DNA of 40,982 nucleotides from Phycisphaeraceae bacterium. GTDB taxonomy: Bacteria; Planctomycetota; Phycisphaerae; Phycisphaerales; Phycisphaeraceae. Positions within the stretch are counted from its first letter, which is position 1. Each line of letters opens with the position of its first letter. The notes below the pieces were generated by a model. It was not told the DNA's origin and searched no databases. It was given only the letters and a program-made list of their open reading frames with translations. Positions 1-40,982 of this stretch are shown here, one piece after another. The stretch lies in the NCBI GenBank assembly GCA_020848195.1, contig JADLAP010000160.1, positions 1-40,982 of the forward strand, given 5' to 3'. Position numbers and translations under genes: made by a program.

Positions 1-1
1 A

Positions 2-132
2 AATGATCCGGATCATTCAGGGATCATGGGCGGATCAAATCGTAAAGCTGTGTGCGATAACAACTTGGCTCGATGAGGGTCCGATTTTGATCCTTCAGGG
101 ATCATCGGCGGAAAAACGGGATCATCGGGATC
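2..132. repeat. GATC-rich imperfect repeat cluster at left edge
   Basis: Eight GATC tetramers occur within about 130 bp. There is a perfect 16-bp palindrome at 2-17 (AATGATCCGGATCATT). A 24-bp unit with core TCAGGGATCAT is present at 11-34 and again at 89-112 with two mismatches. A shorter GGGATCATCGGGATCA block follows at 118-133. The second unit can also pair with itself: TGATCC at 88-93 with GGATCA at 99-104. The window edge cuts the cluster, so its full length is unknown. It might be an intergenic repeat family, a regulatory region or the tail of an upstream gene. No function can be assigned. Confidence 0.5.
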
Positions 133-138
133 AAAATC

Positions 139-355
139 GACCAAAACAGGCTTCGCGGGGGTAAAAATCAAGCTTCTCGCCCACCCAATCCCATGATGCC
201 GGGCCTGCGTGGAATCCCATTTCCCACCCGTTCGGGTTTGGACATTCGGGCATTTCCTCCTGGCTTTCCGACGTTCACCATCGCTGTTTCCGAAAGGCAT
301 TGCCCCCACGTTTCCACTATGATGAACGGTTTGCAGGCGGGTCTGGAGGTCGATG
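139..355. other. Intergenic leader upstream of the CDP-sugar operon
   Basis: No gene is supported here; the short reading frames lack homology and ribosome-binding sites. A TATGAT hexamer at 318-323 could be a -10 box, but no matching -35 sits at a proper distance. The only clear signal is the GGAGG ribosome-binding site at 345-349 for the first gene of the operon. Confidence 0.4.
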
Positions 356-1135
356 ATGAAAGTCGTCATCCTGGCGGGAGGCATGGGCACGCGCCTGGCG
401 GAGGAAACGGAAGTCCGCCCCAAGCCCATGGTGGAAATCGGCGGCCAGCCCATCCTCTGGCACATCATGAAACACTACGCGCACTTCGGCTTGCGCGAGT
501 TCGTCATCGCCCTGGGCTACAAGGGCCACATGATCCGCCAGTTCTTTCTCAACTACCACGGCCTGTTCAGCGATCTGACCGTCCATCTGCGCGACGGCAC
601 GGTCGAACTGCGGCAACGACATCAGGAAGACTGGATCGTCCACCTCGTGGACACCGGCCTGGCCAGCAACACCGGCGGACGCCTGCTGCGGCTGGCGCCT
701 CTGCTCGACAATGAAACGTTCATGCTGACCTACGGCGACGGCGTCAGCAGCGTGGACATCCACGCCCTGCTCGCCCTGCATCAGCAGTCCAAACGCGTCG
801 CCACCATTACTGCCGTCCGGCCCCCGGCCCGCTTCGGCGAACTGGTCATGGACCACAACCGCGTCGTTCAGTTCGCCGAGAAACCCCAGATCGGCGAAGG
901 CTGGATCAACGGCGGATTCATGGTCTTCGAGCCGGCCATCTTCGAGCATCTGCACGGCGACTCGGAAAGTCTCGAAGGTCATGCCATGCAGGCGCTGGCG
1001 ACCCGGAATCTCATGACCGCCTACCGTCACGAGGGCTTCTGGCAGTGCATGGACACCAAGCGCGACCTGACCACCCTCGAAACCCTCTGGAAATCCGGCA
1101 ATCCGCCCTGGAAACTCTGGCGTGACCAGCCCTGA
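356..1135 (+). CDS. rfbF: Glucose-1-phosphate cytidylyltransferase
   Basis: Makes CDP-glucose from CTP and glucose 1-phosphate in the cytoplasm, the entry step to CDP-deoxysugars. The 259-residue protein starts with the sugar nucleotidyltransferase signature: LAGGMGTRL at residues 6-14, then RPKPM at 21-25. It continues with a YGDGVS metal-binding segment and the [10 protein letters not shown] block typical of RfbF. Length matches the family (about 257). The ATG at 356 is preferred over 353 because the GGAGG at 345-349 then has six-base spacing. First gene of a tight plus-strand operon; the next gene overlaps its end by 14 bp. The family call is firm. The end product of the pathway is inferred from the neighbours. 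Confidence 0.95.
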
Positions 1136-2141
1136 CCCCTTCTGGATCGACCGCCCGACCTTCGTCACCGGCGCGACCGGGCTTGTCGGCGCGTGGACCG
1201 TGCGCCGGCTGCTGGCCCGCGGCGCGGAAGTCGTTTGCCTGGTGCGCGATCATGTGCCGCAGTCCGAGTTCCACCGGCAGGGCCTGGACCAACAGGTCCG
1301 CATCGTCCGCGGCGACATCGCCGATCAAGCCCTGCTCGAACGCGCGCTGGGCGAATATGAAATCGACACGATCCTTCATCTGGCTGCTCAGACGCTGGTG
1401 CCGGTGGCCAACCGCAATCCGGTGTCCACATTCCAGGCGAACATCGCCGGCACATGGTCGCTGCTGGAAGCGGCCCGAAGGTCGCCCTGCGTGCATGCCA
1501 TCGTGCTGGCTTCGTCGGACAAAGCCTACGGCGAGCAGCCCGTGCAGCCGTATGACGAATCCATGCCGTTGCAAGGCAGGCATCCGTACGACGTGTCCAA
1601 GAGCTGCGCGGACCTGATTGCCCAGGCCTATGCCGCGACGTATGACCTGCCGGTGGCCATCACGCGCTGCGGCAACTTCTACGGCGGCGGCGACCTGAAC
1701 TGGAACCGCATCGTCCCCGGCACCATCCGCAGCTACCTGCGCCACCGCCGGCCCGTGGTCCGCTCCACGGGCCAGCTCGTCCGCGATTATTTCTATGTCG
1801 AGGATGGCGCGGAAGCGTATCTGATGCTGGCGAAGAAGCTGCGGGAAAACCCAGAGCTGCGTGGCCGGGCGTTCAACTTTTCCAATCACGATCCTCGCAC
1901 CGCGCTGGACATGGTGAACCTGATCAAGCAGGTGCTGGGCAGCGATCTGGAGCCGGAAATCCTCGGTCAGGACAGCGGCGAAATCCGCTATCAGGCGCTC
2001 AACTCCGACCTGGCTCGCCGCGAGCTGGGCTGGATGCCGTTGTACGACCTGCAGGCCGGGATGAAGCTGACTCTTGACTGGTATCGCCAATTCTTCGCGG
2101 ACAACCCGAACACGGAAGACGACCATGACCGCCCGCAGTGA
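1122..2141 (+). CDS. rfbG: CDP-glucose 4,6-dehydratase
   Basis: NAD-dependent extended SDR that converts CDP-glucose to CDP-4-keto-6-deoxyglucose. The 339-residue protein opens with [19 protein letters not shown], which holds the GxxGxxG dinucleotide loop. It also has ASSDKAYGE and the catalytic YDVSK (YxxxK), followed by the substrate-region motif [19 protein letters not shown] typical of RfbG. The start is a GTG overlapping the cytidylyltransferase stop, which implies translational coupling. It is slightly shorter than enterobacterial RfbG (about 357). Its product is the expected substrate of the methyltransferase encoded next. Confidence 0.93.
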
Positions 2142-3354
2142 TGTTCCCTGCCGCGCATGTGGCTGCGCCGGCGTGATGCCCATCCTCAAGCTGGGCAAGA
2201 CGCCGCTGGCCAACGCGCTGCGCCGGCGCGAGCAGCTTGACCAGCCGGAGGCGGCTTACGACCTGACGCTGGTCTTCTGCCCCAGGTGCAGCCTCGTGCA
2301 GATTGACGTGACGGTTCCGCCGGAGGAACTGTTCAGCGATTACCCGTACTTCTCGTCGTTCAGCGACACGATGGTTCAGCACGCCCGCGAGCTGGCGACG
2401 TGCCTGATCGCCCAGCGCAAGCTCGGCGCGACGTCGCTGGTGATCGAGCCTGCGTCCAACGACGGCTACCTGTTGCAGCACTACCGCGACGCCGGCGTGC
2501 CGGTGCTGGGCATCGAGCCGGCGGGCAACATCGCCAAGGTCGCGCAGGAGAAGGGAGTGCGCACGCTCAATGCTTTCTTTTCCGCGGATTTAGCGGACAA
2601 ACTGGCCGGCGAGGGCAGTCGAGCCGATGTGATCCACGCGCACAACGTGCTGGCCCACGTGGCGGACCTGAACGGCTTCGTCGCCGGCGTCGCCACGCTG
2701 CTCAAGCCCGACGGCGTGTTCGTGCTCGAGGCTCCCTATGTCCGCGACATGGTGGACCGCGTGGAGTTCGACACGATCTACCACGAGCATTTGTGCTACT
2801 TCTCGCTGACCGCGCTGCAGCGGCTGTTCGCGCGGCACGGCTTGCACGCGATTCACGTGGAGCATGTGCCCATCCACGGCGGCACGTTGCAGGTCCATGC
2901 CGCGAAGCAGGGCGAAGCGGACGCCACCGTGACGGCACTGCTGGCGGAAGAGCATCGGGCGGGACTCGACGCGCCGGCGTACTACAGCGACTTCGCGCGG
3001 CGCGTGGAGGAACTGAAGCAGAAGCTCGTCGAGATGCTGACGCAGCTCAAGGCTGGCGGCGCGAGCCTCGCCGCGTACGGCGCGTCGGCCAAGGGCAGCA
3101 CCTTGCTCAACTACGCCGGCATCGGTCGTGGTCTGCTGGATTTCGTCGTCGATCGTTCCACCTACAAACAGGGCCTGTTCACGCCGGGCACGCATCTGCC
3201 GATTCTGCCCCCGGAAGCGCTGATGGAACGCAAGCCAGGTTACGTGCTGCTGCTGACGTGGAATTTCGCCGAGGAAATCCTGCGCCAGCAGACGGCCTAC
3301 CGTCAGCAGGGCGGAAGGTTCATCGTGCCCGTGCCCGAACCGCGTGTGCTTTGA
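2125..3354 (+). CDS. NDP-4-keto-6-deoxysugar C-methyltransferase (NovU/TylC3 type)
   Basis: SAM-dependent methyltransferase predicted to add a methyl group to a ring carbon, most likely C-3, of the 4-keto-6-deoxysugar nucleotide. The 409-residue protein has the three-part family layout. First is an N-terminal zinc domain with C9-x2-C12 and C52-x2-C55. Next is a Rossmann domain ([11 protein letters not shown] near 107-117). Last is a C-terminal nucleotide-binding domain ([15 protein letters not shown]). The segment Y219-H220-E221-H222 has the Tyr-x-Glu-His spacing of the catalytic residues known from the C-3 methyltransferase TcaB9. The start at 2125 lies inside the end of the dehydratase gene (17-bp overlap) and aligns with the zinc domain. 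The substrate is inferred from context. Confidence 0.88.
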
Positions 3355-3366
3355 CGGATGGTTGTC

Positions 3367-3897
3367 ATGCGATTCACCGCCACCGACATCGCCGGCGCGT
3401 TCGTGATCGACCTCGACCCGATCGCCGATGAGCGAGGCTGGTTCGCCCGCAGCTTCTGTCAGGATGAGTTGCGCCAGCGAGGCCTGGACCCGTGCATCGT
3501 CCAGTGCAACATTTCCTTCAACCGCCACAAGGGCACGCTTCGCGGTATGCACTATCAGGCAGCCCCGCACGCGGAAACGAAAATCGTCCGCGTCGTGCGC
3601 GGAGCGATTTACGACGTGGCCGTGGATCTGCGGCCCGATTCGCCGAGCTGCCGCAGGTGGCACGCGGTCGAACTTTCAGGCGATAACCGGCGGGCATTCT
3701 ACATACCCGCCGGCTGCGCCCATGGTTTCCTCACGCTCACCGACGACGCGGAAGTACACTACCTGATGTCCGCGCCCTATCACGCGCCTTCGGCGCGAGG
3801 CGTCCGCTGGAACGATCCGGCTTTCGGCATCGCCTGGCCCGCGCCGGTGCTGGCCATGTCCGACCGCGACCGCTCGTATCCCGACTTTCCATCCTGA
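3367..3897 (+). CDS. dTDP-4-dehydrorhamnose 3,5-epimerase-like protein (RmlC family)
   Basis: Cupin-fold epimerase expected to invert C-5 and/or C-3 of the 4-keto-6-deoxysugar nucleotide. The 176-residue protein has the hallmark GTLRGMHYQ with the catalytic His, YDVAVDLRPDSPS, IPAGCAHGFLTL, and the terminal WNDPAFGIAWP block. The ATG at 3367 is chosen because family members begin this way and GGATGG precedes it at five bases; an in-frame ATG at 3358 is the alternative. It lies within 15 bp of the methyltransferase stop. No 4-ketoreductase follows on this strand, so the final reduction must be encoded elsewhere. Confidence 0.9.
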   Translation: MRFTATDIAGAFVIDLDPIADERGWFARSFCQDELRQRGLDPCIVQCNISFNRHKGTLRGMHYQAAPHAETKIVRVVRGAIYDVAVDLRPDSPSCRRWHAVELSGDNRRAFYIPAGCAHGFLTLTDDAEVHYLMSAPYHAPSARGVRWNDPAFGIAWPAPVLAMSDRDRSYPDFPS

Positions 3898-3912
3898 ACC
3901 GGCCGGCCCGGA

Positions 3913-4848
3913 TCAGTAGCCGACGTCCCACGAATCCACAATGTCGGCCGCGATGGCTTCGCTGATGAAGCAGTCCGTGCGGTACAACTGAAGAATGGAG
4001 GTGGGAATGCGTGGCGTCACTGGGCCGTGGTAGCACAGCCGGGCGATCAGGCGCTGCCAGCTCGTGGTGGTGCCGCGTACGGTGATGCCCGCCATTTCCC
4101 AGCGATTCTTCGCGGAAATCACTTCTTTGGGTCCGACGGTGGCGGCTTTGGGCGGCACGGCGGACAAGTCGCCGGAGAAGCCGAAGCAGCCGTGCAGCGA
4201 GTTCTGGGCCAGCGTGAAGGGGCTGAGCGTGCAGATGCGGGCGCCGAAGTTCTTCCATTCCTTCAGCGGCGCGTCGAACTCCGGCGCGTCAGGCTCGACG
4301 AAAGCCATGTGACCCGTCCAGCCGGGACCGGTGTAGGAAATATCCAGGCCGCCCACTTCCTGCATCAGGTCGTAGTAGTGGTCGATCACGTCGTTGGTCG
4401 GCGCGAAGACCTGCTTGCGAGGCATGCGCAGGTCCGGGTCGATCTCCTTCCACAGGAACTTCAGCAGCGAGTAATAAAACCCCTTGGGCCAACTGTCCGG
4501 CGGGGTGATGCCGTCCTCGTTGGCGTATTCATCCATGGCGAACAGCCAGACGTGCTTGCAGTCCAGTCTGGTCTCGTTGATCAGCCGCGCCAGGTGACGG
4601 TAGCCCGGCCAGGGATTGGGCATCAGCATCACGCAACGCCGGCCTTCCTTGCGGGCCTGGTCGATCCTCGCGTACATGTCGTGCAGCCACATGAAGGTCA
4701 TGTCCTCTTCCGACACGACCTTGATCTTGAAATCCTTGTTCGGATGTTTTTCGATGTCCTTCCGCTTGATCTTCCGGCAACGCTCGATCGCCTTCATGTC
4801 GCGGAACGGCACGCACTGGGCAGGTTGAAAAGTCCACTTTTTGGCCAT
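3913..4848 (-). CDS. NagB-like glucosamine-6-phosphate deaminase family protein
   Basis: NagB/SugarP-isomerase fold, whose classical member converts glucosamine 6-phosphate to fructose 6-phosphate and ammonia. The 311-residue protein keeps MDEY at 105-108 (D106 matches the isomerising Asp72 of E. coli NagB), GPGWTGHMAFVEP at 174-186 (H180 and E185 match His143 and Glu148), and PTSILQ near 282. The residue matching Asp141 of the NagB triad is T178, and there is an N-terminal extension of about 45 residues. Both suggest a changed substrate or reaction. The ATG at 4848 is the first start consistent with the fold. The gene is 23 bp downstream of the GntR regulator on the same strand, so the two probably form an operon. 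Confidence 0.8.
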   Translation of the reverse strand: MAKKWTFQPAQCVPFRDMKAIERCRKIKRKDIEKHPNKDFKIKVVSEEDMTFMWLHDMYARIDQARKEGRRCVMLMPNPWPGYRHLARLINETRLDCKHVWLFAMDEYANEDGITPPDSWPKGFYYSLLKFLWKEIDPDLRMPRKQVFAPTNDVIDHYYDLMQEVGGLDISYTGPGWTGHMAFVEPDAPEFDAPLKEWKNFGARICTLSPFTLAQNSLHGCFGFSGDLSAVPPKAATVGPKEVISAKNRWEMAGITVRGTTTSWQRLIARLCYHGPVTPRIPTSILQLYRTDCFISEAIAADIVDSWDVGY

Positions 4849-4871
4849 GGTTCGCAAGCTCCTGGGAAAGG

Positions 4872-5603
4872 TCAGGGTGAGGGATTCCGATCCGGCATGT
4901 TCATCGGAGAACGAACGACAAACCGGAACACGTCGGGGTTGTAGTAACTGACGACGATGCCCGCGGGCCGGTCGCCGGGGAGATAGAACAGGCAGGTTTC
5001 CCGCAGCAGCGGCCCACCGGCGCGGCAACCGAGCATCCGGGCCTGGGGTTGCGCGGCTCGCACGGCTTCGACCGTCTGCACGCACCGCTGAAGCGCCATG
5101 CCCTGCGCTTCCTGCCAGCGAGGCAGCAGGTCCATCAGTTCCAGATCGGTGTCGATCAGCCGATCCGCCAGACCCGCAGGAATCCAGATTTCATCCAGGG
5201 CGACGATTCCCTGATGCGAAGCATCGGCACGAAGGACAAACAACGCCAAGTCGCCGGGACAGCGATCCAGCATCCGCGCCACATCGAGGGTCATGCCCAT
5301 TTGTTTACGCGTCACCAGTTTCCGCTTCAGGTCCGGCGCGTGGCGGGAGATGCTGCCGATGAAATTGGAGTTGACGATGGGAATCTTCCGTTCGGCGGGG
5401 CTGCGGACGAAGGTTCCCGCGCCTTGCCGGCGTTCGACGAGATTTTCCATCGCCAGGATGTCCAGCGCGCGGCGGATGGTGATGCGGGAAGCATCGTAAA
5501 GTTCGCAGAGTTGGCGCTCGGTGGGAAGCTGATCGCCCGGCGACCACTGGCCGTCGAGAATGCGTTCACGCAGGGATTGTGCGACGCGGTCGTAGGCGGT
5601 CAT
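4872..5603 (-). CDS. GntR-family regulator, HutC subfamily (HTH plus UTRA)
   Basis: Cytoplasmic ligand-responsive repressor. The 243-residue protein has a winged helix-turn-helix at about 1-66 (YDRVAQSLRERILDGQWSPG, LPTERQLCELYDASRITIRR, ending in RRQGAGTFV). A UTRA effector domain covers about 90-235 and ends with the typical VVSYYNPDVFRFVV strand. UTRA regulators usually sense phosphorylated sugars or amino sugars, which fits the adjacent NagB-like gene and the divergent hydrolase and kinase genes. It is transcribed away from these across a 208-bp region holding a GTTATAAC palindrome. The start has a close AGGA before ATG. Confidence 0.9.
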   Translation of the reverse strand: MTAYDRVAQSLRERILDGQWSPGDQLPTERQLCELYDASRITIRRALDILAMENLVERRQGAGTFVRSPAERKIPIVNSNFIGSISRHAPDLKRKLVTRKQMGMTLDVARMLDRCPGDLALFVLRADASHQGIVALDEIWIPAGLADRLIDTDLELMDLLPRWQEAQGMALQRCVQTVEAVRAAQPQARMLGCRAGGPLLRETCLFYLPGDRPAGIVVSYYNPDVFRFVVRSPMNMPDRNPSP

Positions 5604-5639
5604 GTCCTGTTCCGCTTCCCGACTTACGGCAGGGCCCGC

Positions 5640-5679
5640 TTGCCGGGGAAAGGCGACTTCGATACAGTGGTTATAACAA
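5640..5679 (+). promoter_or_regulatory. Candidate promoter and GntR operator of the hydrolase-kinase operon
   Basis: TTGCCG at 5640-5645 and TACAGT at 5663-5668 are separated by 17 bp, a possible sigma70-type promoter for the plus-strand genes. Directly downstream is TGGTTATAACAA (5668-5679) with the perfect palindrome GTTATAAC (5670-5677). It resembles the GTnnnnAC-type sites of HutC/GntR regulators and sits where a bound repressor would block initiation. The -35 is weak. The rest of 5604-5811 shows nothing else clear apart from the AGGAG ribosome-binding site near 5800. Confidence 0.35.
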
Positions 5680-5811
5680 CATAGCCAATTGCCGCAGAGG
5701 CGTCAATTCCCCCGCGTCGGTTCGGATGTCCAAATGAACTTCCCGCATCATGACGGGGCGGACCGCTTGCGATACAACATTCCGCCAACACCGCATTCAG
5801 GAGTACCTACC

Positions 5812-7134
5812 ATGACCGCAACGTTTCGCGCCGGCGCCGCCGCCGTCGATCTGACCCCCACGACACCGCAGTTTCTCTACGGCTATCCGCACGAGCCGCG
5901 GATCAGCACGGGCGTGCACGACCGTCTGTGGGCGTCGGCCCTGGCGGTCGGCGACGGCACGACCACGGTCGTGATGGTCGGCACGGACCTGATCTGGGTT
6001 CCGTTCGACAGTTGCTGTCGGGCGCGGGACCGTGTGGCCGCCGCGACGGGAATCCCGCCGCGTCATGTGGCCATCACCGCCACGCACACGCACTCCGGGC
6101 CAATGACGGCGAACATGCTCGTCGCCGAGTCCGATCCGGCGGTTCCACACGATCCTGATCCGGCGTATGTGAAGCTGATGGAGGACGCGATCGTGGCTGC
6201 GGCGACGCAGGCGGTGAAGTCCATGCGCCCGGCGAAGGCGGGACTGGTGATGGCGGATGCGGGCATGGTCGGCACGAACCGGCGTGATCCCAAGGGACCG
6301 GCCATGCCGCAGGCCCCGGTGCTGGCTGTCCGTGACGCCAAGGACGACGCGTGGATCGGCCTGATGGTCATCTGCAACATGCACCCGACCGTCCTGCACG
6401 AGGATTCCAAGCTGATCAGCGGCGATTTTCCCGGCCTGACCCGGCTGTATCTTCAGGAACATGTGGTGGGAAAGACCTGCCCGGTGGTCTATCACATGGG
6501 CACGGCCGGGAATCAAAGCCCGCGCCATGTCACGCGAGGCAACACGTTCGCCGAAGCGAAGCGCCTCGGCGACGCGCTGGGCCAGTCCATCGCGCAAGCC
6601 CTGCAATCGGTCACGCTGCAATCCAGCCTGCCTGTCACGGTGAAGCTGGGCGAAGTGACGCTGCCGCAGCGGGTGATGCCCACGGTAACGGAAGCGCAGG
6701 CGAAGCTGAAGAAGGCGGTGGAACGGCTGGACCATCTGCGCAAGACCAACGCTCCGAGAACGGAAACGCGCACGGCCGAGTGCGACTGGTTCGGCGCGGA
6801 AGAGACCGTGACGATGGCCAAGGCGCACGCGGACGGCCGGCTGGAGGCCATGGTGCGCGACGCCAATCCATTTGAGGTCGTCATCGTCGGCGTCGGGCCA
6901 TGGTCGTTCGTCGGCTGGCCGGGCGAAGTGTTCGTGGAATTCGGCATGGCGGTGCGCAAGCATGATCCCCATGCGTTTGTCATGACGCTGACGAACGCGG
7001 AGACGCTGGGCTATCTGGTCACCGCCGAAGCCGTGGCCGAAGGCGGATACGAAGCCTCCAACGCCGTCTGCAGAAGCCCGGACAGCGGCAACGCGCTGGT
7101 GGCGGAGACGCTGAGGCTGATCCAAGGCAAGTGA
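5812..7134 (+). CDS. Neutral/alkaline ceramidase-fold hydrolase, cytoplasmic
   Basis: Belongs to the neutral/alkaline non-lysosomal ceramidase N-domain family, zinc amidohydrolases that cleave N-acyl bonds. The 440-residue protein has THTHSGP at 91-97 (H92 and H94 are candidate metal ligands), a conserved NRR at 156-158, CNMHPTVLHED at 188-198, SGDFPG at 203-208 and a GTAGNQSPRH loop. Unlike secreted ceramidases it has no signal peptide and lacks the C-terminal domain, so it should act on a small internal substrate. The ATG at 5812 has AGGAG upstream. It is followed 36 bp later by an FGGY kinase and is divergent from the GntR and NagB-like genes. An amide hydrolase acting on an N-acyl sugar is an inference from context. 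Confidence 0.8.
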   Translation: MTATFRAGAAAVDLTPTTPQFLYGYPHEPRISTGVHDRLWASALAVGDGTTTVVMVGTDLIWVPFDSCCRARDRVAAATGIPPRHVAITATHTHSGPMTANMLVAESDPAVPHDPDPAYVKLMEDAIVAAATQAVKSMRPAKAGLVMADAGMVGTNRRDPKGPAMPQAPVLAVRDAKDDAWIGLMVICNMHPTVLHEDSKLISGDFPGLTRLYLQEHVVGKTCPVVYHMGTAGNQSPRHVTRGNTFAEAKRLGDALGQSIAQALQSVTLQSSLPVTVKLGEVTLPQRVMPTVTEAQAKLKKAVERLDHLRKTNAPRTETRTAECDWFGAEETVTMAKAHADGRLEAMVRDANPFEVVIVGVGPWSFVGWPGEVFVEFGMAVRKHDPHAFVMTLTNAETLGYLVTAEAVAEGGYEASNAVCRSPDSGNALVAETLRLIQGK

Positions 7135-7170
7135 TCGCGGCCCGGCGAAGGTTTTTCGAGGAACAGCAGC

Positions 7171-8589
7171 ATGGCGCGGTATCTGACGTTGGATCTGGGC
7201 ACGACGTTTTTCAAGGCGGTGCTGTTCGAGGACACCGGCGAGGTGGTGGCGTTGCGTCGCGCGGCGACGCCGATCCGGCATCCGTTTCCTGGAGGATGGG
7301 AAGTGACGGTCGAGGATTTCGACCGGACGGTGAACGACCTGCTGCTGGCGTTGCGTGAAGCGACGCCGGGCGGATTCGACGGCGTGGAGGCGATGTCGTT
7401 CGCCACGCAGGCCAACAGCATGTGCCTGCTGGACCGGCAGGATCAGCCGCTGACTCCGATCGTGCTTTGGCTGGACGTGCGGGATGAGGATCAGACGCCG
7501 GAGATGGCGGCTCTGGGCGATCATGCGGCATTTCGCCGGTCCACGGGAATCCCCGTTTACGGCGGCAATTTCGCCTCCGCCCGGCTGAAGAAATGGTCGA
7601 GGCTGCGTCACGACTGGAGTCAGGTCGGCAAGGTGTGCCTGATCAGCGATCTGCTGACCTGGCGGATGACGGGACAGCACGTGACGGAAGGCGGCGCGGC
7701 GGGGCTTTCGGGTCTGGTGGACATTCACGACCTGACGCTGCGGTCTCAGGTGATGGAATGGTCGAAGCTGGCGACGTCGTGTTTCGCGCGAGTGGCGCGG
7801 GCGGGCACGGACCTTGGGTCGGTGCATCCGACGACAGCTCAGCGGACGGGACTGCCCAGGAACTGCCGGTTTATCGTCGGCTGTCTGGATCAATATGCCG
7901 GCGCGATCGGGGCAGGCAATCTCACGCCCGGCGGGGTCAGCGAAACCACGGGCACCGCGCTGGCCACCGTGCGCTGCGCGGACCACTACGACGAACAGGC
8001 GTCGCGGTCGGTGTACCAAGGCCCGTCGTTCGCGGCAGGAACGTACTGGCAACTGGCGGCGGGCAGCATCTCCGCCAACCTGTTGGAGGCGTATCACCGG
8101 AACCTGGGAGACACGACGGCCTATGCGGCGCTGGACAATCTGGCCGAGGCGGTGGAGCCTGGCGCGGAGGGATTGCGGATCAGGCCGGACGCCTTGCCGG
8201 AGCAGGTGGAGGCGATGTTCGTCGGCCGAACGCGCCGGCACGGCCGCGCCCACGAGGTGCGTGCGATCCTGGAAGCGGTGTCGGCGGCGCTGGCCGGTCA
8301 GGTGCGGACGTTGTGCGGAACGTCGCGTCCGGCGGAAATCCGCAGCGTCGGCGGCGCGGCGCGCAGCGACCTTTGGCGGCGGATCAAGGCCGACGTCCTG
8401 GGCATTCCCATCGTCGGCATGCTCTGCCCTGAACCGACCAGCCTCGGCGCCGCCATGCTGGCCATGTCCGCCGTCTCGCGGACTGACCTGTCCGACATCG
8501 TTCGCCGCTGCGTGAAATGCCGACCCGCCGACCTGCCTGACGCCCAGCGTCACGCGCGGTATCAGCAGATCTTTCCGGTCAGCGGTTGA
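7171..8589 (+). CDS. FGGY-family carbohydrate kinase
   Basis: Cytoplasmic ATP-dependent sugar kinase of the xylulokinase/gluconokinase superfamily. The 472-residue protein has the phosphate-1 motif LDLGTTFFKAVLF near residues 7-19. GCLDQYAGAIGAG carries the expected catalytic Asp at D240. ETTGTA at 258-263 and the C-terminal SVGGAARSDLW...AD..G.P adenosine-site pattern follow. GAGG precedes the ATG by nine bases. Substrate cannot be read from sequence. The location after the ceramidase-fold gene and opposite a NagB-like gene suggests it phosphorylates the sugar made in this pathway. Confidence 0.88.
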   Translation: MARYLTLDLGTTFFKAVLFEDTGEVVALRRAATPIRHPFPGGWEVTVEDFDRTVNDLLLALREATPGGFDGVEAMSFATQANSMCLLDRQDQPLTPIVLWLDVRDEDQTPEMAALGDHAAFRRSTGIPVYGGNFASARLKKWSRLRHDWSQVGKVCLISDLLTWRMTGQHVTEGGAAGLSGLVDIHDLTLRSQVMEWSKLATSCFARVARAGTDLGSVHPTTAQRTGLPRNCRFIVGCLDQYAGAIGAGNLTPGGVSETTGTALATVRCADHYDEQASRSVYQGPSFAAGTYWQLAAGSISANLLEAYHRNLGDTTAYAALDNLAEAVEPGAEGLRIRPDALPEQVEAMFVGRTRRHGRAHEVRAILEAVSAALAGQVRTLCGTSRPAEIRSVGGAARSDLWRRIKADVLGIPIVGMLCPEPTSLGAAMLAMSAVSRTDLSDIVRRCVKCRPADLPDAQRHARYQQIFPVSG

Positions 8590-8599
8590 TCGATCAGCG

Positions 8600-8827
8600 T
8601 CAGTCCGTGCAGGGCGCTTCCAGCGGAAGACTGCTGTACACCACTTTCGCGGATCCGACTTCCGTCGACACCAGCGCGCCGCGCTGACGGATCTGCTCCA
8701 CAGTCAGCTTCTTCACGCATTGGCGAACCCGACGATCCGACTCCGGCTTCACGCAGACGCCGGTGCAGTCTTCGACGTCACAGACCTGCACGTCGTAGTA
8801 ATAGGTGACGGGAATACGTAAGTGCAT
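8600..8827 (-). CDS. Small Cys-containing protein of unknown function
   Basis: A 75-residue protein not recognised as a known family. It has five cysteines, three of them clustered (VCDVEDCTGVCV), and a basic middle section. It has no signal peptide or membrane segment. The ATG at 8827 is supported by GGAGAGG three bases upstream; the reading frame extends further upstream but without a comparable site. It is convergent with the FGGY kinase (10 bp apart) and preceded by a perfect palindrome at 8840-8854. The Cys cluster might bind a metal, but this is speculative. Existence as a gene is moderately likely. Confidence 0.5.
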   Translation of the reverse strand: MHLRIPVTYYYDVQVCDVEDCTGVCVKPESDRRVRQCVKKLTVEQIRQRGALVSTEVGSAKVVYSSLPLEAPCTD

Positions 8828-8839
8828 GATCCTCTCCAG

Positions 8840-8854
8840 ACGTTTGGTAAACGT
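8840..8854 (-). promoter_or_regulatory. Palindromic operator candidate ACGTTTGGTAAACGT
   Basis: Six-base arms ACGTTT/AAACGT flank GGT. It lies 13 bp upstream of the start codon of the small Cys-containing gene and just downstream of a TACTAT hexamer (minus strand, 8859-8864) that could be its -10 box. The 11-bp core GTTTGGTAAAC is identical to that inside the palindrome at 18051-18068, which suggests a common regulator. Confidence 0.4.
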
Positions 8855-8864
8855 GGTGATAGTA

Positions 8865-9228
8865 GAGTTGTCGGCTGACGGGCGGGATGAATCCACTCCC
8901 ACGGCCTCCACAAGGGTAGATCGGCCGGGAAGCCAGTGGTTTTGCAGCTTTTTCGGTTGACTGAGCCTCACATGCCGCGTGGCGGCCGACGACCTTGGAA
9001 CATGGTCATATCATGGCACGCGCCACAAAAAAGTCAAATATGTCGCCTGATAAAAACGTGCGAATCGCAAATTGTCATGTTTGTAATTCGTGACATAAAA
9101 GACGTTTAACAGTTTCACGCTCACGCCGCGACATCGTCGCGGATTCCTTGACATCCCGGTTGCTTTCCACCCGCCTGTATCGTCTGGTTAAGCCAGGCAT
9201 CCTGGTTGAAGCTGGGGTGATAGGTGAT
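8865..9228. other. Intergenic region with hairpins upstream of the pseudopilin operon
   Basis: No gene is supported between the small minus-strand gene and the pseudopilin start. The part at 9020-9115 is clearly AT-richer than its surroundings and is the likely promoter area. CCGCGAC/GTCGCGG form a perfect 7-bp stem with a 3-base loop at 9126-9142. Closer to the start, CTGGT(9184-9188)/GCCAG(9192-9196) and AGCCAGG(9191-9197)/CCTGGTT(9201-9207) are two hairpins that share bases and cannot form together. A TTGACA at 9148-9153 has no -10 at a usable distance. A c-di-GMP riboswitch was considered but its conserved core is absent. Confidence 0.35.
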
Positions 9229-9861
9229 ATGGGAAATACAGCTACAACAATCGAACTTACCGCCGGGCGTAGGGCACGGGCCTTGGCGCCAAGCCCCGTC
9301 TCGGCGCCGGTGGCGGCGGAGCGATGCCGCCGCGCCGGCTTTACGCTCATTGAATCCGCGCTGGCCACCGTCATCATCGCCACCGGCGTGCTGTCCATCC
9401 TCGCCGCGCAACAGGCTTACCATCGTAAAAACGACTGGGCACAGCGCACCGCCACGGCCGTGTTGCTGGCCAATGAACTGCGCGAACTGACGTTGACGCT
9501 GCCTCTGCACGATCCGATCAGCGGCGCGGCGCATCTCGGACCCGAAACCGGCGAAAGCGGCATCGCCGACTACGACGACCTCGACGACTTCGCCGGCTCC
9601 GTCGATGCCCAGGGCTGCGGTGCGGGCATCAGCTTCAATCCGCCCATCAACGCCCTGCGCCAGACGGTGGCCAACCTGGTCGGCTGGTCACAGCGCATCA
9701 CCATCGACAATGTCCTTGACGACAACATCAGTTCCACCTTCACGCAGCCGCTGGGTTCCACGCACATGTGGCGCGTCCGCGTGACGGTGATGTATCAGTC
9801 GCCACAGGGTGCCGAGCCACACGTCATCACGGACCTTGTGTGGGTGGTAACTCAACCATGA
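9229..9861 (+). CDS. PilV/GspI-like minor pseudopilin
   Basis: Prepilin-type protein expected to be processed by a prepilin peptidase and inserted in the inner membrane as a minor subunit of a type II secretion or type IV pilus machine. In the 210-residue product the processing site is G37/F38, followed by FTLIE with Glu at +5. A hydrophobic helix LATVIIATGVLSILAA comes next, then a C-terminal globular domain. The 37-residue leader is long and basic. The ATG at 9229 follows a GGTG-type site; an in-frame TTG at 9148 would lengthen the leader further. Its stop overlaps the next start (ATGA). The three-gene order resembles PilV-PilX-PilW. Confidence 0.85.
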   Translation: MGNTATTIELTAGRRARALAPSPVSAPVAAERCRRAGFTLIESALATVIIATGVLSILAAQQAYHRKNDWAQRTATAVLLANELRELTLTLPLHDPISGAAHLGPETGESGIADYDDLDDFAGSVDAQGCGAGISFNPPINALRQTVANLVGWSQRITIDNVLDDNISSTFTQPLGSTHMWRVRVTVMYQSPQGAEPHVITDLVWVVTQP

Positions 9862-12101
9862 CGTCCGCACCACGCGATTCCTGTTTCCATACGAAGCGCC
9901 GCGACTTGTCGCGCGCCTTTGCCCACCGGCGCGGCGTCGTCGCCATCCTCGCCATGATGTTCCTCGTCATTTTCGGATCGCTGGCCGCGGCGATGGCGAT
10001 CATCGCGCAGGGCAACCTCGCCACCGCCGACACGCACCTGAAGGTCAACCGCTCGCTGGCCGCCGCCGAGACGGGACTGCATCTGGTCGCCGCCCGCCTC
10101 GACGCCGTCACAGCCTCGATCAAGACCCGCAGCGGCGTCATTGACGACAGCAACGCGCCGGACCTGTGGCTGCAGGTCCGCGAGAATCTGCTGGCGTCGT
10201 TCGCGCATGAGTCGCACAACCTTCAGGAGCCGCGCATCACGACCGGGGCGCTGTGGATCGGCCCCATCGCCGTAGGCCCCGGAGCGCCAAGGTTCACTGC
10301 TTCACTCCAGCCTCATCCGTTGCCTGGGGAAAACTACAACGCCGCGTACTATCAGCGACCGCCGTACAGCGCGATGAATCCCCCCGTTTCCGCCGGCTGT
10401 CCGCTGGGACCAACGTGGATTCGCCTTCGCGTCACCGCCGCCGATGGATCCGCGATCAACCCCATCACCCGCGGCATCCAGATCGACCTCAAACTCGACA
10501 AGAAAATCCCCTACGCCATTCTCGCCAGGAGCCGCGTGATGATCGGCCGGCACGTCATGGTCCAAGGCCCCATCGGCTCGCGCTTCAACGAAGTCAATCT
10601 TCCCCTCGGCCATCCCATCCAGATGGTCAGCGATTTCTCGGGCCTAAGCTCCCAGCTCGACGACAATCTCGAACTGCTCGCCCAGTCGCTGCACCTGCGC
10701 GACGCCGACGGCGACAACCGCCTCAATCTCGCCAACGCCGCCGAAACCGCGGACCTCGAACATCCCGAACAACTCGACCTCAACCACGACGGCCACATCG
10801 ATGACTACGCCTTCTTCCTCGAACACTACGACGCCAACCGCGACGGCCAGATCAGTGCCACCGAACTGGACGCCACGCATCACGTCGAGGCTGCGCAACT
10901 GCTCAGCCTCATCGACACCATGGGCGATCCTGCCCGACCCGGCTACAACGACGGCGTGATCGACGACCTCGACCGCTACGCCAAAGTCCGCGGCCAGATC
11001 GCGCTCACCGCCGGCTACGACGACTGGAATCAGGGCGCCGCCGAAGGCAACATCCAGAACGCCTACCGAGGCCCCGTGCAGCCGGACTACGCCAAGGCGC
11101 CGCTTACCTTCGACGCTTCCGACCCGGAGATTTACGATTTCATGCCCGCCGATTTCGACATTTCCAGCTTTCGTAATGTCGCCACAGGCAACCTCGACAG
11201 CCAGGCGACTCAGCAGGCGGCGATGAACAATCCCAACGATCCCGCCTCGCCGCAGCCGCTGGGCAATTGCCATTTCGAATCCGTTCCCTACGGCGCAGCC
11301 CATCCGTACGACTACTACAACCGCCCCGTCTATGAAAACATGACATTCACCAATGTGCGCATCCCCAAGGGCTGCAACGCCCTGTTCAGGAACTGCACGT
11401 TCATCGGCGCGACGTTCGTGGAGACCACGACAACCAACACCGATTCCAACTTCAACTACGTCGGCATGGCGCAGGCAGACGGCTCGCTCAAGCATCCGGG
11501 ACTCACGGCCGTGGTCGGCGGAAATACGGTGTCGGATACCAAATCCCTGTCCAACAACCTCCGCTTCGACGGCTGCACGTTTGAAGGGGCCGTCGTCACC
11601 GACGCGCCCCAGGCCTATGCCCATGTCCGCAACAAAATCGCCTTCACCGGCCGCACCCGCTTCAACATCGACCAGTCCATTCATCTGACCGATTCGGAAA
11701 AATCGCTGTACAGACGCAGCACGCTGCTGATGCCGCACTATTCCGTGGAAATGGGCACTTTCGTCGCACCGTCCGATCCCGGTGAAACCGTGCGGCTCAG
11801 CGGAACCATCGTCGCCGGCGTCATCGACATCCGAGGCCAGGTCCACATCGACGGAACCATCCTCACCACCTTCGAACCTGTCAGCGGCCAGAGTCCCGTC
11901 GTCGGCCAGACCAGCCCGCAGTTCAACACCACCCTCGGCTACTTCCCCTCTTCCGACGGCGACCTCGAAGCCGAACTGCCCGGCTCAGGCATGGGCGTCA
12001 TTCAGATCATCTACAACCCCAACCTCGCGTTGCCCGACGGCATCCTCAGCCCCATTCAGCTTTCCCTCGTCACCAGCACCTACTTTGAAGGAGGCATGTG
12101 A
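9858..12101 (+). CDS. PilX-N-domain protein with EF-hand-like repeats
   Basis: Large PilX-like pilus assembly or secretion subunit, 747 residues. A basic N-terminus (HRRGVVAILAMMFLVIFGS) leads into one membrane helix at about 26-50, then an amphipathic helix with NRSLAAAETGLHL typical of PilX. Around 280-370 are calcium-loop motifs: DADGDNRLN, DLNHDGHIDDY, DANRDGQISATEL and a looser DGVIDDLDRY. Around 490-620 are spaced FxxCTFxGA-like strands (NCTFIGATF, GCTFEGAVV) suggesting a beta-helix or pentapeptide-like stack. PilX proteins are usually below 250 residues, so most of this protein is an added exported domain. The start overlaps the PilV-like stop by 4 bp. Probable role: calcium-stabilised tip or substrate-binding component (inference). 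Confidence 0.8.
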   Translation: MTSAPRDSCFHTKRRDLSRAFAHRRGVVAILAMMFLVIFGSLAAAMAIIAQGNLATADTHLKVNRSLAAAETGLHLVAARLDAVTASIKTRSGVIDDSNAPDLWLQVRENLLASFAHESHNLQEPRITTGALWIGPIAVGPGAPRFTASLQPHPLPGENYNAAYYQRPPYSAMNPPVSAGCPLGPTWIRLRVTAADGSAINPITRGIQIDLKLDKKIPYAILARSRVMIGRHVMVQGPIGSRFNEVNLPLGHPIQMVSDFSGLSSQLDDNLELLAQSLHLRDADGDNRLNLANAAETADLEHPEQLDLNHDGHIDDYAFFLEHYDANRDGQISATELDATHHVEAAQLLSLIDTMGDPARPGYNDGVIDDLDRYAKVRGQIALTAGYDDWNQGAAEGNIQNAYRGPVQPDYAKAPLTFDASDPEIYDFMPADFDISSFRNVATGNLDSQATQQAAMNNPNDPASPQPLGNCHFESVPYGAAHPYDYYNRPVYENMTFTNVRIPKGCNALFRNCTFIGATFVETTTTNTDSNFNYVGMAQADGSLKHPGLTAVVGGNTVSDTKSLSNNLRFDGCTFEGAVVTDAPQAYAHVRNKIAFTGRTRFNIDQSIHLTDSEKSLYRRSTLLMPHYSVEMGTFVAPSDPGETVRLSGTIVAGVIDIRGQVHIDGTILTTFEPVSGQSPVVGQTSPQFNTTLGYFPSSDGDLEAELPGSGMGVIQIIYNPNLALPDGILSPIQLSLVTSTYFEGGM
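9890..9915 (+). repeat. Hairpin repeat, copy 1 (in PilX-like gene)
   Basis: A 26-bp sequence beginning TACGAAGCGCCGCGA that matches 12112-12137 with one mismatch (A9904 versus G12126). It contains CGCGAC-TT-GTCGCG, a perfect 6-bp stem with a 2-base loop. It lies in codons 11-20, upstream of the membrane helix. The other copy is read in a different frame, so the match is at DNA level and not conserved protein. Confidence 0.75.
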
Positions 12102-12102
12102 A

Positions 12103-12714
12103 ATGTCTTTGTACGAAGCGCCGCGGCTTGTCGCGCGACCCTGCATATCACGCGGCGTCTCCATCGTCGAAATGCTCCTTGCTCTCGCCATCGCCGCGAT
12201 GGTCCTCACCGCCACCGTCGTCGCGCTGGACGCCAGTTTCAAGGCCTACGCCGACACCGCCGAGCAGACCTCCGTGCAGATCAGCTCCCGCATGGTTTCG
12301 CACCGGTTGCTGACGCTCATCCGCACCAGCACCGCACATGGTCCGCTCGTGCCCGACGCCGCGGCCTCGCCTCCCGTCACGCTCAGCGGCGATCTGATCA
12401 CCAGTTCCCATCTCGAACTCCTCGACCCGCGCGACGACATTCTCCGCATCGAATACCGCGCGGCCGACAAACAACTCTGGCTGATCCGCAATCCCGGCGA
12501 AACCGGACAGGTCGCGCAACCCATGATCGACGATGTCGCCGACTGCGTGTTCCAAGCCAAGAGACGCCGCAACGATCAGGGATTGTGGGTGCTTGAACGC
12601 GGCACGATCGACCTGACGCTGCGGCCCTCGGAGGACAAAACGTTGTCCATCGAGAACGGCCCCGCGCAGCCCGTGCGCATCATCGCCTCCACCATGCCCC
12701 GCAAATTGCAATAA
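12103..12714 (+). CDS. PilW/GspJ-like minor pseudopilin
   Basis: A 203-residue prepilin-like protein, third gene of the pseudopilin operon. The leader is 18 residues ending in SRG. The mature form would start VSIVE with Glu at +5, followed by MLLALAIAAMVLTATVVAL as the membrane and packing helix. The C-terminal part includes the PilW/GspJ pattern of a basic-polar helix and beta strands (DDILRIEYRAADKQLWLIR). GGAGG lies upstream of the ATG at 12103, two bases after the PilX-like stop. Codons 4-12 of the leader are encoded by the second copy of the hairpin repeat. It ends 22 bp from a convergent lipoprotein gene. Confidence 0.85.
   Translation: MSLYEAPRLVARPCISRGVSIVEMLLALAIAAMVLTATVVALDASFKAYADTAEQTSVQISSRMVSHRLLTLIRTSTAHGPLVPDAAASPPVTLSGDLITSSHLELLDPRDDILRIEYRAADKQLWLIRNPGETGQVAQPMIDDVADCVFQAKRRRNDQGLWVLERGTIDLTLRPSEDKTLSIENGPAQPVRIIASTMPRKLQ
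12112..12137 (+). repeat. Hairpin repeat, copy 2 (in PilW-like leader)
   Basis: It differs from 9890-9915 at one of 26 bases. The stem keeps pairing through a G-U pair (CGCGGC-TT-GTCGCG). Here it encodes YEAPRLVAR in the part of the leader removed on processing, whereas copy 1 encodes TKRRDLSR. Same DNA, different frame. Confidence 0.75.
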
Positions 12715-12735
12715 TTCCCCGAATTTCCCCGCCGT

Positions 12736-13431
12736 TTAGCGGCGCGGCCGCAGACCCGCCCCGGCTTTCGTCTTCACCCGCACATCCGTCAGCCACCACC
12801 GAAACATCCGCTGCTCGTCATGTCGCTCCCCCGCGATCCACAGCGGTCCCACCTGCGTCTGCGCCTCCCACACGCACACCCGATCTCGCTTGCCCTTGCC
12901 ACCGCGGTCGATCCACTGCGCGATGCGATCGTTCTCATCCAGAAACCAATCCCACGTTTCGCCTGCCCATCGTACGATCACGTGCCTCGCCGAACCTTCG
13001 CTGATCGGCAGCATTGCCATGCCCGCATCCTCGATCACCGCGTCCTTTCGCCAAAGCAGATGCAACGCCGGCGACAGCCAGAGCATGTCACGCCGAAACA
13101 GCCCCTCCGCCTCCCTGGTCAGAGGATCATTCCCGGCATCAACCTCATGGCGGTCATACGTGATGGTCTGCATCTGTCCGCCGAAGCCCGGCCGACTGAG
13201 CGTCGCCTGATCCTCGTCCGGCCGCCATGTCCATGTCCGCGTGAGCATCCCCCCATCCTGCCTCACATGCAGGGTGAATGTCAGTTCATCGACATCGCCA
13301 AGTTGATCCGCGCCCGCCGCATGGATCAGGCGATCGCGCCAGTTGATCGCCGCCGGCCTAGGTTGCGTCTCGGCGGTTCGGCACGACGCCAGCAGCATCA
13401 ATAACAAAATGACGCCGCGATTGGCCATCAT
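12736..13431 (-). CDS. Predicted lipoprotein of unknown function
   Basis: A 231-residue protein with a lipoprotein signal peptide: MMANRGVILLLMLLASC, lipobox LAS-C with Cys17. The rest is rich in Trp and charged residues and lacks further membrane segments, so it should be anchored in a membrane on the periplasmic side. No family was recognised. Repeated features such as FTLHVRQDGG and ITYDRHEVDAG suggest a beta-rich fold of the LolA/outer-membrane-carrier kind, but this is only an impression. Its ATG overlaps the hflX stop (ATGA), so it is translationally coupled to hflX. The second ATG at 13428 is an alternative start. Confidence 0.75.
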   Translation of the reverse strand: MMANRGVILLLMLLASCRTAETQPRPAAINWRDRLIHAAGADQLGDVDELTFTLHVRQDGGMLTRTWTWRPDEDQATLSRPGFGGQMQTITYDRHEVDAGNDPLTREAEGLFRRDMLWLSPALHLLWRKDAVIEDAGMAMLPISEGSARHVIVRWAGETWDWFLDENDRIAQWIDRGGKGKRDRVCVWEAQTQVGPLWIAGERHDEQRMFRWWLTDVRVKTKAGAGLRPRR

Positions 13432-14750
13432 GACGGGTCCGTCGCCGGTTCGTGGATGCGCATGCGCGAGCCTAGAGCGCGCAGCCGGTCGAGTTGTCGC
13501 GAGCCGATCCGCACGCGATACGTCACTTCCTGCATCTCATACTGCCGGTCCAGCACCTGCGTGCGGGATTCGAGGAACTGCACCGCCTTGCCTTCGTTCA
13601 GCGGCACGGTCAGCGTGATATCCCGTTCGACGCCGTGCGATTTGTCCAGCACCACGGCCGCGAGCTTGTCCAGCCCTTCGCCGGTTTTCGCGCTGATGCC
13701 CAGCGAGCCGGGGAACTGCTTCTGCAGAATCAGCAGGTCCACGTTATGGTCCAGCATGTCCACCTTGTTCAGCAGAAGCAGCCGATCCTGCGTGTCGGCT
13801 CCGATCTCATCGAGCACTTCCAGCACCGTCTGCAACTGCGGCGCGGCCTGGGGGTGCGCCACGTCCTGCACGATCAGCAGCAGGTCGCTGTTGACCGCTT
13901 CCTCCAGCGTCGCGCGGAAACTGGCCACCAGATGGTGGGGCAGATCGCGGACAAAACCCACCGTGTCGGAGAGCATGACGCCTTCACCGCCGCCAAGCGC
14001 CCACCTTCGCGTGCAGGTGGAGAGCGTGGCGAAGAGCTTGTCGTCCGCATAAGCCCCGGCGTCGGTCAGCGCGTTGAACAGCGTGCTCTTGCCCGCGTTG
14101 GTGTAGCCGACGAGGCCGACGGTGTAGAAGTCCTGGTTGCGCTTGAGCACTTCGCGGTGCTTGCGGGCCTGGATGGCGGTGATGTCCCGGCGAAGCTCGG
14201 TCTTGCGCCGCTGCACGATCCGGCGGTCGATTTCAAGCTGCTGTTCGCCGGGGCCGCGGGTTCCGATGCCCACCGGAGCGCCGCCGACGATGCGTTCCAG
14301 GTGCGACCACATCGCCTTCAGTCGCGGATAGGTGTACTGCAACTGTGCCAGTTCCACCTGCAATTTCGCTTCATGCGTCCGCGCCCGGCCGGCGAAAATG
14401 TCGAGGATCAGTTCGCTGCGGTCGAGGACTTTGCACTGGACGATTTCCTCGACGTTGCCGATCTGCGACGGCGAAAGATCATTTTCAAAAATGACCAGAT
14501 GCGCGTTCTGCGCCGCCACGAGCTGGGCCAGGTCTTCCACCTTGCCCGAACCCATGAACGTGGCCGAATCCGGCTTCTGCTTGTTCTGGAGCAACTGATC
14601 GACCACGACCGCCCCGGCCGTGTCGGCCAGCGCGCGCAGCTCGGCCAGCGGATCGTGCGGATCAATGTCCATGCCCGGCAGCAGCACGGCCGCGAGCACC
14701 GCACGCTCACGGTTCACATTCAACGCCATGCGATGAGGAGATGATTCCAT
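13428..14750 (-). CDS. hflX: GTPase HflX
   Basis: Ribosome-associated GTPase that splits stalled or stressed ribosomes. The 440-residue protein has the N-terminal HflX domain (about 15-200) with FMGSGKVEDL and NDLSPSQIGNVEE, and the GTRGPGEQQLEIDRR signature near 163-177. Its G domain has GYTNAGKST at 215-223 (G1), DTVGF at 262-266 (G3) and NKVD at 328-331 (G4). Switch I reads TLSTCTR where most HflX have TLDPTTR, a notable deviation. The C-terminal domain follows. The ATG at 14750 has a close AGGA. It lies 41 bp downstream of the toxin-antitoxin pair on the same strand and is coupled to the lipoprotein gene. Confidence 0.95.
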   Translation of the reverse strand: MESSPHRMALNVNRERAVLAAVLLPGMDIDPHDPLAELRALADTAGAVVVDQLLQNKQKPDSATFMGSGKVEDLAQLVAAQNAHLVIFENDLSPSQIGNVEEIVQCKVLDRSELILDIFAGRARTHEAKLQVELAQLQYTYPRLKAMWSHLERIVGGAPVGIGTRGPGEQQLEIDRRIVQRRKTELRRDITAIQARKHREVLKRNQDFYTVGLVGYTNAGKSTLFNALTDAGAYADDKLFATLSTCTRRWALGGGEGVMLSDTVGFVRDLPHHLVASFRATLEEAVNSDLLLIVQDVAHPQAAPQLQTVLEVLDEIGADTQDRLLLLNKVDMLDHNVDLLILQKQFPGSLGISAKTGEGLDKLAAVVLDKSHGVERDITLTVPLNEGKAVQFLESRTQVLDRQYEMQEVTYRVRIGSRQLDRLRALGSRMRIHEPATDPS

Positions 14751-14791
14751 GTCCTGACAGTGTAGCCGGACGAGGGCAATTGCGCGTCCCG

Positions 14792-15001
14792 TTATGAATG
14801 GGTCATCAACGACCTTAGCGCGTCGTTGACTGCTTTATCGTCAGGAAACGCCGCACGCACTTCGGGAGCGAGCAATGCCAGATTGGTTCCCCGGCGGTAT
14901 CGCCGCAGGTGTTTCCCTCGTACGCCGCCCTGGAGCTTCCCAAGGTCATACTCGGCACGTACATCATCTTCACGGGATGCGGTTTCACGGGGCTTGTTCA
15001 T
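14792..15001 (-). CDS. Antitoxin partner of a BrnT-type toxin
   Basis: A 69-residue protein overlapping the end of the toxin gene by 17 bp, the normal arrangement for a type II pair with the toxin first. It is not a classical BrnA. It has a charged N-terminus, a short YDLGKLQGGVRGKHLRRYRRG segment and a C-terminal ribbon-helix-helix-like part (VRAAFPDDKAVNDALRSL). This matches the small antitoxin family with a YDF...GKxxxRYxxGTN pattern that often accompanies BrnT. It should neutralise the toxin and probably repress the promoter, as related pairs do. Confidence 0.8.
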   Translation of the reverse strand: MNKPRETASREDDVRAEYDLGKLQGGVRGKHLRRYRRGTNLALLAPEVRAAFPDDKAVNDALRSLMTHS

Positions 15002-15257
15002 ATTGTCTTCTTTCCCGGCGAGTCATGCGTCGAGCGCTGATGATGCGCGTCGCCTGACGATCCATGTGGGCTACCACAAGACAGTGTCCTGAGTCGCTTC
15101 GTCCGAAAGTCAGAAAGCGGTCTTCTCTCTGGGAATGATCCGGGTCGATATAGGTCATGGCAAGAGGGTCGTGGAACACGGTGGCAGCTTCATGGAATGA
15201 TATGCCGTGTTTGGCGAGGTTGCCGACGGCCTTGCGTTCATCCCACTCAAACCGCAT
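14985..15257 (-). CDS. brnT: BrnT-family ribonuclease toxin
   Basis: A 90-residue RelE-fold toxin. The family start MRFEWDERKAVGNLAKHGISF is fully preserved, followed by EAATVFHDPLA, the DPDHSQREDRFLTFGRS core, and the C-terminal RIISARRMTRRERRQYE with the basic residues associated with RNA cleavage. The ATG at 15257 is chosen because family members begin exactly here. Upstream, 15258-15380 would hold the promoter of the pair, but no clear hexamers stand out. It appears intact. It lies between hflX and a glycosidase gene, with no mobile-element remnants seen. Confidence 0.9.
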   Translation of the reverse strand: MRFEWDERKAVGNLAKHGISFHEAATVFHDPLAMTYIDPDHSQREDRFLTFGRSDSGHCLVVAHMDRQATRIISARRMTRRERRQYEQAP

Positions 15258-15380
15258 GGCGTAAAGACTATCCGTGCCCGGAACAAGCCACAAGCCCTTT
15301 GGCGAAGCGAACCTTGCCATGGACGGCCAACATGCCGGGATGGTAACCCGTGCAGTTTTGTGGGATCGCATTTCCGCCTG

Positions 15381-17999
15381 TCAGTTGAAACGCAGCGTCA
15401 CCGTCGACTTGCCCTTGAACCGCTCGATGCGAACGGTTTCCCGCTGCGGATCGTAGGTTCCGCCTTCCACGCTCACGGCAAGCTGACCGTCGGGATGCGG
15501 CAAGCGCACTTCGACCGTCTTGGGTTTCCGGGGGCCGGAACACTCCACGACGGCATGAATCGCGCGATCGCTGACGAGCTTGGATTCCACGTGCAGCGAC
15601 ACCGGGCCAAAGCGAGTCGGCAGTTTTGTCATCGTGATCCGCTTGCCGTCTTCCATCCATTTCCGCGGAATCAGCGGCAACAGCTTAAGCGTGTCGCCTG
15701 CTTCGCGCCGAAGCATGACCATCGTTTGCTGGAGGAACCAGCCTTCCTCGTGCGTCTTGTGCGGGCTGGCGTGGAAGTAATGCTCCCAGAAGCTGTACGT
15801 TTCCCGGTCGGCCAGCGAAGCAAATGTGTTGTAGTAACCCTTGAGGAAGGGCTTGACCTCATCGCGCATGGCGTGAATGTGCAGATGCGGGCTGTAGTAG
15901 GGCTGACTGAACGCGGCGTTGCGCTGATGGTATAGCTCCACGGCCGCGGTCAGCAGCATTTCCGCTTCCGGCTCGTGGGGACCAAAAACCTCCTGGAATA
16001 CCAGGTAAAGCGGGCCGATGATGGAATCGCGGATGAGGAAGGTTCCGTGCGAAAGCGTGTTTTCCTTGTTCACGAAGAGGCAATGCGGGCCGGTCCCTTC
16101 CGCCCACGGCGACACGGTGGGCGACCACGAGCCGTCGGAACAGGGAACCGCCGGCGAGCGGGCCACGACGTCGTGGAACGCAACCACGATGTCGGCTTTC
16201 AGTTCCTCCGCAGCCTTGGCTACGCGGCGCGACGCTGCGGGATCGATCTTCGCCAGCATTTCCGCCACGCGGATCATGCCCAGATACGCGTAGCCATTGA
16301 GCATGAAAATGTGATACGGGTCTTCGGGATCCGCCACCTTGCCGTCGAGCATGCCATATCCCCGGCCGCGCATGGCTTCGGTCATGTTGCGATGACGCCA
16401 GGCGATCATGTACTCGCACGATTTCAGCAGTTTTCCCTTGATGGAACGAATCCATTTGTCATCGCGCGTGACGCGCCAGTGTTCGCCGATGCTCCACAGC
16501 GCCGCTCCTGTTTCGAGCATGTAGTTGGCGAAATTCTGGATAAAGCCGTCGTCGTGCTGTTTGTCCATGAAGTACATCAATGACCGACGGGCTACGTCAT
16601 GCCAACCCAGAGCGTCGAAGCTCTGAATGATCGGCGAGCTTTCGGAGCCGATGGGGCAGTAGTGGCCGATAGTGGCCGCCAGCGTGCCGTCGGGTTCGTG
16701 GCCGTAGGTTACAAGGTCAAGGTGAAGTAGACCGGCCCGAATCATCTCCTCAATGCGTTTCTCCGGCAGTTTGATTTGCGTCGCCGCATCCAGCTTTGCC
16801 CGCCAGAAGGCGCGGCATTCCGCATGGCGGTTCTCGAAGCTTTGCTTGGCCAGTTGCATCGCCCGCGCGCGGGCCATCGGCTGATGTGGTGCGACGAACT
16901 CGAACGTCATGCTTTCCCCCGGCTGCAACAGCACCGCTATTTCCTGCTGCGGCATCGGTTGGCCGTTCACCTTCGCCACGCAGACGACCCGATCCTCCGA
17001 CCACAAGCCCATGCCGGCTTCACCGTCGAAACCACTTCCCGGAACAAAGACCGACAACGGCGCGGAGCACCAGGCGTACTTTGGCGTGGAGCCGGTGTTC
17101 ACCGCCGTGGTCCGATGCCAGAGCACGACTTCCTCAGCCAGATTCGCTTCATGTTCCTTCAGCGCTTCACACTGCTGACGCTGCTCGGCGGTGTGCATGT
17201 TGCCGATGCCGTAGCCGTCGGCGATCAGGAAATGCGTGCCGCGCACTGCCTTGTCTGTCAGCGGACTTTGCTCCAGCGTGGCGAACATCGTGCTGTCGTA
17301 GAGGACGTCTTCATCCACGGTGCGCACGTGCAGGATCGGCAGCACGCCGTCTTCCAGCCGTCGCGTGACGTTGTCCAGCGCGCCAATGCCGCGACCGACC
17401 ATGTAGCCAAGCTGATAGTTCAGATCCTTCGTCTCCGGCAGCTTCACGACCTTGCCATGCAGACGAGGCTGAATCATGAACGCCCACTGGCCGTTGCGCA
17501 GGACGTCGATTTCAAAAATCCGGATGTCCCGGCTGATGCCCAGCCACGTCGGGCTGTGCAATTTTCGCGTCCCCGCACCGGCGTGGTCGAAGCATTCCTC
17601 CGGCTGCTGTTCGATCCGCTGCATCGCGCCGCTCAGTCCCAGGCCGCGGATGTCCCGCTCGATGGCGGCATAGTCGCGTTCGTCCGACGCATCGGTGACG
17701 GCCGTTTCGCGCGTGGGGATGTACACCGGAAACCGCGTCTGCACATCCCGCAGGAAAAAGCTCACCGGTCGCTCTTTCGTCCGCACCGTCACCACCGGAC
17801 TTTCCGGCCCCGGCGCGAGCTTCGCCGATTCCAGCGTCAGTTCCAGCCGGCATGGCGCGGCGGAAGTGATCGCAAATGTGTTTCCCTTCACGCCGCCCTT
17901 GCCCATCGTCACCTGCGCGTGGAGCAGTTGTCCATGTGTGATCTCAATCTGGCCTGAAACCGGGCCGGATTTCCATAACACGACGATGTGTCGCTTCAT
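15381..17999 (-). CDS. Six-hairpin glycosidase-like protein, substrate unknown
   Basis: An 872-residue protein with an N-terminal beta-rich region (about 1-380) and a C-terminal (alpha/alpha)6-barrel-like region (about 400-800), the layout of six-hairpin glycosidases. Supporting segments are HYCPIGSESSPIIQSFDALGWHDVARR, ETGAALWSIGEHWRVTRDD, DGSWSPTVSPWAEG and FWEHYFHASPHKTHEEGWF. No CAZy family can be assigned by eye and catalytic acids cannot be named. No signal peptide is seen, so it may act in the cytoplasm. The start at 17999 is the first Met after a likely promoter at 18034-18061. It is divergent from an SDR and an enolase-superfamily dehydratase, which suggests it releases the sugar or uronic acid these oxidise. 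Confidence 0.75.
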   Translation of the reverse strand: MKRHIVVLWKSGPVSGQIEITHGQLLHAQVTMGKGGVKGNTFAITSAAPCRLELTLESAKLAPGPESPVVTVRTKERPVSFFLRDVQTRFPVYIPTRETAVTDASDERDYAAIERDIRGLGLSGAMQRIEQQPEECFDHAGAGTRKLHSPTWLGISRDIRIFEIDVLRNGQWAFMIQPRLHGKVVKLPETKDLNYQLGYMVGRGIGALDNVTRRLEDGVLPILHVRTVDEDVLYDSTMFATLEQSPLTDKAVRGTHFLIADGYGIGNMHTAEQRQQCEALKEHEANLAEEVVLWHRTTAVNTGSTPKYAWCSAPLSVFVPGSGFDGEAGMGLWSEDRVVCVAKVNGQPMPQQEIAVLLQPGESMTFEFVAPHQPMARARAMQLAKQSFENRHAECRAFWRAKLDAATQIKLPEKRIEEMIRAGLLHLDLVTYGHEPDGTLAATIGHYCPIGSESSPIIQSFDALGWHDVARRSLMYFMDKQHDDGFIQNFANYMLETGAALWSIGEHWRVTRDDKWIRSIKGKLLKSCEYMIAWRHRNMTEAMRGRGYGMLDGKVADPEDPYHIFMLNGYAYLGMIRVAEMLAKIDPAASRRVAKAAEELKADIVVAFHDVVARSPAVPCSDGSWSPTVSPWAEGTGPHCLFVNKENTLSHGTFLIRDSIIGPLYLVFQEVFGPHEPEAEMLLTAAVELYHQRNAAFSQPYYSPHLHIHAMRDEVKPFLKGYYNTFASLADRETYSFWEHYFHASPHKTHEEGWFLQQTMVMLRREAGDTLKLLPLIPRKWMEDGKRITMTKLPTRFGPVSLHVESKLVSDRAIHAVVECSGPRKPKTVEVRLPHPDGQLAVSVEGGTYDPQRETVRIERFKGKSTVTLRFN

Positions 18000-18033
18000 G
18001 TCGGATTCTTTCGTTTTGATAAGCGTCAGGGGG

Positions 18034-18068
18034 ATTTTATTTCCCGCGTCTGTTTGGTAAACTAAACA
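18034..18068 (-). promoter_or_regulatory. Promoter with overlapping 18-bp palindromic operator
   Basis: On the minus strand TTTACC (18056-18061) and TAAAAT (18034-18039) are 16 bp apart and form a plausible promoter for the glycosidase-like gene. The -35 box lies inside TGTTTGGTAAACTAAACA (18051-18068), an imperfect palindrome with 14 of 18 positions symmetric. This is a classical place for a repressor. The same core GTTTGGTAAAC occurs at 8842-8852. The divergent SDR gene starts 81 bp away, so one protein could control both directions. Confidence 0.5.
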
Positions 18069-18148
18069 ATACATTCGGAAAAGTAATCATTCGTTTCCGC
18101 CAAGTCAATAGCGATCCGTTCCGGTAGCGATGAGAAAGACCCGCATCT

Positions 18149-18907
18149 ATGTCAACGACACGACCCCGCGCTCTGATTGTCGGAGCTTCCTCGGGCATCG
18201 GCGCCGCCACAGCCAGGCGACTGGCCCAAGCGGGTTACGACCTGTGCGTCACGGCCCGGCGGGAATCGCTGCTGCGCGAGCTGGTCGCCGGCCTGCCCGC
18301 CGGCGATCACCTGATCCATGCCGGCGATTACAGTCAATCCGAAACATTCGAGTACATCGACCGCCTGATTACCGAGTACTGGGGCACGCTGGATGTGCTG
18401 GTCAATTCCGCCGGCGTATCCGATGCGGTCAATCCCCTGTCAACACCGTTTGAACAGTGGCGATGGTCCATGGACATGATGATCCATGGCGCGGTCCGTA
18501 TGTCATCTCTGGTGGTGCGGCATATGAAAGATGGCGGCCGCATGATCCATGTGACGTCCATTCACGCCCATCGCGTCGAAGCCGGCTCGTGCGCCTACGG
18601 CATGGCGAAGGCGGCGATCGAGCAGTGGTGCCGGTCGCTGGCCCTGGAACTGGCGCCGCGCGGCATCCTCGTCAATGCCGTCGCCCCCGGCTTCATCGAC
18701 ACGCCGATGAGTTCCGCCACGGGATCGAACGAACTGGAGTCCGACTGGTTCCGCCGCAATTACGTCGAAGGCCATCATCTGCCGCTCAAACGCGCGGGCA
18801 AGCCGGAGGAAGTCGCCGGCGTTATCGCCTTCCTTGTCGGACCCGACGCCACCTACATCACCGGCCAGACCCTCGTCGTCGACGGCGGTCTGACCATCAC
18901 CTTTTGA
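18149..18907 (+). CDS. SDR-family oxidoreductase
   Basis: Classical short-chain dehydrogenase, 252 residues, cytoplasmic, NAD(P)-dependent. It has GASSGIG at 12-18, NSAG at 86-89, catalytic S137, Y150 and K154 (YGMAK), and the PG-motif [11 protein letters not shown]. The C-terminus is the usual [11 protein letters not shown]. Substrate is not readable from sequence. It precedes the enolase-superfamily gene by 9 bp, so both form an operon, and it is divergent from the six-hairpin glycosidase. A sugar or sugar-lactone dehydrogenase feeding a sugar-acid dehydratase is the natural reading. An ATG-proximal GAGAAAG serves as a weak ribosome-binding site. Confidence 0.88.
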
Positions 18908-18916
18908 GCAATCGAC

Positions 18917-20092
18917 ATGAACATCGAATCCGTGGACTTGTTCTATCTTTCGATACCGCAGGTGCGCGACATCGGCGACGGCAGCCAGGACGCCCTGCTC
19001 GTGCGCGTCCGAGCGGGCAACCACACGGGCTGGGGCGAATGCGAAGCGTCGCCGCTGGTCAGCGTGGCGAACTATGTCTGTCCGATGTCGCATTCGGCGT
19101 GCAAGCCTGTGCGGGATATCGTGCTGGGCCGGCGGATTGAATCGCCTCAGGACATTGTGAATCTTGGCCATGCCGTGCGCGCCGCGGGGCTGGACATCGC
19201 ACAGACGAACCACACGCTTTCCGGCATCGAAATCGCCTGCTGGGATCTGCTGGGCAAAGCGAGGCAGGAGCCGGTCTATCGCCTGATCGGCGGCGGCCGG
19301 TCGTATCCAAAGACGCCGTATGCGTCGCAATTGTTCGGCGATGACCCTCAGCAGACGCTGATGAAGGCGAAGTCGGCGAGTCAGGCCGGCTACCGTGCGG
19401 TGAAATTCGGCTGGGGACCGTTCGGACGGGGAACCGCGGAACAGGACCGGGATCACATTGCCGCGGCGCGTGAAGGCGTCGGTCAGGATGTGAAACTGAT
19501 GATCGACGCGGGCACGGTCTGGGGCGATGACGTGGACAAGGCGGCGCGTCGACTGGACACGCTGGAACAGTTCCACGCGCTCTGGCTGGAGGAGCCGTTT
19601 GTCGGCGAAGCGTTCGGCGCGTACCGGGCGCTGGCGGATCATTGCCGGCACGTTCGTCTGGCCGGCGGCGAAGGCGCGGACAACGCCTACGCGGCGCAGC
19701 ACCTGATCGAGCACGGCGGTATCGGGTATGTCCAGATCGACACCGGGCGCATCGGCGGCATCGCCCCTGCCCGGCGCGTCGCGGAATATGCCCGCGACAA
19801 AGGCGTCGTCTTCGTCAACCATACCTTCACCACGCATCTGGCCCTGAGCGCCTCGCTGGCTCCTTTTGTCGACATGGAAGCGTTCGATCTGTGCGAGTAT
19901 CCCTTTGAAGCAAGTTCCCTAGCGCGGGAGCTGTATCACGATGAACTGGCGTTGCGTGAGGGCCAGGTGCGATTGCCCGAGGTCCCGGGCCTGGGCGTGG
20001 AGCCGAACATGAAGGCTCTGAAACGATACCTGGTGGATGTGCGGATCGAAGCGAAGGGCCGCGTGCTGTATGCCACACCGAAGCCGGATTGA
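18917..20092 (+). CDS. Enolase-superfamily (mandelate racemase/MLE) sugar-acid dehydratase-like protein
   Basis: A 391-residue member of the mandelate racemase subgroup with an N-terminal capping domain and a TIM barrel. Metal ligands are visible: D197 (LMIDAG), Glu in LEEP at 225-226, and E252 (GGEG). The acid-base dyad is H302 (NHTF) with D275 (QIDTGRIGG). The KxK motif on strand two reads K163-F-G165, so the second lysine is missing. This leaves the His-Asp dyad as the only obvious base, as in some sugar-acid dehydratases. Likely reaction: dehydration of an aldonate to a 2-keto-3-deoxy acid, using the product of the SDR. The exact sugar is unknown. Confidence 0.82.
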   Translation: MNIESVDLFYLSIPQVRDIGDGSQDALLVRVRAGNHTGWGECEASPLVSVANYVCPMSHSACKPVRDIVLGRRIESPQDIVNLGHAVRAAGLDIAQTNHTLSGIEIACWDLLGKARQEPVYRLIGGGRSYPKTPYASQLFGDDPQQTLMKAKSASQAGYRAVKFGWGPFGRGTAEQDRDHIAAAREGVGQDVKLMIDAGTVWGDDVDKAARRLDTLEQFHALWLEEPFVGEAFGAYRALADHCRHVRLAGGEGADNAYAAQHLIEHGGIGYVQIDTGRIGGIAPARRVAEYARDKGVVFVNHTFTTHLALSASLAPFVDMEAFDLCEYPFEASSLARELYHDELALREGQVRLPEVPGLGVEPNMKALKRYLVDVRIEAKGRVLYATPKPD

Positions 20093-20134
20093 CGCCTGTG
20101 TTGGCATGTCCGCGGTGGTATGCTGCCCTTGGGT

Positions 20135-22936
20135 ATGAGCATTCAGCGCGACTTTCTGGGTTGGGATGGACCGTTTCTGGAACGGGCGGCGCGGTGGTTG
20201 TTGAATCATTTCGGTGCGACGAGTCTTGGCGAGGTGACGGTGGTGACGCCGGGCAGCCGGTCGGGGCGGGGATTGCTGCATCATCTGGCTACGCAGGGAG
20301 CGGGCGCGTCGCTGGCCCCGCCTCAGGTGGTGACGGTGGGCCGCTTGCCGGAGCTGCTCTACGAAGCGGATGCGACCCTGGCGCCAGCCGATCCACTGCT
20401 GGTGGAACTGGTCGCCGCCGAGGCGATTCGGCGAGTTTCGCCCGAAGCTCGCCGGGTGCTGCTGGCGAAGGATCCGGACGAGCATGATGTGACGCGATGG
20501 CTGGCGACGGCGCGTGAGTGGCTGAGCATTCGCCACGAACTGGCGGCGGCGAATCTGACGGCGGAGGACGTGGCGCGACGATGCGAACAGGAACTGGACG
20601 ACCGGCAATCGCCGCGCTGGCGGGGCCTGGCGGAAATCGACGCGCTGCGCCGGAATATGCTGGATGAACGGGGATGGCGCGATCCGCAGGACGCGAGGCT
20701 GGAGGCGGTGGCGCGGCAACAGTGTCATACCGCCGGGCCTGTCGTGCTGTGCGCCATGCTGGAGCTTGGCGAGCAGATCAAGGCGATGCTGCGGCAACTG
20801 AATACCCCGGTGATCGCGCTGATCCACGCGCCGGCCGGCGAAGCGGAGATGTTTGACGATCTGGGCTGTCTGCGCGAGGAGGCCTGGTCATCGCGATCGC
20901 TGTCCCTGCCGCGTGGAATGCTGCATGTGGTCGACGGGCCGGACGATCAGGCGAAGCAGGTCGTGGCCTGTCTGGAAGAACTGGGTGAAAGCGAAGCGCT
21001 GACCACGAGCGACGTGACGGTCGCCGGCGGCGATGCGGCGATGCTGCCGACGCTGGCGCGGGCGATGGATCTGTCCGGTGTGCCGGCCCGAATGCCTTCG
21101 CGTGGGATGGCGACGCAAGCTCCGCCGGCCGAGGCTCTGGCGTTGATCGCGGCCTGGCTCGACGGTCAGCGCACGGAAGACCTGGCGTCGCTGCTGCGTC
21201 ACCCGGATGTGGAGCGTGCGGTGCGTCAATCGCTGGGGGGCATCTGTCCACTGACGGCGATGGATGACCATGTGACCCGCAGCCTGCCGGGCACGATGCC
21301 GCTGGAAACGGGAAACATCGCGGACCCCGCCAACATCGTCACGCGCATCCGCGCCGCGGCGACGGCGTTGCTGCCACCCCAGGCCGCGGGCCTCAAACCG
21401 CTACACGACTGGGCACAGCCGATGGCGGACATGCTGGCCAGGCTCTACGGCTCGCACGAACTGCGACGGCATGTCGAGCCGGACGAAACGCTGATCCACG
21501 CGCTGGAACTTTTCGGCGAAACGCTGCAATGCCTTCATCAGCTTCAGAAGGCAGGCGACCTGTCGCCGCGGGTGACGCTGGCCCAGGCGATCCGGCTCGT
21601 CCTCGCTTCGCTGTCCGGCCAGGAGTTGCCCGGTGAATCCGATGATCCGGCGGTCGAAGTCCTCGGCTGGCTGGAAACGTACCTCGATGAATCGCCGATC
21701 CTGATCGTCACAGGCCTTAACGAAGGCGTGCTGCCGCAGGCGACGAAGGCGGACCCGCTGCTGCCGGACGGCAAACGGCAACAACTGGGTCTGGCGCACG
21801 ACGGCAGGCGGTACGCGCGCGACCTGGCCATGCTGACGACGATGCTGCACAGCCGGCGTCATGTGCGACTGATCGCCGGACGTCGCAGCCGCGATGGCGA
21901 TCCGCTGACGCCCAGCCGGCTGCTGCTGGCGGGCGACGACGCGGAGGTGGCGCAGGTGGTCATGCGTTTCACCGACACAACACCTGTGCCCGCAGCTTCG
22001 CTTCAACTGCTTCATGCCGGCGATCACGTGCGACTGAAGCTGCCCTTGCCGAAGCCGCCGGACAAACCGATCGACGACCTATCCGTCACCGCGTTCCGCG
22101 ATTACCTGGCCTGCCCGTATCGGTTCTACCTCAAGCATGTGCTGAAGCTGCGGATGCTGAACGACCGGGCGACGGAACTGAGCGGGGCGGACTTCGGCAA
22201 CTGCGCCCATCAGGTGATGCAGGATTTCGCCGGCGGCGAACTGGTCCGCGGCGAAGACCCCGAGCGGATCGCCGCGTTTCTGGATGATCGCCTGGACAAG
22301 CTGGTGCGCGAAAAGTACGGCAAAACGCCGCGGGCGGCGATCATCATCCAGCGCGAACAGTTGCGATGGCGACTGCACTCGCTGGCTCACTGGCAGGCGA
22401 GGCAGAGCCGGGAAGGCTGGCGCATCGTCACGGAACGCGCGGAGACGGAGCTGCGCGCGAGACTGATGGTGGATGGTCAGCCGTTCGACATCCATGGCCG
22501 CATCGACCGCATCGACCGGCACGACGAACACGGCTACCGGATTCTGGACTACAAGACGGCGGACACGAAGGCTGTGCCGGAGAAGACGCATCGCAAAGCG
22601 GGCGACCACGGGAAAGAGTGGATCGATCTGCAACTGCCGCTGTACCGAAAGCTGGCGGAAGGCATCATCTCCGACGGGCCGGTGACGCTGGGGTATGTGG
22701 CGATTCCACGAAAAATCGGCGAAGTCGGCCTGGTGAAGGCGGACTGGGATGCGGACGAACTGTCGCAGGCGATGAGCAAGGCGGAGAAGGTGATCCGGAA
22801 GATCCGGGCCGGCACATTCTGGCCGCCGCGCGAACCGCTGGAGTATGACGACGGCCTGGGGGTGGTGTGTCTGGACACGGCCCGGCAGCGCGTCGAGATC
22901 ATCGCCGCCACGGCGGCTGATGGAGGTGCGTCATGA
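20135..22936 (+). CDS. addB: AddB-like double-strand break repair nuclease subunit
   Basis: Subunit of an AddAB/RecBCD-type helicase-nuclease that resects DNA ends. The 933-residue protein has a degenerate helicase-like N-terminus (VTPGSRSGRGLLHHL in place of a Walker A) and a C-terminal PD-(D/E)XK nuclease of the RecB type: LACPYRFYL, GADFGNCAHQVMQDF near 685, RILDYKTAD near 800 and QLPLYRKL near 830. Only the first of the four Cys used by Bacillus AddB for an iron-sulfur cluster is present. The ATG at 20135 is preferred because an extended -10 (TGGTATGCT, 20116-20124) would place +1 near 20131; the ATG at 20120 is an alternative. The stop overlaps addA (ATGA). Confidence 0.85.
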   Translation: MSIQRDFLGWDGPFLERAARWLLNHFGATSLGEVTVVTPGSRSGRGLLHHLATQGAGASLAPPQVVTVGRLPELLYEADATLAPADPLLVELVAAEAIRRVSPEARRVLLAKDPDEHDVTRWLATAREWLSIRHELAAANLTAEDVARRCEQELDDRQSPRWRGLAEIDALRRNMLDERGWRDPQDARLEAVARQQCHTAGPVVLCAMLELGEQIKAMLRQLNTPVIALIHAPAGEAEMFDDLGCLREEAWSSRSLSLPRGMLHVVDGPDDQAKQVVACLEELGESEALTTSDVTVAGGDAAMLPTLARAMDLSGVPARMPSRGMATQAPPAEALALIAAWLDGQRTEDLASLLRHPDVERAVRQSLGGICPLTAMDDHVTRSLPGTMPLETGNIADPANIVTRIRAAATALLPPQAAGLKPLHDWAQPMADMLARLYGSHELRRHVEPDETLIHALELFGETLQCLHQLQKAGDLSPRVTLAQAIRLVLASLSGQELPGESDDPAVEVLGWLETYLDESPILIVTGLNEGVLPQATKADPLLPDGKRQQLGLAHDGRRYARDLAMLTTMLHSRRHVRLIAGRRSRDGDPLTPSRLLLAGDDAEVAQVVMRFTDTTPVPAASLQLLHAGDHVRLKLPLPKPPDKPIDDLSVTAFRDYLACPYRFYLKHVLKLRMLNDRATELSGADFGNCAHQVMQDFAGGELVRGEDPERIAAFLDDRLDKLVREKYGKTPRAAIIIQREQLRWRLHSLAHWQARQSREGWRIVTERAETELRARLMVDGQPFDIHGRIDRIDRHDEHGYRILDYKTADTKAVPEKTHRKAGDHGKEWIDLQLPLYRKLAEGIISDGPVTLGYVAIPRKIGEVGLVKADWDADELSQAMSKAEKVIRKIRAGTFWPPREPLEYDDGLGVVCLDTARQRVEIIAATAADGGAS

Positions 22937-25900
22937 TGCCGACGTCGCCGCACCAGGTCGTCCGCGCCTCGGCCGGGACAGGAAAAACCTACGCGCTGAC
23001 CTCGCATTACCTGTCGTTGCTGGATCAGCATCAGCCGCCCGGTGGGATTCTCGCCACGACATTCACGCGCAAGGCGGCGGGCGAGATCGTGCAGCGCATC
23101 CTCGCGCGACTGGCCGCCGGGGCCGCCACGCCGGACAAGACCCGGCAACTCGCGGAATTCTGCCGGCAACTGCACCGCGTCAACATCCTCACGCTCGACA
23201 GCTTCTTCAGCCGGCTCGCCATGGGCTATCGCTTCGAGCTGGGGCTGCCCCTGGGCATGAGGGTCATGGAGGAAACGGACGCGGCGATCGCGCGTCTGCG
23301 CCGCCGGGCCATTGAACGCCTGCTCGGCGACGATGAGCCGCATGTCCTGCTCGATCTGCTTCGCAGGCTTCATCACGACACCGCGCAGCGATCCGTCACC
23401 CGCACGATCGACGACATCGTCACCAGCCTTCTGGGCGTGTACCAGCAGGCCCCGGAGCGCCAGCGGTGGGAGATGGACAACCTGCCGGCTCCTCTGGACG
23501 ACGAAAAGCTGGCGACGGCGATCGCAACGCTGGAAAACATGCACAACCGGTTGCCCGCGGACAAGCGGTTCGCCACTCGATGGAAAGCAGACATTGACGC
23601 AGCCTGCAACGGCAAGTGGGAAACCATCATTGGATCGAAACTGGCTACGTCGGAAACGTTCTACGGCAAACCCGTGCCGGAGGCGATCAGCGACGCGTAT
23701 CAGCCGCTGCTGCATCACGCGCGGGCGGTCCTGCTGCGCGACCAGGCGCAGCGCACGCTGGCGACGTGGGAGTTGCTGCACCGTTTCGACGGGCATTTCG
23801 CGGAGCTGCGCGAATCGCAGCAGGCGTATCTGTTCTCCGATCTTCCACGCCGGCTGGCGCTGTTCCTCAGCCAGGACGACGAGGTGGAACTGTCCGATCT
23901 CTACTTCCGCCTCGACCGGCAGTTCGCCCATCTGATGCTCGACGAATTTCAGGACACGAGTCTGGAACAGTGGCGGGTGCTTGACCGGCTGGCGGAGGAA
24001 GTGGTGTCCTACAGCGACGGCGAACACAGCTTTTTTTGCGTCGGCGACGTGAAGCAGGCGATCTACGGCTGGCGTGGAGGCTGTGCGGAGATTTTCGATC
24101 ACATCGAAAACAACTTGCCGCTGATGGATGACGCGGTCTCCACGCTCAACCTGAGCTACCGTTCTTCGCCGGTGATTCTCGATGCGGTCAACGCGGTCTT
24201 CGCCGATCTGGCCGGCAACCCGGCCGTCAGGGATTTTCAGGATTCCGCGGAAATCTGGCAGGATCGGTTCAACCCGCACGAAGCGAAACATGCGAAGTTG
24301 ACCGGCTACGTGGAACTGTCCACGACCGCGGCGGAGACGGAAGATGATGCGGACGACGACAACGAGGCCGAAATCGCGGGCAAACACGATCAGGCCGTCG
24401 CGGACCGCATCGCGGAGCTGGCGCGGACGTATCCCGGCTATTCCCTCGGCGTGCTGGTGGGGACCAACCGCAAGGCGCAGGTACTGATCGATGCGTTGCG
24501 TGCAATGGACATTCCCGCTAGCGGTGAAGGCGGCAGTCCGCTGACGGATGACCCGGCGGTGCTGCGGATTCTGGCGGCGTTGCGCATGGCGGACCATCCC
24601 GGCGACAGTGCCGCGGCATTCGCCGCGTTCCATTCCCCGCTGCGCGATGAACTGAGAATGACGGGCTGGCAAGGAACCGAGGCACAGGACGCGGCGGCGC
24701 GGATTCGCGCGATGCTGGCGACGGAAGGCTATGGCCGGACGCTGACTCGCTGGGCGACGGCGCTGGCGTCGCTGAGCGACACGCGGGGCGGGATGAGGCT
24801 GGAGCAACTGCTGAGCATGGCGGAAACGTATCAGCCGCAGGCGACCAGCCGGCCGTGCGATTTCGTCGATCACGTCGCCGCCACCAGCGTGGAACAACCC
24901 ACTGGCGCCGGCGTGCGAGTCATGACAATTCACAAGGCCAAGGGGTTGGAGTTCGACGTGGTGGTGCTGCCGGAGCTGCGTCGTGAGATCGGCAAGGTGG
25001 CGCACGACGCGGTGTACGTGACCCGGCCGAGTCCGACGGAGCCGATCGACGCGGTGTACCGCGCCGTGCGCGAGGGCATCCGCGAGCTGGACCGGCGACT
25101 GGTCGAAGCGCATCAGCAGGAGCAGGCCCGCCGGGTGATGGATGACCTGTGCAGCCTGTATGTGGCGATGACGCGGGCCAAACGGGCTTTGGTGATGCTG
25201 ATCCCTCCGCTGACACGCACGGCGAAAGGCGCGATCGGCGCGAAGGGCTGGACGAGCAAGGCGTTTGATACGCTGCTGCGCCGGGCGCTGTCCACGCTGG
25301 GCGAAGACGAATCCGAAGCGGGCGATGAGGTGTTGTATCGGCATGGTGACGCGAGGTGGCCCGTGTTCGAGCAACAGCCGATCTCCGCGCCGATGCCGCT
25401 GTCGTCCCGCCGTCCGAAGGTGCGGATCAGCCGAGGTGACGCATCACGGACGCCGCGCGTGGTGTCGCCTTCATCGCTGGAGGCGGGAAGCCGGGTGCAG
25501 GTGGCGGACCTGCTGGCTCTGCAGACCCCGGCGGGCCGGCTGCGCGGATCGGCCATCCACAATCTGTTCGAGCTGGTGGAATGGATCGACAGGCCGTTGC
25601 CGGAGGAGACTCAGCGAAAGCGCGTGGTGGCGGAGCTGTCGCCGGAGGCGAACCCGGCATGGCAACAGGAGATGCTCGACACGTTCGCGCGGATGCTGGA
25701 CAAGAACTGCGTTCGCCGCGTGCTGACGAAGCCTGCGGACGAGGTGGAACTGTGGCGCGAACGGGCGTTTGCCGTGGCGGTGGGGGGTCGCGTGCTGCGC
25801 GGCCGATTCGACCGTGTCATGGTACATCGACAGGATGGCCGGGCGGTGCGTGCGGAATTGATCGACTACAAGACCGACCGCGTGGACGGCGGGCAACTGG

Positions 25901-26037
25901 AAGAAGCAACGCGGCGATACCGGCCGCAGATGCAGGCGTATTGCGCCGCGCTGGCGCGGATGCTGGGATTGCGCGAGGATGCGGTGACGGCGACGCTGCT
26001 GTTCGTTGAAGCGGGCGAGGCGGTTGGCGTGGCGTAG
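22933..26037 (+). CDS. addA: AddA-like UvrD-family helicase-nuclease
   Basis: ATP-dependent 3'-5' helicase and nuclease, the catalytic partner of AddB. The 1034-residue protein has Walker A ASAGTGKT at 12-19, motif Ia ATTFTRKAAGEI, motif II LMLDEFQDTS near 334, motif III GDVKQAIYGWRGG near 371, motif IV NLSYRSS, and motifs V-VI VMTIHKAKGLEFD near 662 and YVAMTRAKRAL. A C-terminal RecB-type nuclease follows (GRFDRVMV, LIDYKTDR near 977, QMQAYCAAL). All helicase and nuclease motifs look intact. It overlaps addB by 4 bp, so expression is coupled, and is followed by a strong hairpin at 26041-26074. Confidence 0.93.
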   Translation: MMPTSPHQVVRASAGTGKTYALTSHYLSLLDQHQPPGGILATTFTRKAAGEIVQRILARLAAGAATPDKTRQLAEFCRQLHRVNILTLDSFFSRLAMGYRFELGLPLGMRVMEETDAAIARLRRRAIERLLGDDEPHVLLDLLRRLHHDTAQRSVTRTIDDIVTSLLGVYQQAPERQRWEMDNLPAPLDDEKLATAIATLENMHNRLPADKRFATRWKADIDAACNGKWETIIGSKLATSETFYGKPVPEAISDAYQPLLHHARAVLLRDQAQRTLATWELLHRFDGHFAELRESQQAYLFSDLPRRLALFLSQDDEVELSDLYFRLDRQFAHLMLDEFQDTSLEQWRVLDRLAEEVVSYSDGEHSFFCVGDVKQAIYGWRGGCAEIFDHIENNLPLMDDAVSTLNLSYRSSPVILDAVNAVFADLAGNPAVRDFQDSAEIWQDRFNPHEAKHAKLTGYVELSTTAAETEDDADDDNEAEIAGKHDQAVADRIAELARTYPGYSLGVLVGTNRKAQVLIDALRAMDIPASGEGGSPLTDDPAVLRILAALRMADHPGDSAAAFAAFHSPLRDELRMTGWQGTEAQDAAARIRAMLATEGYGRTLTRWATALASLSDTRGGMRLEQLLSMAETYQPQATSRPCDFVDHVAATSVEQPTGAGVRVMTIHKAKGLEFDVVVLPELRREIGKVAHDAVYVTRPSPTEPIDAVYRAVREGIRELDRRLVEAHQQEQARRVMDDLCSLYVAMTRAKRALVMLIPPLTRTAKGAIGAKGWTSKAFDTLLRRALSTLGEDESEAGDEVLYRHGDARWPVFEQQPISAPMPLSSRRPKVRISRGDASRTPRVVSPSSLEAGSRVQVADLLALQTPAGRLRGSAIHNLFELVEWIDRPLPEETQRKRVVAELSPEANPAWQQEMLDTFARMLDKNCVRRVLTKPADEVELWRERAFAVAVGGRVLRGRFDRVMVHRQDGRAVRAELIDYKTDRVDGGQLEEATRRYRPQMQAYCAALARMLGLREDAVTATLLFVEAGEAVGVA

Positions 26038-26040
26038 CAC

Positions 26041-26074
26041 CCCGCGGAAGCGACGAGTACGTCGCATCCGCGGG
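26041..26074. terminator. Bidirectional hairpin terminator
   Basis: CCCGCGGA (26041-26048) pairs with TCCGCGGG (26067-26074), and GCGACG (26050-26055) with CGTCGC (26060-26065). The result is a 14-bp stem with one A-A mismatch and an AGTA loop. It lies just after addA and before the convergent methyltransferase stop. A T-run is weak, as is common in high-GC genomes. Confidence 0.75.
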
Positions 26075-26102
26075 CTTTGGTGGATTGCTCTCATTATGCA
26101 AT

Positions 26103-26891
26103 TCACGCGTCGCGGTGCAGGGCGAAGACCACGACGGTGGCGAAGCGGCGCAGGAAGGGCAGCTTCAGCAGCGCCTTGTCCAGGTGATGCACCGTAGCGA
26201 CCAGCGGCCAGCAGCCGGGAAACGCGGGCCAGAGCCGGCTGACCATCTGAAACTCCCGGCGAACCATGCGCGGGAACGGCTTGGCCAGCAGGGCGATCTG
26301 AGCGTCGTCCAGCGGCTTTTCATCTTCGGTTGGCTGCCAGAAATAGTACGGGATGCAACGTCGCAGGGCGTGGAGGGTATGACTGTTGATCACCGGCTCG
26401 GCGAAGACGGCGCTGCCGCCGGGCTTGAGGCGATGGTAGATGCGCTCGGCCAGACCTTCGAGGGGAATGTGATGCAGCGCGGCGTAGCCGATGATGTGGT
26501 CGAACGTCTGGCCGGCGAAAGCCTGGTCGAACAGGCCGGTGACCTGCGTATGCACGCGGTCGGCGATGCCGTTGACCTGCGCTCGGCGGCGGACCATGCC
26601 GATCGACTCGCTGCTGATGTCGTACGCGAAGACCTCCGCTCCATGAGTCGCGCAGAGGCTGGCGTCGATGCCGTTGCCCGATGCGATCTCCATCACCTGT
26701 TTGCCCGCAAGCGGTGCGAGCAGGTGGTAGTAGAACTCACGGGGATACGACGTGGTGGCTTTGGGGTTGGCATAGCGCCGGCGATCGAAGTCGGAAAGCG
26801 GCGCGATGCCGCGGGCCGCTTCATCGGCGTAATGCTTCTCGAAGTATTCCACTTCGCGTGCCAGGCGTTCATCAAAGGGGATCCGGGTCAT
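26103..26891 (-). CDS. Class I SAM-dependent methyltransferase
   Basis: A 262-residue cytoplasmic methyltransferase. Motif I is VMEIASGNGID. It is followed by EVFAYDISSESI, the acidic FDHIIGYAALHHIP motif, and RLKPGGSAVFAEPV, all typical of the Methyltransf_11/25 group. The C-terminal part is hydrophobic and aromatic (PYYFWQ, RLWPAFPGCWPL), possibly for lipid-like or membrane-proximal substrates. The ATG at 26891 has AGGAG five bases upstream; a longer reading frame to 26975 overlaps the divergent promoter and is rejected. The substrate is unknown and the neighbours do not help. It is divergent from the M16 peptidase with 82 bp between starts. Confidence 0.82.
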   Translation of the reverse strand: MTRIPFDERLAREVEYFEKHYADEAARGIAPLSDFDRRRYANPKATTSYPREFYYHLLAPLAGKQVMEIASGNGIDASLCATHGAEVFAYDISSESIGMVRRRAQVNGIADRVHTQVTGLFDQAFAGQTFDHIIGYAALHHIPLEGLAERIYHRLKPGGSAVFAEPVINSHTLHALRRCIPYYFWQPTEDEKPLDDAQIALLAKPFPRMVRREFQMVSRLWPAFPGCWPLVATVHHLDKALLKLPFLRRFATVVVFALHRDA

Positions 26892-26973
26892 CCGCGCACT
26901 CCTGCGGGGGATTCGGGCTAAGCTATCCAAGGTTATGTCTGTATCGGTTGTATCGAACGAAAGGTTGATCGCC

Positions 26974-29787
26974 ATGCACAGATCATGTGGTTTGGCCCCA
27001 GTCGGTTCTCGGACGCTGCAATGGATTGCAGCGTTATCGCTCCTTCACGCCGTTATCCTGACGCCGGCCCGCGCGGCGGTTTCCGAGGAGTCCACCGTCT
27101 TGCAACAGCGCCCCGACCGTCTGATCGTTCAGCTTCCCAATCGCATCATCCTCGTCGCCCAGGAACTGCACACCGCGCCGGTAGTCTCCGCGCAGGTGTG
27201 GATCAAGACCGGCTCCATCTACGAACAGGAACACGTCGGCGCGGGGTTGAGCCATTTCCTCGAACACCTGCTCTCCGGCGGCTCTACGTCCCATCGCACC
27301 GAAGAGCAGACGCGCCGGATTCTCGGCCAGATCGGCGCGCAGACCAATGCCGCCACCAGCCTCGACAACGTCCACTACTACATCACCACCACGCGCGAAC
27401 ATGCCGGCGTTGCCATCGACCTGCTCTGCGACTGGATGCAAAACAGCCTGATTTCCCTGGCGGAATACGACCGCGAACGACAGGTCATCCAGCGCGAATT
27501 CGAACACGGCATGGGCAGCCCGCAACGCATCTTCTGGAAACTGACCCAACAGGCTCGCTACGAAAACCACCCCGCCCGCTTCCCCACCATCGGCTATCTC
27601 GACGAATTCCTCTCCATCACCCGCGATGAGATCAACGACTTCTACCATCGCATGTACGTACCGAACAACATGGTCTTCGTCGTCGTGGGCGACATCGACA
27701 AGCACAAAATCATCGCGGAACTGACGGCGAAATGGAAAGACGCGCCGGCCAAACCGCTGCCCACGCTCAGCTTCCCCGTGGAAAAACCGATCGATCAGCC
27801 GCGCGAAGCCGGCGGCCTGGCGACGGTGGCCAATCCCAAGCTCCGCCTGGCGTGGCCCGGCACACGCATGGGCGGCGAAGGCGACTACGCGCTCGATCTG
27901 CTCAGCGCCATCCTCGGCGAAGGCGAATCCAGCCGGCTCGCCCGAACCGTCCGCGATCAGCAGGGACTGGCCACCTCCATCGACGCCTACAACCTCAGCT
28001 TCCCCTGGGGCGAAGGCTACTTCGGCGTCGATGCGGAAGTCGCGCCCCCGGAACATGGGGCAACAACTTCGCCGCAGCAGCGCGTGGAGAAGGTCAAACA
28101 GGCCATCCTCGAACAGGTGCAGGCCATCGTGAAAGACGGCGTGCGCGACGAGGAACTGGCCCGCGCCAAACGGCAGACCCTTGCGGCGGTGCTGTATGCC
28201 GGTCAGTCCGCCCAGGCCCTGGCGTCACGCCTTGCCCAGGACATCATCGGCACCGGCGACCCGGACTACCTCTACCACTACGGCCAAGCGGTTCAGCAGG
28301 TCACCGCACAGCAGATTCTGGATGTGGCGAAAAAGTTCCTCGAACCCGATCGCCTGATCACCATCAAGCTGATGCCGGACACCACGGGCCAGGCCCCGCC
28401 GGAGCTTCGCCGTCCACCGCAGTCGCCGGCGACGGGTCTTCCGCGTGAGCCGGTGAATCTCGACAATGCCTCGCTGTCGAAGCAGATGGAAAAGGAAATC
28501 ATCGCCCACAGCCAGGCGGCCCCGACCATTGAAATCTCCCCCATCCAGCGCACCGTGCTGGACAACGGCCTGCGCGTGCTGATCCAGCGGTCCACGCTCG
28601 TGCCCGCCGCCGCCATCCAGATGTACCGGCTCGGCGGCCTGCTCAGCGACGCCACCGGCCAGGAGGGTCTGGCAAACGCCGCCGCCGCCATGACCACCAA
28701 GGGAACCGCCACCCGCAGCGCCGCCGACATCGACCGCGTCATCGAAGACCTCGGCGCCAACCTCGCCAGCCGCTGCGGCAACAACACGGTCTACACCACC
28801 GCCATGTGCCTGCGCGACGATCTACCGACAGTGCTGGACCTGTTCGCGGATGTGACGCTGCATCCACATTTTCCCGACGAGGAATGGCACAAGCTCCAGC
28901 CTCGCCTGCTGGCCGGCATCTCGCGGGAAATGGACAACTGGAACGGCGAACTGAACGCCGATTTCCGCAAGACGTACTTCGGCGAGAACCATCCGTGGTC
29001 GCGGACGCCGCTGGGCAGGGCGGATGTGGTGCGCAACGCCAAGGTGTCGGACCTCGCGTCGTTCTATCATTCGCGTCTAGCTGCCGGCGAAGCGGTGCTG
29101 GCCATCTTCGGGGATGTCGATCCCACAAAAACATTGGACATGGTGCGCAAGCTGTTCGCCGACATGCCCGCCAAGGCGCAGCAGCCGTTCGCCTGGCGAC
29201 AGCCGCATCCCGCTCAGACCGGCGAGCATCGTTTCGTCACCGACAAACCGCTGGCGGCCGTGCAGATCGGCCTTGGTCCCGGCGTCGCTCGCAACAGCCC
29301 GGACTATCCCACCCTCGCCGTGCTGTCCTCCGTGCTCAGCGATTTCCCCTCCGGCTGGCTGGAGGATCAGCTTCGCGGCGATGGGCCGGGCCTGGCGTAC
29401 GCCGTCTGGACGTATCAGATCACGGGCCTGGCACCGGGCTATCTCGCCGTCGGCTTCAACACGCAGCCGAGCACGGTGGACGAAGCGATGAAACGGGCCA
29501 TGTCCGTGATCGACCGTGCCAAGGCCCAGCCGGTGGATAAGGACGACCTCCAGCGGGCCAAAGCCTCCGTGCTGGCCTCCGAGTTCCTTTCGCGGCAGAC
29601 CAACGACCAGCGAGCCTCTGACGCGGCCCTCAACGAACTCTACGGCGTGGGCCTGGAGGACAGCGAACGCTTTCTCGCAGCCGTGGGCAAACTCACCGCC
29701 GACGACCTGCTGGCCGCGGCGCGGAAATACCTCGTCAACCCCGTGACCGTCATCATCCAGCCCCAGCCGGCGACGACCCAGCCGTGA
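26974..29787 (+). CDS. M16-family zinc metallopeptidase, exported, two-domain
   Basis: Pitrilysin-like protease of 937 residues. A signal peptide (SRTLQWIAALSLLHAVILTPARAA) implies a periplasmic or extracellular location. The first M16 half holds the inverted zinc motif H94-F-L-E97-H98 and the third ligand near E175 (ERQVIQRE). The second half (NGLRVLIQRSTLVPAAAIQ onwards) has GLANAAAAM where HxxEH would be, so it is the inactive clamshell partner. This active plus inactive arrangement is usual in M16. The start at 26974 has AAAGG nine bases upstream; an ATG at 26935 would add 13 residues before the signal. Followed by a terminator hairpin. Confidence 0.92.
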   Translation: MHRSCGLAPVGSRTLQWIAALSLLHAVILTPARAAVSEESTVLQQRPDRLIVQLPNRIILVAQELHTAPVVSAQVWIKTGSIYEQEHVGAGLSHFLEHLLSGGSTSHRTEEQTRRILGQIGAQTNAATSLDNVHYYITTTREHAGVAIDLLCDWMQNSLISLAEYDRERQVIQREFEHGMGSPQRIFWKLTQQARYENHPARFPTIGYLDEFLSITRDEINDFYHRMYVPNNMVFVVVGDIDKHKIIAELTAKWKDAPAKPLPTLSFPVEKPIDQPREAGGLATVANPKLRLAWPGTRMGGEGDYALDLLSAILGEGESSRLARTVRDQQGLATSIDAYNLSFPWGEGYFGVDAEVAPPEHGATTSPQQRVEKVKQAILEQVQAIVKDGVRDEELARAKRQTLAAVLYAGQSAQALASRLAQDIIGTGDPDYLYHYGQAVQQVTAQQILDVAKKFLEPDRLITIKLMPDTTGQAPPELRRPPQSPATGLPREPVNLDNASLSKQMEKEIIAHSQAAPTIEISPIQRTVLDNGLRVLIQRSTLVPAAAIQMYRLGGLLSDATGQEGLANAAAAMTTKGTATRSAADIDRVIEDLGANLASRCGNNTVYTTAMCLRDDLPTVLDLFADVTLHPHFPDEEWHKLQPRLLAGISREMDNWNGELNADFRKTYFGENHPWSRTPLGRADVVRNAKVSDLASFYHSRLAAGEAVLAIFGDVDPTKTLDMVRKLFADMPAKAQQPFAWRQPHPAQTGEHRFVTDKPLAAVQIGLGPGVARNSPDYPTLAVLSSVLSDFPSGWLEDQLRGDGPGLAYAVWTYQITGLAPGYLAVGFNTQPSTVDEAMKRAMSVIDRAKAQPVDKDDLQRAKASVLASEFLSRQTNDQRASDAALNELYGVGLEDSERFLAAVGKLTADDLLAAARKYLVNPVTVIIQPQPATTQP

Positions 29788-29835
29788 GACCTGGCTCACA
29801 TGCCAATCTGCAAAATTGACGACATCCCCAAACGC

Positions 29836-29865
29836 ACGAGGCCCAGGGACACCCCTGGGCCTCGT
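29836..29865. terminator. Bidirectional hairpin terminator
   Basis: A 13-bp perfect stem, ACGAGGCCCAGGG (29836-29848) with CCCTGGGCCTCGT (29853-29865), and a 4-base loop. It lies between the convergent M16 peptidase gene and the Spy-like gene. No long T-run follows. Nothing else is seen in the 150-bp gap. Confidence 0.8.
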
Positions 29866-29937
29866 CGTTGATGGATTACATGCAGGCGACCAGCTCAGAT
29901 CACTCCGCCGCGCTGTGCCGCCATCCCTGGTCTTCGG

Positions 29938-30660
29938 TCAATGTTCGTGCTTGTGTTCCTTGGCCTTTTCACCTTTGTCTGCTTTGTCGGCCTTCTGGGC
30001 CTTGCCGCCGCTGAGGTCCGCCTTCTGGGCGTCGGTCAGCACTTTGTCCGTGATTTCCTTGCGGAGTTCCGCCTTCAGGGCCGAATCCGACTTCTTGTCC
30101 GTCGCAGAAGCCTGGGTCTTGGCGGCTTCGTCGCACAGCTTGCGGATCTGGTCCTTCTGCGCGTCGGTCAGCGCGGCCTTGCTGAAGCTCATGGAAGCGC
30201 CCAGATACAGCTTCGAGCTTGCCCAGCCGATGCGCTGGTCAGGCGTCAGCAGATCGTTGATCTTCGCTTCCGTCTGATCCTTGAGCTTCTCGCGTTCCTC
30301 GTCGAGGGTTTTGAGTTCCGTTTTGGCCTTTTCCGCGGCGGCGGCGTCCGAGCCCTTGGCGGCGACCTTCAATTGCTTGAGCTTTTCGCCGTTTTGTTCT
30401 TCCCACTTCTTCCCGGCCTGGCTGGATTCCTCCGCGATCGCGGCGAGTTTGGTCTGTTGCTCCGCGGAAAGTTTCAGTTGGCTGGCCATCATCGCGTAGT
30501 AGCCCTTGAGCATGGCGGGCTTGGCTACATCGAGCTTGGCGACCTCGGGCTTGGCCACCTCCGGTTTGGCCGGAGCGTCACTGGCTTTCACCGGGATCGC
30601 CGCCGCCAGCAGCATCACCACAAGGATCGCCGTCAGTCTGGACAGGAGTGAGGTTCGCAT
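29938..30660 (-). CDS. Spy/CpxP-like periplasmic protein with LTxxQ repeats
   Basis: A 240-residue secreted helical protein. The signal peptide is MRTSLLSRLTAILVVMLLAAAIPVKA. Next comes a repeated KPEVA linker, then a long charged coiled region with four LTxxQ-like motifs: LSAEQQTKL, LTPDQRIGW, LTDAQKDQI and LTDAQKADL. These are the hallmark of the Spy/CpxP group of periplasmic chaperones and stress sensors. The C-terminus is Lys-rich and ends AKEHKHEH, a possible metal-binding tail. The start at 30660 begins the signal peptide and has AGGAG-like bases upstream. Function by analogy: envelope protein protection. Confidence 0.75.
   Translation of the reverse strand: MRTSLLSRLTAILVVMLLAAAIPVKASDAPAKPEVAKPEVAKLDVAKPAMLKGYYAMMASQLKLSAEQQTKLAAIAEESSQAGKKWEEQNGEKLKQLKVAAKGSDAAAAEKAKTELKTLDEEREKLKDQTEAKINDLLTPDQRIGWASSKLYLGASMSFSKAALTDAQKDQIRKLCDEAAKTQASATDKKSDSALKAELRKEITDKVLTDAQKADLSGGKAQKADKADKGEKAKEHKHEH
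30522..30580 (-). repeat. Short tandem repeat encoding KPEVA linker
   Basis: Imperfect units of about 15 nt on the minus strand encode KPEVA-KPEVA-KLDVA-KPAM just after the signal peptide of the Spy-like protein. Such tracts vary easily in copy number and act as flexible linkers. Confidence 0.6.
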
Positions 30661-30787
30661 GAGATTCTCTTTTGCGGACAGGTGTACGGGGGGCAGCGCC
30701 GGCCGCACGGCAGCACGCCGAGGCAAGTATACATCGACCTGCACCGGAAGTTGCAATCTCATCCGCGGGCAGAACCCGTTCGCCGCC

Positions 30788-30796
30788 TGATACACT
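30788..30796 (+). promoter_or_regulatory. Extended -10 element of dprA
   Basis: TGATACACT matches the TGnTATAAT extended -10 pattern (hexamer 30791-30796). Transcription would start near 30803, giving a leader of at most about seven bases before the ATG at 30810, or almost none before an in-frame GTG at 30804. No -35 match was found. Confidence 0.4.
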
Positions 30797-30809
30797 GCGT
30801 GACGTGACC

Positions 30810-31943
30810 ATGGAATCGCTGGATGATCTGCTGCTGTTGACGCTGACACCGGGGCTGGGACCGGTGCGGATCGGCCGGGGTCTGATCGCGCTGGGATCGG
30901 CCCGCGCCATGGCGCAGGCCGGTGCGGATGCACTGGCGTCCGCATTGGGCATGTCTCCGTTGCAGGCGCAGGGCATGATCCGGTCGATGCGCGAGGTGGC
31001 CGCCGCCGACGTCGTGGCGGAGGAGCGCCGGCTTGCGGCGGAACTGGGCGTGACGCTGGTGGCGTGGGATGATCCGTCCTATCCCCGTCTGCTGAAGCTG
31101 ATCGCCGACCCACCGCCGCTGCTGTACGTGAAGGGCGCGGTGACGGAGCAGGATGCCCTGGCGCTGGCGATGGTCGGATCGCGCAAGTGTTCGCACTACG
31201 GTCGAGAGCAGGCGGACCGGTTCGCCGCGGGTTGCGCGATGGCGGGTTTGTGCATCGTCAGCGGTGGGGCGTACGGCGTGGACACGGCGGCGCATCGTGC
31301 CGCGCTTCGCGTCGGGGGTCGCACCCTCGCCGTCATCGGCAGCGGTCTGGCGCAGCCTTATCCTCCGGACAATCATGAACTGTTCGACGCCATTGCGCGG
31401 CAGGGCGCGGTGATCAGCGAACTGCCCATGCGCACCGCGCCGAGGCCGGAGAACTTTCCCAGCCGCAACCGCATCATCTCCGGCCTGTCGCTGGGCGTGC
31501 TGGTGGTGGAAGCGGCTTTGCGTTCCGGCGCGCTGATCACCGCGCGCCTGGCGGCGGAAGATCACGCGCGGGAAGTGATGGCGCTGCCGGGCCGGGTCGA
31601 TTCGCCGACCTCGGCCGGTTGTCATCGCATCCTGCGCGAAGGCTGGGCTTCGCTGGTGACCTCCCCGGCTGAAGTGATGCAATCGCTGGGTGAAGCGGGA
31701 CAGACCCTGGCGGCGAGCCAGTCCTCCGGCGATGCCGATGCGCCGCCGACCGCACCGGCGATGACCCTCACGCCCTCACAGCGGACAATTTTCGATCACC
31801 TGCAATCCCCGGCGACGCTGGATGACCTGGCGACCGTCGCCGGGCTGCCCATCGCCACGCTCCGCGCCGATCTGACGCTGCTGGAAATCCGGGGCCTGGT
31901 CCGCCGCCAGGGCGTCATGCTTTCCCGCGTCCAGCCAAAATGA
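30810..31943 (+). CDS. dprA: DNA-processing protein DprA (Smf)
   Basis: Loads RecA on incoming single-stranded DNA during natural transformation. The 377-residue protein has an N-terminal helical domain with helix-hairpin-helix character (1-70). Its Rossmann-like DprA core holds MVGSRKCSHYGREQA, SGGAYGVDTAAHRAAL, IGSGLAQPYPPDNH, FPSRNRIISGLS and SGALITARLAAEDHAREVMALPGR. A C-terminal winged-helix domain (about 310-377) ends with LLEIRGLVRRQGVMLSRV. All signature motifs are intact. The ATG at 30810 is taken; GTG at 30804 is possible. It is divergent from the Spy-like gene, with 149 bp between starts. Confidence 0.95.
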   Translation: MESLDDLLLLTLTPGLGPVRIGRGLIALGSARAMAQAGADALASALGMSPLQAQGMIRSMREVAAADVVAEERRLAAELGVTLVAWDDPSYPRLLKLIADPPPLLYVKGAVTEQDALALAMVGSRKCSHYGREQADRFAAGCAMAGLCIVSGGAYGVDTAAHRAALRVGGRTLAVIGSGLAQPYPPDNHELFDAIARQGAVISELPMRTAPRPENFPSRNRIISGLSLGVLVVEAALRSGALITARLAAEDHAREVMALPGRVDSPTSAGCHRILREGWASLVTSPAEVMQSLGEAGQTLAASQSSGDADAPPTAPAMTLTPSQRTIFDHLQSPATLDDLATVAGLPIATLRADLTLLEIRGLVRRQGVMLSRVQPK

Positions 31944-32045
31944 CCGGCCGAGCGGGCGATCCGTCCGCGGCGGAACAACGAGAAACCCGACGTACGCATC
32001 AGGGCAAACGCCGAAGGAACATCCATTTCACCGGTCCGATTTCGC

Positions 32046-32906
32046 TTATCCCTGCGGCGGAGGCAGGGGCATGTCCCACGGCTCGCGCGCCATCGTGTCG
32101 TCGGCGAGAGCGTCCGGAGCGACGTCGCTGAGGTGTTTGACCGCGAAGTACAGATAGCCCGCGGAGATCACCAGCGACAGGGGCCACCACATGCAGCCGA
32201 TCATGCGGCCGATGCCCAGGGCATCGATCAGCACGCCCAGCACGATCGCCGGCGTCATGGCATAGACCGCCAGGCGTATCGACGCGGCATAGGTCAGGGC
32301 CTTGCTCATGCTGGACGCCATGAACAGGCCGAGGGCGCCCAGCAGCAGGGCCAGCAGCAGACGGTAGATCAGCGTGAACGTCCAGAGAAGCATGAAGCCG
32401 ATGGGAAAAATCAGCGAGGGAATCCAGGTCGACCATGATCGCAGCTTCACCGGGTCGATGGTGAACGGCTCCTTGACCTGTTGGAGGTCGTAGGTGCGGA
32501 TTTCCCGCGGCGACTGCCGGACGATCACGGCGGATTTCGTGACGAGGATTTTCAGATCGTCACGGCCATCAAGGCTTGTGATTTCGCCGGTGGTGTCGAT
32601 GGCGAGAAAGGGTTGTTCCTCTTTGGGCATGGTGATGTAGTACGGCTGGGGCGCGTCGCAGTGGACGGCTCCGTTGGTGATGGTCATCGTCGGAACCTGA
32701 TCGATGACTTGTCGTCCAGGCCCGTCGAGAAATTCGCGCAAAGCCCGGCGTCCGGCGAGTGTCGGTTCCAGCCACGCCAGGCCCACCAGCAGCGTGAGAT
32801 ACCAGAACCCGATGCCGCGCCATCGCCGGGCCACGTCGTCGTAAAACGGCGCGGAGAAGAACGACAGGATCGGACCGTGCCAGAAGTGAAAGTGCGTCGC
32901 CGCCAT
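32046..32906 (-). CDS. DUF1189-family membrane protein
   Basis: A 286-residue inner-membrane protein. It has an N-terminal amphipathic start (FHFWHGPILSFFSAPFYDDVARRW) and one membrane helix (GFWYLTLLVGLAWL). A soluble extracytoplasmic region of about 120 residues follows, then a group of four or five helices in the C-terminal half (IPSLIFPIGFMLLWTFTLIY, LLLALLLGALGLFMASSM, AVYAMTPAIVLGVLIDAL, MWWPLSLVISAGYLYFAV). The arrangement matches DUF1189, whose role is unknown. The tail is Pro-rich. It is convergent with dprA; the gap at 31944-32045 shows no clear terminator. No ribosome-binding site stands out. Confidence 0.8.
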   Translation of the reverse strand: MAATHFHFWHGPILSFFSAPFYDDVARRWRGIGFWYLTLLVGLAWLEPTLAGRRALREFLDGPGRQVIDQVPTMTITNGAVHCDAPQPYYITMPKEEQPFLAIDTTGEITSLDGRDDLKILVTKSAVIVRQSPREIRTYDLQQVKEPFTIDPVKLRSWSTWIPSLIFPIGFMLLWTFTLIYRLLLALLLGALGLFMASSMSKALTYAASIRLAVYAMTPAIVLGVLIDALGIGRMIGCMWWPLSLVISAGYLYFAVKHLSDVAPDALADDTMAREPWDMPLPPPQG

Positions 32907-33042
32907 GCTGTTTGCCCCGTGGGTGGCCCGGCCGCAACATCGGTTGATGCCGAACTGCCCGCCATCAAGCCAGAATACCCGATGTGACGCCAGCCGGCAT
33001 CAGGCCTTCAGGGCGGGTTCCGCATCCCGGCGGCACCCCGGC

Positions 33043-34221
33043 TCAGTCGCCCAGTTCCAGGCAGCGTTTGCGGTAGTGCAGATAGTTTTCGTAGCTGACT
33101 TCCAGGGGGACGAAGTGGTCGCAGCACGGAATATATCCGCCGCGCCGTCGCATGGCGGGAAGGATGTAGTCGATCATGCGGTCGATGGCGTCCTTGCCTT
33201 TGGCCAGCACGCGCTTGTCGATGCCGCCGCGGAGGCAGAGGTTGGGGTAGCGATGGCCGATCTTCACCACGTCGCAGCCGGAGGCGACCTCGAAGGGCGA
33301 CATCGCCTCCATGCCCAGTTCGCGGTAGACGTCGATGATGTCATTGACATTGCCGTCGGTGTCGATCTGGATGAACAGATGGCGGTGGCGGTCGATCTGC
33401 CGGGACCGGACGTTGGCGATGAGCTGCTGGTAGTAGGGCAGAAGGAATTCCCGCATCATGTCCGGTGAAATCAGCGGTCCGGCGTTGTAGCAGATGTCCT
33501 CGGCCATGTAGACCTCATCCAGCGTGACGTGCTGCTGATGCCGGGCGGTCACCGCGTCGGCGAGGGTCAGCCAGGTCCGCATGCAGTCGTGGATCAGTTC
33601 AGGCTGATCGACGAAGGCATAGAGGACTCCCTCCGGCCCCATGAGACTGCGCAGGTACATGTAGCCGCCGATCAGGTTGGCGGTGATCATTTCCCCGCGT
33701 GCGGCGGCCTGACGGGCGGCGGCCATGCGCTTGGGCAGGTCGGCGTAGCGATCGGGGGTCTGGGGATTCATCCGCCATTTGACCTTCTCCTCCCACGTCC
33801 GCATGTCCTTCACGGGATGATCGATGTATTCAGGCATGAAGCCCGACCGGCGACCCTTGAAGAACAGCACGGCCCGGCCGGCGTAGTCCTGCACCAGCTC
33901 GCATTCGCCGCGGTCTTCCAGCAGCACGGTCTCGAAACACGGGCTGAACGCCGCCTCGCACCAGCCCAGTTGGTTCAGGCCGTGATAGCCGGGGTCTTCC
34001 AGACCGAACGGCTCCATGCCGGTCATCCCTTCCGTGCGCCACCGATCGAGCAGGTCGTCGATGTAACCGAACTCCACATGCAGCAGCGGCGCGTCGGGGG
34101 TAATGGTGTAAATGGCGCGGCGCTTGCGAGCGCTTGCCGTCATGGCCTGGGGCGGGACCAACGCATGGACGCCATCAGCGGCGACAGGGGATAGAGCCGT
34201 CACGGGCGATTCCTTTTTCAT
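33043..34221 (-). CDS. Uroporphyrinogen decarboxylase (URO-D)-like protein
   Basis: A 392-residue TIM-barrel protein of the URO-D superfamily, which includes HemE and the cobalamin-dependent methyltransferases MtaA/MtbA. Supporting segments are MTANLIGGYMYLRSLMGPEGVLYAF, EVYMAEDICYNAGPLISPDMMREFLLPYY, GMEAMSPFEVASGCDVVKIGHRYPNLCLRGGIDK, and the C-terminal GGYIPCCDHFVPLEVSYENYLHYR. The DxxPxW and RQAGR motifs of true HemE are absent, so heme synthesis is unlikely. It is divergent from an AraC regulator in a carbohydrate region, with no corrinoid protein or heme gene nearby. Its reaction is unknown. The Met at 34221 is the first in a plausible frame, with no clear ribosome-binding site. Confidence 0.82.
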   Translation of the reverse strand: MKKESPVTALSPVAADGVHALVPPQAMTASARKRRAIYTITPDAPLLHVEFGYIDDLLDRWRTEGMTGMEPFGLEDPGYHGLNQLGWCEAAFSPCFETVLLEDRGECELVQDYAGRAVLFFKGRRSGFMPEYIDHPVKDMRTWEEKVKWRMNPQTPDRYADLPKRMAAARQAAARGEMITANLIGGYMYLRSLMGPEGVLYAFVDQPELIHDCMRTWLTLADAVTARHQQHVTLDEVYMAEDICYNAGPLISPDMMREFLLPYYQQLIANVRSRQIDRHRHLFIQIDTDGNVNDIIDVYRELGMEAMSPFEVASGCDVVKIGHRYPNLCLRGGIDKRVLAKGKDAIDRMIDYILPAMRRRGGYIPCCDHFVPLEVSYENYLHYRKRCLELGD

Positions 34222-34270
34222 CAGCGATTCGCGCGGCGGATGGCGGGTACGCCGCGGCCACGGGTCATAG

Positions 34271-34293
34271 GCTTGTGTGAAACGCGCACAAGC
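34271..34293. promoter_or_regulatory. Inverted repeat in the URO-D/AraC divergent region
   Basis: GCTTGTG (34271-34277) and CACAAGC (34287-34293) are perfect 7-bp arms separated by nine bases, about one helical turn plus half between centres. The position between divergent starts suits an operator, perhaps for the neighbouring AraC protein. Confidence 0.4.
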
Positions 34294-34362
34294 GTGTGTG
34301 GACACCTTCAATATCCCTCAAAATATCTGGATGGAAATGGATTCTTTGCTCAATTACATGTG

Positions 34363-34371
34363 TGATACAAT
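34363..34371 (+). promoter_or_regulatory. Extended -10 promoter of the AraC gene (leaderless)
   Basis: TGATACAAT is a near-perfect extended -10 (TGn plus TACAAT at 34366-34371). Seven bases further lies the A of the ATG at 34378, so the transcript would begin on the start codon. No ribosome-binding site precedes this ATG, consistent with a leaderless mRNA. Confidence 0.5.
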
Positions 34372-34377
34372 CACCGC

Positions 34378-35220
34378 ATGGGAATTCCCGCGCATCGGCG
34401 GCCCCTGCGAAGCCACGACACGGGCCGTTGCCCGCTGGGCGCGGTGACGCTGGCGGGAATGCTCGACAAGCACATGCCGTGGCAGGGTTTTGAGGCCGGA
34501 CTTCGCGTGTTCGGCCGATTCGCGTGCGTGCTGCTGCTCAAGGGCGCGGGGCGATTTCAGGACGACCGCGGGCTGGACCGTGCCGTGTCGGCGGGCGATC
34601 TGCTGCTGCTGTTTCCCGACGTGGGGCATCGGTACGGGCCGAATCCCGGGGCGACGTGGCGCGAGATGTATCTCGTGTTTGAAGGCCCGGTGTTCGACCA
34701 GTGGTACGCGCGGGGTCTGATCGCGCCGTCGCAGCCGATTCATCGCGTGGAGCCGGTGGATGCGTGGGAGCGGCGGATGCGCGGGGTGCTGTCGTCGGAG
34801 CCATCGATGTCGCGGCAGGCGTTGGGTGAAGTCTGCCGGATGCAGCAGTTGCTGTCGGACATGCTGACCAGGCCGACGGTCGCGGAATCACCGTCGGGCG
34901 ACGCGGACTGGGCGCGACAGGCGAGCCGGGTCATCAGCGCCACGATCCCCGGCCCGGTGGACTGGCAGGCGGTGTCTCGCAAGCTGCGCGTCTCGCTGTC
35001 CACGCTTCGACGGCGGATGCACGAGCAGTTCGGCGTCTCACCCGGACAGTTCCGCACGCGGCGGATGATCGAGCTGGCCTGCGACCTGATGCACCGGGAC
35101 GACCTGACGGACAAGCAGATCGCCGGGCGTCTGGGCTTCTGCGACCCGTTTTATTTTTCCCGATGTTTCAAGCAGGTGACGGGCCTGTCGCCGCGCCGGT
35201 ATCGCCAGGGATTGCCCTGA
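34378..35220 (+). CDS. AraC-family transcriptional regulator
   Basis: A 280-residue regulator with an N-terminal cupin-like ligand domain (about 15-150; GRFQDDRGLDRAVSAGDLLLLFPDVGHRYGP) and a C-terminal double helix-turn-helix (about 195-280). The latter holds WQAVSRKLRVSLSTLRRRMHEQFG, then DKQIAGRLGFCDPFYFSRCFKQVTGLSPRRYR, the AraC signature. It probably responds to a sugar and controls the divergent URO-D-like gene and/or the downstream DUF4838 gene. Translation appears to start on a leaderless mRNA. Confidence 0.92.
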   Translation: MGIPAHRRPLRSHDTGRCPLGAVTLAGMLDKHMPWQGFEAGLRVFGRFACVLLLKGAGRFQDDRGLDRAVSAGDLLLLFPDVGHRYGPNPGATWREMYLVFEGPVFDQWYARGLIAPSQPIHRVEPVDAWERRMRGVLSSEPSMSRQALGEVCRMQQLLSDMLTRPTVAESPSGDADWARQASRVISATIPGPVDWQAVSRKLRVSLSTLRRRMHEQFGVSPGQFRTRRMIELACDLMHRDDLTDKQIAGRLGFCDPFYFSRCFKQVTGLSPRRYRQGLP

Positions 35221-35457
35221 AAAAAACCGCTGGGAACCGTCACGGGAACGGGTCGCATCAGCCAAGCGAGCGAGGACGGGGTTTACAAAACCATATAACA
35301 ATTGCGCGGATGCGCGCCTAACGCGACAAAGTACGAATGGTTTACGATTAATCCCCTGCACGCTTGCGGACGGGATGACGGCTCTCGCGGCACAGGCCTC
35401 GGAGTGACCGCGACATGTTGCCGGCATCGACCTTACGCGCACGGGAAGTGACCGATC
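35221..35457 (+). promoter_or_regulatory. Intergenic control region upstream of the DUF4838 gene
   Basis: No gene is seen. GTTTACAAAAC at 35281-35291 has the same GTTT-N3-AAAC form as the sites at 8842-8852 and 18052-18062. The 7-mer GGTTTAC occurs twice in the same direction at 35280-35286 and 35339-35345, 59 bp apart, a pattern suited to an AraC-type activator. TATAAC at 35294-35299 could be a -10 but lacks a -35. GGAAG upstream of 35458 is the ribosome-binding site. Confidence 0.35.
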
Positions 35458-38010
35458 ATGTGGACGAAAAAACTGCACCTGCTGACGGACGGCGATGGAT
35501 GGACTGTGCCGGGCAAACGGCAAAGCACGCTGCGCCGCGTGTGCATCGTGACGGGCCGGAAGTCGGAAGAAGCCATCCGTCTGGCAGCGGCCGATGTGCG
35601 CAAGTACATCCAGCTCGCCTGCCCCGCGACGCAGGTGGCGATGCTGCGGGACAATCGCGTCTCGGCGGATGATCTCCAGCACGCCAGCCTCATCCTGATG
35701 GGCAACGCGGAGGACAACGAACTGATCCGTCAGGTTCGGCAGACGGCGAAGCTCAAAGCCCGCGCGACCTATGAGGATCGATACCGCATCATCACCGGCG
35801 TCGAACTGAAAGACCCCGGCGCGGGCTTTTCCATCCACACCGTGCCATCGCCGTTTGCCGCCGACCAGATCGCCATCCTGCTCGAAGGCGACGACTGCCT
35901 CGGCGTGCAGTATGCCGCGTACGACTGGCTGGAGGAAGCCCTCGGCGTGCGCTATCTCAACCCGTACGTGGAATACTGCCCGAAGCGCAAACAGCTTTCC
36001 GTGCCGTGGCTGAATTTCGAGGAAACATGCAATTTCCCGCTGCGCCGGCTCGAAGCGTGGGGCTATCCCCATTCCACCGGACCCGACGACGCAGGCCTCG
36101 ACAGCTCCAAACAAGCCGCCCGCAAACACATCCACACCCGCTTCGACCGCGACAACAACGACCCCTGGCTCTGGTACGAAAACGGCCTCCACGGCGACGT
36201 CACCCTCATGACCCGCTGCGTCGACTGGCTGGTCAAAAACAAGCAGAACGTCATCACCTGGTTGCCGGAAATGTTCGGCCACTGGCCCGCGGAAGTTTCG
36301 GCTGACTACACCCGGTATGAAGCCATGCGCGGCGTCAAGATCATGGGCTACTGCGGGGCCGGCTCCGTCTGGCTGCCGCTCAAACACTACGAAACCCTCT
36401 ACGGCGACCTGAGCAAAAGCCTCTGCCAGACCCGCGACGGCGAAAGTTTCCATCACCCCTGTTTCACGAAGAAACTCTTCTGGGACATCCTCGAACGCGA
36501 GATCGCCTGGTACGAGAAGCCGGAGAACCGCGTGCGGCAGATGGTCGCCTTTGTCCTCTGCAACGAGGAAGGCAACTGCGCGTATCCGTCGTACTGCATG
36601 AAAGACCGCCCCGCTGTGCGCTGCCGGTACTGCGGCCACATCCCCAATTGGAAAAAGTGGGTCGCCGCCATGAAAAAGGTCGGCGAAATGCTCCAGGACC
36701 GCGGCTGGAACGTTCCCGTCGGCCGACTCGACTTCGGCAGCGCCTCCAGCGGCATCCCCTGGGACCACGACCACCGCTTCGGCGTCCAGCCCCAGTGGGA
36801 CAAGAAACTCATCGACCACGCCCCGGCAAAAAACTCCTTCTTCGAGCTGCGCCCCGCGGGCGATCACACCTTCGAGGAACAGCAGCACTACTGGGACATG
36901 GTCAACCAGCGGAACCACAAACACAAGCTGCGGCTCTCCATTTTCAAACAGGGCGAAAACATCCTCATGATGTCGTCGGACCTGCCCATCATCAGCCCCT
37001 ATTTCTTCAAATCGCGGCAGCACGACTTCGACCGCCTCAGCGGCGATCCCGTCACCTTCGGCCACGACGTCAACCTCTACACCACCCGCAAGCTCGAATG
37101 GCTCAAGTCGCTGTACAGCTTCCATGGCCAATGGAAGCACGATACCGACTGGGAAACCTTCGTCCGCGCGGAAATGGACCATCTGTTCGGCAAGGGCGTC
37201 GGCGTCGGCGTGCTGACGGCGATGAAGGCAATCTCCCGCGTGCTCGAACAGGAACTGCTCTGGAAGAAGACGCCGGTCAACCATGACGTGGACAGCTACC
37301 GCGGCATTCAGACGTTTTTCCCGTACCTGGTGCACCTCTTCATCAATTGTTCGCAGCACCCGATCGACCTGATGGATGTGCGACGGAAGAACGGCGGCGT
37401 GTGGACCGTCGCGGCGGCGGCGCCGGAGGAAGCGCATCTCAAGCGAAGGCCCTACCGCGAGTTTGTCGACCACGACTACCTGACGGTTCGGCAGGACATG
37501 ACGCATTACCTGAAGCTGGTGGAGCAGTGCGAGAAGTCTCTGCTGGCCGCCGGTCGCCGGGTGAAGCGCAACAAGGCGTTTTTCCAGGATGAAGTGGCGT
37601 ACAACTTCCGAGGCGCAATCGACTTTCTCGGCTGGCGGCTCCGCGCGGTGATCGCTTACTGCCAGGTCATCGAAGCAGAAAAGCACGCCCGCGCCTACGA
37701 CAAACCGAAGACCTGCGCCGCGATGCGCGACGCCACGAGCCTGATGACCCGTGCCGCCGAGGGATTGGCACGGTACTGGTCGACCTACGGCCACAAGGAG
37801 GAAACCATCCCCGGCAGTTGGGGCAACGCCTCCCCTGCCGCCGAGACGGTCGAAGCGCTGCTGGGCGTCTGGCGTGAACTGGAAAACCAGACCCGTCAGC
37901 ATTCGACCAACTGGAACACGCCACTGATCGCTTACGTCAACGTCAACGACCGCTACCCGGAACTGTTCTCCAACAAGATGCCGGTGGTGGGTCGAAAAGC
38001 CCTGCCGTGA
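35458..38010 (+). CDS. DUF4838-type glycoside hydrolase-like protein
   Basis: An 850-residue protein. The N-terminal region (about 15-180) resembles the GH20/GH67-type domain 2 that precedes the catalytic barrel in hexosaminidases and alpha-glucuronidases: ADVRKYIQLA, and GVQYAAYDWLEEALGVRYLNP, a signature of DUF4838 proteins. A TIM-barrel-like region follows, with a Cys cluster at C368, C374, C380, C389 and C392 (the last two in CRYCGH), suggesting a structural zinc site. A helical C-terminal region ends the protein. There is no signal peptide. It lies between AraC and LacI regulators, which supports a role in degrading a complex or uronic-acid-containing glycan. Exact activity is not assignable. 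Confidence 0.75.
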   Translation: MWTKKLHLLTDGDGWTVPGKRQSTLRRVCIVTGRKSEEAIRLAAADVRKYIQLACPATQVAMLRDNRVSADDLQHASLILMGNAEDNELIRQVRQTAKLKARATYEDRYRIITGVELKDPGAGFSIHTVPSPFAADQIAILLEGDDCLGVQYAAYDWLEEALGVRYLNPYVEYCPKRKQLSVPWLNFEETCNFPLRRLEAWGYPHSTGPDDAGLDSSKQAARKHIHTRFDRDNNDPWLWYENGLHGDVTLMTRCVDWLVKNKQNVITWLPEMFGHWPAEVSADYTRYEAMRGVKIMGYCGAGSVWLPLKHYETLYGDLSKSLCQTRDGESFHHPCFTKKLFWDILEREIAWYEKPENRVRQMVAFVLCNEEGNCAYPSYCMKDRPAVRCRYCGHIPNWKKWVAAMKKVGEMLQDRGWNVPVGRLDFGSASSGIPWDHDHRFGVQPQWDKKLIDHAPAKNSFFELRPAGDHTFEEQQHYWDMVNQRNHKHKLRLSIFKQGENILMMSSDLPIISPYFFKSRQHDFDRLSGDPVTFGHDVNLYTTRKLEWLKSLYSFHGQWKHDTDWETFVRAEMDHLFGKGVGVGVLTAMKAISRVLEQELLWKKTPVNHDVDSYRGIQTFFPYLVHLFINCSQHPIDLMDVRRKNGGVWTVAAAAPEEAHLKRRPYREFVDHDYLTVRQDMTHYLKLVEQCEKSLLAAGRRVKRNKAFFQDEVAYNFRGAIDFLGWRLRAVIAYCQVIEAEKHARAYDKPKTCAAMRDATSLMTRAAEGLARYWSTYGHKEETIPGSWGNASPAAETVEALLGVWRELENQTRQHSTNWNTPLIAYVNVNDRYPELFSNKMPVVGRKALP

Positions 38011-38094
38011 CAAGCTGACGGAATACAATGACTTCAAAACATCTATGATAATAGGCTTATGCGTACACAACGCACGCTGCGGCGCATGTTTAGC

Positions 38095-38123
38095 TTGCAG
38101 TAAAAACGTTATTACGATATACT
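38095..38123 (+). promoter_or_regulatory. Sigma70-type promoter of the LacI gene (leaderless)
   Basis: TTGCAG (38095-38100) and TATACT (38118-38123) are separated by exactly 17 bp, the best promoter match in the window. The expected +1 is at about 38130, which is the A of the start ATG. No ribosome-binding site is present. Confidence 0.65.
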
Positions 38124-38129
38124 GCGGAT

Positions 38130-39149
38130 ATGGTCACCTTGAAGCAGATCGCCGAGGAACTCCATCTGGGGGTTTCGACGGTTTCGCGCGTGCTGCACAG
38201 CGACGATCCGCGTTACAACGCCGAGACGCGCCAGCGCGTCCGCGACGCGGCCCGACGGCTGGGGTATCTGCCCAATCACGTGGCCAGGTCCATGGTCCGA
38301 GGCAAAACGTTCACCATCGGCGTCATCGGCTATACCTCGCCCGACATGGCTGCGGGCCAGCGCATGCACGCGATGGCAAGTGCGATCGACGCCGCCGGCT
38401 ACAAGATGCTCTACGTCTCCCGCACCGCAGGCGACATGGATACCGAACGACGGCTCATCGACGACCTGATGGCCCGCCAGGTCGACGGCCTGCTCATCGG
38501 CACGGACGTCTACTGCGCCATCGACGCCTACGAGGCCTTGTCGGCCAGGCGCGTGCCCATGGTCCTCACCGGCCACCTCCGCGAACTGAGCAAATTCACC
38601 CTCGTCCGCATGAACAGCGAGTCGGGCATGTACGACCTGACCCGCCATCTGCTGGACCTCGGCCATCGCCGCATCGCCTACGTGGTCGGCAGCGAAGTCC
38701 ATTTCTACCGCGTCCACCGCATCAGCGGCTTCCGCAAAGCCATGGCGGAAGTAGGCGCGGAGATTCAGCCTCAGTGGATCATGGACCAGATGCCGGGACG
38801 CACCGGAGAGGCGGCCCTGTTCACGCGGACAGTCCTGCAGGCCTCGCCCCGGCCGACCGCGATTTTGTACAACAACGACGAACTGGCTTTCGCCGGCATG
38901 CAGGAAATCATGCGGCTGGGTCTGCGCATTCCGCAGGATGTCTCGGTGGCCGGCTTCAACGACGTGCAACTGGCCCAACTCACTTGGCCGCCGCTGACCA
39001 CCGTGCGCCAGCCGTCCGATGAGTTCGCAAGCAAGTGCGTTGAGCTTCTCGTGGAACAGATCGACGCCGGACACGCCCTGCCGGCCAGGCAGGTCCTCGT
39101 GCCGACTCAGTTGATCGCACGCCAATCCACCGGGCCTGTCCCGGCATAA
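38130..39149 (+). CDS. LacI-family transcriptional regulator
   Basis: A 339-residue sugar-responsive repressor. The N-terminal helix-turn-helix is TLKQIAEELHLGVSTVSRVLH, followed by the hinge region RRLGYLPNHVARSMVRGKT. A periplasmic-binding-protein-like effector domain covers about 62-335: TIGVIGYTSPD, DGLLIGTD, GHRRIAYVVG, PTAILYNNDELAFAGMQEIMRLGLRIPQDVSVAGFND, and the C-terminal LTTVRQPSDEFASKCVELLVEQI. It probably controls the glycosidase genes on either side and itself. The start coincides with the predicted transcription start. Confidence 0.95.
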   Translation: MVTLKQIAEELHLGVSTVSRVLHSDDPRYNAETRQRVRDAARRLGYLPNHVARSMVRGKTFTIGVIGYTSPDMAAGQRMHAMASAIDAAGYKMLYVSRTAGDMDTERRLIDDLMARQVDGLLIGTDVYCAIDAYEALSARRVPMVLTGHLRELSKFTLVRMNSESGMYDLTRHLLDLGHRRIAYVVGSEVHFYRVHRISGFRKAMAEVGAEIQPQWIMDQMPGRTGEAALFTRTVLQASPRPTAILYNNDELAFAGMQEIMRLGLRIPQDVSVAGFNDVQLAQLTWPPLTTVRQPSDEFASKCVELLVEQIDAGHALPARQVLVPTQLIARQSTGPVPA

Positions 39150-39202
39150 GTTCGTGATTCGTGTATGGGATGACCGAGCGATCATCCGACAGAAGAGGTT
39201 CG

Positions 39203-39382
39203 ATGCACCATGACCACGCCATCACGGTTCCAACAGACCATTCCGCACCGTCCAACCGGACTGATGCGACGGCCTTTACTCACATCGTCATGATGGCGGT
39301 CATTTCCATGATCGCCGTAATCATCGCCATTTTACTGCCCGCCGTCAGCTCGGCGTCAATCCCCGCGATTGGACTGGGCTGA
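39203..39382 (+). CDS. Orphan mini-pseudopilin with degenerate signature
   Basis: A 59-residue protein between a LacI regulator and a glycoside hydrolase gene. After a 24-residue leader ending DATA comes FTHIVMMAVISMIAVIIAIL, then LPAVSS. It aligns without gaps to the common planctomycete pseudopilin start FTLIELLVVISIIALLIAIL followed by LPAL. Gly(-1) is replaced by Ala and Glu(+5) by Val, and the whole C-terminal domain is missing. AGAAGAGG upstream of the ATG at 39203 is a good ribosome-binding site, so it may still be translated. It is either a decayed sugar-locus pseudopilin or a single-helix membrane peptide with a new role. Confidence 0.6.
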   Translation: MHHDHAITVPTDHSAPSNRTDATAFTHIVMMAVISMIAVIIAILLPAVSSASIPAIGLG

Positions 39383-39421
39383 TGGAACAAACCGATGGAA
39401 CAAACCCTGGGAGAATGATTC

Positions 39422-40982
39422 ATGCATGTGAAAACCACGACACAGATTGATCGCAAGCCCGTGCCGATGGGCCATGCGCCTGGCGGCGCTGTTGACCTCG
39501 ACGCCCTCGTCGATGAACGGTTTCTGGAAGACCTGCCGTTCGTCCGCCGGCATCCGAAATGGGTCGCCAATGAATCGCTGATCACCGTCGGCTGCTGGGA
39601 GCCGCTGTTTCATCGTCGGCGCACCGGCATGGCGTATGCCGATGACGAAGCTCTCTTTGCCCATGAACACAGCGAAGCGTTCGTGAAGGATGTCCTGGCG
39701 GTCGGCGCGAACATGCTGACTTCCTCCTTTGAAAAAAACCATTACATCGACGATGAGGAACTGCCGCTGAAAAAGCAGTTGGCGGGCTATTGCAAAAAGC
39801 ACAGCCTGCGCCTGGCGGTTTACATCCGCGGCGATTTCGCATTCTCCGAAGGTCTGGGCGAAAAGCTTCGCCAGCACGATATGCTGGGTTGCCGGGCGGA
39901 TGGCCGGGTGACGCGCTACGGCCAGCAGGAATGGCGGAAGATGACCTGCTATCACAAGCCGGCCGCGCTGGAGTCGTACAAGCAGTCCATGCGGCGTGCC
40001 ATCGTCGAACTCGGCGTCGATGCCCTCCATCTCGACGGCTTTGAAATCGGCGGCATGGAAACCATGGGCGCCTGCCGCTGCGATGCCTGCCGGCGGGATT
40101 TCACTCAGTTTCTTCTGCGCCGCTGGAGCGATGATCCCCGCGCGTGCAAGCGGCGGTTCGGCCACACGTGCCTCGAAGCCATCGAGCCGCCGGGCATGAT
40201 CACCCTGCCCCTGGCCCCCGGCGGCATGGTCATCGATCCCGTCTGGCAGGAATGGATCCGCTTCCGCTGCACGTGGTCGGCGCGGATCGCACGGGAGATC
40301 GGCACGTTCGTACAGGAACTGAATCCGGACGTGGCGCTGGTCGTCAACCACGGCGTGCAGGCGAAGGAGAACATGGCTCTGATGATCGGCTCCGACCTGC
40401 CGTCGGTCGCTTCCTGCGTGGATGTACTGATCAACGAAAGCGGCTATCACCCGCGCATCACGGCCGATGGCCGCATCATTCAGCACGCGCGGGAATACAA
40501 GATGTCCACGCGTACCGGCTGCTACGGCTGGACCCACGTCAGCACCTACGGCGACACGCCCCGGAAGCTGCGTCAGGAGATCGCCCACGCGGCCGCCTTC
40601 AACCATGGCCGCGTCACCGCGTTCGGCCACGCGCCGGGCACGTTCGAGGATTACCGACAGTTCTTCGACCTCAAGCAATCCCAGGCAAATTGGCTGAAGA
40701 ACCACTGGGATCACTACCAGAATCTCGAAGACATCGCGGACGTGGCGGTCTGGCGCGAAACCAAATCCATGGCCTTTGCCGCGCCGATCACGTTTGCCAC
40801 GGCGATGCAGGTCGAGCAATTGCTCATCGAGGATCGCATTCCATTCACCGTGGCCCAGGGCGATCTGCCGGCTCAGGCGAAGGTGGTGGTGCTGCCGAAT
40901 CTGGTGACGATGGACGATGCGTGCTGCGCGAAGGTGACGGACTTCGTGCAGGCCGGCGGCAGCGCGTTGGTGATCGGCTCAA
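39422..40982 (+). CDS. GH42-like glycoside hydrolase with trimerisation-type domain (3' end outside window)
   Basis: The frame stays open from the ATG at 39422 to the window end, giving at least 520 residues. GGGAGA precedes the start. The first 400 residues look like a TIM barrel of the GH42/GH-like superfamily: HSEAFVKDVLAVGANMLTSSF, ELGVDALHLDGFEIGGMETMG followed by a Cys-rich CRCDACRRDF, and GCYGWTHVSTYGDTP. From about residue 450 a beta-galactosidase trimerisation-like domain begins (PITFATAMQVEQLLIEDRIPF, AKVVVLPNLVTM, FVQAGGSALVIGS). No signal peptide is seen. It belongs with the LacI and DUF4838 genes. Substrate is unknown and the C-terminus is missing only because of the window edge. 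Confidence 0.8.
   Translation, partial: MHVKTTTQIDRKPVPMGHAPGGAVDLDALVDERFLEDLPFVRRHPKWVANESLITVGCWEPLFHRRRTGMAYADDEALFAHEHSEAFVKDVLAVGANMLTSSFEKNHYIDDEELPLKKQLAGYCKKHSLRLAVYIRGDFAFSEGLGEKLRQHDMLGCRADGRVTRYGQQEWRKMTCYHKPAALESYKQSMRRAIVELGVDALHLDGFEIGGMETMGACRCDACRRDFTQFLLRRWSDDPRACKRRFGHTCLEAIEPPGMITLPLAPGGMVIDPVWQEWIRFRCTWSARIAREIGTFVQELNPDVALVVNHGVQAKENMALMIGSDLPSVASCVDVLINESGYHPRITADGRIIQHAREYKMSTRTGCYGWTHVSTYGDTPRKLRQEIAHAAAFNHGRVTAFGHAPGTFEDYRQFFDLKQSQANWLKNHWDHYQNLEDIADVAVWRETKSMAFAAPITFATAMQVEQLLIEDRIPFTVAQGDLPAQAKVVVLPNLVTMDDACCAKVTDFVQAGGSALVIGS

Follow-up and report, generated by a model that had tools for sequence, protein, structure and literature searches.

A REP family of a Phycisphaeraceae planctomycete with two copies in the leader regions of one prepilin operon

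A short hairpin repeat found at two neighboring gene junctions of the window (here, the whole analyzed stretch of 40,982 nt, contig JADLAP010000160.1 of the Phycisphaeraceae bacterium assembly GCA_020848195.1; C209 in our numbering) belongs to a REP family that is dispersed in the genome, is located mainly between genes and near their 3' ends, and flanks RAYT-like genes in two related genomes. It is very probable that this is a new REP family of a Phycisphaeraceae planctomycete, the copies of which came to lie at gene 3' ends and, in this operon, have been tolerated as leader peptide. The element is of an ordinary kind, a REP family with a RAYT lineage, in an unusual place.

Repeat copies at the junctions of the V-X-W operon

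The two copies (Table 1), TACGAAGCGCCGCGACTTGTCGCGCG and TACGAAGCGCCGCGGCTTGTCGCGCG, are identical at 25 of 26 bases and form the only direct 26-mer pair with no more than one mismatch in the window; none of 100 shuffles of dinucleotide type gave such a pair. Copy 1 has the stem CGCGAC/GTCGCG, the loop TT, and the tag GAAG. Copy 2 has the same tag, and its stem contains one G-T wobble. Copy 1 follows the stop codon of gene V by 29 nt and copy 2 that of gene X by 11 nt; both have the same orientation and are located beside start codons. Their offsets from ATG 9858 (X) and ATG 12103 (W) are 32 and 9 nt, and the encoded peptides are TKRRDLSR in X (context HTKRRDLSRAF) versus YEAPRLVAR in W (context MSLYEAPRLVAR). 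An earlier reading made from the letters alone (hereafter, the sequence-only reading) had described this repeat pair and its translation in different frames; both observations were borne out, including the positions and, with the wobble in copy 2, the stems.

Table 1. Repeat copies and genes of the V-X-W operon in the window
Feature	Position	Strand	Remarks
Gene V, prepilin-like ORF	9148..9861	+	Longest ORF starts at TTG 9148; actual start uncertain
Gene X, 747 aa	9858..12101	+	N-terminal basic leader, then hydrophobic helix
REP copy 1	9890..9915	+	24-position consensus matched with 0 mismatches; within the N-terminus of X, provided that ATG 9858 is its start
Gene W, prepilin, 203 aa	12103..12714	+	Processing site R17/G18-VSIVE
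REP copy 2	12112..12137	+	24-position consensus matched with 1 mismatch; within the W prepilin leader

Genes V and W show weak matches with the PF07963 N_methyl family, both below the cut-off (E-values of 0.0023 and 0.007, respectively), and orthologues of V are located upstream of X in related genomes. No Pfam pilin match was found for gene X, the product of which by eye is PilX-like; weak EF-hand-like matches, also below the cut-off, were noted in the middle of this protein (residues 321–337).

As for the translation of the copies, ATG 9858 of gene X overlaps the stop codon of V (ATGA), as in coupled genes. An alternative start, TTG 9906, is located inside copy 1 and gives the leader MSRAFAHRR before the G; it could be the true start of X, and copy 1 would then be only partly translated. 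In gene W, there is no ATG, GTG or TTG between copy 2 and the processing G, and ATG 12103 and TTG 12109 are located just upstream; therefore, copy 2 is translated if prepilin W is made.

Orthologues of W were identified in 39 of the 51 family genomes searched, including the genome under study (38 of 50 others). Genes V and X were found beside W in most of the 38 stretches from relatives, and a few short contigs contained no V or no start of X. In most cases, similarity with the window proteins starts close to the processing site, at approximately residue 23 of X and residue 17 of W, and some alignments extend further into the leader. The W leaders of relatives, counted from the nearest upstream ATG, consist of 4 to 33 residues and are basic and unconserved (the N-terminus was unaligned in 5 of the 39 W loci). 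The REP was absent from the X junction in 34 relatives (best match with 9 mismatches of 24) and from the W junction in 38 relatives (8 of 24), so both copies are specific to the window lineage among the genomes sampled. The proposal that prepilin leaders are poorly constrained is strengthened by these data, since the leaders of relatives are unconserved but basic and sometimes contain a different repeat.

The dispersed family and its RAYT-like genes

The assembly under study comprises 3.77 Mb in 404 contigs and is 84% complete. Throughout the assembly, the 14-base core CGCGACTTGTCGCG was found at 89 places with no more than one mismatch (58 exact), versus 9 places for the reversed control. The stretches around the core places (70 regions and one transposase region) were scanned with a 24-position consensus; 80 copies were detected at three or fewer mismatches, none at four, and seven at five, and five controls gave no match at four or fewer mismatches. 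The consensus derived from 45 aligned copies was A(C)G(T/A)AGCGCCGCGACTTGTCGCG(T/C)C(C/T)T, in which the part that begins with AG and ends with the last CGCG was fixed by the way the 45 copies were chosen; beyond its ends, little or no similarity was observed. With a 6-bp stem, a TT loop, conserved ends and a length of approximately 26–29 bp, the element corresponds to the 20–40 bp palindromes with short loops known as REPs, and its dispersal in many copies is also that of a REP. Close copy pairs were mostly head-to-tail (7) and seldom inverted (1, tail-to-tail), with one palindromic self-match, and not the inverted pairs typical of BIMEs and REPINs; in this, the family differs from most REP families. 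Among the matches listed for an exact 21-mer, the named genomes were nearly all MAGs of Phycisphaeraceae or other Planctomycetota, and two actinomycetes had single matches.

The placement of the copies was analyzed relative to genes called with a home-made codon-usage gene caller. The majority (60 of 80) were intergenic, 14 partly overlapped a gene and 6 were located within called genes. Both neighboring genes were known for 71 copies; 44 of these were at convergent, 24 at unidirectional and 3 at divergent sites, and copies at the unidirectional sites had no strand preference (13 versus 11). Copy-free neighbor pairs of the same loci, which are not a random genome sample, were convergent in 26 of 248 cases. 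In addition, a gene 3' end was no more than 20 nt away for 50 of 73 copies (two or fewer mismatches), compared with 11.8% of 38,199 intergenic 24-mers. Thus, the copies are mostly extragenic and near gene 3' ends, as is characteristic of REPs.

The sequence-only reading had suggested a REP-like mobile or recombinogenic element and proposed looking for copies throughout the genome, in intergenic spaces and in other prepilin leaders. Genome-wide and intergenic copies were found in the numbers given above, and the REP-like nature is supported by the dispersal, the mainly intergenic position and the RAYT-like genes flanked by the family in two relatives. No enrichment in prepilin leaders was found: among 90 N_methyl places compared by eye with the copy list, a single one (gene W) had a copy just upstream, gene X not being recognized by the N_methyl model. 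Prepilins as targets of the REP were therefore rejected. The genome contains approximately 90 such prepilin-like places in 3.8 Mb, 86 of them above the family cut-off as listed, and most belong to the short-leader GFTLIELLVVISIIA type. A search among the 80 copies of this genome and 111 copies of relatives revealed no further convincing case of an N-terminal copy before a hydrophobic stretch. One copy is located at the start of a 606-aa ORF (L062; LSLKRRDLSRLPLLVISLMATM), in the same frame as in X; the TTG start of this ORF is unsure.

Copying of REP units is attributed to RAYTs, Y1/HUH transposases that act on single strands and recognize the unpaired tag next to the hairpin. The assembly under study gave one Pfam match to a Y1 transposase, and a second Y1 relative was detected by protein search; neither gene is flanked by the window REP, and no cognate RAYT was found in this 84%-complete assembly. 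The gene with the Pfam match (L100; positions 1740–2485, contig C332) is RAYT-like, contains an in-frame TAG and has the palindrome GTTTCCGCGACGCCGCAAGCGGC on both sides. This palindrome represents a second REP-like family of the genome. With flanking palindromes of a different family and an in-frame TAG, L100 was rejected as the source of the window REP.

In relatives, 31 Y1 loci were scanned, some of them representing one genome under two handles. Two loci, L396/L408 (Dive100_bin3.48) and L391/L409 (OFTM355), contain a RAYT-like gene flanked by three REPs of the family, a good one on the upstream side and two on the downstream side; a decayed copy is located farther upstream. In the L396 protein, the HUH motif reads MPDHVHLL and the Y motif RYVENNPAKAG; the similarity of the protein with the NCBIfam REP_Tyr_transpos model (E-value of 1.7e-17, 63.7 bits) is below the curated cut-off of 80. 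Homologues of this protein in three other genomes are 59, 58 and 53% identical to it and have GAAG-tagged palindromes on their flanks. The stems are re-paired as CGCGGC/GCCGCG at L410 and as CGCGGT/ACCGCG at L412, and L411 is flanked by several stems, some of them incompletely paired. Such a pattern would be expected of co-evolving REP/RAYT pairs. The suggested search for a RAYT was therefore successful in two relatives, where the cognate gene is flanked by the same REPs, and unsuccessful in the assembly under study. Judging from the distribution of the copies, the REPtron anatomy and the absence at orthologous junctions, the family is probably mobile.

The tags of the copies in this genome were GTAG (28), GAAG (14) and nine others that occurred singly or doubly; in named genomes of relatives, GAAG was found in 105 and GTAG in 3 of 109 copies. 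The canonical GTAG tag therefore holds for the copies of this genome only in part. The unpaired CGTC tag of the CGTC REP super-family was not found, the tag being GTAG or GAAG.

Other repeats in the same leaders

Heptamers of the AAATC-NN type are dispersed in the relatives G008 (123 places versus 0 for the control), G022 (139 versus 0), G005 (220 versus 42) and G051 (83 versus 9), and are not dispersed in the genome under study (3 places) or in G007 (2 places). For period-7 self-similarity, the final 60 nt of the W leader ranked in the top 1% of their own locus at 9 of the 39 loci and in the top 5% at 17; for five other periods, 0–3 of the 39 loci were in the top 1%. In the X leader, the signal was weak (5 of 35 loci in the top 1%, versus 1–4 of 35 for other periods), the remaining loci having no aligned X N-terminus. 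Loci of one genus are non-independent, so the separate events are fewer than the loci counted. According to a stricter count (AATC twice, 7 nt apart, within 120 nt), 4 of 27 leader stretches of W contain heptamers, 2 of the 29 ortholog loci being left out because their prepilin motif was unrecognized; the 30 top-scoring N_methyl genes of G005, G008, G022 and G051 contain none. In G022, heptamers were found in the leaders of both X and W, the same pattern as for the REPs in the window.

Taken together, it seems possible, albeit tentatively, that the V-X-W prepilin leaders of Phycisphaeraceae are a recurrent sink for dispersed repeats, the lineages having built the cleaved leader from the active repeat (here the GAAG/GTAG-tagged REP, which has a RAYT lineage of its own; heptamer arrays in other genera). 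If this is true, the leader peptides would be partly made of selfish DNA.

Several other arrangements were observed in relatives. The X leader region of G010 (L328) contains a run of 12-nt repeats reading RVGQRVGQRVGKRVGKRV, a third kind of repeat at that place. At the W junction of G005 (L314), inverted heptamer arrays are located on either side of the W start codon, which would place this codon within a hairpin loop. In G008 (L343–L380, L324), arrays of the AAATCCG type are often inverted pairs 30–110 bp apart and are located within predicted genes in 19 of 55 cases. Five of the 19 genic arrays are located 5–19 nt behind the start codon, and several are in frame within conserved-looking housekeeping ORFs (by eye, MiaA-, MurA-, TsaD-, RlmN-, RecJ- and PriA-like). 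The 7-nt unit of these arrays encodes the same peptide (KSEIRNP) whatever the frame, and this may be why the heptamers are tolerated in genes.

Origin of the leader copies and comparison with known systems

The position of the window copies can most simply be explained by the placement of the family together with the lack of spacers in the operon. REP copies, presumably produced by a RAYT, settle mostly just behind stop codons; genes V, X and W abut without a spacer, so that a copy behind the stop codon of V or X falls into the leader of the next gene. Type IV prepilin leaders are cleaved off and need little beyond basic residues. The copies may have persisted because such a leader need only be translated, basic and removed before the mature pilin, and one REP frame supplies the residues KRR. 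In addition, both window copies have the GAAG tag; in the X frame, a GTAG tag would give an in-frame TAG, which GAAG avoids. We infer this order of events, and tolerance of the leader copies rather than benefit or regulation.

It is less likely, though worth considering, that the junction copies, also of REP origin, are functional here and were kept because the operon is tuned by their RNA hairpin, which would protect the end of the upstream message or damp translation of the next gene. Each of the two junctions of the operon has a copy, in the orientation and position described above, and effects of REPs on mRNA stability, termination and translation have been reported (PMC6006769). However, single-strand RNA folding of three 27–29 nt stretches was no better than that of shuffles (z of 0.29, −1.51 and 0.73), and the operon is kept in relatives without such a hairpin; we regard this tuning as unlikely. 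Quite improbable is a family of bidirectional transcription terminators spread between convergent genes by selection and not by transposition. The share of copies at convergent sites (44 of 71) and the distance of most copies from a stop codon (20 nt or less) would suit terminators, but the stem is followed by the consensus bases (T/C)C(C/T)T and not by a T-run, the strand preference is lacking at unidirectional sites, and the tag outside the stem is conserved and carried on the flanks of RAYT genes.

The near-perfect dyad of the core with its 58 exact copies might also be taken for the operator site of a regulator. This has very little probability: the copies are at gene 3' ends, with 3 of 71 between divergent genes, the tag outside the dyad is asymmetric, and in relatives RAYT genes are associated with the family. 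The two copies, nearly identical and 2.2 kb from each other, could in principle originate from a single local duplication between the two neighboring genes, the case that the sequence-only reading had set against its own proposal, but this is excluded by dozens of other family copies in the genome and by the end of similarity at the element ends.

Insertion of REPs behind stop codons with their tolerance in the leaders is thus the preferred reading. The operon would clearly exemplify how mobile-type repeats can be taken up into a protein leader that is cleaved off, and the explanation, gene 3' end preference together with abutting genes, is checkable in other operons. With the family, a REP/RAYT lineage from Planctomycetota is added, in which the GAAG tag is unusual and the stem changes can be traced between relatives; this lineage would help test the evolution of RAYT tag recognition. 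The GAAG tag and the idea of the leaders as a sink are the more novel sides of the finding. No description of the family was found in the literature searched, and among the top-ranked literature matches, in which subscription journals are thinly covered, none dealt with REPs of prepilin leaders or with a REP bearing a GAAG tag; the string "gaag" does not occur in the text of PMC6006769 or of PMC3733652.

Among known systems, the family resembles the GTAG REPs (Di Nocera et al. 2013, PMC3733652) in its short stem, 2-nt loop, unpaired 5' tag, 3' tail and dispersal. The placement is also similar: the REPs described there are located near gene 3' ends and between convergent genes, and intragenic copies are recorded, with the caution that those at N-termini may be located before the actual start. 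Planctomycetes are already among the GTAG-REP hosts in that work, according to which the TAG stop codon of a gene often comes from the GTAG tag. Unlike these REPs, the present family has the tag GAAG almost throughout in relatives and in 14 copies of the genome under study (against 28 with GTAG), head-to-tail pairs, and two copies in the prepilin leaders of one operon.

The RAYT-like gene of two relatives, with its HUH and Y motifs and flanking REPs of its own, corresponds to the REPtrons with TnpA-REP (RAYT) of the Y1 HUH superfamily (PMC6006769), for which the canonical tag is GT[AG]G and in-frame REP insertions within RAYT genes are described; unlike in those systems, no REPtron for the window REP was found in the assembly under study. 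Finally, Rickettsia palindromic elements (RPEs, cited in PMC3733652) are likewise palindromic repeats in frame within protein genes. Unlike RPEs, the window REP occurs overwhelmingly outside genes, and those of its copies that are translated are located in leaders; the heptamer elements of G008 are closer to RPEs than the window REP is.
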